From the NCBI RefSeq assembly GCF_003967195.1, contig NZ_AP018725.1, forward strand, positions 1,860,001-1,924,000: a DNA stretch of 64,000 nt, written 5' to 3'. This DNA comes from Sulfuriflexus mobilis (GTDB lineage: Bacteria > Pseudomonadota > Gammaproteobacteria > AKS1). The notes under the pieces were generated by a model. It made no database searches, had not been told where the DNA came from, and saw only the letters and a list, made by a program, of their open reading frames with translations. A program made the translations under genes and the position numbers. How positions within the stretch are numbered: the stretch's first letter is position 1; every line of letters starts with the position of its first letter. This document shows positions 1 through 64,000 of the stretch, one piece after another.

Positions 1-198
1 TGGCCAAACGTCATCATCTTCGGCTATGGCAACGACAATACCGTGAATACGCGGGTGATGGGTGAAGTGGGCAAGGGTCTGCTCAAGTACAGTCTTGCCC
101 TGTAGTTCGAGATATTGTTTGGGACAGTCAGCCTGCATACGGCTGCCGACGCCGGCAGCGGGGATCACAACCCAGAAAGTTTGTTCGGTAACCGTCAT
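1..198 (-). CDS. ispD: IspD, N-terminal part (2-C-methyl-D-erythritol 4-phosphate cytidylyltransferase)
   Basis: Only the first 66 codons are inside the window; the gene continues past base 1. The protein transfers CMP from CTP to methylerythritol phosphate, the third step of the MEP isoprenoid pathway, in the cytoplasm. The nucleotide-binding loop AAGVGSRM is at residues 14-21 and the following K-Q-Y at 27-29, as in the family. The ATG at 196-198 overlaps the ftsB stop codon by 4 bases (ATGA), so the two are translationally coupled, the usual ftsB-ispD arrangement of Gammaproteobacteria. The pathway enzyme Dxr lies further upstream in the same gene string. Confidence 0.93.
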   Translation of the reverse strand, partial: MTVTEQTFWVVIPAAGVGSRMQADCPKQYLELQGKTVLEQTLAHFTHHPRIHGIVVAIAEDDDVWP

Positions 199-488
199 TT
201 CCCTGCGTCAGCCTCTTCTTCCACAATAACTTGAAAAAATGTCTCGTCCTTTTTTACCATGCCCAGTTCATTACGGGCGCGCTCTTCGATTGCGGCCAGG
301 CCCTGTTTAAGGTCCTGCACCTCGGCCTCCAGGGCCGCATTACGTTCCTGTAATTGCTTATTCTCATCTTTCTGCGCATTAATCTGCTGGCGCAACTGCC
401 AGATCTCAGCCAGGCTATCGTCACCAAACCACAGTGTGAGCTGTAGTGTGACCAATAGCAAAACAAGAAAAATACTGAGCCATTTCAT
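195..488 (-). CDS. ftsB: FtsB, cell division protein
   Basis: Small bitopic divisome protein that forms the FtsQ-FtsB-FtsL complex and controls septal wall synthesis. The 97 residues show a short cytoplasmic start, one membrane segment at about residues 4-20, then a leucine-zipper coiled coil from about 28 to 70 (heptads rich in Gln, Asn, Leu, Glu), followed by a conserved ARNELGMVKKDE block typical of the FtsB periplasmic part. Length matches the family (about 90-105). It ends in a 4-base overlap with ispD and sits downstream of eno, the usual order. Confidence 0.93.
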   Translation of the reverse strand: MKWLSIFLVLLLVTLQLTLWFGDDSLAEIWQLRQQINAQKDENKQLQERNAALEAEVQDLKQGLAAIEERARNELGMVKKDETFFQVIVEEEADAGK

Positions 489-518
489 TATCTGCGCCCA
501 AATAAACTAAAGAATTTG

Positions 519-622
519 ACGCAAAGAGCGCAAAGGCGCAGAGGCCGCAGAGGAAGATAAATAAAAGAACTTTATATCCATAAATCCCTTTGCGTCCTCT
601 GCGCCTTTGCGAGCTCCGCGTT
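519..622. repeat. Imperfect inverted repeat of CGCAAAGGCGCAGAGG type
   Basis: The eno-ftsB gap (489-683) holds two arms facing each other. A perfect 16-base core, CGCAAAGGCGCAGAGG, lies at 529-544 and its reverse complement at 596-611, each with further near-matching flanks. The arms could form a long hairpin around an A/T-rich centre. Intergenic repeats of this wording recur in many proteobacterial genomes (recollection, not checked). It is not a typical terminator, since no T-run follows the stem on either strand. Confidence 0.6.
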
Positions 623-683
623 AATCCTGAAAGCGTCTATTCAGAGAATGCTCATAGCTTGCATAACATAAACTGACAGAAAA

Positions 684-1997
<1,314 letters not shown>

Positions 1998-2010
1998 TTA
2001 ATAGAAAGGT

Positions 2011-4490
<2,480 letters not shown>

Positions 4491-4604
4491 TTAAGAGGAT
4501 AATCCCGTCAGATTCTGAGCAATGTGACCATTGCCGGACGGGACTATATGCTACAAGAACACGCCCCGTTACTCAATGAAGAAATGATAACAGCCAAAAA
4601 TAAA

Positions 4605-5966
4605 TCAATGACTTGTAATGGATGCCCGCCAATCAATCCACAGGCCCGCGCCCCCCTTTGGGGCAGCAAAGGGTTCACAGACGCACAAGCCCGGCACGGC
4701 GGCCAGTTCATCGCCGACAAAAAGCAACGGCATACGCTGACGTTGCCAGGGTGGGATACCGGCCTCCTGGAAGAGTTTTTTCAGGCTATGGTGCTGGCCT
4801 CGCCCGATCGGACGGCAGCGCTCACCACCGTGACGCAGGCGTAACTGGATACGCTGGCCTGTTTCGCCAAGATCAGCACGCAGGCCTTCACCGACCGTCT
4901 TACGGCTCAAGAGTTGAGCTGACCAGGGCAGGTCTACCTGCCCTCGCAGGCCCCAGTCCCGGCACCAGTCCGCCTTCACGGCCTGCAGGGGGGCCATGGC
5001 GTACAGGCGTCCACGATAGCGGCGCAATTCGACGCCGGGCCACTCCAGGTGTGGGTTCCTATCCTGCGCGGCCTCGAGCATATCCGCTTGCACCTGTAGC
5101 AGCTTGCGCCGTGAAGGCAGGGTCAACCCCTGCCCGCGCAACCACAGACGCAAGACATTACGCTGCCGTGCCGCATCCAGCCCGCCAAGACCGGCCAGTG
5201 ACAGGCTGTGGTCTGTCCTCAGTAGGCCCTGCATGTCCTGCGCCGCCAAAGCCTCGAGCAAGGCCTCGTTTTCGGCCTGCTGACTGGCGACGCGGCTGAG
5301 GGTTTCCGTAATCGCCGGCCAACGTCGCTGTAACACCGGCATGACCTCGTGGCGCAGGTAGTTACGGTCAAAGCCGCTATCCTGGTTGGAGGGGTCCTCC
5401 ACCCAGTTCAGCTGCTGTTGCGCGGCGTATTCCTGCAGTTCGTCCCGGCTCACATCCAGCAGGGGGCGCCAGTGTTCTCCAGCGGCAAAGGCGCGTTGCC
5501 TCGGCATCGCCGCCTGCCCCCGACTGCCGCTGCCGCGGAATAATTGCAACAGCAGGGTCTCGGCCTGGTCGTCACGGTGTTGTGCGGTGAGCAGGACATC
5601 GCCTTCTGTAACAATAATATTTTGCAGGGCGGCGTAACGCGCCTTGCGCGCCGCCGCTTCCGGACTCTCTCCCTTTGCGGCCCGTGCCTCAACGTGCAGC
5701 ACCGTTAACGGCACATCGAGTTGCCGACAGACCTGCCGGCAGTGTTCGACCCAGTGATCGGCATCATCCAACAGGCCGTGGTGCACATGCACGGCCTCAA
5801 TACTGACAGCCAGTTGTCGCCGACAGGCAGATAGGAGATGTAACAGGCAGTGCGAATCCAGCCCACCACTGTAGGCGATAATAAACCGCCGGGGGTAAGC
5901 CGCCAATGGGCGCGCCGCAAGACACGTATGCAGTGCTTGCAACAAACGCGAAGGCGTCATAGTCAT
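4605..5966 (-). CDS. tilS: TilS, tRNA(Ile)-lysidine synthetase
   Basis: Modifies the CAU-anticodon tRNA-Ile with lysidine so that it reads AUA; essential in most bacteria. The PP-loop SGGLDS at residues 33-38 binds ATP. The HHGL and AQHRDDQAETLLLQLFRGSG blocks follow, as in the family. The C-terminal part (about 370-440) carries the small TilS substrate domain, with RHGGERCRP and LFQEAGIPPWQR. Length 453 is close to the E. coli protein. It starts 8 bases after the accA stop, so the two are co-transcribed. Confidence 0.96.
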   Translation of the reverse strand: MTMTPSRLLQALHTCLAARPLAAYPRRFIIAYSGGLDSHCLLHLLSACRRQLAVSIEAVHVHHGLLDDADHWVEHCRQVCRQLDVPLTVLHVEARAAKGESPEAAARKARYAALQNIIVTEGDVLLTAQHRDDQAETLLLQLFRGSGSRGQAAMPRQRAFAAGEHWRPLLDVSRDELQEYAAQQQLNWVEDPSNQDSGFDRNYLRHEVMPVLQRRWPAITETLSRVASQQAENEALLEALAAQDMQGLLRTDHSLSLAGLGGLDAARQRNVLRLWLRGQGLTLPSRRKLLQVQADMLEAAQDRNPHLEWPGVELRRYRGRLYAMAPLQAVKADWCRDWGLRGQVDLPWSAQLLSRKTVGEGLRADLGETGQRIQLRLRHGGERCRPIGRGQHHSLKKLFQEAGIPPWQRQRMPLLFVGDELAAVPGLCVCEPFAAPKGGAGLWIDWRASITSH

Positions 5967-5974
5967 TGAGGGGC

Positions 5975-6934
5975 TTACTGTTCCTGGTAATTACCGAAAC
6001 GCGACAGGCGTTCGTAACGCTGTTCCAGCAAGCGGTCGATCGGAATACCGCCAACCGTATCAAGTGTTTCCAGCAGGGTATTTTTCAGTGACCGCGCCAT
6101 GACATCAATATTGCGGTGTGCACCACCCAGTGGTTCCTTGATAATGCCATCGACAAGACCCAGCTCTTTCAAACGGTCAGCGGTGATACCCATGGCTTCG
6201 GCCGCATCCGCGGCCTTTTCGGCACTCTTCCAGAGGATAGAGGCACAACCCTCCGGTGAGATCACCGAATAGGTGCTGTATTCAAGCATCAATACCCGAT
6301 CACCCACACCGATAGCCAGCGCGCCCCCGGAACCGCCTTCACCGATCACGGTACAGACAATGGGTGTCTTCAGCTCGGCCATGACGAACAGGTTACGGGC
6401 GATGGCCTCACTCTGGCCACGCTCTTCGGCATCGATACCCGGGTAAGCCCCGGGGGTGTCGATAAAGGTCAGCACGGGCAGGCGGAAACGTTCGGCCATT
6501 TCCATCAGACGCAGGGCCTTGCGGTAACCCTCCGGACGCGGCATACCAAAGTTGCGCTCGATCTTCTCTTTTGTGTCACGCCCCTTTTGCTGACCAATGA
6601 CCATGACCGGTCGACCCTCGAGACGGGCCAGACCACCGACGATCGCAGGGTCGTCGGCATAGGCACGGTCACCGTGCAGTTCTTCGAAGTCATCAAAGAT
6701 GCGTTCAATGTAGTCGAGCAGGTAGGGCCGTTGTGGATGACGCGCCAGTTGCGAGACCTGCCACGGCGAGAGTGACTTGAAGATCGACTCGGTCAGCGAG
6801 CGGCTCTTGTCCTGCAGGCGTCTGATCTCGTCAGTGATATTGATCTCGGAGTCATCACCGACGTAGCGAAGCTCTTCGATCTTGGCCTCGAGTTCGGCAA
6901 TCGGCTGTTCAAATTCCAGAAAATTCAGATTCAT
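5975..6934 (-). CDS. accA: AccA, acetyl-CoA carboxylase carboxyltransferase subunit alpha
   Basis: Together with AccD it transfers the carboxyl group from carboxybiotin to acetyl-CoA, giving malonyl-CoA for fatty acid synthesis. The 319 residues match the standard length. Family blocks are visible: [11 protein letters not shown] at the start, [18 protein letters not shown], the oxyanion-forming [10 protein letters not shown], and [15 protein letters not shown]. It lies between dnaE and tilS, the gammaproteobacterial order. FabZ, encoded in the same string, works later in fatty acid elongation. Confidence 0.98.
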
Positions 6935-7001
6935 AACAATAAGATAACGGATAAAACTAAAAATCGCAAAAGCTTAATAACAGCCTCTGCAGCCAGGTTG
7001 G

Positions 7002-10000
7002 TCAGTATAACACCTCTACCTTGCCCTCTCCCGCTAATTCCTGCAGCTGCTGCAGGAGCTCATCCGTGGGCCGGATCCGCCAGTCCTCGCCGAGACTGAT
7101 ACGGGCGCGGGAATCGGCCCGTGCGTAGTCCAGGATCACCGGGCAGCGGCCATCACGAAACGGGGTCAGGGTCTGCTCGAGGGCATCAAGGAAACCATTA
7201 CCGGCCTGTTTTGCATCGACCCGGATCAGTAGCTGGCGCGCATAGGCCTCGCGGGCCTCGTCGATATCGTAAATCTGGCTTGCCTGCAGGCGCAGCCCGC
7301 CACTGTAATCATCCTCTCGTACCGAGCCCGTGATGACGAGCAACTTGTCCTTGGCGATCAGGTGCTGGAATTGTTTATAGGTATCCTTGAAGGCGGCGAC
7401 CTCGATACGGCCACTGCGGTCATCGAGGGTCATAAAACCCATGCGCTCTCCGGACTTGGTATTGCGGGTTTGCAGGGCCACGACGAGACCCGCCACCGTT
7501 TGCTCGTCGCGTGAGGCCTGTACATTGACCAGACGGCTAGTGATAACACGCTCGAGTTCTTTTTCGTATTGCGTAATGGGGTGACCGGTGAGATAGAGCC
7601 CAAGGGTATCCTTCTCACCTTCCAAACGTTCCTTTTCCGGCCATTCCGGCGCGACCTTGAGTTCGATCACCTCGGCCTCGGCAGCCGGGCCACCGAACAT
7701 GTCATCGATACCCTGGTCCTCATTACGCAGATGTTGTTCGGCGCTTTTCATGGCAACACTCAGGTTTGCCATCAGGGTCGCACGGTTCGGCGCCATGCCA
7801 TCGAGTGCCCCGGCGCGGATCATCGCCTCCAGTACACGGCGATTAACCTTGCGCGGGTCTATGCGTCGGCAAAAATCAAACAGGTCGGCATACAGGCCAT
7901 TCTCATTGCGTTCCTGGACAATACTCTCCAGTGCCGCTTCACCAACCCCCTTGATGGCACCGAGACCATAATAAATGCTCTTGTCACCCTGACTGGTGAA
8001 CATATATTCACAATTATTCACATTCGGCGGCAGGACCTCGAGCTGCATGTGACGACACTCGTCGATCAACATCACCACCTTGTCGGTGTTATCCATGTCT
8101 GATGATAGTACTGCGGCCATAAAGGCCGCCGGGTAATGCGCCTTTAACCATGCCGTGTGATAGGAAACCAGGGCATAGGCGGCGGAGTGAGACTTGTTGA
8201 AACCGTAGCCGGCAAATTTTTCCATCAGGTCAAACAGGTCACCGGCCTTTTTCTCATCAAATCCCAACTCACTGGCACCGGACATGAATATCCCGCGCTG
8301 CTTGGCCATCTCTGCGGGTTTCTTCTTACCCATGGCACGACGCAGCAAGTCAGCACTACCCAGAGAGTAGTTACCGATGATCTGCGAGATCTGCATAACC
8401 TGTTCCTGGTAAACGATGACCCCATAGGTCGGTGCCAGTACTTCTTCCAGTTCGGCAAAGGGGTACTCCACCTTGGTGCGCTTATGCTTACGACTGATAA
8501 AGTCGTCGACCATGCCCGACTCCAGCGGGCCGGGACGGAACAGGGCCACCAGGGCGATAATTTCTTCAAAATTATCCGGCTTGAGGTTTTTAATCAGCTC
8601 CTTCATACCGCGCGATTCAAGCTGGAAGACGGCGGTAGTCTCACAGGCCTTGAGCAAGTCAAAGGTCTTTTTATCATCCATGGGCAGCTGTTCCAGCACC
8701 AGCGCAGCCTCGCCGTTACGCTCACGTTCACGGTTAACCGTCTTCACGGCCCAGTCGATGATGGTCAGGGTACGCAGGCCGAGGAAGTCGAACTTCACCA
8801 GGCCGATGGCCTCGACATCGTCCTTGTCGAGTTGCGAGACAATGCTCTCGGCACCCTCTTCACAGTACAGTGGCAGGAAATCAGTCAATGCGGTCGGCGC
8901 GATCACCACCCCGCCGGCATGCTTACCGGCGTTACGCGTAATACCCTCCAGCGAGCGGCCCAGTTCGATCAGCGCATGGACCTCTTCATCGTCTTCATAA
9001 CGCCGGCGCAGTTCCTCTTCCTGTTCAAGTGCCTTATCCAGCGTGATACCGATCTCAAAGGGGATGAGTTTTGCGATCTGATCGACAAAACCATAGGGAT
9101 GCCCGAGCACACGCCCGGCGTCGCGGATCACCGCCTTGGCGGCCATGGTGCCGTAGGTAATAATCTGCGAAACCTTGTCACGACCATAATGACGGGCCAC
9201 ATAATCAATAACGCGATCGCGCCCTTCCATACAAAAATCGACGTCAAAGTCAGGCATGGAGACACGTTCAGGGTTCAAGAAACGTTCGAACAGCAGGTCA
9301 TATTCAATCGGGTCAAGATCGGTAATCCCCAGCGCATAGGCAACGATCGAACCCGCGCCGGAACCACGTCCGGGACCGACCGGCACATCGTTATTCCGTG
9401 CCCAGCGAATAAAGTCGGCGACGATCAGGAAGTAACCGGGGAAGCCCATACTGATGATCACATCCAGCTCAAGTTTCAGGCGATCTTTATAGGCCTGACG
9501 TTTCTCTTCACTGAACACACCCTTAACCGGTTCAAGTTGTTTGATGCGAGCATCAAGCCCCCGCTCGGACTCGCTGGTCAGGAAGGCTTCAATCGTCAGG
9601 CCATCGGGCACCGGGAAGTCCGGCAGGAAGTATTCGCCGAGGCGCAGCTCCATATTACAGCGCTGTGCAATCGCGCGAGTGTTCTCAATGGCCTCGGGGA
9701 TGTCAGAAAACAGTTCTTCCATCTCTTCACTAGAGCGAAGGTACTGCTCTTCACTGTAAAGGTGTTGGCGACGGCTATCGTTAAGTGTCCGTCCTTCCTG
9801 AATACAGACACGGGCCTCATGTGACTCGAAGTCAGACCTTTTGATAAAACGCACATCGTTGCTGGCAACCACCGGAATGTTTTTCTCCAGGGCCAGTTCT
9901 ACTGCGGCATGCAGGTAGGTCTCTTCCTGCTCACGGCCGGTTCGCACCAGTTCCAGATAAAAACGATCCGGGAATAAACCAGACCAGTCATCGAGTAAAG

Positions 10001-10454
10001 TGCCGGCCTGTTGCTTGTCACCGGCGATCAGGGCCTGACCGATATCACCGGCACGGCCACCGGACAGGGCGATCAGGCCATCGGTGGCACCATGCAACCA
10101 GTCGCGTTCGATCATTGGAATACCACGGTGCTGGCCTTCCGTATAACTACGCGTGATCAAACGATTCAGGTTAAGGTAACCCTCACGGTCCTGACAGAGC
10201 AGGATCAGGCGTGTTGGCGGGTTACGTTCATCATCGGGGGATATCTGTAATTCGACGCCGATGATCGGCTTGATCCCTGCAGCGAGTGCGGCGCGATAAA
10301 ATTTCACCATCGCGAACAGGTTAGACTGGTCGGTCAGTGCCACAGCAGGCATACCGGCAGCGGCCAGCGCCTTCATCAGCGGCTTGATGCGCACCAGGCC
10401 GTCAACAATAGAAAATTCTGTATGCAGGTGCAGATGTACAAAGCCGCCAGACAT
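7002..10454 (-). CDS. dnaE: DnaE, DNA polymerase III alpha subunit
   Basis: Catalytic subunit of the replicative polymerase. The 1150 residues fit the DnaE1 group. An N-terminal PHP domain begins with the HLHLHTEFS motif at 7-15, followed by the C-family polymerase core. Its substrate loop GPGRGSGAGS is at about 360-370, and the catalytic aspartates in PDFDVDF are near residue 400. Tandem HhH, an OB fold (about 980-1060) and a tau-binding C-terminal region come after. The start overlaps the rnhB stop by one base (TGATG). Confidence 0.98.
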   Translation of the reverse strand: MSGGFVHLHLHTEFSIVDGLVRIKPLMKALAAAGMPAVALTDQSNLFAMVKFYRAALAAGIKPIIGVELQISPDDERNPPTRLILLCQDREGYLNLNRLITRSYTEGQHRGIPMIERDWLHGATDGLIALSGGRAGDIGQALIAGDKQQAGTLLDDWSGLFPDRFYLELVRTGREQEETYLHAAVELALEKNIPVVASNDVRFIKRSDFESHEARVCIQEGRTLNDSRRQHLYSEEQYLRSSEEMEELFSDIPEAIENTRAIAQRCNMELRLGEYFLPDFPVPDGLTIEAFLTSESERGLDARIKQLEPVKGVFSEEKRQAYKDRLKLELDVIISMGFPGYFLIVADFIRWARNNDVPVGPGRGSGAGSIVAYALGITDLDPIEYDLLFERFLNPERVSMPDFDVDFCMEGRDRVIDYVARHYGRDKVSQIITYGTMAAKAVIRDAGRVLGHPYGFVDQIAKLIPFEIGITLDKALEQEEELRRRYEDDEEVHALIELGRSLEGITRNAGKHAGGVVIAPTALTDFLPLYCEEGAESIVSQLDKDDVEAIGLVKFDFLGLRTLTIIDWAVKTVNRERERNGEAALVLEQLPMDDKKTFDLLKACETTAVFQLESRGMKELIKNLKPDNFEEIIALVALFRPGPLESGMVDDFISRKHKRTKVEYPFAELEEVLAPTYGVIVYQEQVMQISQIIGNYSLGSADLLRRAMGKKKPAEMAKQRGIFMSGASELGFDEKKAGDLFDLMEKFAGYGFNKSHSAAYALVSYHTAWLKAHYPAAFMAAVLSSDMDNTDKVVMLIDECRHMQLEVLPPNVNNCEYMFTSQGDKSIYYGLGAIKGVGEAALESIVQERNENGLYADLFDFCRRIDPRKVNRRVLEAMIRAGALDGMAPNRATLMANLSVAMKSAEQHLRNEDQGIDDMFGGPAAEAEVIELKVAPEWPEKERLEGEKDTLGLYLTGHPITQYEKELERVITSRLVNVQASRDEQTVAGLVVALQTRNTKSGERMGFMTLDDRSGRIEVAAFKDTYKQFQHLIAKDKLLVITGSVREDDYSGGLRLQASQIYDIDEAREAYARQLLIRVDAKQAGNGFLDALEQTLTPFRDGRCPVILDYARADSRARISLGEDWRIRPTDELLQQLQELAGEGKVEVLY

Positions 10455-11074
10455 CAGCCCTTCTCCATCAGACGCGCCACCGGCCCGAAGCTGTAACGAT
10501 GTACCGGTGTCACACCGTGCTCAGCCAGTGCCCGCATGTGGAGCTTGGTCGGATAACCTTTGTGCGAGGCAAAACCATAACCGGGATACACCGATTCAAG
10601 TTCGATCATTTCACGATCACGTTCGACCTTGGCAATAATGGAGGCCGCGCTGATACAGGCTACGGACTGGTCACCTTTGACAATGGCCTCTGCGGTGCAG
10701 CGCAGGCTGGGGCAACGATTACCATCGATCTGGGCATGTTCGGGTTGAATGGCGAGTAACTCAACGGCGCGCTTCATGGCCAGCATGCTGGCATGCAGGA
10801 TATTCAATTCATCGATCTCATCAACCTCGGCCCGGGCGATAGCCCAGCACAGCGCCTTGTGCCGAATCTCACTATTCAGGGCCTCTCGGCGCTTGGCGCT
10901 AATGGCCTTGGAGTCCGCCAGTCCGTTGATAGGCTTCGTCGGGTCAAGGATCACCGCGGCGGCGACCACCGGACCCGCCAATGGGCCACGGCCAACCTCG
11001 TCGACACCGGCGATCAAACCTTGTCCTGAATAAAGGGCTAATTTCGAGTGCATACTGTGTTTATCGCTTTTCAT
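10454..11074 (-). CDS. rnhB: RNase HII
   Basis: Removes ribonucleotides misincorporated in DNA and RNA-DNA hybrids. The catalytic N-terminus [13 protein letters not shown] places Asp-Glu at residues 25-26; the family block [12 protein letters not shown], and VHRYSF near the C-terminus, are present. Length is 206 residues from the first ATG. A second ATG at 11053 would remove seven residues and avoid the 14-base overlap with lpxB; neither start has a convincing ribosome binding site. The lpxB-rnhB-dnaE order is standard. Confidence 0.95.
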
Positions 11075-12236
11075 CCGGACGTTCAGTTACCCGTCGTCTG
11101 GCCGCTTGCCCAACGACCTCAAGCACGGCCTCGGCAGCACGTTGGTCCGTGTTCTGGCGCAAGCTATGGTGAATCGCCGTGAAGCGTTCCACAAGTGGCT
11201 GAACATGTTGTGGACTCTGCAGGTAATCGAGAAGGTGCCGGCCCAATACTTCAGGCTGTGCAGCATGTTGCACATATTCAGGAACGAGAGACTCGCCTGC
11301 GAGCAGATTAGGCAGGGAGAAATGCTCGATATGCACCCAGAGTCGTAAAATTAAGTAGTTTAACCAGGCAAACCGATAGGCAACGACCATGGGCCGCTTC
11401 AGGAGCATGGCCTCCAGGGTTGCCGTCCCAGAAGACATGAGTACTGTATCCGCTGCCGCCATCACCTCACGCGCCTCGCCATCAAAGATGGTCATTGGTA
11501 GCTCAATATCGAGTTGCTCGCAGTGCTGAAGGAAAATCTCGCGCACAACCTGATTTGCCAACGGCACAATAAACCGAATCTCAGGATTCCTTTCATGACA
11601 CCAGGATGCTGTTTCAATAAAGGCTTTTGCCAGATGCCTGACCTCACTAACCCGGCTGCCGGGCAGGATGGCGACGAGTGGCACATCCACCGGGAGCCCG
11701 AGTCTAGTGCGCGCTGCTACCTTATCTGTTGCCAATGCTATTTGATCCGCAAAGGGATGCCCAACGAAAGTCACTGGCACTTGGTGTTCTTCGTAGAAGG
11801 CCGCCTCAAACGGGAACAGGGTCAGGACACGGTCGACCGAACGGGCAATCTTTTTAACCCGGTAACGCCGCCAGGCCCAGACCTGTGGACTGACATATTG
11901 CACCGTTGGGATCCCTGCGGCATGACAGTGTTCCAGCAGACCCAGATTAAAGTCCGGCACATCGATACCAACAATGACATCCAGTTTTTGCGCAATAAAG
12001 TGGTTGCGCAATTGTGCACGTATACCACGCAGTTCACGATAGTGGGCAAGGGCATCGACCAGGCCCATGATCGATAGTTTTTCAGAGGGATAGAGGCTCC
12101 TGCAACCGGCATCAATCATGTGCGGTCCGGCAATACCCTCAAATTCAGCATCGGGCACCTGTTTCCGAATCGCCTCGATAAGACCCGCACCGAGCAGATC
12201 GCCAGAAGACTCACCCGCTACAATACCAATACGCAT
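11061..12236 (-). CDS. lpxB: LpxB, lipid-A-disaccharide synthase
   Basis: GT19 glycosyltransferase that joins UDP-2,3-diacylglucosamine and lipid X into the lipid A disaccharide at the inner membrane. The 391 residues begin with the conserved [17 protein letters not shown]. The blocks QVWAWRR, LLPGSRxSE-like LPGSRVSEV and the C-terminal [11 protein letters not shown] are in place. It follows lpxA by 3 bases. Together with LpxA and LpxD in the same string it completes much of early lipid A synthesis. Confidence 0.97.
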
Positions 12237-12239
12237 GGT

Positions 12240-13016
12240 TTATCGAACAATACTGCGTTCAGCGTTGGCGATAAAATCAGCGAAGTGCTGTGCCTCGGCA
12301 CAATGCGGCAGACGGGACTTTACCTCAGCGACTGCATCGGCCAGTTTCAGACCCGATTTGTAGATAATGCGGTAGGCCTCGCGCAGACCCTTGATCGCCG
12401 AATCCGTCAGGCCACGACGTTTCAGGCCGATCGCATTCAGACCATGCGCCTCGGCCGGGTTGCCAGATATAATAATATAGGGAGGCACGTCCTTGCTCAC
12501 GCCACAGCCCATACCACAAAAACTGTAGGCACCGACTTTGACAAACTGGTGAATCAGGGCAAAGCCACCAAGGGTGACATAATCCCCTATCTCGACATGG
12601 CCACCGAGCGAGGCACCATTGGCAAAAATAGTGTAATTACCCACATGGCAGTCATGCGCCACGTGTGAATAGGCCATCAGGAAATTATTATTACCCACCG
12701 TGGTGAGACCGCCACCTTTTACCGTGCCACGGCTCAGGGTGCAACTCTCACGAATGACATTATCATCACCGATCTCGAGCCGGGTTGGCTCGCCACGATA
12801 GCTGATGTCCTGAGGCCCCTCACCCACAGAGGCAAATTGATAAATCTTGTTATTTTTGCCTATTCGGGTCGGGCCGTTGATCACCACGTGTGGGCCAATC
12901 CAGCTGCCCTCGCCTATTTCCACCTCCGCACCGATAACAGCAAACGGACCGACACTTACGCCTTCAGCAAGTTTTGCATCAGGGTCAATAACAGCACGTG
13001 GATCAATCAGGCTCAT
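12240..13016 (-). CDS. lpxA: LpxA, UDP-N-acetylglucosamine O-acyltransferase
   Basis: First enzyme of lipid A synthesis: it acylates UDP-GlcNAc at O-3 from hydroxyacyl-ACP. The start chosen is the ATG at 13016 ([12 protein letters not shown]), because it overlaps the fabZ stop as ATGA and matches the family N-terminus; an ATG at 13034 would add six residues. The 258 residues form a left-handed beta-helix of hexapeptide repeats. The active-site histidine lies in the AHDCHVG block. A C-terminal helical region follows ([16 protein letters not shown]). Confidence 0.96.
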
Positions 13017-13456
13017 ATCGAACGTTTGGCACACATCAGATCGGCACTGGTGACAATCTTGTCATCGACCTTTGCCTCAGCCTTAAATTTCCAGACACCA
13101 CGCTTCTCACGTTCAACGGTGACATAAAGGTGCAACTGATCACCCGGAACGACAGGTTGCTTGAAACGAGCGTTATCAATACCGACAAAATAATACAAAG
13201 AACCATCTTCCGGCAACTCGTCCATGGTGATAAAGGACAGGACACCAGTCGCCTGTGCCAGTGCCTCAAGAATCAAAACACCGGGCATTACCGGATGATG
13301 AGGAAAGTGCCCGACAAAGTATGGTTCGTTATAGCTAACATTCTTGATCGCGTGCAAGGACTCACCTGGCGTATAGTCCAACACCCTATCAATGAGCAGG
13401 AAGGGGTAGCGATGCGGCAAATGCTTCATCACTTCATCGATATTCAGGGTGGGCAT
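13013..13456 (-). CDS. fabZ: FabZ, 3-hydroxyacyl-ACP dehydratase
   Basis: Hot-dog-fold dehydratase of type II fatty acid synthesis, turning 3-hydroxyacyl-ACP into trans-2-enoyl-ACP. It competes with LpxA and LpxD for the same substrate, which explains its place between their genes. The 147 residues show [13 protein letters not shown] near the start. The catalytic histidine and glutamate sit in [11 protein letters not shown] and LILEALAQ. The stop overlaps the lpxA start by 3 bases. Confidence 0.97.
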
Positions 13457-13477
13457 GTACGTCCTCTCAGTTCAGAA

Positions 13478-14497
13478 TCAATCGTTAATCAGTTTCTTTT
13501 CAATTTTCTTCAGATGCTTGGCCATATCGTCAAGCTGGCCAAAGCGTGCAACATTCCGGTTCCACTTCCTGTTTTCCTGCGCTGGCATGCCGGATGAATA
13601 TACGCCAGGTTCTGTAATTGATTTTGTTACCAGTGACATTCCGGTGATATGTACATTATCGGCAATTTCGAGATGACCACTAAATCCAACTCCACCTGCG
13701 ATAGTGCAATAACGTCCAATTCGCACACTACCGGCAATCCCGGCACAGCCGGCAATCGCAGTATGTGCACCGATATGAACATTGTGAGCAATCTGGATCT
13801 GGTTATCGAGTTTTACACCATGCTCGATTACTGTGTCGTCAAGTGCGCCACGATCGATAGTTGTATTGGCACCTATCTCGACTTCATCACCGATAATGAC
13901 TGTACCCAGTTGCGGCACTTTCAACCATTTACCATCATCCTTAACCAGGCCAAAACCATCACTGCCGATCACTGCGCCGGGATGAATAAGAACGCGATCA
14001 CCAATGCGCACATTATCACAAATAGTCACATTCGCCACGAGCCTTGTATCATCACCGATAACACAGCCCGCACCGATTACACAGCCGGCACCAATGATAG
14101 TATTTCTGCCGATCCTTGCATCGCGGCCAATCACAGCACGGGCCGCAACCGATGCGCCAGGATCAATATGCGCACCGGGAGCCACTGTCGCATCACTATG
14201 GATACCGCCCCCCACTCCAGCCTGCAGCTGAAACAAGTTAGCTACACGGGCAAATAGAAGTTGTGGATTTTCCGTAACAAGACAGGCCGTGGGTGACAGG
14301 TGGCTATATTCGGGTTTGATGATAACAGCCGATGCACCGGTCGTAGTGAGCACATCGACATAACGCTTGTCATTAAAAAAAGAAATCTGCCCTGACTGGG
14401 CAGATTTCAGTGATGCCACTCCCTGAATCAGACAGTCAGCATCACCCTCTATGTGAGCACCAAAGCGTGTTGCCAACTCTGCTAACGTTTGCGTCAC
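13478..14497 (-). CDS. lpxD: LpxD, UDP-3-O-(3-hydroxyacyl)glucosamine N-acyltransferase
   Basis: Third step of lipid A synthesis: it adds the N-linked hydroxyacyl chain from acyl-ACP. The 339 residues have an N-terminal uridine-binding domain (about 1-100, with SGQISFFNDKRY). A left-handed beta-helix of hexapeptide repeats follows from about 105 to 300. The active-site histidine region is LDNQIQIAHNVHIG, and a short C-terminal helix closes the protein. It is placed between skp and fabZ, as in E. coli. Confidence 0.97.
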   Translation of the reverse strand: MTQTLAELATRFGAHIEGDADCLIQGVASLKSAQSGQISFFNDKRYVDVLTTTGASAVIIKPEYSHLSPTACLVTENPQLLFARVANLFQLQAGVGGGIHSDATVAPGAHIDPGASVAARAVIGRDARIGRNTIIGAGCVIGAGCVIGDDTRLVANVTICDNVRIGDRVLIHPGAVIGSDGFGLVKDDGKWLKVPQLGTVIIGDEVEIGANTTIDRGALDDTVIEHGVKLDNQIQIAHNVHIGAHTAIAGCAGIAGSVRIGRYCTIAGGVGFSGHLEIADNVHITGMSLVTKSITEPGVYSSGMPAQENRKWNRNVARFGQLDDMAKHLKKIEKKLIND

Positions 14498-14515
14498 TGA
14501 CTCTTCCGTTTGTGC

Positions 14516-15034
14516 TTATTGCTTGGCCTTCGCCTCTTTCTTCAGACGTTCGAGTATCATACCCGTCAGGTCAATGGCCGGATTGGCAAAGGCAATACCT
14601 TCATAGAGGATCAGATCATACTTTTCCTGTTTACCCACTGTGGTAATCGCGTCATTGACGTAACGTAAGAGCTTGCCACGCTCTTCATTACTACGGAAGG
14701 TACGGTCTTCACGTAATTCATCTAAGGCACGGCGCAGTTCCCGCTTCTTGCTGATGAGGTCACGTTCAATCTTACGGCGCTCGGCCTCGGACATGATGGC
14801 ACCATCACGGGCGAGTTTTTCCTCATCCTTCTTGATAGCCTTCTGCTCAGTCAGCAACTTGTTATCACGGGTGGCAAATTCCTTTTCAAGTTTCTTCAGT
14901 GCCAGTTTGGCCTGGGGGGCCTCTTCCAGCAAACGGTTGGGATTAACCACGGCGATCTTCAGTTCCTGGGCTAGACCTGTCATAGGGGTCAGGCCAATCA
15001 TCGCTGTCAGAATAATTTTCTTTAATGTTTTCAA
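14516..15034 (-). CDS. skp: Skp/OmpH-type periplasmic chaperone
   Basis: Trimeric periplasmic holdase that carries unfolded outer-membrane proteins to the BAM complex. The 172 residues begin with a Sec signal peptide ending about residue 22 (TGLAQ). They continue with a long Lys/Glu/Arg-rich coiled coil (about 45-125) and a C-terminal beta strand that returns to the body, with the YDLILYEGIAFAN block. It lies directly downstream of bamA (46-base gap), the classical neighbour, which supports the assignment beyond the low-complexity sequence. Confidence 0.93.
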   Translation of the reverse strand: MKTLKKIILTAMIGLTPMTGLAQELKIAVVNPNRLLEEAPQAKLALKKLEKEFATRDNKLLTEQKAIKKDEEKLARDGAIMSEAERRKIERDLISKKRELRRALDELREDRTFRSNEERGKLLRYVNDAITTVGKQEKYDLILYEGIAFANPAIDLTGMILERLKKEAKAKQ

Positions 15035-15080
15035 TGCTCTACTCCGGTCTTCCGGTTTTGACTAAATATACTGTAACACA

Positions 15081-17456
15081 TCAGAATCCACCACCGAAGG
15101 TGAATTGAAAGGTCTTGGTCTCATCCTCCGGCTGGTCATTAAATGGCGCGGCCAGGCTGAAATTCAGGGCGCCGAACGGTGACAGCCAGGTTACCCCAAG
15201 GCCCGCCGAGTAGCGCAACTCGTTAATCTCAAAGTCCTCATTGGCACCAAAGACATTACCGGCATCGACAAAGGCGCTAAAGCGCCAGGAACGTTCATCC
15301 TTGACGAAGGGTACCGGGAATATCAATTCGGCACTGGCAACCGTCTTCAGGTTACCCCCCAAAGGATCTCCAAAGCTGGGACTGGTGGAATCCCTGACCT
15401 GCGGACCCAGGGTATTGTCTTCATAGCCTCGTATCGAACGGTTACCACCGGCGAGGAAGTTCTCGAAAAATGGCAGATTGTCCGTACTGCCGTAGCCATC
15501 ACCATAACCGACTTCACCCTTTAGGCTGAAGGTCAGGTCACGAGTCAAGGGGAAATAACGCTGGTTCAGGTAGGTGAACTTGTAATACTCAAGGTCACCA
15601 CCAGGCACGGCGATCTCACCGGTAATGCGCTGAATGCCACCACGATTCGGGAAAACCGCGCGGTTACGCGTATCATTGGCAAAACCCAGATTCAGGCTAA
15701 AGGTGTTAAAACTGGAGGACTGACCACTCCGCAAGGCCGAGTCTCCAACAAATGGACTATTTACATCAGTGATAGTGCCCGTCTGACCGCCACCATCATA
15801 ACTGGCCAGTTCTACAAGGAAGTCCTGTGGTGTACTGCTCGAAGTATTAATCGTCGTCCGTGTATAACCGAGGCTCAGGGAGATCCGCTCAACCTCAGTA
15901 ATGGGGATACCAAATGACATCGCACCGGAAATGACATCCGAGGTATAGCTGGCCAGATTGGCCTCTGATGCATCGGTTTCACGATACAACAGGTTAAAGC
16001 CTCGTGATATACCATCCTCGGTCCAGTATGGATTCACATATCCCAAACGGTAGACAGTATTGGTTTCACTATTATCGAAACCGACACTAATGCGCTTACC
16101 ACTACCAAGGAAGTTATCCTGGCTGACACTGGCATTAAAGATCACACCCTGTGAATCAGAATAACCGATACCGGCAAGCAGGTTACCGGAAGGTTTTTCC
16201 TTAACCTTGTAATTCACATCGACCTGGTCAGTGGTGCCGGGTACGGCGGGGGTTTCCACTTCCACTTCCTCGAAATAACCGAGCGTATCCAGGCGTACCT
16301 TGGAACGCTCTACCTTGGCAGTGGATATCCAGGCACTTTCAAACTGACGCATCTCACGACGCAGGACCTCGTCACGGGTCTGGGTATTGCCCGTAAAGTT
16401 GATACGACGGACATAGACGCGCTTACCCGGGTCGACAAAGAAGGTCAGTTCAACCTGTTTTTCCTTGTCCAGGACCTCGGGGACAACATTGACATTGGCA
16501 AAGGCATAGCCCTCTTCACCCAGTCGTTTGGTGATTTTTTCACTGGTCTCGGTGGAACGCCGACGGGAGAAGGTGTCGCCCTTTTGAATGGAAAACAGCG
16601 GAAATAGTTCTTCCGGCTTAACCACCAGGTCACCAGCGATTTTAACGCTTTTGACGGTGAACTTTTCACCCTCGGTGATATTGATAGTGATATAAACGTC
16701 TTTTTTGTCTGGTGTGATCGAGACCTGCGTAGAATCAATATTAAAATTGATATAGCCACGGTTCAGGTAATAGGAACGCAGGCGCTCAAGGTCTGCCGAG
16801 AGTTTTTGCTTGGAATATTGATCATCGCCGGTATAAAAAGAAAACAGTGTCGGCACACTAAGTTCAAACTCTTCCAGCAAGGCCTTGTCTTCGTAAGTAG
16901 TATTGCCAACAATATTGATTTGATGAATCTTTGCGACCACACCTTCCGAAATTGTGATAGTAATGCCAACACGGTTACGCTCTAAGGGCGTCACCGTGGT
17001 TTCCATCTTGACACCATATTTACCCTGGCTAAAGTAAATACGTTGCAGTTCCTGCTCAACCTTGTCCAGCAAAGACTTGTCAAATACTCGCCCTACAGCA
17101 AAGCCGATTTCCTTCAGACCTTCTGTAAGCGCTTCTTCCTCGATCGATTTATTGCCACTGTATTCAATACTGGCAATCGCCGGACGTTCTACAACAAAGA
17201 CAATCAGTATCCCGTCTTCACGTTCCAGGCGTACATCCTTGAAAAAACCCGTTTTGAAGAGGGCGCGAATGGTCGAGGCGGAGGACTGCGCATCCAGCGT
17301 ATCGCCGACCTTGATGGGCAGGTAATTGAAGACCGTCCCGGCGGCAATACGTTGCAGCCCCTCAACCCGAATATCCTTGATGACAAATGCTTCATTTGCC
17401 CAGACTGATTGGGCAAGTCCTGCCAGGAACAGGAAAGTAAGAAAGAGTTTTTTCAT
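15081..17456 (-). CDS. bamA: BamA, outer membrane protein assembly factor
   Basis: Core of the BAM machine that folds and inserts beta-barrel proteins into the outer membrane. The 791 residues have a Sec signal peptide (1-20, ending VWA) and five POTRA domains (about 22-420), each with the FKVKDIRVEG-like opening. The 16-strand barrel ends in a C-terminal phenylalanine (FTFGGGF), the outer-membrane targeting signal. The conserved L6 loop VRGYED/IRGYEDNT motif is visible as RSIRGYEDNTLGP. Gene context rseP-bamA-skp is standard. Confidence 0.97.
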   Translation of the reverse strand: MKKLFLTFLFLAGLAQSVWANEAFVIKDIRVEGLQRIAAGTVFNYLPIKVGDTLDAQSSASTIRALFKTGFFKDVRLEREDGILIVFVVERPAIASIEYSGNKSIEEEALTEGLKEIGFAVGRVFDKSLLDKVEQELQRIYFSQGKYGVKMETTVTPLERNRVGITITISEGVVAKIHQINIVGNTTYEDKALLEEFELSVPTLFSFYTGDDQYSKQKLSADLERLRSYYLNRGYINFNIDSTQVSITPDKKDVYITINITEGEKFTVKSVKIAGDLVVKPEELFPLFSIQKGDTFSRRRSTETSEKITKRLGEEGYAFANVNVVPEVLDKEKQVELTFFVDPGKRVYVRRINFTGNTQTRDEVLRREMRQFESAWISTAKVERSKVRLDTLGYFEEVEVETPAVPGTTDQVDVNYKVKEKPSGNLLAGIGYSDSQGVIFNASVSQDNFLGSGKRISVGFDNSETNTVYRLGYVNPYWTEDGISRGFNLLYRETDASEANLASYTSDVISGAMSFGIPITEVERISLSLGYTRTTINTSSSTPQDFLVELASYDGGGQTGTITDVNSPFVGDSALRSGQSSSFNTFSLNLGFANDTRNRAVFPNRGGIQRITGEIAVPGGDLEYYKFTYLNQRYFPLTRDLTFSLKGEVGYGDGYGSTDNLPFFENFLAGGNRSIRGYEDNTLGPQVRDSTSPSFGDPLGGNLKTVASAELIFPVPFVKDERSWRFSAFVDAGNVFGANEDFEINELRYSAGLGVTWLSPFGALNFSLAAPFNDQPEDETKTFQFTFGGGF

Positions 17457-17502
17457 TGCGAGTCTGCTACGGCTTATTATTTATAGTTTTCATTAGTGGC
17501 GA

Positions 17503-18867
17503 CTAAAACAATCGCATCACGTCATTATACAGGGCCAGAATCATCAACATAGCCAACATCACCACACCGATCTGCTGCCCCAACATCTGGGTCTTTTCCG
17601 TGACCGGGCTACCCTTGAGTAGCTCGATCAGGTAATACATCAGGTGCCCACCATCAAGTACCGGGATGGGTAACAAATTCAACACCCCGAGACTGACGCT
17701 GACAATGGCAATAAATGCCAGAAACTGCACCAGGCCTATACTCGCCGACTGACCCGCATACTGGGCAATCGTGATTGGACCGCTGATATTCTTTACCGAG
17801 ACCTCTCCTACCAGCATTTTCCCCAACATGCGCAGTGTTAGCAGGCTTAATTGTGCCGTTTTCTCTAACGCCGGCACAACGGCCGTCAGGGGCGAGTATT
17901 GTAGCACAGACCTGAGTTCAGGCGGGATAGCTTGCGGGGCCCTGGCAATCGCCCCGATATAACCATAACTTACTGAATCATCAGTCTTATTACCCACATG
18001 CAGGGAAATGTCGCGCGTTTGACCGTCTCGCAGGACCTGAACCTGTAACTGTTCGCCTGGACGTGCACGCAGGTATTGCACCCAGTCACGCCAGTCATCA
18101 ACCGCCTCGCCTGCCACACTCAGTACTTTATCGCCGGTTTGCAGACCCGCCTGGGCGGCCGGGTCACCCTCGACCACACTCTCGATAATCGCCGGCCATG
18201 TCGGCAACAGCGGCCTGATACCCGTATGTAAAAGAATATTCCCCTTTGCCAGGTCAGGGGACAGGCCCCGGATATTCAGCGTGCGTACGTGTTCCTGCAA
18301 GTGTTCATCGCGCACGCTGATACGGACACTGGCATCGCGGTCCAGCACGGCCTCTATGAGTTGCAGCCCAATGCCATCCCAGTTGGCGGTCTCGACCGCG
18401 TTAACCGCAGTGATATGGTCTCCCGGTTGCAGGCCTGCCTGTTGTGCAGTGGAGTCTGGTTCAATACTACCGACTACCGGCTTAAGGCCCTCAATGCCGA
18501 TTACGAATACCAGCCAATAAACAAAAATGGCGAGGATAAAATTAAATAATGGCCCGGCGAAGGTAATTGCCATACGTGCCAAAACCGGTTTGCGGTTAAA
18601 AACATAGGGCAGGTCCTCATCTGCTACCGGCTCATCACGTTCATCAAGCATTTTGACATAACCGCCGAGGGGGATCTGGGCGAGTACATATTCGGTATCA
18701 TTATGCTTGCCGCGCCAGCGCAAAATCGGTTTGCCAAAGCCGATGGAAAATCGGGTTACCCTGACCCCCAACTTTCTCGCCACCCAGAAATGTCCATATT
18801 CATGGAAGGTCACCAGTACCCCAATGACCAGAATAAAAGAAACAATGGATAATAAAATGCCTGACAT
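17503..18867 (-). CDS. rseP: RseP, site-2 intramembrane zinc protease
   Basis: Cleaves anti-sigma factor RseA within the membrane after DegS, releasing sigma-E during envelope stress, and also clears signal peptide remnants. The 454 residues carry the zinc motif HEYGH at 22-26 in the first membrane helix. Two PDZ domains lie between about 110 and 300. The C-terminal membrane motif LLPIPVLDGGHL supplies the aspartate ligand. The neighbours bamA and dxr match other Gammaproteobacteria, and the pairing with bamA links envelope stress sensing and outer-membrane assembly. Confidence 0.96.
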   Translation of the reverse strand: MSGILLSIVSFILVIGVLVTFHEYGHFWVARKLGVRVTRFSIGFGKPILRWRGKHNDTEYVLAQIPLGGYVKMLDERDEPVADEDLPYVFNRKPVLARMAITFAGPLFNFILAIFVYWLVFVIGIEGLKPVVGSIEPDSTAQQAGLQPGDHITAVNAVETANWDGIGLQLIEAVLDRDASVRISVRDEHLQEHVRTLNIRGLSPDLAKGNILLHTGIRPLLPTWPAIIESVVEGDPAAQAGLQTGDKVLSVAGEAVDDWRDWVQYLRARPGEQLQVQVLRDGQTRDISLHVGNKTDDSVSYGYIGAIARAPQAIPPELRSVLQYSPLTAVVPALEKTAQLSLLTLRMLGKMLVGEVSVKNISGPITIAQYAGQSASIGLVQFLAFIAIVSVSLGVLNLLPIPVLDGGHLMYYLIELLKGSPVTEKTQMLGQQIGVVMLAMLMILALYNDVMRLF

Positions 18868-18872
18868 AAATA

Positions 18873-20066
18873 TTAGGTAGCCCTATGCTGTTCAGGATGG
18901 TCAATACATGCCATGGCCATTTGCCGTGCATGTGCATCAGCATCCAGAATCGTTTCAATCGAGTCTGCTGCAACAAGGATTATCGATTGCATGCAGGATT
19001 CAATCACCTGCGCGATACCGGTAAAACCAAGACGGCCTTCGAGAAAGGCCTCTACGGCCACTTCATTGGCAGCGTTTAAAATCGTACTGGCGGTACCACC
19101 CGCTCGGATAGCCTCATTGGCCAGGCGCAGGCAGGGAAAACGCTGCAAATCGGGCCGTTCAAAGTTTAACTGCCCGACACTGAACATATCCAGAGCGGCA
19201 ACGCCCGAATCTATCCGCTGCGGCCATGATAAGGCATGTGCGATCGGCGTACGCATATCCGGGTTACCCAACTGAGCGAGAACCGAGCCATCCAGGTAAT
19301 CCACCATCGAATGAATGACGCTTTCCTTGTGCACCACGATCTCAACCTTATCCGGGCCGACATCAAACAACCAGCAGGCCTCGATCAGTTCAAGGCCTTT
19401 ATTCATCATAGTCGCGGAATCGACAGAAATCTTGCGTCCCATGCTCCAGTTAGGGTGGGCTATCGCCTGCTCCGGTGTCACGCTGGCAAGTTGTTCCACA
19501 GCCGTATCACGAAACGGGCCACCGGAACCCGTAAGCAGAATACGTCGCACACCCTTCGCCTCCATCCCGGGCCGGTAGTCCCGTGGCATACACTGGAAGA
19601 TGGCATTGTGCTCACTATCAATCGGTAATAACTCGGCACCATGTTCGCGCACGGCCTGCATAAACAGGTGACCGGACATCACCAGCGCCTCTTTATTTGC
19701 CAGTAACACGCGCTTGCCGGCACGCGCTGCGGCAAGGGTTGGCAGCAGGCCGGCGGCGCCAACGATCGCAGCCATGACATAATCGGTTTGCGGCAAGGTG
19801 GCCACTTTCTCGAGCCCTTCAGTACCGGCGAGAACCTCGGTATTCAGCCCCTCTGCCCGCACCTGCTCTGCCAGTTGTTGCGCTGCGCTGGGATCTGCCA
19901 TCACGGCATATTGTGGGGAAAACTCGCGACACTGTTCCAGTAGGCCCGCAACATCACGATTCGCTGTCAGGGCAACGACGCGATACGCCTGAGGGTGAAG
20001 ACGCAATACGTCCAGGGTGCTGACACCAATCGACCCCGTTGCGCCAAGAACGGTGATACCCTTCAT
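18873..20066 (-). CDS. dxr: Dxr, 1-deoxy-D-xylulose 5-phosphate reductoisomerase
   Basis: Second step of the MEP isoprenoid pathway: it rearranges and reduces DXP to methylerythritol phosphate using NADPH. The 397 residues open with the nucleotide-binding GATGSIG at 8-14. The metal and substrate blocks [13 protein letters not shown] and the flexible-loop region [23 protein letters not shown] follow, with the C-terminal [12 protein letters not shown] after them. The stop codon of the upstream cdsA gene overlaps the dxr start by 4 bases (20063-20066). Confidence 0.97.
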
Positions 20067-20890
20067 AGCAACAGATCCTTAATCAGGTAGCCGGCCACAA
20101 AGATAGGCCCTGCTGCAGTAATACTATCCAATCGATCCATCACCCCGCCATGACCGGGTAACAGCTGACCACTGTCCTTAATACCACTCACCCGCTTAAA
20201 GACGCTCTCCAGCAAATCACCATAGATTGAGACCATCACCGCAATCATTGCAATAACAATAAAGTCCAGCTGCTCAGCTTCTGGCATATCTGCCATTCTC
20301 GACCAGATGTAAACCACTATCAGGCTGAGGAGCAGACCGCCTGCGACCCCCTCCCAGCTCTTACCCGGGCTGATAGACGGCGCCAGTTTTCGTTTCCCGA
20401 AACGCCGCCCGGCAAAGTAGGCGCCGGTATCAGCAGCCCATACCAGGCAGAATACCAACAGTACGCTGCTGCTTTGCGATGTATGCAGCAACACCAGGGC
20501 CAGCCAGGCCGGTATGACAATAAACACACCAGTCATGACGCTGACTGCACGGTAAGTCACTGAGGATAAATCAGACATTCGACGGGTAATATCGAATAAC
20601 AATGATATAACCACACAGGCCCAGAAGCCGGCGGCAAGAAATATCACCGTATCCGTGACGACATTGAGATCGATGTTAAACCACAATGCGACCAATGCCA
20701 CATCGATAACTAACAAGAAGATAATGCGAGAGGCTAATGAACGTAGTCTGGCCAGCGCGCTCCATTCCCAGACGGCAAGATTGAGGACAACGGCCCACAG
20801 CATGGCAAAGGCGGGAGTTGGTAAATAGAGGATCGTCAGGACAACGATCGGCAACAGCAGTAGTGCAGTTATGATGCGTTGTTTAAGCAT
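20063..20890 (-). CDS. cdsA: CdsA, phosphatidate cytidylyltransferase
   Basis: Makes CDP-diacylglycerol from phosphatidic acid and CTP, the precursor of all phospholipids, in the inner membrane. The ATG at 20890 is preferred ([14 protein letters not shown], 275 residues), because it starts one base after the uppS stop and begins directly with the first membrane helix. An upstream in-frame ATG at 20968 would add 26 residues inside uppS. Several hydrophobic segments span the protein. The family signature region near the C-terminus reads [18 protein letters not shown]. Confidence 0.94.
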
Positions 20891-20891
20891 A

Positions 20892-21650
20892 TCAGCCCTT
20901 TTCCACTTGCTCGGAGGTACGGCCAAAGCGGCGTTGTCGTCCGGCATAGTCACGCATGGCCTCGACAAAACGGGCCTTGTCGAAATCAGGCCACAGGGTG
21001 TCAGTAAAATATAACTCAGTATAGGCTAACTGCCAGAGGAGGAAATTGCTAATCCGGTGTTCGCCACCCGTACGGATAAACAGGTCCGGCTCAGGTAGAT
21101 CCGATAGAGACAAATACCGAGTAAACAGTTCTTCATCAATAGTTCTATTCTCAGCAACCGCCCGCTGTGCAGCTTGCAGGATATCCCAGCGCCCACCATA
21201 ATTGGCCGCAATCGTCAGCGTCATACCATCATTTTCGGCTGTCAGTGTTTCAACTTCCTCTATACGCTTCTGTAATTTCTCGCTAAAGGCCTGACGATCA
21301 CCAATTACACGCATGCGGATATTATTCTTATGCAGCGAGGCCGCCTCTTCGCGCAGGGAACTGACAAACAGGTCCATGAGCAGGTCAACCTCCTTGCGCG
21401 GGCGTTTCCAGTTTTCACTACTGAAGGCGAACAGGGTTAGTGCATCGATATTGAGTTTTACACAGACCTCAATGGCCATACGCGCCGACTTTACCCCCGA
21501 CTTATGTCCGGCAAAACGAGGCAGCAGACGTTTCTTCGCCCAACGGCCATTACCATCCATGATAATGGCAACATGTCGAGGAAGCTGTTGCTCGGCAGAA
21601 AGACTGCCTTCGTCGGAAGCGTTGATGTTGGAAGCGTCGCTCATGACCAT
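20892..21650 (-). CDS. uppS: UppS, undecaprenyl diphosphate synthase
   Basis: Cis-prenyltransferase that builds the C55 lipid carrier for peptidoglycan, O-antigen and exopolysaccharide, so it supplies the carrier used by the WecA-like enzyme at 55775-57181. The 252 residues contain the catalytic aspartate in IIMDGNGRWAKKR (Asp32), the TLFAFSSENWKRP block and the C-terminal RTGGEHRISNFLLWQLAY signature. An internal ATG two codons downstream is an alternative start. The frr-uppS-cdsA order is standard. Confidence 0.96.
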   Translation of the reverse strand: MVMSDASNINASDEGSLSAEQQLPRHVAIIMDGNGRWAKKRLLPRFAGHKSGVKSARMAIEVCVKLNIDALTLFAFSSENWKRPRKEVDLLMDLFVSSLREEAASLHKNNIRMRVIGDRQAFSEKLQKRIEEVETLTAENDGMTLTIAANYGGRWDILQAAQRAVAENRTIDEELFTRYLSLSDLPEPDLFIRTGGEHRISNFLLWQLAYTELYFTDTLWPDFDKARFVEAMRDYAGRQRRFGRTSEQVEKG

Positions 21651-21676
21651 GTCATGCTTTTCATAAAATCGCGCGC

Positions 21677-22234
21677 CTAAATTTCCATGAGGTCCTTTTC
21701 TTTATCCTCAAGGAGCTTATCGATCTCGACAATCTTTTTATCGGTGAGTTTTTGTATTTGCTCGCTGGCACGACGCTCATCGTCCTCGCTGATTTCTTTT
21801 TCTTTTTGCAAGGTCTTCAAGTCGCTATTGGCATCACGACGGATATTACGTACCGAAACACGTGAAGATTCAACTTCCTGGCGCACAAGGCGGATCATTT
21901 CCTTGCGACGTTCTTCGGTCAAGGGTGGTAGTGGTACACGAATGACCTCACCGGCGGTGACCGGGTTCAGGCCCAGACCAGAATCCATAATACCCTTTTC
22001 AATGGCCTTAACCATAGACCTGTCCCAGGGGGTTACCGTCAATGAACGCGCATCACCTACAGAAATATTAGCAACCTGATTGAGGGGGGTATCCGAACCA
22101 TAGGCTGACACCTGAATGTGCTCGATCAGGCTGGTGTTGGCACGACCTGTGCGCATCTTACTCAAATCACTCTTCAGGGCCTCAATAGTCTTGCCCATTC
22201 GAATTTCTGCATCTTTGAGTATATCGTCGATCAT
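21677..22234 (-). CDS. frr: Frr, ribosome recycling factor
   Basis: With EF-G it splits the post-termination ribosome. The 185-residue length is exactly that of E. coli RRF. The long three-helix bundle and the conserved [14 protein letters not shown] and [19 protein letters not shown] blocks are evident. It lies 12 bases downstream of pyrH in the rpsB-tsf-pyrH-frr order. Confidence 0.98.
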
Positions 22235-22246
22235 GCCGTATTCCCC

Positions 22247-22966
22247 TTACTCTACCAGTGTGCCTTCTTGTTCACCCTGAATTACACGCATCAGGGCACC
22301 AGGCTTATTCATATTAAATACACGCAATGGCATATTCTGATCACGACACATCACAATTGCCGTAGCATCCATCACGCCCAGACGTTGTTCAATAATTTGA
22401 TCATAACTCAATGTGTGGTGGAAAACCGCATCAGGGTCTTTGACTGGATCAGCCGAATATACGCCATCGACCTTGGTCGCCTTAAGCATGATATCCGCAC
22501 CGATCTCGATCGCACGCAAGCTTGCGGCTGAATCCGTGGTAAAGAATGGATTACCTGTACCGGCTGCAAAGATCACAACACGGCCTTTCTCAAGATGACG
22601 TACCGCACGGCGCCGAACATAATCTTCACAGACTTCATTCATGCTCAGTGCTGACATGACACGTACCTGTACGCCAATCTTCTCCAGGGCATCCTGCATG
22701 GCCAGTGCATTCATCACGGTTGCCAGCATACCCATATGGTCACCGGTAACACGGTCGATGCCGGACTCGGCGAGCCCGGCACCACGGAAAATATTTCCAC
22801 CGCCGATCACCATGCCGATTTCAACACCGGCATCAATGACCTCTTTTACCTCAGTAGCCACCCGCTTGATGATAATCGGGTCTATACCAAAATCGCTCTT
22901 GCCCATCAGGGCCTCGCCGCTGAGTTTCAGCAGGATGCGTTGACGGACTGGTTGCGATGAACTCAT
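22247..22966 (-). CDS. pyrH: PyrH, UMP kinase
   Basis: Phosphorylates UMP to UDP, feeding PyrG (encoded further along the same gene string) and all UDP-sugar synthesis. The 239-residue protein belongs to the amino-acid-kinase fold. [11 protein letters not shown] is at the start, GGGNIFRG is near residue 56, and the [15 protein letters not shown] block holds the UMP-binding residues. The gap to tsf is 3 bases, so the genes are tightly coupled. Confidence 0.98.
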
Positions 22967-22969
22967 ACC

Positions 22970-23851
22970 TTATTCGCCTTTGACCTGCGCCATGACTTCA
23001 TCAGCGAAGTTTTCAACCTTCTTCTCGATACCTTCACCCACTTCCAGGCGTGAAAAGCTCATAACGCTGGCGTTTGCAGCCTTAACCAGTTTCTCAACAG
23101 TTTGATCAGGGTCCTTGACGAAAGGCTGACCGTAGAGGGCCTGTTCGTTAAGGAACTTGGCGATACGGCCGGTAACCATCTTTTCGATGATCTCGGCTGG
23201 CTTACCACTTTCGGCGGCCTGCACAGAGAAGATTTCTTTCTCCTTCTCAACCAGATCAGCCGGCACGTCTGCCTGGGCAACACAAACCGGCTTGCTGGCG
23301 GCAATGTGCATGGCAATATCTTTGGCCAGTTCTTCGCTACCACCCTTCAGGTCAACCACAACGCCGATGCGCGCACCATGGGTATAAACGCCCAGATGAT
23401 CACCCTGACGCCTGATGAGGTTGCAACGACGAACGGTAATATTTTCACCAATCTTGGCGATCAGGTTCTTACGCGCCTCGTCAACCGACTCACCACTTGC
23501 CATTGTCATGGCAGACAAGGCTTCCGCATCCGCGGCTTCACCCGCCAGTGCGGCAGCTGAAACAGCTGCGGCAAAAGTAAGAAAGTTGTCATCCTTGGCG
23601 GCGAAGTCGGTTTCACTGTTGATTTCAACCATAACAAGGCTTGCGCCATCATCACTAACAGCTATTTCGATCTTGCCTTCGGCGGCAACACGCCCGGCCT
23701 TCTTGTCTGCCTTGGCCGCGCCTGACTTACGCATCGCATCAATAGCCGCATCAATATCACCGTCGCTTTCTACCAGTGCCTTTTTACATTCCATCATACC
23801 TGCGCCTGTACGTTCGCGCAGTTCTTTAACCAGTGTGGCTGTAATTGCCAT
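22970..23851 (-). CDS. tsf: Tsf, elongation factor Ts
   Basis: Guanine nucleotide exchange factor for EF-Tu. The 293 residues begin with the UBA-like N-terminal domain ([24 protein letters not shown]). The family signature [11 protein letters not shown], which contains the TDF motif that opens the EF-Tu nucleotide site, follows, and then two core subdomains. It is separated from rpsB by 13 bases and forms the universal rpsB-tsf operon. Confidence 0.98.
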
Positions 23852-23864
23852 TATTCGTTACCCC

Positions 23865-24764
23865 TTACGCATCTGACGCGTCGTCGGCCTTGCTAGCGGC
23901 CTTCTTCGCAGTCTTCTTGGTGGCAGCCTTCTTGCTAGCGGCCTTCTTTGCAGTTTTCTTGGTGGCGGCCTTCTTGGCGACAGCCTTCTTGGTGGCAGCC
24001 TTCTTGCTCACCTTCTTCTTCGCAGGCTCGGCACCTTCATCCACTTCAACAAACTCGTTGGCAGGGCCTTCGGTCTGGGTAATCGTGCCACGACCATCCG
24101 TAATGGCATCCGCTACGCCGCTGGTGTAAAGGGTAATGGCGCGGATTGCATCATCGTTACCCGGCACAACATAATCGATACCATCTGGTGAATTATTGGT
24201 ATCAACAACACCAATGACAGGGATACCCAGCTTACGGGCCTCGCTCACGGCGATTTTTTCATAACCTACGTCAACGATGAACAGGGCATCCGGCAGACCA
24301 CCCATGTTCTTGATGCCACCGAGACTACGGTCAAGCTTTTCCATCTCGCGGCTCAGGGTCAGGGCCTCTTTCTTGGTCAGGCGAGCCATGCTGCCGTCTT
24401 CTACCATTTGCTCAAGGTCTTTCAGACGCTTGATGGACTGGCGCACAGTCTTGTAGTTGGTCAGCATGCCGCCCAACCAGCGGTGGTTGACGTAAGGCAT
24501 GCCACAACGCTCGGCCTGCTCGCGGACGATCTTGGATGCTGCACGCTTGGTGCCAACAAACAGGATACGACCACGGGTAGAAGCCATACGGCCAAGGAAG
24601 TTCAAGGCATCGTTGAACAGCGGCAGGGTCTTCTCGAGGTTGATGATGTGAATCTTGTTACGGTCTCCGAAGATGTACGGAGCCATTTGGGGATTCCAGA
24701 AACGGGTTTGGTGACCAAAGTGGACACCGGCCTCCAGCATGTCGCGCATGGAAACATTAGCCAT
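23865..24764 (-). CDS. rpsB: Ribosomal protein S2 with a long Lys/Ala-rich C-terminal tail
   Basis: Component of the 30S subunit needed for S1 binding. The ATG at 24764 ([10 protein letters not shown]) is chosen; it has a GGAG seven bases upstream and matches the family start, whereas an in-frame ATG at 24812 would add 16 residues. The body (about 1-240) is standard, with [13 protein letters not shown] and [11 protein letters not shown]. It is followed by an acidic linker and a tail of about 53 residues (roughly 247-299) made almost only of Lys, Ala, Thr and Ser in KKAA(T/S)KK units. E. coli S2 ends at about 241 residues. The tail resembles histone H1-like bacterial tails. Confidence 0.96.
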
Positions 24765-24938
24765 GATATTTCTCCAGTTTAGGGTTGCGCCTCCACGTCT
24801 CCCATATGCCAACCCGATAACCTTCCTATATATAAGGTGAAGGACTCAGGCACCCGGACATATGTGTCGAAACGTGTGCGATTTTAGTAGCATCCACCCA
24901 GGCCAAGGCCGAAGGTGAACATGGATTTGCCATTCAGG
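24765..24938 (-). promoter_or_regulatory. Long rpsB leader, possible S2 autoregulatory RNA
   Basis: The leader between the promoter and S2 has no open gene. It contains a GGGTTG...CAACCC pair close to the start codon (minus strand, about 24782-24818) and a GGTGCCTGAGTC-type segment upstream. S2 represses rpsB-tsf through the mRNA leader in E. coli; whether this leader has the same fold is inference. An RNA covariance search is needed. Confidence 0.35.
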
Positions 24939-24945
24939 CGCGCGA

Positions 24946-24974
24946 TTTATACCATAATCGGCAGCCCACAACAA
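24946..24974 (-). promoter_or_regulatory. Probable sigma-70 promoter of rpsB-tsf
   Basis: Read on the minus strand, TTGTTG (24969-24974) and TATAAA (24946-24951) are separated by 17 bases, an almost ideal spacing. Transcription would begin near 24940, giving an untranslated leader of about 175 bases before the S2 start codon. Confidence 0.5.
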
Positions 24975-25069
24975 TTGGATCGGCCTGATTTAGCATAAAA
25001 TGTCGTAAAACAGAGGCAAAACTGCCTAAAATGACATATCCTGCCGAAATCCAGCCCCTTAGAGAGACT

Positions 25070-25837
25070 ATGAGCGTAACCATCAAGACCCCCGAAGAAA
25101 TCGAAAAGATGCGCATCGCCGGCCGGCTGGCGGCCGATGTGCTGCATATGATACGCCCACATGTCGTCGCCGGGATCACCACCGATGAACTCGACCAAAT
25201 CTGCCACGACTATATCGTCAATGAGCAGGAGGCCATCCCGGCGCCGCTGAATTACCACGGCTTCCCGAAGTCCATCTGCACCTCGGTGAATCAGCAGGTT
25301 TGTCACGGTATTCCCAGCGACAAAAAGCTGAAAAACGGCGATATCATCAATATCGACATCACCGTCATCAAGAATGGTTACCATGGCGATACCAGCAAGA
25401 TGTTCGGCGTCGGCAAAACCAGCATCAGTGCCGAACGCATCATGCGTATCAGCTATGAATGCATGCGTCTGGGTATTGAAATGGTCAAGCCTGGCGTACA
25501 ACTCGGCGATATCGGCCATACCATCCAGCAACATGCCGAGAAACAAAACTGCTCCATCGTTCGCGAATACTGTGGCCACGGCATCGGCCTCAAGTTCCAC
25601 GAGGACCCACAGGTCTTGCACTATGGTACCCCCGGTACTGGCATGGTCCTCGAACCCGGCATGACCTTCACTATCGAACCGATGGTCAATGTCGGCAAGC
25701 GTGAGGTCAAGGTCTTGGCTGATGAATGGACCGTGGTCACACGCGATCGCAGCCTCTCAGCGCAGTGGGAACATACCATTCTGGTAACCGATGACGGTTT
25801 TGATGTACTCACCCGTCGCCCGCAAGACGATATCTGA
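25070..25837 (+). CDS. map: Map, type I methionine aminopeptidase
   Basis: Removes the initiator methionine from nascent proteins. The start at 25070 (MSVTIKTPEEIEKMR, 255 residues) matches the E. coli N-terminus and is preceded by AGAGAG; an ATG at 25031 would add 13 residues. The metal ligands are visible in INIDITVIKNGYHGDT (two Asp), GHGIGLKFHEDP (His), FTIEPMV (Glu) and the final QWEHTILVT (Glu). It is divergent from rpsB, as in E. coli, and 9-24 bases upstream of glnD. Confidence 0.97.
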   Translation: MSVTIKTPEEIEKMRIAGRLAADVLHMIRPHVVAGITTDELDQICHDYIVNEQEAIPAPLNYHGFPKSICTSVNQQVCHGIPSDKKLKNGDIINIDITVIKNGYHGDTSKMFGVGKTSISAERIMRISYECMRLGIEMVKPGVQLGDIGHTIQQHAEKQNCSIVREYCGHGIGLKFHEDPQVLHYGTPGTGMVLEPGMTFTIEPMVNVGKREVKVLADEWTVVTRDRSLSAQWEHTILVTDDGFDVLTRRPQDDI

Positions 25838-25861
25838 CAACCACACATGCCCGGCGCACCC

Positions 25862-28489
25862 ATGAATAAGCAACAACTTGATGCTTTGGAAGCCAGCAAT
25901 GGCCCTGAACGCTTAGGTCTGTATAAAAAATTCCTGAAGGAAGCCACACAGCAACAATACGAGCAATTCAAACAAGGCATCAAGGCCGCCGAGCTGGCAA
26001 AACTACGTGCCGACAATATCGATGGTGTTCTGCAACATGCCTGGCGGCAATACGTTAGCCAGAGCAAACAAGCTGATGTGCCGGCCCTCATCGCCGTTGG
26101 CGGCTATGGCCGCTCTGAACTGCACCCAGGCTCAGATATCGATATCATGATTCTGTTACCGGGCAATGATGACTCGCCTTGGCACAAAGAACTCAGCGCC
26201 TTTCTGACCCTGCTCTGGGATATTGGTCTTGAGGTCGGGCATAGTGTTCGTTCTATTGCCGACTGTATTGAACAGGCCAAGGCCGATATTACTATAGCCA
26301 CCAACCTTATGGAGGCTCGTTTACTCTTCGGCTCACCAGAATTATTCGACAACATGTGTGTCGTCGTCGATCAACAACACATCTGGCCTAGCCGTGATTT
26401 CTTTGCGGCTAAATGGCAGGAACAAATTGAGCGTCATAACAAGTTTGATGATACTGCCTACAATCTTGAACCCAACATCAAGGAAGGTCCGGGCGGTTTA
26501 CGTGATATTCAAATGATCGGCTGGGTCGCAAAACGGCACTTTGGTGCAAATACCCTGCACGACCTTATTAAACATGATTTTCTTACAGAAGACGAATACG
26601 TGCTGCTCATGCAGAATCAGGAGTTCCTTTGGCGCATACGTTTTGCCCTGCACTTCCTGACTCACCGCCGCGAAGATCGCCTGCTGTTTGATTATCAACG
26701 CGAAATCGCGGAACAGCTTGGCTACAAGGATGATGACCAACAGTTAGGCGTAGAAAAGTTTATGAAGCAATACTATCGCAGTGTTGCCGAGCTCAGTCGT
26801 CTCAATGAAATGCTCTTGCAACTCTTTCAGGAAGCCATTCTTTATGCAGACGAACCAGGTCAACCTGTTGCCATTAATAAGCGTTTTCAATCACGCAAGG
26901 GCTTTATCGAAGTCGTTAATGAAAATATTTTTAAACGTTATCCCTTTGCCCTGCTCGAGATATTTTTATTACTGGAACAGCACCCTGAGCTCAAGGGTGT
27001 CCGTGCGGAAACGATTCGTCTTATCCGTGCACATCACTACCTGATTGATGATGGCTTTCGCAAAGACCTGCGTTGCCGCAGCCTGTTTATGGAAATCATT
27101 CGTCAGCCACAGGGGATCACCCACGAACTCCGACGCATGCACAAGTACGGCATCCTCGGTGCCTACCTGCCCATGTTTGCCAAAGTCGTCGGGCAAATGC
27201 AGTATGATCTCTTTCATGTCTATACTGTAGATGAACACACCCTCTTCGTAGTCCGCAATCTGCGACGTATGACCGTTGAGGAATTCAGTCACGAACTCCC
27301 ACATTGTAGTGAAATCATTCGTCGAATTCCGAAACCGGAATTACTTTACCTGGCGGGCCTGTTTCATGATATAGCCAAGGGCCGGGGTGGTGATCATTCC
27401 GAACTAGGGGCAGAAGATGCCATTCAATTCTGCCGTCAGCATGGGCTGAGTGAGTATGATACCAATACCGTCGCCTGGTTGGTGAATCAACATCTGCTCA
27501 TGTCACGTGTCTCACAACGTCAGGACATCAGTGACCCTGATGTTATCAACCACTTTGCCGATACCGTTGGTAACCGTGACCACCTGGATTATCTTTATTT
27601 ACTGACCGTAGCCGATATGCGTGCAACCAGCCCGGATGTCTGGAATAGCTGGAAGGGCAGCCTGTTGCGCGAATTGTATGATAATACCCGCAAGGCCCTG
27701 CGTAAGCGTATTGCCAGCATAGATGATGATGCCCGGGTAGAGGAAATCCGCTCTCAGGCCATAGAGACCATTGCCAACAAAGTGACAAAAGAAGATGTCC
27801 TCGCCTTATGGGAAGAACTCAGCCAGGAGTACTTCCTGCGATACTCCATAAACGAAATCGTCAACCACGCCCTGACCATTATTGCGTATGGTGAAAAACC
27901 TCTGCCGATCATTACCATCCATGATGCACTGGAGTATGGCGGCAGTGAGATATTTATTTATACCGACACTCGTAAGGGCCTGTTTGCCGCCATTACTTCG
28001 GTCCTCGATCAGCTGGGATTGAGCATTGTAGATGCCCGCATCATCCGCTCAAAGAAGCAGCATTCGTTTGATTCCTATATTGTCCTGGAGCAGGACGGTA
28101 CCCGCATCGAAGCCGGCATGCGCATGGCCGAGATCGAAAAGGCCCTCACGACTGCGCTCAGCCGTGACGAGCCGCGCAGCATTAACATTACCCGCAGAGC
28201 ACCCCGACAACACAAACATTTTGATGTCAGCACTGAAGTCAACTTTCATACTGACGCCCGCACACAGGAAACAATCATGGAGGTCATTAGCGCTGACCGG
28301 CCGGGGCTGTTGGCACAGATCGGAGAAATACTGCAAAATAATAACATTCGTTTACATAATGCCCGTATTACCACTTTTGGCGCACGTGCCGAAGATATGT
28401 TTTACATCAGCGACGGTAGTGGCAATATGCTGAACGAAGCACAGCAGGAGAAATTATCGCGTGCAGTTATCGAACAGCTTGACCTTTAA
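25862..28489 (+). CDS. glnD: GlnD, bifunctional uridylyltransferase/uridylyl-removing enzyme
   Basis: Sensor of glutamine that uridylylates or deuridylylates PII protein and so sets nitrogen assimilation. The start MNKQQLDAL at 25862 is used; an ATG 15 bases upstream is possible. The 875 residues show the nucleotidyltransferase motif GGYGRSELHPGSDIDI near residue 80. The HD hydrolase motif LFHDIAKGRGGDHSELG is near 497. Two C-terminal ACT domains begin near 700 and 806 (IYTDTRKGLFAAIT and EVISADRPGLLAQIG). The 3' end overlaps the convergent exonuclease gene by 23 bases. Confidence 0.97.
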   Translation: MNKQQLDALEASNGPERLGLYKKFLKEATQQQYEQFKQGIKAAELAKLRADNIDGVLQHAWRQYVSQSKQADVPALIAVGGYGRSELHPGSDIDIMILLPGNDDSPWHKELSAFLTLLWDIGLEVGHSVRSIADCIEQAKADITIATNLMEARLLFGSPELFDNMCVVVDQQHIWPSRDFFAAKWQEQIERHNKFDDTAYNLEPNIKEGPGGLRDIQMIGWVAKRHFGANTLHDLIKHDFLTEDEYVLLMQNQEFLWRIRFALHFLTHRREDRLLFDYQREIAEQLGYKDDDQQLGVEKFMKQYYRSVAELSRLNEMLLQLFQEAILYADEPGQPVAINKRFQSRKGFIEVVNENIFKRYPFALLEIFLLLEQHPELKGVRAETIRLIRAHHYLIDDGFRKDLRCRSLFMEIIRQPQGITHELRRMHKYGILGAYLPMFAKVVGQMQYDLFHVYTVDEHTLFVVRNLRRMTVEEFSHELPHCSEIIRRIPKPELLYLAGLFHDIAKGRGGDHSELGAEDAIQFCRQHGLSEYDTNTVAWLVNQHLLMSRVSQRQDISDPDVINHFADTVGNRDHLDYLYLLTVADMRATSPDVWNSWKGSLLRELYDNTRKALRKRIASIDDDARVEEIRSQAIETIANKVTKEDVLALWEELSQEYFLRYSINEIVNHALTIIAYGEKPLPIITIHDALEYGGSEIFIYTDTRKGLFAAITSVLDQLGLSIVDARIIRSKKQHSFDSYIVLEQDGTRIEAGMRMAEIEKALTTALSRDEPRSINITRRAPRQHKHFDVSTEVNFHTDARTQETIMEVISADRPGLLAQIGEILQNNNIRLHNARITTFGARAEDMFYISDGSGNMLNEAQQEKLSRAVIEQLDL

Positions 28490-29366
28490 CGACCGCCTCA
28501 ATACGTGCCAGTAATTTATGACCAAAGCCTCGCCGGCTAAAAAACCGGCCGAGTGCATCCACATCAACTGTCTTTCTTTTAAGTGAACGCACACCAAAGC
28601 TGACCGGGGCATTACAGGCAATGCTCGCCAGCTTCCGCGAGAGCATGGCCTGCTCCCGGTGTTCCTGTAAAAGCCCTTGTATGCGCATTGCACCACGCAA
28701 GTCACTATCCGACACTGTCTCAACCGACCGGTAGAGGTGATCCAGGCTTTGATATTTTTCCAGCAGACTTATAGCCGTCTTTTTACCTATTCCCGGCACG
28801 CCCGGAATGTTATCTACACTGTCGCCGGCAAGCGCGAGAAAATCAACAACCTGTTCAGAGTGCACACCAAAATGTTTTCGTATATCACCATGCAAATACC
28901 ACTTGTCGCGGGCAAAATCCCAGTAACGATCGCCCTTTACCAATAACTGAGTTAAGTCTTTGTCTGCCGAAACAATGATGCTGCGAAAATCACTACGCCG
29001 CATTTTTTTACTAATCGTACCGATAATATCGTCAGCCTCATGAGTCTTACTGGCATAAGTAGACAAACCCATTAAATCACTTATTTCTCGACATAACCGG
29101 AATTGACGTTTTAACTCAGGGGGAGCAGCCTCCCGATTTGCTTTATAGTCCGGGTAGATTTTGTTCCTGAATGATGATTTCAGGCTTTCATCAAATGCCA
29201 CCGCTATATATTCAGGAGATTGTTGTTCCAGCAGCTGACAAAGAAAATGCACATAACCATAAACCGCATTCAGAGGTTGTCCCTTATTATCGCGTATAGA
29301 GTCTGGCATGGAAAACCAGGCACGAAATATATAGATGCTGGCATCCACCAGGTAGAGGTCACGCAT
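28467..29366 (-). CDS. 5'-3' exonuclease of the Pol I N-terminal/FEN type (ExoIX-like)
   Basis: A stand-alone flap-endonuclease-like nuclease of 299 residues with no polymerase part. Acidic metal-binding blocks of the PIN-like fold are all present: LVDASIYIFRAW (Asp8), VAFDESLKSSFRN, HEADDIIGT and VSADKDLTQLL. The helix-3-turn-helix DNA clamp GDSVDNIPGVPGIGKKTA follows near residue 182-199. E. coli ExoIX (Xni) is about 250 residues. Because the catalytic acids are retained, activity is expected. It lies 8 bases downstream of the 116-residue unknown gene and converges on glnD. Confidence 0.85.
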   Translation of the reverse strand: MRDLYLVDASIYIFRAWFSMPDSIRDNKGQPLNAVYGYVHFLCQLLEQQSPEYIAVAFDESLKSSFRNKIYPDYKANREAAPPELKRQFRLCREISDLMGLSTYASKTHEADDIIGTISKKMRRSDFRSIIVSADKDLTQLLVKGDRYWDFARDKWYLHGDIRKHFGVHSEQVVDFLALAGDSVDNIPGVPGIGKKTAISLLEKYQSLDHLYRSVETVSDSDLRGAMRIQGLLQEHREQAMLSRKLASIACNAPVSFGVRSLKRKTVDVDALGRFFSRRGFGHKLLARIEAVVKGQAVR

Positions 29367-29374
29367 GAGCTCGT

Positions 29375-29725
29375 CTAGACACTCGCGCCTAGTTTACGCG
29401 CAAACATTTTCCTTACTTCATCATCGTGATAAGGGCTTGCCGCTGCATCCAGGCCGGACAGATACTGTTGCCAGTCATTCCATTGCATGGAAAGCGCATT
29501 ATCACCACAACTCAGTAAACGAATAATGCTATCACCGACCTTCCATGGCCCATCACCCTGCAAGTCCCCATGCAACATGTGCGCAGCAGTCGGGCCTCTC
29601 TCAAACCAGTGGGGTTCAAAGTAAATGAGACCCTCCGGGTGAGGGAATATATCCACAACCAAATGAAAGGTCTTATCCGGGAAATGCACCAGCAGCGGTG
29701 CCGTAACTGTATACAAATCGGCCAT
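29375..29725 (-). CDS. Conserved-looking hypothetical protein, 116 aa
   Basis: Family not recognised. A soluble, acidic protein without signal peptide or membrane segment, rich in aromatic residues (FPHPEGLIYFEPHWFERG, WNDWQQYL). The reading frame is well formed and ends 8 bases before the exonuclease gene starts, so the two are probably co-transcribed. A role linked to that nuclease is only inferred from position. The N-terminal half looks like strands (alternating hydrophobic residues) and the C-terminal 30 residues like a charged helix. Confidence 0.7.
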   Translation of the reverse strand: MADLYTVTAPLLVHFPDKTFHLVVDIFPHPEGLIYFEPHWFERGPTAAHMLHGDLQGDGPWKVGDSIIRLLSCGDNALSMQWNDWQQYLSGLDAAASPYHDDEVRKMFARKLGASV

Positions 29726-29798
29726 ATATTTGATGATAAAAGAAAATGCGGCCAGGGAGTAGCCACAGATTCTTCAATACCGACTGTAAATCAATAAA

Positions 29799-30161
29799 TC
29801 AGTTAGTTAGCTTGCTCACCGCATTAATGAGACGCTCCGGGGTAAAGGGTTTAACCAACCAGCCCGTGGCACCAAAGTTACGTGCCTTGTTTTTCCGATA
29901 GTCCGCGTCTTCGGTCGTTACCATAACAATCGGTGTGAATTCATAACCCGGTAAGCGACGCATCTTACTGATCATACTAATGCCATTCATATTCGGCATA
30001 TTGATATCACTCAGAACCAGATCGAAGACCTCATCTCGCGCCCGTTCCAGACCCTCTGTGCCGTCATCGGCGGTAATGACCTCGTGCCCCTCGGCACTTA
30101 ATATTGTATTGACCATGTCCCTGATCAGTCTGGAATCGTCCACTGCCAGAATTCTCGCCAT
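29799..30161 (-). CDS. CheY-like single-domain response regulator
   Basis: Receiver domain alone, 120 residues. The acidic pair Asp8-Asp9, the phosphoacceptor Asp52 (in LVLSDINMPNMNG), Thr82-Thr83 and Lys104 (in WLVKPFTP) are all in place, and the VTTE wording is typical of chemotaxis-group receivers. No kinase or CheA gene is adjacent; the nearest is the hybrid kinase at 31881-34022. It could be a CheY or a partner of that kinase's Hpt domain. An AGGAGGGCC-type ribosome site precedes the ATG. Confidence 0.9.
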   Translation of the reverse strand: MARILAVDDSRLIRDMVNTILSAEGHEVITADDGTEGLERARDEVFDLVLSDINMPNMNGISMISKMRRLPGYEFTPIVMVTTEDADYRKNKARNFGATGWLVKPFTPERLINAVSKLTN

Positions 30162-30251
30162 AAGAGGCCCTCCTGTTGTTGGCTAATTATCTCTATATCT
30201 CGACCCCTAACAGTAAATATTGAGAAAAATATCTCACCACACCTTGATATT

Positions 30252-30270
30252 GTTAATGAGAATTATTATC
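30252..30270 (+). promoter_or_regulatory. Fur box
   Basis: The sequence TGAGAATTATTATCA (30257-30271) matches the 7-1-7 Fur consensus TGATAATNATTATCA at all but one defined base, and the flanking bases extend the 19-base classical box. It is about 50-70 bases upstream of the di-heme peroxidase-family gene, where a bound repressor would block transcription in iron-rich conditions. The next gene on the other side starts at 30161, about 90 bases away, so effects on both are possible. Confidence 0.75.
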
Positions 30271-30320
30271 ATTTGACATGAGTTACTTGTGGCCACCCAC
30301 TGACAGCAAAAAAGAGATTT

Positions 30321-31844
30321 ATGATGTTGAAATTGAAGGGGTTTATATTAAGTCTAGTCATATTCTCAGTCAGTGCACACACCCGGGCCAACGATGCTGT
30401 ACCGGCTGAGGAATTACTCGGGGAACGGCTGTTCCTCGAGACACGCTTCGCCCAGGGCTTTGCACAGACGCCCGAGAAGGCTGAGCCATCCCTTGGCTAC
30501 ACACAAACTGTCAGTGGCCAGCTTCCAGGCGCCTTCCGTGGACAACACATGAGTTGCCGTAGTTGTCACATGGTAGATGAACACAAGGAAACAGCCGGGG
30601 CCGGTATGCGCACCTATGCAGATTTTGCCCGCCGTAGCCCTGTGCCCGTCCGTGCGGATGGTGTCAGCACAGCCACGCGTAATTCACAGTCCCTGGTCGG
30701 CGTCAGTTTGAAGGAAGGTGCCGTGTTCCACCATGATGGTGAATTCCCCAGTCTGGTCGCACTGATTCGTGCCACGTTTACCGGCCGCAATATGGGCTGG
30801 TTGGCGGATGAGAAGGATCAGGCCATCAGACATATAGCCACTATCATCCGCAGTGATGATGGCAAGGGTGAACTCGCCAGGGAATTCGGTGGCAGTTACC
30901 GCAGGGTCTTGCAGGGTAAGGTCAATGACAGTGTCTTGCCCAATGAATACCGCATGGATGTGAGTAGTGCCAGCGATAATGAAATTATTGAGCGTGTCGC
31001 AGAGTTGGTCGCCGCCTATATTAACTCCCTGGATTTTTCGCGTGATGTAGCGGGAAATTATAATGGCTCGGCCTATGATGCCTTTCTGGCAAAAAACAAC
31101 TTGCCACGCAGGCCAGTTGCTGGCGAGACCGATAAGGCCTATACGTTGAGGCTGAAAGAGACTATACAAAAACTTGATACGGCCAGCTATGTCTCTGAGA
31201 AAGACGGAAAACTGACCTTACATAAACAAAATTTTACGTTCGCTGAAGAGGAACTGCAGGGCATGCGTATCTTCTTTGGCAGGGGCAACTGCGCAAGCTG
31301 CCATATCGCACCCAGTTTCAGTGATTATGGTTTTCATAATACCGGTATAACGCAAACGGATTATGACCGTTTACATGGTGCGGGAGAATTCATGAAACTG
31401 AAATTACCCGTGTTAAATGTCAGGAATGCCTTGCGAAAAGCTGATACAAGATTTCACAGTATTGAAAATAAGGCTTCACCCGGTCACGCCGACCTCGGTG
31501 TATGGAATATTGTCGCCAATCCAAATATGCCCGAACAACAGGCCACATTGAAAAAATATATATGTGGCAGGCTTATATGCTCCGATAAACAAACCTTGAA
31601 TAAAGCCATTGCGGCCTTCAAGACCCCACTATTGCGTGACCTGGGACACAGCGCGCCCTATATGCACAATGGCAGCAAAGAAAAAATAGAAGACGTTTTG
31701 GCGCATTATTTACAGATATCGGCAATTGCTCGTGGCGGGAAATTGCGTAATACCTCTAGTGAGATTGAATCAATATTATTGACTGAAGCGGATCTGAAGC
31801 CACTCTCCGCCTTCTTACGTGCATTAAATGAAGATTATGAATAA
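30321..31844 (+). CDS. Di-heme cytochrome c peroxidase family protein (MauG/CcpA superfamily)
   Basis: Secreted c-type cytochrome of 507 residues. A Sec signal peptide ends about residue 23 (SAHTRA). Two CxxCH heme sites lie at 79-83 (CRSCH) and 324-328 (CASCH), in the two-domain arrangement of bacterial di-heme peroxidases and MauG-like oxidases. With about 500 residues it is longer than classical CcpA (about 330), which points to the MauG-like side of the family. The substrate is unknown: peroxide reduction is one option, protein or cofactor oxidation another. The preceding Fur box suggests expression when iron is scarce, odd for a heme protein. The gene converges on the hybrid kinase with a 36-base gap. 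Confidence 0.85.
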   Translation: MMLKLKGFILSLVIFSVSAHTRANDAVPAEELLGERLFLETRFAQGFAQTPEKAEPSLGYTQTVSGQLPGAFRGQHMSCRSCHMVDEHKETAGAGMRTYADFARRSPVPVRADGVSTATRNSQSLVGVSLKEGAVFHHDGEFPSLVALIRATFTGRNMGWLADEKDQAIRHIATIIRSDDGKGELAREFGGSYRRVLQGKVNDSVLPNEYRMDVSSASDNEIIERVAELVAAYINSLDFSRDVAGNYNGSAYDAFLAKNNLPRRPVAGETDKAYTLRLKETIQKLDTASYVSEKDGKLTLHKQNFTFAEEELQGMRIFFGRGNCASCHIAPSFSDYGFHNTGITQTDYDRLHGAGEFMKLKLPVLNVRNALRKADTRFHSIENKASPGHADLGVWNIVANPNMPEQQATLKKYICGRLICSDKQTLNKAIAAFKTPLLRDLGHSAPYMHNGSKEKIEDVLAHYLQISAIARGGKLRNTSSEIESILLTEADLKPLSAFLRALNEDYE

Positions 31845-31880
31845 GTGGAATGTGTAAATACAGCAGCAACGGGACAGGTC

Positions 31881-34022
31881 TTATGCCTGGATCTGCCCAA
31901 TTTCAGAGAAAACAGCATTCAATTCCGCCTCGATATCATCAAGCAATGTCTCTGCTTCGCACAAATCTGATCGATAGGCCATTTCCTCCAGCTTCGCACA
32001 ATTTGAGGATAATTTTTCAGCGCCGATCATACCACTACTACCCTTTAGTGTATGCGACGCCGCCCTCAGCGCCTCATGATCTGAATTTTTAAAGGCATTA
32101 CGAATAGCGGCAAGGCGTTGTGGCGAATCATCCAGGAACAGAATTAAAATATCGTGTAATACATCCTCACCGACAGAAGATTTCAGGCCGGACAATACAG
32201 ATTGATTAATTCCCGTTTGCTGTTGATTAGTCGTTGAAGCTTGAATGTCATGCGTATCCGCCACCAGTTCAGTTGATTTCACCAACCACTTCGCCAGCAT
32301 ATTTTTCAAAACATCAATATTGATCGGCTTTGCAAGGTAATCATCCATGCCGGCGGCATAACATGCATCCACATCACTTTTCATAACATTGGCAGTCAAG
32401 GCAATAACCGGTATCTCCTTAAATGAGGAGCTGCGCAAGGATCGTGTCGCTTCATAGCCATTCAATACTGGCATGTGCACATCCATCAAGACGAGGTCGA
32501 AAGGACCTGATTCGAGTGCAGCCAGTACCTCGCCACCATGATTAACGACATCCGCATGCAAGCCGAATGATTCGACCATCCCTTTAGTGATGTATTGATT
32601 CACCGGATTATCCTCAACAATAAGAATCCGGCCTCGACCATGCAGATCAATATCTGACAATTGCCTGCCGGCGGTTGCTTCCGCACCAGAGTCAATTGAT
32701 GGGGACGCGGCTTCGGTAAGCCCAATTGTGAACCAGAATGTACTCCCCTCTCCTTCCCGACTGTCTACACCGATTTCGCCCCCCATAAGCCCGACCAATC
32801 GTTGCGACAAGGACAAACCGAGTCCTGTGCCACCAAACTGACGTGTTGTAGAGCTATCAGCCTGTTCAAAGGAATTGAATATGTGTGTCTGCGCCTCCCT
32901 GCTAACACCAATACCGGTATCTTCAACTTCAAAAAGCAAGATAATATTATTTTCGGTTTTGTCTTTAACACTTACATTAATATGAACATAGCCATGGCTT
33001 GTGAACTTCAGGGCATTACCCACCAGGTTAATTAATATCTGTAGTAAGCGGGTATCATCCGCACTTACCCAGTCAGGAACGGTATCAGAAAAATTAACAT
33101 ACAGCTCAATTCCCTCCAATGCCGCCTGATTGGCAAACATATCTATAACTCCGTTCACGGCCAAACGAAGATTAAATTCAACATTCTCAAGTTGTATCTT
33201 ACCCGCCTCAAATTTTGACAAATCGAGAATATCATTCAGTAGCCTAAGCAAGTAATCACCTGACTGGTAAGCCATCTCTACGTAGTGACGCTGTTTCTTT
33301 TCCAGCGGAGTTTGGCGTAAAAGCTCTAGCGTACCCAGAACACCATTCATTGGTGTGCGGATTTCATGACTCATATTTGCCAGGAACTCTGACCTGGCCT
33401 TGCTGACGGCTTCCGCTTTTTCCTTGGCACGCTCGAGTTCTTTGGTTCTTTTCAATACCTGCACTTCTAAAATCTTATTCTGGTTTTTCGTTTGTCGGGT
33501 CAACTCATAATTATCAAATCTGCTTGCCACTAGTGATAAAATCACCCTTAACAGATTCAAGCTGATACCATTTGTATTTTTATCTTCTTTCGCTACGCCA
33601 ACAAACATGCCGTGTATACGTCGACGCGTAGCAATAGGCAACATGACCTGGGGCGAACCTGATACCGGGCCATATATTGTTGTCGGATTGGGGTTATTCA
33701 ATGCCCACGCAAAGGTCCCATGCGCGATATGCTCATTAACATCCCGCTCAATCTCCGCCCTGTCAGACTCGGGATAACAAAAGCTCAGTTCAAAGTTAAG
33801 TTGATCAGGAACCAGATAAAAAGCAAATACTTTGAACAATCCCAGTCGCTGAATATAGGACTTGATGATGGAAAGCGCCTGGGTATTCTCAACATCGAAA
33901 TCAAGAGCAGCCAGATCACCACTAAGCGATACAATATCCTCCACACCCTCAGACAGAAACTCATGTACTTCCAGTGTTCCATCGGGCACATATCGAAGGC
34001 TTATATTGTAGACATCACTCAT
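31881..34022 (-). CDS. Hybrid sensor histidine kinase with receiver and Hpt domains
   Basis: Cytoplasmic phosphorelay protein of 713 residues with no membrane segments. An N-terminal region (1-175) resembles a GAF-like sensor. A short coiled coil (about 178-210) leads into HisKA with phosphoacceptor His219 ([11 protein letters not shown]). The HATPase follows, with N-box around Asn332-Asn336, G1 DTGIG at 368-372 and G2 GGTGLGL at 397-403. A receiver domain carries Asp514 ([12 protein letters not shown]), and a C-terminal Hpt domain carries His657 (HTLKGSS). This is the BarA/ArcB-like order. It begins 6 bases after the HDOD gene, so the three signalling genes form one operon. Its output partner is not in the window, unless the orphan receiver at 29799-30161 is used. 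Confidence 0.92.
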
Positions 34023-34028
34023 AATTTA

Positions 34029-34880
34029 CTAAGCGTCCTGAAGGATACTTTTTACTACATCAGCAGCCTGTATTTTCACCTGATCAAGCACTGGCGAAAC
34101 CACATCGATTGATAAACCCAAAGACTCCCATGCACTCTCACTAAGATCAGGCACAAATCTTTCACCGCTTTCACCATACTTCAAGGCATGACAAATAATA
34201 TCTGCTACATGAATCACACTGGATTCAACCATATAATCATGCGTTCGAGCAGGGGCGTGATGATAAGCCACCGAATCAACCAGGCGTTTGGGAAGTTTCC
34301 AGCTTTTTAACAGTATTCCGCCAAGCTTTGCATGATCAAAGCCGAGCACCTCCTGCTCAAGCTTATACATGGGGGCATTTGTTCTTTTACTTTTGCTGAG
34401 TATCTCTGTAGCCCTATGCGGTAATTCAACAAAAATAACCAGTCGGCCAATATCGTGTAAAAGACCCGCAGTGAAATACTGCTCGATATTTGCCACCCGT
34501 CGATGTGATGCAATAATTCTTGCTGCTACAGCGCAAGAAATACTATGTCGCCAGAATGATTCCATGTCCACCACGTCTTGTGGCAAACCTTTAAACATAT
34601 TAATAATCGAACAGGCGAGTACAATATCATTCAGTTGTTTGTAACCAATAACGGTCGCTGCTTGTGAAACAGTATCTACGCGTGATGGGAAGCTATACAT
34701 GGCGCTGTTGGCAATGCGTAAAACTCGTGCAGCCATGGCAACATCCTCAGACAGAACCTCTTCCAGTTCCCTGTTTGATGTTTTCGGATCTCTTAACGCC
34801 GCGCTAAATTTGATACATACATCCGGTAGTGAGGCGATCTTGGTGATGCTGGCAATAACTTGTTTGGGATCAGGACGCAT
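34029..34880 (-). CDS. HDOD domain signalling protein
   Basis: HDOD domains resemble HD phosphohydrolases but usually lack activity and act in signalling. The start at 34880 (MRPDPKQVIASI, 283 residues) is chosen because GGGAGCAGTG precedes it; a longer frame reaching 34988 lies inside the upstream gene. The domain begins with LPDVCIKFSAALRDP, continues with VLRIANSAMYSFPSRVDTVSQA, and has GLLHDIGRLV near its centre. The HD pair in LLHDIG is retained, so catalysis cannot be excluded. It overlaps the upstream small gene by 11 bases. Confidence 0.88.
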   Translation of the reverse strand: MRPDPKQVIASITKIASLPDVCIKFSAALRDPKTSNRELEEVLSEDVAMAARVLRIANSAMYSFPSRVDTVSQAATVIGYKQLNDIVLACSIINMFKGLPQDVVDMESFWRHSISCAVAARIIASHRRVANIEQYFTAGLLHDIGRLVIFVELPHRATEILSKSKRTNAPMYKLEQEVLGFDHAKLGGILLKSWKLPKRLVDSVAYHHAPARTHDYMVESSVIHVADIICHALKYGESGERFVPDLSESAWESLGLSIDVVSPVLDQVKIQAADVVKSILQDA

Positions 34881-35217
34881 CACTGCTCCCTTGCCTGAAT
34901 GCCTCGCATTCATAGTTAACGACTTCCGTGAACAACTCCTGCATGAATGGCTGTTTTTCAAAGCCTTCCCGGAATCGTGCACGTACATCCGAGCGCAGCT
35001 TTTCGAGTATTTCCGGGCTGACCTGTTGAGTCAGTTTCGACTCCACGCTATCAACCCCGGCGATATCTACAGTCAATACCCCCCAGGCCTGGAGTGCCTT
35101 CAGGTGTTTTTCGGCCAATTCACAACCTTCCCCGAGTAAAAACCGACCATTCGGGTCATGGACATCGGATGCCAGTTGCATACCCGCCTCCAGCTCATTT
35201 ACCTTAATTTTTGCCAT
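34870..35217 (-). CDS. Small protein resembling the N-terminal region of HD-GYP phosphodiesterases
   Basis: First gene of the signalling operon, 115 residues, with AGAGGGG upstream of the ATG. The first 60 residues (KIKVNELEAGMQLASDVHDPNGRFLLGEG) look like the leader region found before HD-GYP domains, but no HD-GYP domain follows. The C-terminal half is a charged helix. Fused to the next gene product it would form something like an HD-GYP protein, so the two may act together. No membrane segment or signal peptide. Confidence 0.75.
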   Translation of the reverse strand: MAKIKVNELEAGMQLASDVHDPNGRFLLGEGCELAEKHLKALQAWGVLTVDIAGVDSVESKLTQQVSPEILEKLRSDVRARFREGFEKQPFMQELFTEVVNYECEAFRQGSSDAS

Positions 35218-35425
35218 TCCCGGCCCCTCTTGTTAATTATCTGTTAACTATAGTCCGCAAAGCAGATAGATATACAGCCCACAACCTTACTTATTACATC
35301 TGTTTACAATCCAGGGATTTTGATGCCGTAATCCGAATACCACTGACGTATGCCGCCGCGCATTAAACATGCTAAAATCCTGTTTTTATACGCTTTGCCA
35401 GCATTTCAGGCCATTACGCGCAACT

Positions 35426-38400
35426 ATGACCCAGACAAGCCGAATTCGCGAAATACCCTATAATTACACTTCTTTTTCCGACCGGGAAATCGTCATTCGC
35501 TTTCTCGGCAAAGAGATGTGGCAGGCACTGGAGACCCTGCGCGGTGAGCGTGTTACAGGACGGTCGGCGCGTATGCTGTTCGAGATCCTGGGCGATATGT
35601 GGGTCATTACCCGCAACCCCTTTATCCAGGATGACCTGCTGGAGACACCAAAGCGCCGCCAGTCCCTGACCCATGCCCTGCACCACCGCCTCGACCAGGT
35701 TGTGGCACGGGCCGATGGCAATGACCTGGCCCTGCAACTGGCCAACAAGACCCGACAGGCCATCAGTGATTTTGAGGCCTGGTTTGATGCACAAAAGGCC
35801 AGCCGTAGCCGTATTCGCAAAAAACTCGGCCGCATCACCCGCCGTGACAACATCGACTTCTCCGGAATGGCGCGTGTCTCACATGTCACCGATGCCAGTG
35901 ACTGGCGTGTGGAATTCCCCCTGGTCGTCATCAACCCGGATACCGAACAGGAGGTTCAGGCCGTCGTGCAGGCCTGTACCGAACTCGGCCTGAGCATTAT
36001 CCCGCGCGGTGGTGGTACCGGTTATACCGGCGGTGCCGTGCCGCTGACTGCCGATGCCGTTGTCATCAACACCGAAAAACTTGAAGCCCTGGGTAAGGTG
36101 GAATTGCTGAATATCGATGGTGTTGCTGACAAGGTGGCAACCGTGCACAGCGAATGTGGTGTGGTGACCCGCCGGGTCAGTGAATGCGCGGAGGCCAGTG
36201 GTTATGTGTTTGCCGTTGACCCGACCTCGCAGGATGCCTCAACCATCGGCGGTAACATCGCCATGAATGCCGGTGGCAAAAAGGCCGTGGCCTGGGGCAC
36301 GACGCTCGACAACCTCGTCTCCTGGCGCATGGTCACCCCCGATGCCGACTGGCTCGAGGTCGAGCGTCTCGATCACAACCTTGGCAAGATCCATGAGCAG
36401 GAAATGGTGCGCTTTCGTATACAGCGCTACCTCGCCAATGGCAAAACGCCAAAAGGTGAGGCGCAGACACTGGAAATACCCGGCGCAGTATTTCGCCTGC
36501 GTGGTCTGGGTAAGGATGTCACCAACAAAACCCTCAATGGCCTGCCCGGTATTCAAAAGGAAGGTTGTGATGGCCTGATTACCTCGGCACGTTTTATCGT
36601 GCACAGAATGCCGGCACATATTCGCACCGTCTGCCTGGAATTCTTTGACCCCGACCTGCAACGTGCCGTACCGGCGATCGTTGAAACCAAGGATTACCTT
36701 GATCAGCAAAATGGCATCACGCTGACCGGTATGGAACACCTTGACGAACGTTATGTACGTGCCGTCAAGTACAGTACCAAGGCACCACGCGCCGACTTGC
36801 CGAAGATGGTATTGCTCGTCGATGTCGCCGGGGATAATGAAGATCAGGTTGCCAGGGCCGCCTCGCAGGTCGTACGCCTGGCGAATGCACGCAATGCAGA
36901 AGGCTTTATCGCTGTCAGTGCCGAGGCCCGTAAACGCTTCTGGCTGGATCGTGCACGCACCGCCGCGATCGCCGCACACACCAATGCCTTCAAGATCAAC
37001 GAAGACGTTGTGATCCCCCTGCCTAAACTGGTCGAATACAACGACAGTATTGAACGTATTAATATCGAATTATCGACCAGCAACAAGCTTAAGATGATCG
37101 ATAGCGTACTCGAATACCTTAACGGCGAGATGCGTGAAACACATCATGCCCTCGAGTATTCCAACAGCGACGAAAACCGAGCCATCCTTGAAGCCAAAAA
37201 ACAGGCCGCCATTGCCCATCTGCAGCAGATCAAGACCTGTTGGCAGGGCATTATCGATAATCTCGATGCCCCGGCAAGTGAACACCTCGACATACTCGAC
37301 GAGACGACACGTGAAAAAATACAGGAAAACGACAGCCTTTTCCGCCTCATGCAGCGCCGCGACCTGCGCATTTCCTACCGCCGGATCATTGAGCGGGCAT
37401 TAAAGGAGATATATGCCGGCCAGGACATGCAGGCCGTACGTGACAAGCTCGACAGCATTCATGCCGAGTTGCGCAACAGCCGCGTCTTCGTCGCCACACA
37501 TATGCATGCCGGCGATGGTAACGTGCACACGAATATCCCGGTTAACTCGAATGACTATGAGATGCTGCACGAGGCAGATCGTGTCGTCGAACGCATCATG
37601 GCCATCGCCACCGCGCTGGGTGGGGTTGTCTCGGGAGAACACGGTATCGGCATTACCAAGTTCCAGTTTCTCGGTAAAGACGCGGTCAACGAGTTTGCTG
37701 AATACAAAAATAAAGTTGACCCAAATGGCTATTTTAACCGCGGCAAACTGGTAACAGGTTCCGGCCTGGAGAATGCCTATACCCCGTCACTGCGCCTGCT
37801 ACAGCAGGAAGCACTGATTCTGGAAGCCAGCGAACTGGGCGATCTGAATAACGCGATTAAAGACTGCCTGCGTTGCGGCAAGTGCAAGCCGGTTTGTGCT
37901 ACACACATCCCCGCTGCCAACCTGCTGTACTCGCCGCGGAACAAGATCCTGGCCACCGGCTTGATCATTGAGGCATTCCTCTATGAAGAACAAACCCGAC
38001 GCGGTCTGTCTGTGCGTCATTTCGATGAAATGAATGACATTGCCGATCACTGTACGGTCTGTCACAAGTGCGCACCACCCTGTCCGGTCAATATTGATTT
38101 TGGTGACGTCTCGGTTCGTATGCGTTCCATTCTCATGGCACATGGCAAGAAACGCACCAGTCTCGGCACGCGTGCCTCAATGGCCTATCTGAATGCCACT
38201 GATCCGGCTACGGTAAAGTTTTTATATACCGGCTTGATTCGCTGGGGCTATGCGGCACAACGTCTGGGCAATAAATTATTTAAGAAACTTAATCCCTTCA
38301 AGCTACCTGCGCGACCCACACACACGCATGAGCGGACCTCGGTAGCCGTGCAACTTGTGCACCTGACAGATAAGGCCCTGCCGAATACCTTGCCCAAACG

Positions 38401-39277
38401 GACCATGCGCGCCATGCTCGATCTTGAAGACAGCAAGACGGTGCCGATCCTGCGTGACCCGAAAAAACTCAGTGATGACACGGAAAGTGTCTTCTATTTC
38501 CCTGGCTGTGGCTCAGAACGTTTATTCAGTCAAATCAGCCTGGCAACACTGGCAATGCTGTATGAAGCCGGGGCACAAACCGTATTACCTCCCGGCTACC
38601 TGTGCTGTGGCTACCCGCAGACCTCCAGCGGTGATACGGCCAAGGGCAAAAAGATATCAACAGACAACCAGGTCCTGTTCCATCGCCTCGCCAACACCCT
38701 GAACTATCTCGACATCAAAACCGTGATCGTTTCCTGCGGCACCTGCATGGACCAGTTGCTGCAGTACCAGTTCGACAAGATATTTCCCGGTTGCCGGCTG
38801 CTCGATATCCACGAATACCTGCTTGAACAGGGCATTACACTGGAGAATCCTGACAATACGACCCAGTATCTGTATCACGACCCCTGCCACAGCCCGATGA
38901 AGACGCATAATCCGATCAAGGTCGCCAGCGAATTGCTCGGCAAGACCGTACAACTCTCCGATCGCTGCTGCGGTGAGGCCGGCACCTTTGCCGTCAACCG
39001 CCCAGATATCGCCACCCAGGTACGCTTTCGCAAACAGGCCGAATTGCAACAAGGCATCCAGGACCTGACCGGCAAGGATAAGATCAAACAGGGTGCCGTC
39101 AAGCTGCTCACCAGTTGCCCGGCCTGTCAGCAGGGTCTGTCACGCTACGAGGCAGATACCGGCCTCGAGACCGACTACATCATCGTAGAAATGATGAAAA
39201 ATCGTGTTGGCGAGGGGTGGGAAGAAAAATTCATCGAGACGATCCACCACGGCGGAATTGAGCGCGTCCTGCTCTAG
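35426..39277 (+). CDS. Giant FAD-binding/Fe-S oxidoreductase (GlcD-GlcF-like fusion, DUF3683 type)
   Basis: A 1283-residue protein combining the parts of a glycolate or D-lactate dehydrogenase. The start at 35426 ([15 protein letters not shown]) is preferred over an ATG 57 bases upstream, because the N-terminus then matches the DUF3683 leader as I recall it. The FAD-binding PCMH domain has [11 protein letters not shown] near residue 192. A C-terminal FAD-oxidase domain contains [15 protein letters not shown] and GEHGIGITK. Two 4Fe-4S sites read [11 protein letters not shown] (about 815) and [11 protein letters not shown] (about 875). Two cysteine-rich CCG domains close the protein ([10 protein letters not shown] with CCGYPQ, then DPCHSPMK with CCGEAG and SCPAC). 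It likely feeds electrons from a 2-hydroxy acid to quinone. Only 21 bases separate it from btuC. Confidence 0.9.
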
Positions 39278-39298
39278 GCGCAGACTCTGCGATCAACC

Positions 39299-40279
39299 GT
39301 GACCACGCCGCGCAGCTTCATTACATTATTATTGTTACTCCTGGCACCCGTCAGCCTGCTGATTGCCATGGCCGTTGGCAGTGTCGACTACTCCCTCGAG
39401 CAGTTATTCAGCGGCCTGTTTGAACAAGCGGACCCCGCCCGGCACGATATCCTCTGGCAACTTCGCTGGCCACGTGCGGCCAGTGCATTTGCTGCCGGCG
39501 GCCTGCTCGCCACCGCCGGGGTGCTGATGCAGGTACTGTTGCGTAACCCGCTTGCAGACCCCTATATACTCGGCACCTCTGGTGGCGCGGCCGTCTTTGC
39601 ACTATTCGCCCTGCTGGCCGGTCTTGGCGGGATATGGGTGCCCGGCAGTGCCTTTGTCGGGGCCTTATTATCCACCCTGCTGGTATTCAGTCTTGCGCAT
39701 GGTCGTGGCAGCTGGACAAGTAACCGGCTCCTATTAACCGGTGTCGTGACGGCGTTCGGCTGGGGCGCACTGATCAGCTTCCTGCTCGTGATTGCACCCC
39801 AGAGCCGCCTGCGCGGCATGCTCTACTGGTTAATGGGCGATTTGTCTCATAGCCAACAGTCATGGAGTGGGCTGGTTGCACTGTGCGTGATTTTTTTACT
39901 CTGTCTGCCATTGCTGCGCCGCCTGGATATCCTGCAACGTGGTGATCTGCAGGCGGCGGCACTCGGTGTTAACCTGCGCCACAGTCAGTGGCTCATCTAT
40001 ATACTCGCGGCCCTGAGTACGGCAATTGCCGTTAGCCTTGCCGGTACCGTTGGCTTTGTCGGTTTAATCGTCCCGCATTTGCTACGCCTGCTTATCGGCA
40101 CGAGTCAGCATCGCTGGATACTTCCTGGCGCGGTATTACTCGGTGGCAGCTTGCTGGTACTGGCCGATACCCTCGCCCGCGCCATTGTCGCCCCGACCCA
40201 ACTCCCGGTTGGCGTAATGACCGCCGCGATTGGTGTACCCCTGTTTCTGTTCATGCTTTATCGTGGCCAGCAACGATGA
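39299..40279 (+). CDS. btuC: BtuC-type ABC permease (FecCD family), probable vitamin B12 permease
   Basis: Inner-membrane permease of 326 residues with about ten hydrophobic segments. The family block GVLMQVLLRNPLADPYILGTSGGAA is at about 78-102, and the cytoplasmic coupling motif GTVGFVGLIVPHLLRLL sits in the last third. The start is GTG at 39299. FecCD permeases also carry iron siderophores; cobalamin is inferred because the riboswitch, btuB and btuF lie in the same locus. Its stop overlaps the ATPase start by 4 bases (40276-40279). Confidence 0.85.
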   Translation: MTTPRSFITLLLLLLAPVSLLIAMAVGSVDYSLEQLFSGLFEQADPARHDILWQLRWPRAASAFAAGGLLATAGVLMQVLLRNPLADPYILGTSGGAAVFALFALLAGLGGIWVPGSAFVGALLSTLLVFSLAHGRGSWTSNRLLLTGVVTAFGWGALISFLLVIAPQSRLRGMLYWLMGDLSHSQQSWSGLVALCVIFLLCLPLLRRLDILQRGDLQAAALGVNLRHSQWLIYILAALSTAIAVSLAGTVGFVGLIVPHLLRLLIGTSQHRWILPGAVLLGGSLLVLADTLARAIVAPTQLPVGVMTAAIGVPLFLFMLYRGQQR

Positions 40280-41043
40280 ACAGACTTGCTGTGCAACAAC
40301 TCGATATCAAAATTGGCAACGTGCATATCTGCCACGAGCTTGACTGGCAGATGCAGGCAGGCGAGGTATGGGGCATTCTCGGTATGAATGGCTCAGGCAA
40401 GACGACCCTGCTGCATACACTGGCCGGTTTACGCGTGCCGAATGCCGGGACTGTCCTGCTCAATGATCAGCCACTCACCGCCTTGAGCCGACGAACGATT
40501 GCTCAGCAGTTAGGTGTCCTGTTTCAGGACCACCACGAAGAATTTCCCGGCACCGTCATTGAAACGGCCCTGAGTGGCCGCCACCCACATCTGCACGCCT
40601 GGCAATTTGAATCCGCGTCTGACAGGGACCTGGCGATGCAAGCCCTGGAAATAGTTGGCCTCAAGGCCTTGGCACAACGCAATGTACTTACCCTTTCGGG
40701 GGGAGAGCAGCAGCGACTCGCTCTTGCCTGCCTAATCGTGCAGTCACCACAACTCTGGTTGCTGGATGAACCGCATAATCATCTCGACCCCCACCAGCAA
40801 ATTCGTCTGCTTGATCGCCTTATTCAACATGTTCAGAAGCATGGCCACAGTCTCTGCATGAGTCTTCACGACATTAATCTTGCCAGCCGTTATTGCAGCC
40901 ACTTACTGATGCTGTTTGAACATACCGAGGTGCTGGCCGGCCCCAGGAATGAGGTACTCAGCGAAGAGAATCTCTCCCGTCTCTATGGCCACCCCATGCA
41001 TCGGCTCGAGGCAAACGGCCGAACCGCGTGGTTACCCGAATAG
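40276..41043 (+). CDS. btuD: BtuD-type ABC transporter ATPase
   Basis: Nucleotide-binding subunit for the permease encoded upstream, 255 residues. Walker A (GMNGSGKTT) is at 36-44, the Q-loop glutamine in VLFQDHHEEF near 84, signature LSGGEQQR at 140-147, Walker B WLLDEP at 161-166, and the switch histidine is His198. The 4-base overlap with btuC makes translational coupling likely. The substrate follows from the neighbours rather than from this protein. Confidence 0.88.
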   Translation: MNRLAVQQLDIKIGNVHICHELDWQMQAGEVWGILGMNGSGKTTLLHTLAGLRVPNAGTVLLNDQPLTALSRRTIAQQLGVLFQDHHEEFPGTVIETALSGRHPHLHAWQFESASDRDLAMQALEIVGLKALAQRNVLTLSGGEQQRLALACLIVQSPQLWLLDEPHNHLDPHQQIRLLDRLIQHVQKHGHSLCMSLHDINLASRYCSHLLMLFEHTEVLAGPRNEVLSEENLSRLYGHPMHRLEANGRTAWLPE

Positions 41044-41165
41044 ACCTTAACCAACTGCCTTACCGAACTGATTACGCCCCCGGCAGTGCTAAGTTATTGA
41101 TTTTTCCTGACATCTCAATTCCACGATTGACTAGCCTGGCCATTCCCCCTACTATCGCCACACCT

Positions 41166-41365
41166 GCATTAGGTGCTCCAACGACATATCTGTCTATGGA
41201 GTGAAACGGGAAGTCGGTGCGATGCACCAAACGTGTTATCTATTCCGACGCTGCCCCCGCAACGGTGATCGAGTCAAGGTCCGTCATACAGCCACTGTGC
41301 ACAGCATGGGAAGGCGATGAACCTGGAAAAACCACTCGTAAGCCCGGAGACCGGCCCGATGCAAT
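41166..41365 (+). promoter_or_regulatory. Cobalamin (AdoCbl) riboswitch
   Basis: The characteristic aptamer parts occur in order. AGGTGCTC is at about 41171, GGAGTGAAACGGGAAGTCGG near 41198, and the core CGCTGCCCCCGCAACGGT at 41250-41267. A GGGAAGGCGATGAA-type J6/3 segment lies near 41308. The B12 box AAGCCCGGAGACCGGCC is at 41340-41356. It sits in the leader of btuB, so cobalamin binding would shut down receptor synthesis. An open frame reaching from 41317 into btuB runs through it and is not protein coding. Confidence 0.92.
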
Positions 41366-41422
41366 CTAGCGACATGTTGCGGCGGGCGACTATAGCGGGC
41401 ATTACTATCTGGTTTGCCTTCC

Positions 41423-41489
41423 CTTACTCCCCTGCAATGCTTAAATACGCGTATGTGCGGGCGAGCATATACCTGTTACGTGGAGTAAG
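41423..41489 (+). promoter_or_regulatory. Putative expression platform: btuB ribosome site sequestered by CTTACTCC
   Basis: The btuB Shine-Dalgarno segment GGAGTAAG (41482-41489) is perfectly complementary to CTTACTCC (41423-41430), 51 bases upstream and downstream of the riboswitch aptamer. Between them ATACGCGTAT and TGCT/AGCA pairs could close smaller hairpins. No T-run typical of an intrinsic terminator follows. This suggests control at translation initiation, as in E. coli btuB. The fold is my inference from base pairing. Confidence 0.5.
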
Positions 41490-41490
41490 T

Positions 41491-43443
41491 ATGACCAAGT
41501 TTCATCAGTCCCTGCTGGCCAGTCTCATTCTGGCGGCCATTTCCAATTCTGCCAGCGCAGCCAGTACGAACACCCAACTGGATACCGTTGTGGTCAGTGC
41601 AACACGGTCAGAACAAACAAATACAACCATACCGGGAAGCATTAGTGTCATAAGCAGGCAGGATATTGAAGCCAGTGGTGCTTCAACACTGGCTGACGTT
41701 CTCCGTGGTCAGGGTGGCGTACAGGTCCGTGACCTGGTCGGCGATGGATCAGGCATAACCGTCAGCATACGCGGATTTGGTGCAACGGCCGGCTCCAATA
41801 CCCTGCTGCTTGTAGATGGCCGTCGCCTGAATAATCCTGACCTTGCTGCCCCTGAGTTCAGCAGCATCCACCTTAAAGACATTGAACGTATAGAAATTAT
41901 TCAGGGCAGTGCCGGTACCTTGTTTGGTGATCAGGCCGTCGGTGGTGTCATCAATATCATCACCCGCAGCCCAGAAGCCGAACACGCTCACGTAAAACTG
42001 ACTACCGCAAGTTATAACAACAACAGTATAACTGCAGGGATCAGCAACAAACTGGATAATGGCCTGAGTTACCGGATAAGTGCTTCTCAACGTAGTGCCG
42101 ACAATTACCGTGACAGGAACGATGTCGATTACACCAACCTGCTTGGCCGACTCGATTATGACTTTGACGCCGGCAAGGTATTCCTTGAATATCAGACCAT
42201 CGATGAGGACTTGCAGCTGCCTGGCGGCCTGTTTGCCGCAGACTTTGCACTAGACCGGCGTGCCGCGCGCTTCCCTACTGATTTTTCCGACACCGATACC
42301 GATAGCGCGCGAATCGGACTTAACTACGTGCTGAGCAATAATTGGCAGCTTGAGGCAGAGTTGACCCAACGTGATACTGATGTGATCGGTCGCTTGAGTG
42401 GTTTTAATTTCGTTCAGGAACGTAAGGTTGAGGAACTGACACCACGACTAATAGGCAGCTTTGATACCGACAATGGTGAAGCGCTTGTTACGATTGGACT
42501 GGACTTTATTAATAGCGACTATTTGCTCACCGCCTTCGGTACAACCACGAACGAGCAGAAGGTTCGTAATTTTTACGGACAGGTTGTCATACCTGTCAGC
42601 AATAAACTCACGGCCATCGTTGGCGCACGTGCAGCCAACGTAGAAAATGACCTGGCTGACTCCTTCAAATTCATTAATGGGGTTGAAATTGATGACAGCG
42701 AGACCGTCTTTGAAGCCGGCCTGTCGCTGCAAGTCAATCCGGAATGGCGCGCCTTCATCCGACGTGACGGGAACTTTCGCTTCGCCAAGCTTGACGAGCA
42801 CACCCAGACACTCGGCGGCGTTAATGCACTGGAGACCCAGACCGGCACTTCCTACGAAGCAGGAGCGGAATGGAAACGTCATGCCAACAGTGCCAGGGCC
42901 ACCCTGTTTCGTCTCAAGCTCGACAATGAGATCGATTATGACACGGTCAATTTTGCCAATATCAACCTCGACCCAACGGTTCGTGATGGCCTGATTTTAG
43001 AGGCCAACTGGCAGACTACGGACAAGCTCCGCCTGTCCGGACAATACAGTTACATCGATGCCGAATTCGACAAGGGCGCCTTCAAAGGCAATGACATCCC
43101 GTTTGTTGCCAGGAATACCGCGCATGTCAGTGCCACGTATGACATCGATTCAAACTGGGACGTGTTTGCCGAGGTCCAATACATTGGTGACCGGATTGCC
43201 GCCGGCGACATCACCAACGCATTTGGCAAGCTTGATGGTCACACTGTACTCAATATAAAACTGGGTTATCAACGTAACAACTGGCTTGCTGCACTGCGTG
43301 TTAACAACCTGACCGACCGCAAATACAGCGACTTTGCAGCCACCTCATATAACCCGGCTATTCCACCATTCGGCGCAACCGATATTGCCTTCTATGCCGC
43401 ACCTGAACGCAATATCAGCCTGTCCATGCAATACGCATATTGA
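41491..43443 (+). CDS. btuB: BtuB, TonB-dependent vitamin B12 receptor
   Basis: Outer-membrane barrel of 650 residues that takes up cobalamin at the expense of TonB energy. The start at 41491 is preceded by GGAGTAAGT. A signal peptide ends near residue 23 (NSASA). The TonB box DTVVVSATR is at 31-39, very close to that of E. coli BtuB. The plug domain (about 45-155) holds SISVISRQDIEASGA and VLRGQGGVQVRD. The barrel ends in SMQYAY. The riboswitch immediately upstream supports the B12 substrate. The tonB-like gene starts one base after the stop codon. Confidence 0.92.
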   Translation: MTKFHQSLLASLILAAISNSASAASTNTQLDTVVVSATRSEQTNTTIPGSISVISRQDIEASGASTLADVLRGQGGVQVRDLVGDGSGITVSIRGFGATAGSNTLLLVDGRRLNNPDLAAPEFSSIHLKDIERIEIIQGSAGTLFGDQAVGGVINIITRSPEAEHAHVKLTTASYNNNSITAGISNKLDNGLSYRISASQRSADNYRDRNDVDYTNLLGRLDYDFDAGKVFLEYQTIDEDLQLPGGLFAADFALDRRAARFPTDFSDTDTDSARIGLNYVLSNNWQLEAELTQRDTDVIGRLSGFNFVQERKVEELTPRLIGSFDTDNGEALVTIGLDFINSDYLLTAFGTTTNEQKVRNFYGQVVIPVSNKLTAIVGARAANVENDLADSFKFINGVEIDDSETVFEAGLSLQVNPEWRAFIRRDGNFRFAKLDEHTQTLGGVNALETQTGTSYEAGAEWKRHANSARATLFRLKLDNEIDYDTVNFANINLDPTVRDGLILEANWQTTDKLRLSGQYSYIDAEFDKGAFKGNDIPFVARNTAHVSATYDIDSNWDVFAEVQYIGDRIAAGDITNAFGKLDGHTVLNIKLGYQRNNWLAALRVNNLTDRKYSDFAATSYNPAIPPFGATDIAFYAAPERNISLSMQYAY

Positions 43444-43444
43444 T

Positions 43445-44140
43445 ATGACTCGATCAGCCACAGGGCGAATAATGATTTTTCTGATACTGTCACTGACAGT
43501 ACATGGGATGATTATCGCCCTGTGCCCGACGATTGAAAGAACGCAACTTCCCCAGCCAGGCGGCCAGGCCATAACCGTCTCGCTACTGGTACTGGAAAGT
43601 AAACAGGCCGTGCAGCAGAACGACGCGGCGCATAAAAACTCTGACGGCAAGGCTATCCAAACCAGTCCTGCCCCGGCAAAGCCGGAACAACCACCACTGC
43701 CTGTGGCCAGGAAGGTCACGCCAGCAGTCCGCCAGACAGCACAAATGAAACCCATACCCGCGAGGACATCCCTTGAAGAGCCACAGGCACCGCCTGTGTC
43801 GGCCAGGAATAAGACGAACTCCGTCGCCACACAGCCCGATTCTGTAGCAAGGCATAGTCAACGCCTCGAAGTGGTGTTGCGCAAGGCATTCAATGCGCAC
43901 TTCTACTATCCAAGACTTGCTGTTCGGCGTGGCTGGCAAGGTCAGGTACGACTGGGACTTCGAATCGAGGCCAATGGGCACTTGAGCCGGATCCGAATAC
44001 TGCAGGGTTCAGGTTATGAACTGCTTGATAAGGCTGCAATAAAGAGCCTGAATAAACTTGAAATGCTACCCACCGCCATTACACTCTTGAATGGCCATAG
44101 CATGGATCTGATCCTACCCGTCAAGTATCAGCTGTTATAA
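43445..44140 (+). CDS. tonB: TonB-like energy transducer
   Basis: Bitopic periplasmic protein of 231 residues. A membrane anchor lies at about 9-27. A Pro/Gln/Lys-rich spacer (about 55-130) follows, and the C-terminal TonB domain contains YPRLAVRRGWQGQVRLGL and SGYELLDKAAIKSL. The start at 43445, one base after the btuB stop, is preferred over an in-frame ATG at 43334 inside btuB. Coupling to btuB implies a dedicated transducer under the riboswitch. No exbB or exbD is in the window, so it must share the cell's ExbBD. Confidence 0.88.
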   Translation: MTRSATGRIMIFLILSLTVHGMIIALCPTIERTQLPQPGGQAITVSLLVLESKQAVQQNDAAHKNSDGKAIQTSPAPAKPEQPPLPVARKVTPAVRQTAQMKPIPARTSLEEPQAPPVSARNKTNSVATQPDSVARHSQRLEVVLRKAFNAHFYYPRLAVRRGWQGQVRLGLRIEANGHLSRIRILQGSGYELLDKAAIKSLNKLEMLPTAITLLNGHSMDLILPVKYQLL

Positions 44141-44174
44141 GCATTATTCAGGACAACCCGCGCAGCACCGATAC

Positions 44175-45020
44175 CTAACGCGCCGCGTCGACTGCCTCGC
44201 ACAATTGCTCTACCCCTTGCAGCATCCTTGGCGTGGCCCGATTCATCAGGTCCGGCTCGATCCAGTACAGGTGGCCATTTTTCACTGCCGCTAATTGTGG
44301 CCAACGCCTCCAGTCAGTAAATACATCTTCTGCCGAAGCCGATGTACCCGAATACACAAGCACCTCCGGTGCTCGTTGTAATACCGATTCTATACTGACC
44401 TGTGGTGCCAGGATCCCCAGTTCAGCAAAGATATTAATTCCACCGCACAGGCGGATCGCATCACTAATAATTTCCTCCCTGTTAATGGTATAGAGTGGCT
44501 TGTGGTCAATCTCGTAAAAGACCCTGACACGGCGGCGGCCACTATATTTTTTTTCTAACGCCGCCAGCTTCTGTAGAAAATTCTCTGCTGCAGCGTCAGC
44601 CTCGACCGTCCTGCCTGTCAAATCACCCAACTGTCGCAGTTGAGTCGCTATTGAATCCAGTTTATTTGACCTGACAAGGGCCAGCCTCAGTCCCAATGAC
44701 TCAATCCGATCGAGGACATGTTGCGGTGAACTGTCTTGCCAGCCAATGACCAGATCAGGATGCATATCGAGCAAACGTTCCCAATCGAGCTGAAACACAT
44801 TGCCGATCCTCGGTAAGGTTTTTGCCGCATCAGGATAATCACTATACTCAACCACCGCGATAAGCTGCCGCTCCGCACCTATTGCATAGAGAAGTTCGGT
44901 GATGTGGGGCGTCAGGCTAACTATTCGCTGCGGTTCGGCCTGAGCCGATATGGTCGCCACAAGCATAAGCAAGCAGCAGTAAATAATTCGATGTTGTATG
45001 TGCCGATAAAATTCAGGCAT
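44175..45020 (-). CDS. btuF: BtuF, periplasmic cobalamin-binding protein
   Basis: Substrate-binding protein for BtuCD, 281 residues. A signal peptide ends near residue 28 (TISAQA). The family opening EPQRIVSLTPHITELLYAIGA, the DYPDAAKTLPRIG block and the vitamin-binding ERLLDMHPDLVIGW region follow the E. coli protein. The gene converges on tonB with a 34-base gap and has no riboswitch in front, so it is regulated apart from btuB. Confidence 0.9.
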   Translation of the reverse strand: MPEFYRHIQHRIIYCCLLMLVATISAQAEPQRIVSLTPHITELLYAIGAERQLIAVVEYSDYPDAAKTLPRIGNVFQLDWERLLDMHPDLVIGWQDSSPQHVLDRIESLGLRLALVRSNKLDSIATQLRQLGDLTGRTVEADAAAENFLQKLAALEKKYSGRRRVRVFYEIDHKPLYTINREEIISDAIRLCGGINIFAELGILAPQVSIESVLQRAPEVLVYSGTSASAEDVFTDWRRWPQLAAVKNGHLYWIEPDLMNRATPRMLQGVEQLCEAVDAAR

Positions 45021-45100
45021 AAAGCCTCGCAGTAATGAGGTCGTCAGGGTTAATACACCGTAAGGACATGCTGTACCCCAACGCGGCTCAATCTAGAAAT

Positions 45101-45160
45101 AAAAAAGGTCAGAGAGTTATCATGTCTAATAATAGAGATGATTCCCCTCTGACCGTTTTT
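45101..45160 (-). terminator. Rho-independent terminator after the rhodanese gene, probably bidirectional
   Basis: The stem GGTCAGAG (45107-45114) pairs with CTCTGACC (45147-45154). Inside it ATCATGTCT can pair with AGAGATGAT with one mismatch, extending the hairpin. On the minus strand the stem is followed by TTTTTTATTT, on the plus strand by GTTTTTAATTT. It lies 23 bases beyond the rhodanese stop codon, separating that operon from btuF. Confidence 0.8.
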
Positions 45161-45182
45161 AATTTAAGCCAATAAAGTAAGT

Positions 45183-46160
45183 CTACTCAACCTTCATAAT
45201 GACTGTCTCGCCCTTTTCCTTGGTCCACTGGTGCATCGAGCCGTCGTACATCTTGACCTGCTTGTTACCAAGCAATTCACTGTAAACAAACCAGCTGCCG
45301 GAGGCCAGGTGGCCGCTGTTGCAATAGGTGATCGCGGCGGCCTTGGTATCGATACCGAGTGCCTCGGAAAGCTTTTGAATACTGCTCGCAGGGGTAAATG
45401 CCGCATTGCCATCAGGCCCGGTGAGTAGTTCATTGGGGAAGTTTTTTGCACCCGGGATATGCCCGTCTGCATAGACATAGGACTTCCTGTAGGTCCCCAG
45501 GTATTGTGAGACCGGACGGGTGTCAATCAGCTGTGCGCTTTTGTCTTTTACGGCCCTGCGTACATCTTCGCTGCTGGCAAGAATCTCCGTTCTTTCCGCC
45601 GTCGCGAGCCAGTTACCTTTTTTCACCCTGGCCGCGTCCGTTTTCACGGCCTGCCCCTCTTTCAGCCACTTGGCCATACCACCATCGAGGATGGCCATGT
45701 CATCCTGACCGAAGTACTTGAGGCTCCAATAGAGTCGTGTGGCACTGGTCATGTCCGCATTTGACACACCCTCACTGACGATCACCACACTGTCTCCGGC
45801 ATTTAAACCCACGGACTGGATAAAACTCTCAAAGTCTTTCTTCTCTGGTAACAGTGACTCAATCTCGACACCATTGACATCACGCTTGGTCCGCAGTTTC
45901 TTGTAGTTCACCAGACGTGCACCGGGGATATGCCCGCCAACCCTTACCAGTTTCAGCTTGCCGGTTTTTTTATCCTTGCTAAATACCGGCTTGGCGGTAA
46001 AACTTTTCAGGTTACTCCGCACATCAAGGATCACCACCTTGTTGCTGTTCGCCTTTAGCCAGCCCGTATCGACAAGCGGCCCGGGTACGGTGCCGGCCTG
46101 TGCCGTGGCAAACACGAACATGAAGCATAGTAAAACAAAGACTTTATTCAGGATATTCAT
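45183..46160 (-). CDS. Periplasmic tandem-rhodanese sulfurtransferase
   Basis: Two rhodanese domains behind a signal peptide that ends near residue 22 (ATAQA). The second domain carries the active-site loop CNSGHLAS with the persulfide cysteine at about 280. In the first domain the equivalent loop reads SEGVSNADM with no cysteine, so it is structural, the usual state in tandem rhodaneses. The ATG at 46160 is preferred to 46163 because GGAGAG then has normal spacing. A thiosulfate or persulfide sulfur donor is likely. The transporter and PCGL peptide upstream point to a sulfur module. The terminator follows the stop. Confidence 0.9.
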   Translation of the reverse strand: MNILNKVFVLLCFMFVFATAQAGTVPGPLVDTGWLKANSNKVVILDVRSNLKSFTAKPVFSKDKKTGKLKLVRVGGHIPGARLVNYKKLRTKRDVNGVEIESLLPEKKDFESFIQSVGLNAGDSVVIVSEGVSNADMTSATRLYWSLKYFGQDDMAILDGGMAKWLKEGQAVKTDAARVKKGNWLATAERTEILASSEDVRRAVKDKSAQLIDTRPVSQYLGTYRKSYVYADGHIPGAKNFPNELLTGPDGNAAFTPASSIQKLSEALGIDTKAAAITYCNSGHLASGSWFVYSELLGNKQVKMYDGSMHQWTKEKGETVIMKVE

Positions 46161-46238
46161 CATGTCTCTCCGATAATATTATTTGCACACAATATCAGTA
46201 GCTTCTCGCCCCGGCTTTGATCCAGGTCATAGTGCGGA

Positions 46239-46835
46239 TCAGGCCAAGGCGGCAATTTGCCTCTCGAGGTCTTGCAGTAAATCAATGTCTCGGGCGGATA
46301 ATAGATAAATCTCATGATCCTGCTGCACTTCTTCACTGTTTCGTTGCTGCGACAGCGCCTCGAATCGCCGTTCGCGCGCATCGAGTAAAGCACGCAGCGT
46401 GGGTAAGTAGAACTGCACCATGTGCCATAACCATTTCTCGGTCAGGCTCAGCTCCTCCGGCTCAGACAACCGCTCCACTGCCGTAACAATGTCATGCGGC
46501 GCTGCCCACGCTTCACCCGTGACCCAGTGATTAACGGTGAACCATTGCAGGGGCTGGCCCTGCCTATCCATGCTCAGGCCCGCAATATGGCTCCACTGTT
46601 GCGGACCGAGGCTGACAAAAATATGGAAGTGCCCGTGTTCCTGCGCGGGACATGAGACCGAGGGGTGACAGTGGTAATAGGCCTTCAGGCCGGCACTGCT
46701 AAAATCGAATACCGGTTCGGGGTACTTATGGTGGTATTCAAGTGGCCGATCCAACGGCAACACGGATAAAACCGGGTTGCTAGCCTCAACGGCAAAGCCC
46801 TGGATACATTCGATAAGCGCTTCGGCGGCCGGCAC
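46239..46835 (-). CDS. Hypothetical protein with His-rich metal-site-like motif, 198 aa
   Basis: Family not identified with certainty. No signal peptide or membrane segment is evident. Two close histidine clusters, YYHCHP (53-58) and EHGHFHIF (66-73), suggest a metal site. The C-terminal 70 residues form charged helices (LDARERRFEALSQQ, DIDLLQDLERQIAALA). The apparent start is GTG at 46835, 8 bases after the stop of the PCGL gene; no ATG is available upstream in frame. It follows the transporter and PCGL genes, so it probably acts with them. Confidence 0.75.
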   Translation of the reverse strand: MPAAEALIECIQGFAVEASNPVLSVLPLDRPLEYHHKYPEPVFDFSSAGLKAYYHCHPSVSCPAQEHGHFHIFVSLGPQQWSHIAGLSMDRQGQPLQWFTVNHWVTGEAWAAPHDIVTAVERLSEPEELSLTEKWLWHMVQFYLPTLRALLDARERRFEALSQQRNSEEVQQDHEIYLLSARDIDLLQDLERQIAALA

Positions 46836-46843
46836 GGGTATGA

Positions 46844-47062
46844 CTACAGGCCGCAGGGTGAGCCATTCAGGCCACAGGGGCTTTCATTCAGCAGGCCACA
46901 CGGTGCCCCGTTAAGACCACAGGGACTGCCCCCCTCTTCTTCGATCACCATGTAATCCTGCGCAGGCGTCACCGGCTCGGGTAGCTGATGCCGGGTATGG
47001 TCAATGGCAATCGCCAATGCCGCGAGCCCCATGGCTGAACCTACGACCAATTTACTCTTCAT
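46844..47062 (-). CDS. Small membrane-anchored protein with four Pro-Cys-Gly-Leu repeats
   Basis: Family not recognised. The 72 residues have a short positive start, a hydrophobic segment at about 5-20 (signal anchor or uncleaved signal) and a linker. The C-terminal part, residues 46-72, reads as four units (S/A)PCGL with spacers NG, LNE and NG. The cysteines are at 48, 55, 63 and 70, and the last unit ends at the stop codon. The start codon overlaps the transporter stop by 4 bases, so both are co-translated. The Cys-rich tail next to a thiosulfate-type transporter suggests sulfur, selenium or metal handling; this is inference only. Alternatives are a lipid- or peptide-modified precursor. Confidence 0.75.
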   Translation of the reverse strand: MKSKLVVGSAMGLAALAIAIDHTRHQLPEPVTPAQDYMVIEEEGGSPCGLNGAPCGLLNESPCGLNGSPCGL

Positions 47063-48255
47063 TGGGAGCCATCTCCTATGGGCTTATCCACACCCATCCA
47101 TATCTTGATATAGATGGCCAATATAGCGCCGGCAAAGGCCGCCCACAACCACAACCAGCCATGCAGGCTGCCCGTGCTGATCCCGCCCAGCATTGCGCCG
47201 ATATTGCAGCCAAATGCTAGGCGTGCGCCATACCCCAGTAACAGACCACCGATGATAGCTGTCAGCAGGCGCTTGCCATTGATGCTCGCCTCAGGGGCAA
47301 ACTTGCCCGCCAGGGCCGCAGCCAGCATGGCACCGATTATCACACCAAAGTCCATGATTGAGGTGGTGTCCGCGAGTACGCTGCTGTTCAAGGCCCTGGC
47401 CGGGTAGGCGCTCGCCCAGTATTGCCAGCTGGTGATATCACCGCCGAGGGCACTCCATATCTTGGTGCCCCACAGGCCAAAGGCAAAGGTTATTGACCAG
47501 GGGTGCCCCGCCACCAGCATCGTCAGCAGGTTAAAGATCAACAAACCGGCAATCCCCCACATCAGCGACCAGGGTCCAAACACGAGTCGTTGCATAGACG
47601 ATCGGCTAGTTGTCACCGCAATGGGCTTTAGCGCAGGGTTCTTTTTCATATCCAGGTAGCGGACCAGTCCATACAGCAGCGCCAGGACCAGCAATGACAA
47701 TAACAAACCGGGCAGCCAGCCCAGTTCCGCTATCAGGGAAACCTTCCCGATATTAGGCAGTTGCAACCACCAGTGCAGGTGTGCAGAGCCGAGCGTGGCG
47801 CCAACAATAAAGAATGCCAGGGTGATCAGCATGTCGACATGCCCCCAGCCAACGGTAAACAGGGTGCCTGAACCACAGCCCCCGCCCAGTTGCATCCCCA
47901 TACCAAAGAGAAAGGCACCCACCAGCACCGAGACCCCGACCTGGCCCATGGCCGCCGCGCCCTCAATACCGGGGATGGCCTTGCCGATAATGGGAAAAAA
48001 TACCAGTGAGGTCAGCATCAGCAAGATGATCTGTGCCCGCACCCCGGCACTATTGCGATCACGGATGAAAAAACGCCAGCCGCCGGTAAATCCAAACAGG
48101 GCATGCAGCAGGCTGATGCCCAGACCGACACCAATGAGGAAAAGCAGTGACTGTTTCAGGGCAAACTCGTGCTGTAACAGCAGGCTGATCGCCAGAATGG
48201 CCAAAACTGAAAATGTCGCCACATCAACGGCGGCCTTACGTTCACTGTGTATCAT
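47059..48255 (-). CDS. yeeE: YeeE/YedE family transporter (TsuA-type thiosulfate/sulfur transporter)
   Basis: Integral inner-membrane protein of 398 residues with about nine or more hydrophobic segments in two related halves. Conserved cysteines sit in GGGCGSGTL (Cys127) and FGCNIGAMLGG (Cys350); such cysteines relay thiosulfate in TsuA of Spirochaeta thermophila. Substrate could also be another reduced sulfur or selenium species. It is the first gene of the sulfur operon, and a 257-base gap separates it from the divergent double-CxxC gene. No TusA-like partner (TsuB) is seen nearby, unless the PCGL peptide takes that role. Confidence 0.88.
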   Translation of the reverse strand: MIHSERKAAVDVATFSVLAILAISLLLQHEFALKQSLLFLIGVGLGISLLHALFGFTGGWRFFIRDRNSAGVRAQIILLMLTSLVFFPIIGKAIPGIEGAAAMGQVGVSVLVGAFLFGMGMQLGGGCGSGTLFTVGWGHVDMLITLAFFIVGATLGSAHLHWWLQLPNIGKVSLIAELGWLPGLLLSLLVLALLYGLVRYLDMKKNPALKPIAVTTSRSSMQRLVFGPWSLMWGIAGLLIFNLLTMLVAGHPWSITFAFGLWGTKIWSALGGDITSWQYWASAYPARALNSSVLADTTSIMDFGVIIGAMLAAALAGKFAPEASINGKRLLTAIIGGLLLGYGARLAFGCNIGAMLGGISTGSLHGWLWLWAAFAGAILAIYIKIWMGVDKPIGDGSQ

Positions 48256-48512
48256 TTGGTAATTTTTCTCCGCGATGAAGGGGAAGGTTCATATTTTACA
48301 CCTGGGTAATCCTTCACCGTAGGCAGCCATCATCACAGACCCCATCAGGCAGTTCAACCATCATGCCGGTCTGCTGCATTGAGTGCTGGCACACCACTAT
48401 AATATCCTGTATTTTTATAAGTGTTTAGTCCAGCTATGATGCTTTATGCTGAGCATATAATAAAAATTAAGACACTCTGAGCACATCAACAGAAGAGATC
48501 AGGGGAGTCACC
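48256..48512. other. Divergent intergenic region yeeE / double-CxxC gene
   Basis: No gene is seen here. A palindrome-like TGCTTTATGCTGAGCATATAAT (48439-48460) includes TATAAT, a possible -10 for the plus-strand gene, but its -35 is weak. GGGGAG lies seven bases before the plus-strand ATG at 48513. Confidence 0.35.
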
Positions 48513-48845
48513 ATGAGTCTGCGAACTTTTGTATTCTGCGATATCTGTAATCCTCAGGGTTACCGGTGCGTGGAGGAACGCCGTCCCCTCAAACGGGCTA
48601 ACCGCAACGGCAGACGCATATCCGATGGGCGTGCATGGCATGAGGGTGATGTCACTACCGCCCTCGCTGAAGGCTGGGCCATCACCAAAGAAGGTCTACA
48701 TGTCTGCCCGGACTGCCTCGAACTCCACCAGTCTTTGTTCGTCAGCGATACAACTGAGCCACTGACAGAAGAAATACACGCCCCCGAACAGATGGTTGAC
48801 CGACTCTCGGGCCGGTATAAAGGGGCTCCTGGTCCGCAAAAGTGA
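48513..48845 (+). CDS. Small cytoplasmic protein with two CxxC pairs (zinc-ribbon-like), 110 aa
   Basis: Not assigned to a known family. The cysteine pairs CDIC (9-12) and CPDC (65-68), separated by about 53 residues, could bind zinc, and a further Cys is at 19. The middle is very basic (ERRPLKRANRNGRR) and followed by ISDGRAWHEGD, suggesting nucleic-acid contact. No signal peptide. AGGGGAG precedes the ATG. It is divergent from the sulfur operon and convergent with the exopolysaccharide operon end. Confidence 0.7.
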   Translation: MSLRTFVFCDICNPQGYRCVEERRPLKRANRNGRRISDGRAWHEGDVTTALAEGWAITKEGLHVCPDCLELHQSLFVSDTTEPLTEEIHAPEQMVDRLSGRYKGAPGPQK

Positions 48846-49015
48846 CTCAGCCCAGCCATTCAGCATACTGTCTATTGGCTGGTAAAGTACACACCTCAGT
48901 ATCGATTATCATCACCTTCAAAAATGGACAACCTGGGTAGCAGTGCAAGACAGGAGAAGAAAATACTTTTCCCAAGTCTAATACCCTGCTCAACCCGGAT
49001 GTTTGCTATAGATAC

Positions 49016-49714
49016 TTATTGATTATCTGACTTCTGGCCAGTGACGATAGCGTTGAGTTGCTCCTGCCACATGAAACGCTCAGCCGTCTCATGGATATAA
49101 CGTATATCGCGTTTTGTCATGAGCGACTGTTCTATCACTGCCGTTATCTTCTGTTGTGTCGAGGCCGGCAGGTGGTCCCAGCTCGCCAGTCCCAGCCAGA
49201 TGATCTGTCTGTGCACGCCATACTCCCATGGGCCGTAGGTGATGGCATGTTCAAGTGCGGCCTTCGCCTCATCATCCAGTTCCTGATTCAGGGTTTTATT
49301 CATGGCCAGCTGAATCCAGGCAAGTGACCATACCGGTCGTTGCCGGACCGCCTTGCGGTAATAGCCTATTGCCTGTGCGCGATACTTGCGGGCATGCTCC
49401 GTCCAGAGCGGCTTTTCCAATGCACGCCATGCGTATAAACGGCCCAGCTCATAGTTATAATCGGGATTATCAGGATTAAGGCGTAGTGCCAGGCGCATGG
49501 CCTCTACAGCCGCCTGCCAGTCCTCTGTCGTCTTGTCCCGCTTGCCCTGCTCCCACTGTTGCATGAGATAGCGTGGTTGCTTAACCACGAGTTCGGCGCC
49601 CCCCCATGACATCGCCAGTAACGCGGCAAACAGCATAGACAGCGCCAGTGCGATAACGACAAAGGACCGGCGTGTGGATAATCGAGTGGCTGTTTCAGGC
49701 AAGGAAGCGTCCAT
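49016..49714 (-). CDS. VpsP-like membrane-anchored TPR protein of exopolysaccharide locus
   Basis: Bitopic protein of 232 residues. Membrane segment at about 17-40, then a periplasmic part with TPR-like helices (AVEAMRLALRLNPDNPDYNYELGRLYAWRA, AIGYYRKAVRQRPVW). It is like VpsP proteins of Vibrio-type clusters, whose function is poorly known. It is the last gene of the export operon and starts 5 bases after the phosphatase stop. Confidence 0.7.
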   Translation of the reverse strand: MDASLPETATRLSTRRSFVVIALALSMLFAALLAMSWGGAELVVKQPRYLMQQWEQGKRDKTTEDWQAAVEAMRLALRLNPDNPDYNYELGRLYAWRALEKPLWTEHARKYRAQAIGYYRKAVRQRPVWSLAWIQLAMNKTLNQELDDEAKAALEHAITYGPWEYGVHRQIIWLGLASWDHLPASTQQKITAVIEQSLMTKRDIRYIHETAERFMWQEQLNAIVTGQKSDNQ

Positions 49715-49719
49715 GTGGC

Positions 49720-50442
49720 TTATATTTCAAGACTCAATAACTGCGCGGGGTTGTCCTTCACCAGTGCAGTGGCTTTCACTTCGCCGATAAGTTCGCTTGC
49801 CATGATCAGTCCTGCTTTCAGATCAGGCGGGCGATACGCAGTATTGTGGCAGTCGGTGGCCATGAACAAAACCTGTCCGGCCTGGAGCAGCTCTATAGCG
49901 ACCGTCTTCGCCTTCTGGCCAAAATTCCCCGCCAGGCTCGATGCAGTCAGCTGGATCGCACAACCCGCCTCGATAAACGGCATCAGCTTGTGCATGTCGA
50001 GTTGTAGTTCACGGTTACGTTCCGGGTGAACGATAACGGGTAAAATATCCCTGTCGATAAGCCAGTCGATGAGGTTCAGGCTGCCAAGCGGGATGTGGTT
50101 ATGTGGCATTTCCAGCAGGAAGACACGCCGGCCCTCCCATGTACCCAACCAGGGGAAATCCTCATGCTGCATGAGTGCCATGACCTCAGGGCCAATACGC
50201 ACCTCTGCCGACAACAACAGATTGATCGGGATCCCCTCTTGCCTGACGATGTGTTCGAAATCGGCGAAGGCCTTGCGGAGACTGCCTGGGTCATTGAGAT
50301 AACGACCGGGCTGGATATGCGGTGTCAGCACCTGGGTGGTAACGCCGTTGTCCACCGCCAGTCGCAATAGCGTCAGGGCCTCTTCCAGCGTCTGTGCGCC
50401 ATCATCGATACCGGGCAGGATATGACTATGGACATCAATCAT
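49720..50442 (-). CDS. cpsB: CpsB/CapC-type PHP tyrosine-protein phosphatase
   Basis: Manganese-dependent phosphatase that dephosphorylates the C-terminal tyrosines of Wzc-type kinases. The 240 residues begin with the PHP motif DVHSHILPGIDDGAQT; further metal ligands lie in TPHIQPG and HPERNREL. The kinase is encoded just upstream, and a 202-base gap with a REP-like pair lies between. Phosphatase activity would tune chain length or export in this locus. Confidence 0.9.
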   Translation of the reverse strand: MIDVHSHILPGIDDGAQTLEEALTLLRLAVDNGVTTQVLTPHIQPGRYLNDPGSLRKAFADFEHIVRQEGIPINLLLSAEVRIGPEVMALMQHEDFPWLGTWEGRRVFLLEMPHNHIPLGSLNLIDWLIDRDILPVIVHPERNRELQLDMHKLMPFIEAGCAIQLTASSLAGNFGQKAKTVAIELLQAGQVLFMATDCHNTAYRPPDLKAGLIMASELIGEVKATALVKDNPAQLLSLEI

Positions 50443-50510
50443 ATTTGGCCTCTTGGGTGCTAGTACGTAATGACAAGGCTATAATCACTAGCTATTGGCT
50501 ATCTCTTTAA

Positions 50511-50611
50511 CTCCCTCTCCCCCAGGGAGAGGGTTGGGGTGAGGGGTACACACCAGGCAAGTCATTATCTTATTTATCCCCCTCATCCTGGCCTTCTCCC
50601 TCAGGGAGAAG
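50511..50611. repeat. Pair of REP-like palindromes (CCCTCTCCC...GGGAGAGGG type)
   Basis: Two copies face each other between the kinase and the phosphatase. 50511-50546 contains CCCTCTCCCCCAGGGAGAGGG followed by TTGGGGTGAGGG. 50576-50611 contains CCCTCATCCTGGCC followed by TTCTCCCTCAGGGAGAA. Each folds on itself, and the pair can fold together. Such repeats are frequent between genes of proteobacteria (recollection) and may attenuate or stabilise mRNA here. Confidence 0.75.
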
Positions 50612-50644
50612 AAATGACTACGACTTACGACTATTCATCAGTCC

Positions 50645-52909
50645 CTAGTCATTACCATAGTTATAACCATAGTTATAACCATAGGTATAATAATGACTGC
50701 CGTAGTCCTCCATCTTCTTCAGGTCGGCCTGTTGCAAGACCACCCCGAGCGGCACAACATGTGCCGATGCCAGCCGCTTCATGGATTCTCTTGCCATCGC
50801 ATGGGTGGTCTCATCCGCCTTGACCACGAATATCACCTCATCGACCAGATTGCCCAGCACCAGTGAATCGCTCACGGGCAACACAGGTGCCGAATCGATA
50901 ATAATATGCTCAAAGTGATCCTTGAGTTTATCGAGTAAATCTAAAAAGCGTTTCGAGGATAACAGCTCGAGGGGTTTCGGTGAGGCCGTACCACTGCTCA
51001 TATAGAACAGATTCCCCACATCATTGTCTTTAATAATACACTCCTTGATCTCGGCATCACCGACGGCAAGGTCTGCCAGACCCAGGCGTGAACGCCTGCG
51101 CAAGACCTTGCCACTGTGTTGCTGTTTGCGCAGGTCAGCATCAATAAGCAGGGTTCTGCCCGTGTGACTGAAGGTCAGGGCGAGGTTACTGCATAAGGTG
51201 GTCTTACCCTCATTCGCCACCGATGAAGTCACCATGATGGTTTTCGGCGGTGTATCAATATTGGCAAACATGACCCCGGTACGTACCGCATTCAGCGCCT
51301 CGACAAAGGGAGAATCCGGGCTGGTGAAGGCGTGGCGTTCCGGGACCTCGCTCGACTTCTTATCCAGCAACAATGTCGGTATCACGCCCAGTACAGGCAA
51401 GCCCAGTTTGTCCTCGATGTCCTCCGGGGTCCGAAAGGTATTCTCCAGATACTCGAGCAGGAAGGCCAGCAACACTCCGATAAATAATCCTGCCATGATG
51501 AAGACGGCAACAATACGCCTCTTATTAGGCTTACTCGGCACCAATGGTGGTGTGGCCTTATCGATGATCGTGATATTGGTGACATCAGTGTCACCGGCCA
51601 GGTTGGTTTCCTTATGTCGGGTCAGGAAGACCTCATACAACTGGCGACTGGTTTCAACATCCCGCTCGAGCTTGGTCAGTTCAAACTCCTTGGCCTGGTG
51701 ACCACGCGCCTCAGTCTGAGTCTGCTGGCTCAGGCGCTTCAGTTCCTGTTCCTGGGCCGCTGCGGCTTCATAATTCCTGATGATACCGTTCACGACTTTC
51801 TCAACTTCCAGACGCAGGTGACGATTAGCCTCACGCAGGTCACTACGTGCAGCAATCATCTTCGGGTGTTTTTCACCATAACGCTCCGCCAGTTCCGATA
51901 CTGTCCTCCCCAGTTTCACCTGATCTTCTTTAAGGCGCTGAACAAAGGCGTTTTGCAGTACCGCCTGCAGTGATTCGTAACTTTGACCCTTGCGCTGCGC
52001 CGCCTTAATCTGCTTATAACGAATTTCTGCCTCGGCACGTCGGGCCTGCGCATTTATCAGGGCCTCGGTGATACCACCGAGTTTGCCACTGGTGATACTT
52101 TCAAAACTTTTTGTACCAACGAGCTTTTCTTTTTCCTGAAATGCGCGCAGGGTCTCTTCCGACTGCTCGAGTTTGGTCCGCAAACCGGCGAGACGTTCCG
52201 TCAACCAGCCTGCCGCCTTCTGATTCAACGCAAATTTTGCATCCAGGCCTTTCTCGATGTAGGCCTCAGCAACAGCATTGGCGATCTGGGCGGAAAGTGC
52301 CGCGTCAGGGGACTCAAAGGCGACGTTGATGATCTGACTATTTTTCTGTCCCTTTACATGAAGGTTACTAAGAAAAAAACCAATGGCCGCCGCACGAAGT
52401 TGTTCCTTACTGGGCGGCTTGCTTTCTTCAATAATCCCCCACGATTCAGGCATCCATCCCTTTACCAGCCTGGACAGATTAAAGCCGGATTCGTTTTTAC
52501 CTTGCTTTGGGGAAATAACCGGATGCTGTTCCAGTTGTAACTTTTCGATCACGGCCTCAGCAAGCGAACGGCTGGCAATAATTTCATACTGGGTCCGGTA
52601 GAAAAACATGATGTTGCTGACTCCTTGCAGCGGGTCGACAGACACCACCTTGGGCACATCAGGCTCCACGAGTAGTTTGATCTCAGCGCGGTACTGTGGC
52701 GTAATGTTGAAGGCGACAAGCGCGCCGATAAGGGCCGCCAGCAAGCCGAGGCCAAGGATGGCACGAGCCCTCCGCCGAATCACCTGCCAGTATTCAAGCA
52801 GATTGATTCCCTCTTCATCGGCATCATCCATTTGTACCGGAAATGCTCTTTCTCGTGTCATCAGCTTCTCGGCCTTTATAAATTCTTCAGGTTCAAATGA
52901 TTTAGTCAT
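50645..52909 (-). CDS. Polysaccharide co-polymerase and BY-kinase (Wzc/VpsO-like tyrosine autokinase)
   Basis: Inner-membrane protein of 754 residues that controls polymer length and export. The Wzz domain has membrane segments at about 51-70 and 445-465, and between them lies a long coiled-coil periplasmic part. The C-terminal kinase has Walker A (ANEGKTTL) near 560, Walker A' LLIDADLRKQQ near 586, and Walker B IIIDSAPVLPVSD near 675. The final 20 residues carry eight tyrosines (736, 740, 741, 743, 745, 747, 749, 751), the expected autophosphorylation cluster. At DNA level these come from a tandem CCATAGTTATAA repeat. Overlaps the OPX stop by one base. Confidence 0.93.
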   Translation of the reverse strand: MTKSFEPEEFIKAEKLMTRERAFPVQMDDADEEGINLLEYWQVIRRRARAILGLGLLAALIGALVAFNITPQYRAEIKLLVEPDVPKVVSVDPLQGVSNIMFFYRTQYEIIASRSLAEAVIEKLQLEQHPVISPKQGKNESGFNLSRLVKGWMPESWGIIEESKPPSKEQLRAAAIGFFLSNLHVKGQKNSQIINVAFESPDAALSAQIANAVAEAYIEKGLDAKFALNQKAAGWLTERLAGLRTKLEQSEETLRAFQEKEKLVGTKSFESITSGKLGGITEALINAQARRAEAEIRYKQIKAAQRKGQSYESLQAVLQNAFVQRLKEDQVKLGRTVSELAERYGEKHPKMIAARSDLREANRHLRLEVEKVVNGIIRNYEAAAAQEQELKRLSQQTQTEARGHQAKEFELTKLERDVETSRQLYEVFLTRHKETNLAGDTDVTNITIIDKATPPLVPSKPNKRRIVAVFIMAGLFIGVLLAFLLEYLENTFRTPEDIEDKLGLPVLGVIPTLLLDKKSSEVPERHAFTSPDSPFVEALNAVRTGVMFANIDTPPKTIMVTSSVANEGKTTLCSNLALTFSHTGRTLLIDADLRKQQHSGKVLRRRSRLGLADLAVGDAEIKECIIKDNDVGNLFYMSSGTASPKPLELLSSKRFLDLLDKLKDHFEHIIIDSAPVLPVSDSLVLGNLVDEVIFVVKADETTHAMARESMKRLASAHVVPLGVVLQQADLKKMEDYGSHYYTYGYNYGYNYGND

Positions 52910-53439
52910 TAGAAGAAGCTTTCACCTACGGTGATCACGTCACCCGGACTCACCGCTTCATTGAGGCCTACACTCTGATGCACAACACCCGGTGCAGTCT
53001 CGCGCTCAAGATTTATTTTGCTCTTACTCGCACGCTCGGTAAAGCCCCCCGCCAGGGCAACGGCCCTTTGCACCGTCAGACCATCAACAAAATTATAGCC
53101 GCCAGGATTTTTCACCTCGCCATTGACATAAAAAAGCCTATATTCGAGCACAGACACGGTGATAACCGGTTTTTTCAGGTAACCATTTTTGAGGCGTCGA
53201 ATAAGATCAGCCTCAAGCTCCCTGACGGTCAGGGCATTGACCTTCAGTTCACCGAGAAGCGCGAATGAAATAGTGCCATTGGTGCCGACCCTCACCTCTT
53301 TCAGGCTCATGTCTTCTTCACCAAAGACACTAATCGACAGCATATCCCCCGGGCCAATACGGTAACTGTCTTTGCTATCAGCCACCGCCATGCCCGTGGT
53401 CATCAGACATACCAGCCAAACTAGTAGATAACGCCGCAT
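52909..53439 (-). CDS. Short OPX polysaccharide export protein (VpsN/Wza-like)
   Basis: 176 residues. The start at 53439 has GAGGAT seven bases upstream; an in-frame ATG at 53493 would add 18 residues before the signal peptide. A signal peptide ends near residue 20 (GMAVA). The polysaccharide export domain (YRIGPGDMLSISVFGEED) and one SLBB domain (FYVNGEVKNPGGYNF) follow. No lipobox cysteine and no C-terminal amphipathic helix, unlike Wza, so a separate barrel (the next gene up) probably forms the outer-membrane pore. Confidence 0.88.
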   Translation of the reverse strand: MRRYLLVWLVCLMTTGMAVADSKDSYRIGPGDMLSISVFGEEDMSLKEVRVGTNGTISFALLGELKVNALTVRELEADLIRRLKNGYLKKPVITVSVLEYRLFYVNGEVKNPGGYNFVDGLTVQRAVALAGGFTERASKSKINLERETAPGVVHQSVGLNEAVSPGDVITVGESFF

Positions 53440-53686
53440 TTTTATCCTCGAGAAAATTACCAGACTGATTGCAGACATACTTTCCTGCCGCAAAACTATT
53501 GATATGAAGAGGGCAATTTCAGTCCAACGCAGTAGTCTTTGTCTTACCTGCTTTGCAAATTACCTGGATGCCGATGCACTCAGACAAAAACCAATAACAA
53601 CGAAGCCCACCCCAATAACACCGCCCTTTGGCTTACCTGCGGCGTGGTTCGTGGTTCGCCCACGCCAACACATGCCAAATGAGCAC
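53440..53686. other. Intergenic region between the OPX and barrel genes
   Basis: No gene or strong signal was found in these 247 bases. A small hairpin GCAACC-TCAA-GGTTGC (53695-53710) lies at the end of the barrel gene but lacks a T-run. A plus-strand open frame here only mirrors the barrel gene. Confidence 0.4.
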
Positions 53687-54868
53687 CTAGCGCGGCAACC
53701 TCAAGGTTGCTCTCAACATGAAGATGTTATCATCAAAACTTGCCGTCGGTGCATTGGAGTCTCGTTCCGAATAGTTATAAGCCACGCCAAGGTCCAGCCA
53801 GCGACGCATTTTATAATTCAGCCCCAGCCCGGCATTGAACAAGTCATCCTCACGCGTACCGGTATAGTCATCCGTGCCATCACTGATATTGGCATTCAAT
53901 GACACCCGCGAACTGAAGTCATGTTGCCAGTCAGCTGACACAAGCTCGCTCGTATAAGAACTATCCGCCGTTGCCGTCTCATTCGGCTGACGCAAGGCGG
54001 TAAAGGTGAAGCGACTATAGGTACGTGGCTCCCAGGTCACCTTACCGACAACACTCACACCATCGTTATCTTCTTCGGCTGCTGAGTCAAAATCCTTCTC
54101 GAAGCGCCCTACCTTCAGCTCACCCGTGGTCTTGTAGGTTGCCTCCCAGCGCAAACCAACACGATAGTAACGTTCGGTACTATCGAGGTCGCGGATAGCA
54201 GAGTTTGTATAGTCGATATCACGGTGTTCCGCCTCGAGAATGGCCGAGGTCTTCGGTGCGATTTTATAAAAGAAACGGCCAGCTACGCTATCGGTATCGC
54301 GATCACGGAAGTCCTGATTATTATTCGTATACTCCAGGTCTTTGGCTTCAAGGTCGAGCTGGAACTGGGCATTGGCGATACGCCGGCCGTAGGTCAATTG
54401 CCCAAAGAGGCGGCTCTCTTTCCACTCATTCGGCTTAGTGCTGACATTGCCCGGCAGAATCCCCGAAGAACCACGCGCTTCATGGCCGCGGTTATAGTTG
54501 GCCTGCAGGTCGACATTAAACTTGGGGGTCAGATCCAGCAGCAGATCCGCAGATAAAAAGTGATCGTCGTAGTTTTCATCATCGTTGGTGTCATAGGTAG
54601 CGTAATCACCCAGATATTCCGCAGTCAGGCGGTGCTTGCCGAGAAACCAGCGCCAGACCAAATCAGGCGAGACGGAAAAAATATCATCGCTTTCCTCGTT
54701 GTTCTCCTGACGAAAAATGTTGTCATCGTGTTTATACGCCAGTTCCACAGAAGGATAGAACCCTGGCAAATCGGTCTCGGGGGTTTGTGCCTGGCCCAGG
54801 GAAGAAGCCCCCAACATCATCCCCATCACAATGACCGTTGTCCCGGTTTTTCTGTTATTCATTTCCAT
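53687..54868 (-). CDS. Outer-membrane beta-barrel protein of exopolysaccharide locus (VpsM-like)
   Basis: 393 residues with a signal peptide ending about residue 30 (SSLGQAQ). Many alternating strands of barrel type follow (FNVDLQANYNRG, RLFGQLTYGRR, YYRVGLRWEATY), with a C-terminal strand ending RATLRLPR. The last residue is Arg rather than Phe, unusual for a BamA client. The start at 54868 follows a GGGGGC segment; an ATG two codons later is possible. It probably forms the secretion pore with the short OPX protein. The precise family (VpsM/EpsL-like) is inferred from location. Confidence 0.75.
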   Translation of the reverse strand: MEMNNRKTGTTVIVMGMMLGASSLGQAQTPETDLPGFYPSVELAYKHDDNIFRQENNEESDDIFSVSPDLVWRWFLGKHRLTAEYLGDYATYDTNDDENYDDHFLSADLLLDLTPKFNVDLQANYNRGHEARGSSGILPGNVSTKPNEWKESRLFGQLTYGRRIANAQFQLDLEAKDLEYTNNNQDFRDRDTDSVAGRFFYKIAPKTSAILEAEHRDIDYTNSAIRDLDSTERYYRVGLRWEATYKTTGELKVGRFEKDFDSAAEEDNDGVSVVGKVTWEPRTYSRFTFTALRQPNETATADSSYTSELVSADWQHDFSSRVSLNANISDGTDDYTGTREDDLFNAGLGLNYKMRRWLDLGVAYNYSERDSNAPTASFDDNIFMLRATLRLPR

Positions 54869-54988
54869 CAGTTTACTGCCCCCAAACCTACTATTATTAT
54901 TTGCGTGACCGATTAGCCCCTTAGCAGTCACCACCACTTACAGCGGCCTTATTCAGGCCGACAGTCACATCTCATTCTGTCTTACATC

Positions 54989-55426
54989 TTAACTCGGGCT
55001 GGCAACACCTCCGCCGCCTGAGCCTGAACCAGCACCTGCGCCCGCTCCGGCGCCAGCACCCGCCCCGGCACCCGCTGCCCCGGCGGCAGAGGCCGTGGTC
55101 ACAACAGTTGGGTCAGCACCGGCCGCAATAGCCGCCGTCTCGATCGCTACACGTTGTGTTGGTGCAGCGGCCACCGCTGCCGTCACAATCGCAGCGGCCC
55201 GATCGGGTGCCACCGCTATGGCAGCGGTAACAATCGCGGCAGCTTGATCAGGCGCCAATTCCACCATTTCGGCAACGATATCCTCAATCTCTTGCCCTTC
55301 GGCCAGGGCATTGGCGATGACCGTATCAATGGGCAAACCGGCACTCATGTCACTGGAGATATCGGCATGAAGTAATTGGAAAGGCATTATCAGGCAGGCC
55401 AATAGGACCAAGATTCGTGTTTTCAT
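54989..55426 (-). CDS. Secreted Ala/Gly-repeat protein, 145 aa
   Basis: No family recognised. A signal peptide (1-21, ending LLHA) is followed by an acidic stretch. Residues 57-102 hold three 15-residue units of the form APD(Q/R)AAAIVTAA(I/V)A, degrading in the third. Residues 113-139 are an almost pure Gly-Ala run ending in Gly-Ser-Gly, like silk or adhesin linkers. No cysteines after the signal peptide. It starts the export operon just upstream of the barrel gene. A structural or matrix role is speculative. A nearby palindrome AACTCTTTAGAGTT precedes the start. Confidence 0.75.
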   Translation of the reverse strand: MKTRILVLLACLIMPFQLLHADISSDMSAGLPIDTVIANALAEGQEIEDIVAEMVELAPDQAAAIVTAAIAVAPDRAAAIVTAAVAAAPTQRVAIETAAIAAGADPTVVTTASAAGAAGAGAGAGAGAGAGAGSGSGGGGVASPS

Positions 55427-55774
55427 TATGCACCCCTATAAACTCTTTAGAGTTCAGCACCTTAAATAAGATTCTGTTCAGTTCTACCGCATCTAGATAT
55501 TAACATATAGTATAGCTATTAAGAAACAACAAAACCAAACAAAATCGCCGTGACGGAATGCGCGTAAGCCCATGAATATACAACCAAAAATAATGCTTAA
55601 CAATATACCTAATACATCTGAACAGGATAGTGAAAACGCACCATGTTTTGGCACGGCTTAAATCAGATCTCACTCTATATTGAAGCGTGCCAGAGAAAAA
55701 TGGGGTATCTGACAACCGTGATGAGGCTGAACAGCCGCCTTAATTGTCATTTCCAGAATATGGGGCGAGGAAAA
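55427..55774. other. Intergenic region upstream of the Ala/Gly-repeat gene
   Basis: No gene is supported in these 348 bases. On the minus strand, TTGGTT (or TTGTTG) followed by TATACT / TATATG around 55500-55540 could be a promoter for the repeat gene. The palindrome AACTCTTTAGAGTT lies just upstream of its start and might be an operator. The short open frame at 55500-55715 has no coding support. Confidence 0.4.
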
Positions 55775-57181
55775 TTATGAGGTTAAAGCATGTCGAGTGA
55801 CTTCTGGGTCTTTTCTATAATTTGTGGTCTTTTCAAAAACCAATTTCTGCAGTGCCCTGAAATTATCTGCATTGCAGTATTCGAATGCAAAGGCAACGCC
55901 ATTATCAGTGATCCGCACCGTGCGCGCAGTAAATCGATACTCCTGACCGGTATTGCCAGGGTCTTGAATGGCCAGCTCCACCTTCGACCCAAGGCGAACC
56001 TTAATTTCAGCCATATTGATAAAAACCCCGCCAAGGCTCACATCCTGTGACTTCAGATATTTGACCTCATGGTTCGCCAAATATAGCTTCACATTGAGGA
56101 CAAAATCCTTACGTTTATTGATGCGTTGCTCCATTCCCGTGCGGGCAGGGGAACTCCACATGTACGTCGTTACGATCAGATACACAATTGAAATACCAAA
56201 GAATACATAGAACATCACCGCTTCAGCCACGCCTGCATACAGGCCCATCAGGCCGATGCCGCCCATCAGCGCCTGGATACCCATCATTAGTGCCACCGTC
56301 TTGTTAACGCTGAATCCTGCACGTGAGAGGATATGGTGAAAATGCCCGTGGTCAGCGGAAAATGGTGATTGTCGCTTGAACACACGCCGTAACATAACGC
56401 TTATCGTATCAACCAATGGGAGTGCAAAAATCCACAGGGCCGTGACCGGGGTCATGGCGCGTTGTTCACCCTGTGACAGGGAGATCAGGAACCAGGCGAT
56501 GGCAAGCCCGAGGAACATGCTACCCGTATCACCCATAAATACCCGTGCGTGCTGCTGCCCAAACAAACGAACATTAAATATCCAGAAACCGGCCACAACA
56601 CCCACCAACACCAGAAGCAAAGCAAGGTCCATATGGAGACCGGCCTGGGCAGCAACTATCGATAGCATCGACAAGCTAATAAGCGCGATCCCCCCTGCGG
56701 AGCCATCAATACCATCCACCATGTTCATGGCATTCATTGCCCCGACATAACAAAATATTGTTAGCGGGATGGCCCACATGCCCAATGAAACAATTTGTGC
56801 GCCAAATACGTGACCCAAATCCAGGAGAGTGGCCCCTCCCCAGAATGCCATAATCATCCCTGCCAAGATCTGAGCACCCAGCCGGGGAGCAACGCGCAGG
56901 CCATATAAATCATCAAGGCTGCCAATTATCGCAATCAAGGCCGTTGCATACAGCATGGCCGCAACATCAATCAGAGAGGGGTTAAGGAATTGCATGAAGA
57001 GAGAAGTGAACGCCAGGCCTAGAAACATGGCAATACCGCCGACCAGCGGGGTTTCCTTACGGTGGTACTTGTGAGCACCGGGAGAATCAACGAAACCATA
57101 ACGAACAGCAAGAGGCATCGCCCCATAGACAAGCGCTACAGTAAGCAAGAAGGCAAAAACGCCGTAGTATATCCCCTGCAT
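55775..57181 (-). CDS. WecA-family undecaprenyl-phosphate HexNAc-1-P transferase fused to a PilZ domain
   Basis: Initiates polymer synthesis by transferring a HexNAc-1-phosphate from a UDP sugar to undecaprenyl phosphate in the inner membrane. The start at 57181 (GGGGGATGTA upstream, 468 residues) is preferred over one 11 codons earlier. About ten membrane segments fill 1-342. The catalytic blocks are SLDDLYG (88-94), AMNMVDGIDG (151-160), FMGDTGS (215-221) and HGHFHH (278-283). Residues 345-450 form a PilZ-like domain with RxxxR (353-357) and DVSLGG (380-385). WecA proteins usually end near residue 340-370. c-di-GMP binding is inferred from those motifs. Sugar specificity (GlcNAc versus others) is open. 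Confidence 0.88.
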   Translation of the reverse strand: MQGIYYGVFAFLLTVALVYGAMPLAVRYGFVDSPGAHKYHRKETPLVGGIAMFLGLAFTSLFMQFLNPSLIDVAAMLYATALIAIIGSLDDLYGLRVAPRLGAQILAGMIMAFWGGATLLDLGHVFGAQIVSLGMWAIPLTIFCYVGAMNAMNMVDGIDGSAGGIALISLSMLSIVAAQAGLHMDLALLLVLVGVVAGFWIFNVRLFGQQHARVFMGDTGSMFLGLAIAWFLISLSQGEQRAMTPVTALWIFALPLVDTISVMLRRVFKRQSPFSADHGHFHHILSRAGFSVNKTVALMMGIQALMGGIGLMGLYAGVAEAVMFYVFFGISIVYLIVTTYMWSSPARTGMEQRINKRKDFVLNVKLYLANHEVKYLKSQDVSLGGVFINMAEIKVRLGSKVELAIQDPGNTGQEYRFTARTVRITDNGVAFAFEYCNADNFRALQKLVFEKTTNYRKDPEVTRHALTS

Positions 57182-57740
57182 TACATCCCCCGATGTACCT
57201 AACCGGCAAGCCATTCAATACAGGGTGAACTGAAAGTGTGGCATCCTGTTCAGGTTAGCCACACAGACCCCGCGAGCGGAGCTGTTCCCGTTACATTGTA
57301 TTCAAACTTGCCTAAAATCACACAAACCCGAATCTAATCCAGATTTATATGCACCCACGTCCCCTTCCATGGGTACCTATAAATAGCTTACTTTATTATT
57401 ATTGTGATTATGTAACTTACTATTACATACTTTTGGTATTGTCATCAATGCCATCATCTATCCCACATTTAGACTATGGGAAATAACCTTTTGTTTTTTA
57501 TATTTATTATCAGAAAACAAAGTCCGGTACCTTCTTCTATAACCACATATATTATAAGCTAATCAATATTTAATAGCATGGCCGCATTCGATTGATTCAC
57601 TTCTTGTAAACCCACTGCCGTATCTTGCGCATTGGCTTCATCCATATCGACCGTGGATGAGGTGATAAATCATTGGCCCGCCAGACTCTGTGAACCATCT
57701 GGTTAAACACCACTTTTGATAATAACTTATCACTTTGGTC
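57182..57740. other. A/T-rich intergenic stretch with a possible transposase remnant
   Basis: No intact gene. About 560 bases of low G+C separate the glycosyltransferase and WecA genes. On the minus strand, 57597-57726 encodes a short frame with MVHRVWRANDLSPH, which reminds me of IS630-type transposases, then breaks; a second frame overlaps it. No inverted terminal repeats were found. The rest (57215-57590) shows nothing clear. Confidence 0.35.
57597..57726 (-). pseudogene. Possible remnant of an IS630-like transposase
   Basis: A 43-codon minus-strand fragment without a convincing start contains QMVHRVWRANDLSPH, resembling the helix-turn-helix region of IS630-family transposases, and stops soon after. 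The similarity is from memory and short, so chance is possible. Confidence 0.3.
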
Positions 57741-58943
57741 TCAGCTCACCAAAGCTGCTGTGATCTGCTTAACCACTGCCTCCGGAGAGAAGAGCTTGGC
57801 TGACAAGGCTCGACAACGTGCAGACACCTTGGTATCACCAGCGATTTCGTCCACAAGTTCTTTCGCTAAGCGCTGCAGGGTATCAACCGAGTGATCCGTA
57901 CAAACCCGCCCCACACCTTCTCGATCAATCATTTCCGCCAGATCATTGCCGGCGTTAATGCTCGCCAGTACCGGCAAACCGCCCTGCATGTAAGTAAGAA
58001 ATTTACCTGGAATATTGTGTGTTTTGTGGCGGGGGTCTAGGGCTACAATGCCAACCTGGCACTGAGCGTACAAGCCTGGTATTTCTGAAGGCTCCACCTC
58101 GTCGTAGAAAACAACATTGCATAGCCCGCGTGACTTAGCAACTTCACGCAAACGCTGGGCATCGCTGCCTCGACCGACAAAAAGAAACCCAATATCATGA
58201 CGATCACGCAACCGCTCCGCGAGATCAATCAGAATGTCCATCCCCTGCGCCACCCCCATGTTGCCTGCGTAGACAAAAATGGTGCGACCAGCAAGAGGAC
58301 CAGCCGCGACTGAAATGCCACAACCGACATCTCGTGCTTCAGCAAGCCAGTTTTGCAGTACCTCTACCCGCCTCCCCAGCTGTGAATTCCATCCATCAAA
58401 ATACGGTAAATTGGCGGGTGTCTGCACCCCAATGACGTTCGCGACTAAATACTGATAGCGCTCGATTGTTTTGAAAAAGCGATAAGGCAGACCTCGACCG
58501 AGCAGCCCCATGTCCACCGCCCACTCAGGGAAGATATCCCGGACGATGAGATAGCTTCGACAGGCACTGGCTTTCTTGAGCGCATTTGCGATAGGCCCGA
58601 GGAAAATCGTCGGCGAGTACCACACTACGCCGTCCCAGCGCATATTTGCCAAGGGACTTTTGCGTAAATTACGCAGCATTATGAAAGGCAGCAAGAATTC
58701 CCCAATCGTTCGTCGTATGTAGCCAATATCTTTGGTGCGCGGTGCTTTCAGACGCATCACCTGCACACCATTCATATCCTCTAGCAACCAAGGCTGATTA
58801 ATATCTGGGGTGGGGATCATTACGGTCGGCTTGTGACCTTGCCTGACCATTTCAAGAGACAAGTCTCTCAACTGAACCGCCGCGGATGAACGCAAGGGTG
58901 GAAAAGCGTCAGCGATCAGCGCGATACGCATCGTCTTGCCCAT
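57741..58943 (-). CDS. wbuB: GT4 glycosyltransferase, WbuB-like (probable L-FucNAc transferase)
   Basis: 400 residues of GT-B fold. N-terminal RIALIADAFPPLRSSAAVQLRDL binds the acceptor. The C-terminal donor domain has FVYAGNMGVAQGMDILIDLA and the GLPVLASINAGNDL region. WbuB of E. coli moves FucNAc onto lipid-linked HexNAc. Because fnlABC lie directly upstream, FucNAc is the natural donor here. ATG at 58943 used; a GTG codon precedes it. Gap to fnlC is 3 bases. Confidence 0.75.
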   Translation of the reverse strand: MGKTMRIALIADAFPPLRSSAAVQLRDLSLEMVRQGHKPTVMIPTPDINQPWLLEDMNGVQVMRLKAPRTKDIGYIRRTIGEFLLPFIMLRNLRKSPLANMRWDGVVWYSPTIFLGPIANALKKASACRSYLIVRDIFPEWAVDMGLLGRGLPYRFFKTIERYQYLVANVIGVQTPANLPYFDGWNSQLGRRVEVLQNWLAEARDVGCGISVAAGPLAGRTIFVYAGNMGVAQGMDILIDLAERLRDRHDIGFLFVGRGSDAQRLREVAKSRGLCNVVFYDEVEPSEIPGLYAQCQVGIVALDPRHKTHNIPGKFLTYMQGGLPVLASINAGNDLAEMIDREGVGRVCTDHSVDTLQRLAKELVDEIAGDTKVSARCRALSAKLFSPEAVVKQITAALVS

Positions 58944-58946
58944 CAC

Positions 58947-60077
58947 TCAATATTTCTTCCAGACAACATGATTCACGTAGTCGGTATAGCTATGAATAAT
59001 CCGCACTACCTTGTCCGATACATTTGGCATGCTGTAGTCGCCCACTTGACGAAGCAAGCGCGTGTCGCCACGCGGCTGGCTTTCCAGAATGGCCAAGGCT
59101 TGCATCACACGATCAGTCTCCATCCCAACCATCATCACGGCAGTTTCTTCCATGCCTTCCGGACGCTCGTGCGCTTCTCGGATATTGAGGGCTGGGAAGT
59201 TGAGGATGGAAGATTCTTCGTTGATGGTGCCGCTGTCTGACAATACCGCTTTGGCGGCTATTTGCAGCTTGTTGTAATCCTTAAAACCCAGCGGGGTGAG
59301 CAATTTCACATTAGCATGAAACTTGGTGCCCATCGCGTCGATCCGTTTCTGCGTTCGTGGGTGTGTAGAGACAATGACCGGGATTCCGTAATGCCCCGCT
59401 ATCGTGTTGAGCATCGTCACCAGCTTGTTGAAATTCTTGCCTGAATCGACATTTTCTTCGCGGTGGGCGCTGACCACGAAAAACCCACCTGACGTGAGGC
59501 CAAGCCGATCAAGCACATCTGAATTATCAATGCCTTCCCGGTAATGCATCAGCACCTCAAACATCGGACTGCCGGTTTTTATCACCATGTCAGAAGGCAA
59601 ACCCTCGCGCAACAAATACTCACGGGCGATGGAACTATAAGTCAGATTAATGTCTGCCGTATGATCCACGATGCGTCGGTTGATTTCCTCCGGCACGCGT
59701 TGATCAAAGCAACGATTGCCCGCTTCCATGTGAAACACCGGAATCTTGCGACGCTTGGCAGGTATAACAGCCATGCAACTATTGGTATCCCCCAACACCA
59801 ACAAAGCATCCGGTTTCACCTGAGCAAGCACAGCATCAATCGCGATGATCACCTTGCCAATGGTTTCGGCCCCCGTGACGCCCGCCGCATTGAGGAAATG
59901 ATCGGGTTTGCGAACATCCAGATCCTGGAAAAAGATCTCGTTGAGCTCATGGTCATAGTTCTGCCCGGTATGCACCAGCACATGCTCAGTGTGCTCGTCC
60001 AGCTTCGCCATTACCCGCGACAAACGAATGATCTCCGGTCGTGTTCCCAAGACCGTCATGATTTTTAGTTTTTTCAT
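58947..60077 (-). CDS. fnlC: FnlC, UDP-sugar 2-epimerase (WecB family) making UDP-L-FucNAc
   Basis: Last enzyme of UDP-L-FucNAc synthesis, epimerising at C-2. The 376 residues match non-hydrolysing UDP-GlcNAc 2-epimerases (WecB), with LGTRPEIIRLSRV at the start, HTGQNYD, and the active-site block FHMEAGNRCFDQRVPEEINRR. FnlC-type proteins are distinguished from WecB by their partners, and fnlA and fnlB lie just upstream. The ATG at 60077 has GAGG upstream and starts 1 base after the fnlB stop. Confidence 0.88.
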   Translation of the reverse strand: MKKLKIMTVLGTRPEIIRLSRVMAKLDEHTEHVLVHTGQNYDHELNEIFFQDLDVRKPDHFLNAAGVTGAETIGKVIIAIDAVLAQVKPDALLVLGDTNSCMAVIPAKRRKIPVFHMEAGNRCFDQRVPEEINRRIVDHTADINLTYSSIAREYLLREGLPSDMVIKTGSPMFEVLMHYREGIDNSDVLDRLGLTSGGFFVVSAHREENVDSGKNFNKLVTMLNTIAGHYGIPVIVSTHPRTQKRIDAMGTKFHANVKLLTPLGFKDYNKLQIAAKAVLSDSGTINEESSILNFPALNIREAHERPEGMEETAVMMVGMETDRVMQALAILESQPRGDTRLLRQVGDYSMPNVSDKVVRIIHSYTDYVNHVVWKKY

Positions 60078-60078
60078 A

Positions 60079-61185
60079 TCAAACCTCGCAAGCAATCGTA
60101 TCGGGATGGGCGCGATCAAAAATCTCGTTGGCCCAGAGCATCACGACTAACTCGTCCTCGCCCACATTCGTGATGTCATGTGTCCAGCCCGGCACCGTCT
60201 CTACCACCTGAGGTACATCACCCGAGGTTAAAATCTCATACGTCTCGTTGGTCACGACATGGCGAAAACCAAAACGTGCCGAACCCTTGATAACCAGGAA
60301 TTTCTCGGTCTTACTGTGATGATAATGCCCACCCCGTGTGACGCCCGGGTGTGCCGTAAAGTAAGAAAACTGCCCGCAATCGGGCGTTTTAAGCATTTCG
60401 ACGAATACCCCCCGTTCATCACCATAGCGCGGCAAGTCATAGGCAAACCTGGAAGGTGGCAAATAACTCACGTACGTCGCATATAAAGCACGCACCAAAC
60501 CTGACCCAACGCGCTCGGAAACCAGGGTACTTCGACAATTTTTGAAGTCCTGAATTTGCGAGGCCAGCTCCCCTAATGTAATCGAATAATCCGGAGCAAC
60601 CTCACCCCAACGCATGCCCTTAGCCATGGATTCGAGCGCACTCAGAAATTCAGAAATTACATCATCCACATACACCAGCTGCAATTGTGCCGAAGGGTCG
60701 TTGATCTGGATCGGCAACTGATGGGCAATGTTATGGCAAAAGGTAGCTACCACTGAGTTGTAGTTGGGCTTACACCACTTACCGAACACATTGGGCAAAC
60801 GGTAAATCACCGCGGGGTTTCCAGTTTGCAACGCAAACTGCTCCACAGCCTGCTCAGCCGCGCGTTTGCTCTGCCCATAGGGGTTAGCCAATTCCGCCTG
60901 AATGGACGATGCCAGTATAAGTGGGATCTTGCGCCCTGTAGCCTGAATGGCAACACACAGTAACGCCGTCAAAGTTGCATTACCCTTTTCAAAATCTGCG
61001 ACATCCCTTGGGCGGTTCTCGCCTGCCAGATGCACAACCGCGTCTACCCGCTGAACTTTCTCAGACAAAGCACTCAGTTCATCCTCGCGGGAAAATTGCT
61101 CAACCTCAAACCCAGACAGTTCGCCGAGGCGAACAACCAGATTCTTGCCTATAAACCCTCGGCTGCCAGTTACAAGGACGCGCAT
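60079..61185 (-). CDS. fnlB: FnlB/CapF, SDR reductase-cupin bifunctional enzyme
   Basis: Second step of UDP-L-FucNAc synthesis. The N-terminal Rossmann domain opens with TGSRGFIGKNL (GxxGFIG at 7-13) and has the YGQSKRAAE catalytic region near 115. The C-terminal cupin (from about 245) holds the metal ligands in HYHHSKTEKF near residue 291 and WTHDITN. This domain order matches CapF of Staphylococcus and FnlB of E. coli. 368 residues. The gap to fnlA is one base. Confidence 0.92.
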   Translation of the reverse strand: MRVLVTGSRGFIGKNLVVRLGELSGFEVEQFSREDELSALSEKVQRVDAVVHLAGENRPRDVADFEKGNATLTALLCVAIQATGRKIPLILASSIQAELANPYGQSKRAAEQAVEQFALQTGNPAVIYRLPNVFGKWCKPNYNSVVATFCHNIAHQLPIQINDPSAQLQLVYVDDVISEFLSALESMAKGMRWGEVAPDYSITLGELASQIQDFKNCRSTLVSERVGSGLVRALYATYVSYLPPSRFAYDLPRYGDERGVFVEMLKTPDCGQFSYFTAHPGVTRGGHYHHSKTEKFLVIKGSARFGFRHVVTNETYEILTSGDVPQVVETVPGWTHDITNVGEDELVVMLWANEIFDRAHPDTIACEV

Positions 61186-61186
61186 C

Positions 61187-62215
61187 TCATTCTACCGGTT
61201 CAACGTGCTCACCACGAGCAATCGCCTGCATGAAGGAAAGCTTCATCAGCAAGTCCTTCATGCCTTCGACATCCAGGCGCGTCGTGTTATTAGAGTTGTA
61301 ATCCATCGCCTCGGAAATCTTCACCTCGCCCTGCTCGACAAACTTGCCATAGTTCAAATCACGCAGATCCGGTGGTATACGGTAATAGCCACCCAAATCC
61401 TGAGCAGCAACCATTTCCTCGCGACTCAGCAATGCCTCGTGCTGCTTTTCACCATGGCGTGTGCCAATAATGCGGATCTCATGCTCCGGCGCACCCATTA
61501 ACTGGGTCAGCGCCTGTGCCAAGGTTTCAATGGTTGCCGCAGGCGCCTTTTGAACAAAGATTTCTCCTGGCATGCCATGCTCGAAGGCATACAAAACCAA
61601 ATCAACCGCATCATCCAACGTCATCATGAAGCGTGTCATGTTCGGGTCGGTAATGGTTATAGATTTACCGGCGCGAATTTGATCAACAAACAATGGAATC
61701 ACCGAGCCCCGTGAAGCTATCACATTCCCATAGCGAGTGGCATTAATCACAGTGGAATCACTACTGCGCGATTTAGCCACAATCACCTTCTCCATCATCG
61801 CCTTGGAAATGCCCATGGCATTGATGGGATAAACCGCCTTATCGGTACTCAAACACACTACGCGTTTGATGCCGGAAACAATCGCCGCCTCCAAAACATT
61901 TTCTGTCCCGAGCACATTGGTTTTGACTGCCTCAATGGGGTGAAACTCACAGGATGGAACCTGCTTCAATGCCGCTGCGTGAAAGATGTAGTCCACACCT
62001 CGTACGGAATTCAGAACAGACTGATAGTCGCGCACATCACCGATATAAAATTTGAGTTTGGAGTTATTGTAGTGCTTACGCATATCATCTTGTTTTTTCT
62101 CATCACGGCTAAATATGCGAATTTCTGAAATATCAGTATTCAGAAAACGTCTTAGCACTGCATTACCAAAGGAGCCTGTGCCACCCGTGATGATTAGTTT
62201 TTTATTTGCAAACAT
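61187..62215 (-). CDS. fnlA: FnlA/CapE, UDP-GlcNAc 4,6-dehydratase/5-epimerase
   Basis: Starts UDP-L-FucNAc synthesis from UDP-GlcNAc by dehydration and epimerisation. Rossmann motif TGGTGSFGN follows the first eight residues. The active-site segment YPINAMGISKAMMEK carries Met where most SDRs have Tyr (MxxxK), the known trait of FlaA1/CapE-type enzymes. ATG at 62215 chosen; a TTG codon three residues upstream is the only alternative. Length 342. Confidence 0.93.
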   Translation of the reverse strand: MFANKKLIITGGTGSFGNAVLRRFLNTDISEIRIFSRDEKKQDDMRKHYNNSKLKFYIGDVRDYQSVLNSVRGVDYIFHAAALKQVPSCEFHPIEAVKTNVLGTENVLEAAIVSGIKRVVCLSTDKAVYPINAMGISKAMMEKVIVAKSRSSDSTVINATRYGNVIASRGSVIPLFVDQIRAGKSITITDPNMTRFMMTLDDAVDLVLYAFEHGMPGEIFVQKAPAATIETLAQALTQLMGAPEHEIRIIGTRHGEKQHEALLSREEMVAAQDLGGYYRIPPDLRDLNYGKFVEQGEVKISEAMDYNSNNTTRLDVEGMKDLLMKLSFMQAIARGEHVEPVE

Positions 62216-62279
62216 ATACCTCAATACTCCAAAAGTGAAACCGAAAATAACCCGCCATCACATACCAATTGCCAAATTG

Positions 62280-63137
62280 TCAATGTGGGTTTTTTTCATT
62301 CCGTGAACGTGCCATTTTCAATTCTAAATATTTAACATCAATCAACAACGGATACCACAGCGCTTGAAGAAAATGGAAAATAAATGCTTCTCTTCTATCC
62401 AGAAACCCACCCAAAAGAATGTACCTGTAAATAAAATAAAAAAAAGGTCTAATTAACGGTGGAAGATTATTCCAAACTTTATAGCGCAGCCATCTCCTTC
62501 GTTGCGCCTGCGTACCAAACAGACGGGCATCAATCTCTTGATAGTCCTGCGCGGTTCGCATACTAAGCAGTTCCTGCGCTTCTCGCGTTGCATAGCCGTT
62601 ATGTTTGGCAATCCAGTCAGATACCCCTTTTTTGTTTTCATCCGTGAAGTCGTTCAGCAAATGCCCGGTTATACCTTCCACGATCAGATGCTCGTTAACT
62701 GCACGGTCCTCACAACGACCTTTGCCATTTCGAAAAAGTCTTAATTGCCATGAAGGATAGTAGCCTCGACGTATCCAACGTCCCATCCAAATCAAGCGCC
62801 GCTTGATGTAGAAACCATTTTGTTCAGGTGCCGTGACGAGGAGTGTTAAAATCTCCTTTTTTAACTCCTCTGACAACCATTCGTCGGCATCCAGGAAAAG
62901 CACCCACTCGCTGCTTATAGGCAGATGATCGAGCGCGTAATTGCGTTGCTTAGCATAATTTTCAAAATTGTTCTGCGCAATGTGGCAGCCATACTGGCGT
63001 GCAATCTCCAACGTTCGATCTGTGCTTTGCGAATCAAGGATGAAAATCTCATTGGCCCAGCCAGCGATGGAATCCAGCGCTTGTGCAATATTAGCTTCCT
63101 CGTTGTAAGTGAGAATGATGACGGTAATATCAACCAT
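62280..63137 (-). CDS. GT2 glycosyltransferase (WaaE/KdtX-like)
   Basis: 285 residues. The GT-A nucleotide-binding region ITVIILTYNEEANIAQALDSI and the DXD-type FLDADEW (about 82-88) are clear. The C-terminal part has hydrophobic helices (LIRPFFYFIYRYILLGGF) that suggest membrane contact. It resembles the family that adds glucose to the lipopolysaccharide core, but its donor and acceptor here are unknown. It begins 11 bases before the tandem repeat and follows the methyltransferase. Confidence 0.85.
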   Translation of the reverse strand: MVDITVIILTYNEEANIAQALDSIAGWANEIFILDSQSTDRTLEIARQYGCHIAQNNFENYAKQRNYALDHLPISSEWVLFLDADEWLSEELKKEILTLLVTAPEQNGFYIKRRLIWMGRWIRRGYYPSWQLRLFRNGKGRCEDRAVNEHLIVEGITGHLLNDFTDENKKGVSDWIAKHNGYATREAQELLSMRTAQDYQEIDARLFGTQAQRRRWLRYKVWNNLPPLIRPFFYFIYRYILLGGFLDRREAFIFHFLQALWYPLLIDVKYLELKMARSRNEKNPH

Positions 63138-63147
63138 CAGCGCATCC

Positions 63148-63201
63148 CATATATTGTTTTTATGTAAATCATTTCATATATTGTTTTTATGTAAATCATT
63201 T
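63148..63201. repeat. Perfect tandem duplication, 2 x 27 bases
   Basis: Copy one is 63148-63174 and copy two 63175-63201; both begin CATATATTGTTTTTATG and end GTAAATCATTT with no mismatch. The second copy supplies the last Lys codon and the TGA stop (63196-63201) of the methyltransferase gene. Confidence 0.9.
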
Positions 63202-63900
63202 CAAGTATGTATCAGAAGCTTGCCTAGACAGGGCAGGTTTTACAGCTTCTAATATCACAGTATGTGGAGCGCTGGGGGTTGGCTCTTCCTCTTTTCTCAA
63301 GACGTGCTCATCAATCAGGGCGGGATGATTTGTCTCATCTCCGGGTGCGCAAAACACCAATCTTTCAAATTTAGCATCAGTAGCGAGTTCTGTAAGATAT
63401 GACCGTGAGAGCATCGTAACGTGTTCGCCTCGACAAAATATAAAATTTGCGAAACGCCCACCTATGCTTTCCCGTTTGTCGGGCCAATCGCCAAACCAAG
63501 ATTTATCATTCTCCAGAAATTTTCGGATCGCTGTGTCTCCATCTGGACCACCGACTCTGATCACCCCGCCAAGCTTTAGACAGCGATACATTTCATTAAA
63601 TAATGAAACTATAACTGGATCTGGTAAATGTTCAATTACATGATGTGAATAAAATGCATCAACGGTGGCATCTCTAAATGGCAGTGGATTTGCCAGATCC
63701 GCCCAGACATCGACTTTGGCTGTAATGAAATTCGCGTCCAAATTGATCCAGCCATCAATATAGTTCTTCTGTCCTGGACCAAGGTGGACTTTTACCTCGC
63801 CAACATTCGGAGCCCTGAATGACTTATAAAATGCCGCGTTTAACTTCATCGGCAAACGCATTGCCACATAGAACAGGCTTTTCAGTTCGTGTGAAATCAT
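63196..63900 (-). CDS. Class I SAM-dependent methyltransferase
   Basis: Probably methylates a sugar or lipid-linked intermediate. 234 residues. Motif I-like HLGPGQKNYIDGWINLDA starts at about 39, followed by LPFRDATVDAFYSHHVIEHLPDP (motif II/III region) near 74-94. It has no signal peptide. It lies upstream of the GT2 gene, with the tandem duplication between. The base composition is noticeably more A+T rich than in the housekeeping half, hinting at horizontal origin. Confidence 0.85.
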   Translation of the reverse strand: MISHELKSLFYVAMRLPMKLNAAFYKSFRAPNVGEVKVHLGPGQKNYIDGWINLDANFITAKVDVWADLANPLPFRDATVDAFYSHHVIEHLPDPVIVSLFNEMYRCLKLGGVIRVGGPDGDTAIRKFLENDKSWFGDWPDKRESIGGRFANFIFCRGEHVTMLSRSYLTELATDAKFERLVFCAPGDETNHPALIDEHVLRKEEEPTPSAPHTVILEAVKPALSRQASDTYLK

Positions 63901-63918
63901 TTTCTACTCCGATTAAAT

Positions 63919-63999
63919 TCAATCCAACCTCACGCACGGTGGCGTCTCGCCGCCTTCAAGCAACCAACAATAAACCACCGAAAGCTGCGCAGCGATTCG
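63919..63999 (-). CDS. Possible C-terminal end of an upstream gene
   Basis: A minus-strand frame open from the window edge for 26 codons ends in TGA at 63919 (ending GGETPPCVRLD). It lies 18 bases before the methyltransferase start. It could be the tail of another cluster gene, but it is too short for any assignment. Confidence 0.3.
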   Translation of the reverse strand, partial: RIAAQLSVVYCWLLEGGETPPCVRLD

Positions 64000-64000
64000 T

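Follow-up and report, generated by a model that had tools for sequence, protein, structure and literature searches.

Periplasmic partners of YeeE-type transporters are poorly known. The YeeE-like SoxT has been proposed to take in sulfur delivered by persulfidated SoxYZ, and thiosulfate uptake by TsuA (YeeE) involves TsuB (YeeD), a small cytoplasmic TusA-like protein encoded beside the transporter (PMC11582611). PmpAB are pairs of short YeeE-like proteins. Outside transport, bufferin and oxazolin (HvfA) precursors carry Sec signal peptides and cysteine motifs, sometimes in variable repeats, which are modified by MNIO enzymes (PF05114) with DUF2063 partners, the precursor gene adjoining that of its dedicated modifying metalloenzyme (PMC12452194).

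The window, that is, the whole 64,000-nt stretch of Sulfuriflexus mobilis DNA analysed here, encodes a short Pro-Cys-repeat peptide next to a YeeE-type transporter and a protein of the family DUF6969 (Table 1). As with SoxYZ and SoxT, a Cys-bearing and putatively periplasmic partner lies near a YeeE-type transporter, but this partner is a short anchored tail with one to nine cysteines and no SoxY domain, and DUF6969 is an additional component. The locus shares with TsuA/TsuB a small Cys partner encoded beside a YeeE-family transporter; unlike TsuB, the peptide is predicted to be exported, is unrelated, and lies in an operon without a TusA-family gene. Two short Sulf_transp proteins ahead of the repeat peptide in Polynucleobacter recall PmpAB, whereas the passages on PmpAB that we consulted mention neither a repeat peptide nor DUF6969. 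Also similar in plan are the bufferins and oxazolins, which are exported Cys-motif precursors, sometimes of variable repeat number; in contrast to them, the partner here is DUF6969, the units are built on Pro-Cys, sulfur genes accompany many of the loci, and modification is our proposal. Since the operon has no MNIO gene and the peptide matches neither the TusA nor the SoxY model, we assign the peptide and DUF6969 to none of the groups of MNIO RiPPs, TusA carriers and SoxY carriers.

A Pro-Cys-repeat peptide in a sulfur-transport operon

Genes were called as ORFs with a composition-scored caller, and topology was read from hydropathy. The operon runs transporter, peptide, DUF6969, rhodanese (1.905–1.908 Mb), with the peptide ATG sharing four bases (ATGA) with the TGA stop of the transporter, the GTG start of DUF6969 lying 8 nt past the peptide stop, and a 75-nt gap separating DUF6969 from the rhodanese. 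An earlier note, written from this sequence, had described a sulfur-transport operon, which the Pfam matches upstream (PF04143) and downstream (PF00581) bear out; the gene between peptide and rhodanese, left unidentified there, encodes DUF6969 (PF22308). NCBIfam matches under cut-off linked the transporter to selenium-linked YedE/FdhT and to TsuA, and the rhodanese to ExtH.

Table 1. Features of the operon, in window positions.
Feature	Position	Strand	Basis
YeeE/TsuA/YedE-type transporter (Sulf_transp, PF04143)	47059..48255	minus	Pfam, E 4e-63
Pro-Cys-repeat peptide ORF, N-terminal anchor, 72 aa, ATG start	46844..47062	minus	ORF reading and homologues
Hydrophobic N-terminal anchor or signal segment, residues 5–20	47003..47050	minus	Hydropathy
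DHTRH motif, residues 21–25	46988..47002	minus	Invariant in seven aligned homologues, relaxed in others
PCGL unit 1	46913..46924	minus	
PCGL unit 2	46892..46903	minus	
PCGL unit 3	46868..46879	minus	
PCGL unit 4, C-terminus of peptide	46847..46858	minus	
DUF6969 protein (PF22308), 198 aa, GTG start	46239..46835	minus	Pfam, E 2.3e-38
DUF6969 His cluster H55, H57, E66, H67, H69, H71, H83	46587..46673	minus	Invariant in 79/79 sequences
Exported double-rhodanese sulfurtransferase (PF00581)	45183..46163	minus	Two Pfam stretches, E 1e-25; hydrophobic N-terminus

The peptide translates as MKSKLVVGSAMGLAALAIAIDHTRHQLPEPVTPAQDYMVIEEEGGSPCGLNGAPCGLLNESPCGLNGSPCGL, its final residues being the fourth PCGL; this ending and the four-base overlap, both pointed out previously, are read directly in the sequence. 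The hydrophobic N-terminal segment agrees with the membrane anchor that had been proposed, either as an anchor or as a signal (Kyte-Doolittle maximum 2.29 in a 15-residue window); GSAxGLAAIAVA is conserved within it in the homologue alignment, and visual inspection found no AxA cleavage site. Judged by hydropathy only, the peptide has the build of an exported Cys-motif precursor, namely a hydrophobic N-terminal segment and four Cys units. Cysteines of successive units lie 6, 7 and 6 residues apart, and the units are encoded as AGT CCC TGT GGT CTT, GCA CCG TGT GGC CTG, AGC CCC TGT GGC CTG and TCA CCC TGC GGC CTG, with the Ser before Pro drawn from both Ser codon boxes. As the units differ in codons and Tandem Repeats Finder detected no DNA array over them, the repetition is kept at the protein level. 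Among 200,000 shuffles of the peptide residues two PCGL arose in five and three or more in none, which, together with codon diversity and the tandem-repeat scan, rules out chance or DNA slippage as the origin of the units.

No Pfam or NCBIfam model matched the peptide over cut-off, in line with the impression that it was not a known family; a PAGK match (Pfam, E 0.056, under cut-off) fell on the hydrophobic N-terminus and is most likely due to chance. Its supposed unlikeness to TusA-type carriers was upheld by the absence of a PF01206 match, both in the Pfam scan of the peptide and at the peptide locus in a whole-genome search, and the Pfam scan gave no SoxY domain (PF13501). The same whole-genome search placed the genome's three TusA-family genes far from the operon and none inside it. 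SoxY matches in the genome number two and map to 0.06 and 0.80 Mb. No MNIO gene (PF05114) occurs in the operon; the genome has three matches, at 0.89, 2.755 and 2.758 Mb, and these distant enzymes may modify the peptide in trans.

Beside the operon, at 41317–45020 of the window, are ORFs that we named from sequence as a TonB-dependent receptor, a TonB-like protein and a BtuF-like binding protein, homologues of which also occur at the peptide/DUF6969 locus of genome G196 (L081). Divergent to the operon (48513–48845, plus strand) is a 110-aa protein with zinc-ribbon-like Cys pairs (CDIC...CPDC) and no Pfam match.

An unnamed family defined by its unit

Homologues of the peptide were found in 7 of 95 relatives (own genome counted), in 12 of 369 genomes of the class, and in further named records. 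Frame and motif are kept in about 20 relatives, confirming the peptide as a real family without a name. In the 21 distinct anchor-type peptides from which the repeat rule was read, 82 of 85 cysteines are preceded by Pro, and the unit is [SNA]PC[GS][LM], with S, N or A mostly before Pro and G or S after Cys, followed by L or M. The earlier note described four repeats; this number is not fixed, homologues carrying from one unit (L086, L091) to nine (L003). Spacing between cysteines is irregular across the family, ranging from 5 to 18, and what is conserved is therefore the unit rather than the spacing; this variability, together with the near-constant Pro, is expected if every unit is a separate site. 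The peptides have a common layout: a short hydrophobic stretch, a DHTRH-like motif leading into LP or VP, often an acidic linker, and then the Pro-Cys units. Related peptides of the anchor type, built of APCAA units, are encoded upstream of DUF6969 in Sinorhizobium meliloti pSymA, S. medicae and Ciceribacter thiooxidans, the S. meliloti peptide falling in a stretch without an annotated gene. Weak alignment hits (E about 0.001–0.01; G216, G226, G068 and others) were not taken as homologues, those of G216 being simple repeats in other frames.

The reading of the ORF as spurious, or as neutral low-complexity sequence squeezed between transporter and DUF6969, could draw on its small size, simple composition and want of a database family. 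It is already refuted by conservation, and we consider it barely credible: anchor and motif are conserved across families, codons vary synonymously between units, and the peptide is linked to DUF6969 without exception in the class, as described below.

Pairing of the peptide with DUF6969

Of 369 class genomes 29 encode DUF6969, among them every one of the 12 with the peptide (p 5e-15), and 10 of these 12 have the orthologous rhodanese; many of the genomes are metagenome bins, which makes absences soft except in near-complete genomes. Genomes G149 and G355 keep the rhodanese (49–51% identity) and lack both peptide and DUF6969. In S. meliloti pSymA and S. medicae, peptide and DUF6969 are adjacent, and the annotation within 6 kb of the pSymA pair shows neither a transporter nor a rhodanese. 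From the 12/12 linkage, the rhodanese-only genomes and the pSymA pair, it follows that peptide and DUF6969 form the unit, with transporter and rhodanese as frequent associates. Peptide and DUF6969 thus constitute a widespread and so far undescribed bacterial pairing; our literature search on DUF6969 or its Pro-Cys/NPC repeat partners returned nothing relevant.

This arrangement supports the earlier interpretation in part. The pair of transporter and rhodanese is not the core, given that the rhodanese occurs without the peptide and that the pSymA pair has neither annotated nearby. To the question raised in the note, whether homologues always accompany yeeE or rhodanese, the answer is that they usually do, with pSymA, by its annotation, as an exception. 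No loss of the frame was seen, the same-genus genomes G001 and G003 lacking DUF6969 and the orthologous rhodanese as well as the peptide.

The DUF6969 protein

The window protein matches PF22308 at 132.3 bits (gathering cut-off 27 bits) and has only its own Pfam model, with no MNIO or DUF2063 model matched. Across 79 DUF6969 sequences H55, H57, E66, H67, G68, H69, F70, H71, H83, G93, N102, W104 and V105 are all invariant. AlphaFold2 models of the window protein (pLDDT 94.6, pTM 0.90) and of a betaproteobacterial member (93.9, 0.90) are confident and share the same strand and helix order. H55 closes strand 2 and H57 lies just past it, H67 just precedes strand 3, which holds H69 and H71, and H83 is in strand 4; read from secondary structure, neighbouring strands probably share one His cluster. 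This His-rich site is probably metal-binding.

In a comparison aimed also at MbnB/MNIO structures, Foldseek found no PDB match at E<=0.001 for either model, with best E values of 0.25 and 0.93, and VIA-align 2 reached at most Z 3.3 and 3.5; the hits, LolA-like and others, were unconvincing. Nor is any PDB entry related to DUF6969 in sequence. The lack of convincing fold matches is no proof of a new fold. Nearly all members lack a hydrophobic N-terminus, and no signal peptide was seen in the window protein, making DUF6969 probably cytosolic, while its partner peptides are predicted to be exported.

Cys-repeat proteins at DUF6969 loci

At least 573 DUF6969 loci were confirmed in the genome contig collection, and viral contigs yielded a single weak relative. 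Within the class, 24 of 29 loci have a PC-repeat protein nearby and two more have other Cys repeats (CAATC, GCCGCC). We gauged the background of PC-repeat ORFs by distance bins at 78 loci from the genome contig collection and IMG/VR: of 46 PC-pair ORFs, 29 fell inside the 1-kb bin at DUF6969, whereas the bins 4–5 kb away contained none. Repeat types vary by lineage (PCGL/PCSL, NPCAAK, NPCGPxNPCGP, RGGNPCAPSA, CNPCNPC, CGACGAC, GCCAAKKGCC, KCGAKCGAK), DUF6969 elsewhere adjoining secreted NPCAAK, NPCGP, CGAC or GCCAAK repeat proteins. A DNA pattern of two NPC units matched 8 of 369 class genomes, seven of them with DUF6969 (p 7e-8). The exception, G064 (99% complete), has an NPCA-tailed cytochrome and no detected DUF6969; this cytochrome c (L167, 1336–2301) carries NPCA repeats flanking its haem domain on both sides.

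A PC-repeat neighbour is absent at the DUF6969 loci of G090/G213, G129 and Azospirillum, and the NPC-repeat pattern matched nowhere in A. brasilense or A. halopraeferens. Several Alphaproteobacteria without an adjacent repeat have NPC-repeat proteins elsewhere in the genome, and some DUF6969 partners may be different or undetected. At three alphaproteobacterial loci (L113, L134, L158), ORFs ending in a formylglycine-generating-enzyme-like GGSWDDRGCGVCR motif, named by eye, adjoin DUF6969 upstream. On S. meliloti plasmids CP130055.1 and NZ_CP009145.1, some strains gave DUF6969 by tblastn as two or three separate fragments, possibly from frameshifted copies.

Sulfur context and its limits

Beta- and gammaproteobacteria, including Polynucleobacter, Ideonella, Tibeticola, Rhodanobacter and Guyparkeria, repeatedly show the gene order YeeE-like gene(s), repeat peptide, DUF6969, rhodanese. 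Counting genomes as independent, 22 of the 29 genomes with DUF6969 have SoxY, compared with 168 of the 340 without it (p 0.005); of the 12 peptide genomes, 11 have SoxY (p 0.004). A SoxA/TsdA-type cytochrome c (L065) and a cytochrome P460 (L125) carry fused NPC repeats. Gene context of this kind suggests a sulfur role for the peptide. Homologues outside sulfur loci, which the earlier note named as refuting its reading if frequent, do occur in part, for the wider family, as on pSymA. No sulfur-transport operon surrounds DUF6969 in Azospirillum, S. meliloti or Burkholderia glumae.

Proposed mechanism and alternatives

In the explanation that we favour, and to which we give slightly less than an even chance, DUF6969 acts on the Pro-Cys units ahead of export, by modifying or loading them, and the peptide, once exported, handles sulfane sulfur between the transporter and the rhodanese. 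The peptide would be exported by its N-terminal anchor here, and by a Sec-type signal peptide in other bacteria, and would bear an acidic tail, probably disordered, in which each Pro-Cys unit is independent. Cytosolic DUF6969, with its His-rich and probably metal-binding site, would act on these units before the peptide is exported or while this happens, most likely modifying or loading their cysteines. The multi-Cys tail would then take up and present sulfane sulfur (as persulfide or thiosulfonate) in the periplasm, mediating there between the YeeE-type transporter and the rhodanese, as has been suggested for the cysteine arm of SoxY with respect to SoxT. The association of a cytosolic, His-rich protein with exported Cys-repeat peptides follows the logic of bufferins and oxazolins, from which we infer that DUF6969 acts before export and is most likely a modifying enzyme; the earlier suggestion of a modified-peptide precursor likewise gains weight because the strict companion of the peptide is DUF6969. 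That sequence and fold searches found no catalytic relative of DUF6969 counts against a modifying enzyme. Against the favoured explanation as a whole stand the DUF6969 loci that have no PC-repeat neighbour, the NPCA-tailed cytochrome of G064, the weak sulfur context in S. meliloti, Azospirillum and B. glumae, and the similarity, under cut-off, of transporter and rhodanese to selenium/tellurium proteins.

The operon context would also suit an unmodified thiol relay, the idea put forward in the earlier note, in which free cysteines carry persulfide sulfur from transporter to rhodanese and DUF6969 is a chaperone or delivery factor keeping the tail reduced and export-competent. Such a relay would fit an operon without a TusA/TsuB gene, and a protein of an Acetobacteraceae MAG (L127) in which NPC repeats and a rhodanese domain are fused. 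We nevertheless judge it unlikely, if worth serious consideration: a compact fold bearing six His and one Glu, all invariant, suggests catalysis or metal binding more than a chaperone, and the repeats also occur on cytochromes and distant from rhodanese. The main competitor of a sulfur role as such is a metal buffer, whereby the periplasmic Cys-repeat tails, with or without modification, bind Cu(I) or a different thiophilic metal or metalloid in the manner of bufferins and oxazolins, DUF6969 is their maturase, and the sulfur genes are adjacent for other reasons. Two loci speak for it. In G138 (L068, 8464–11294) an NPCA-repeat peptide and DUF6969 are directly followed by DUF2282 (bufferin) and MNIO (PF05114) genes, and on B. 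glumae plasmid NZ_CP033659.1 (L228, 975–7961) a KCGAKCGAK-type Cys-repeat peptide precedes DUF6969 among genes for thioredoxin, CcdA, sigma-70, zf-HC2 and an arsenosugar glycosyltransferase; oxazolin precursors, moreover, contain EGKCG repeats (PMC12452194). Yet Cys-Cys distances as variable as those of the family, and members with a single PC unit, would make a poor polydentate site, and YeeE-like and rhodanese genes are steady neighbours in the beta- and gammaproteobacterial loci, so that we place metal buffering below the thiol relay, as an improbable reading of the locus.

Returning to DUF6969 as a modifying enzyme, we offer a broader and rather doubtful proposal: that DUF6969 could found a class of peptide-modifying metalloenzymes that is both new and unrelated to MNIO, whose substrates would be tandem Pro-Cys and comparable Cys-repeat units in exported peptides and in cytochrome- or rhodanese-fused tails, within a previously unknown periplasmic group that handles sulfur or metal across Proteobacteria.

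Implications

DUF6969, a family for which we found no papers, gains a testable substrate, and the rule that it is often encoded beside an exported Cys-repeat protein can be tested on the at least 573 loci, with S. meliloti as a genetically tractable host for the pair. Our results suggest that cysteines are modified here by an enzyme of a new kind, or else that YeeE-type transporters are served by a new sulfur carrier with multiple cysteines.
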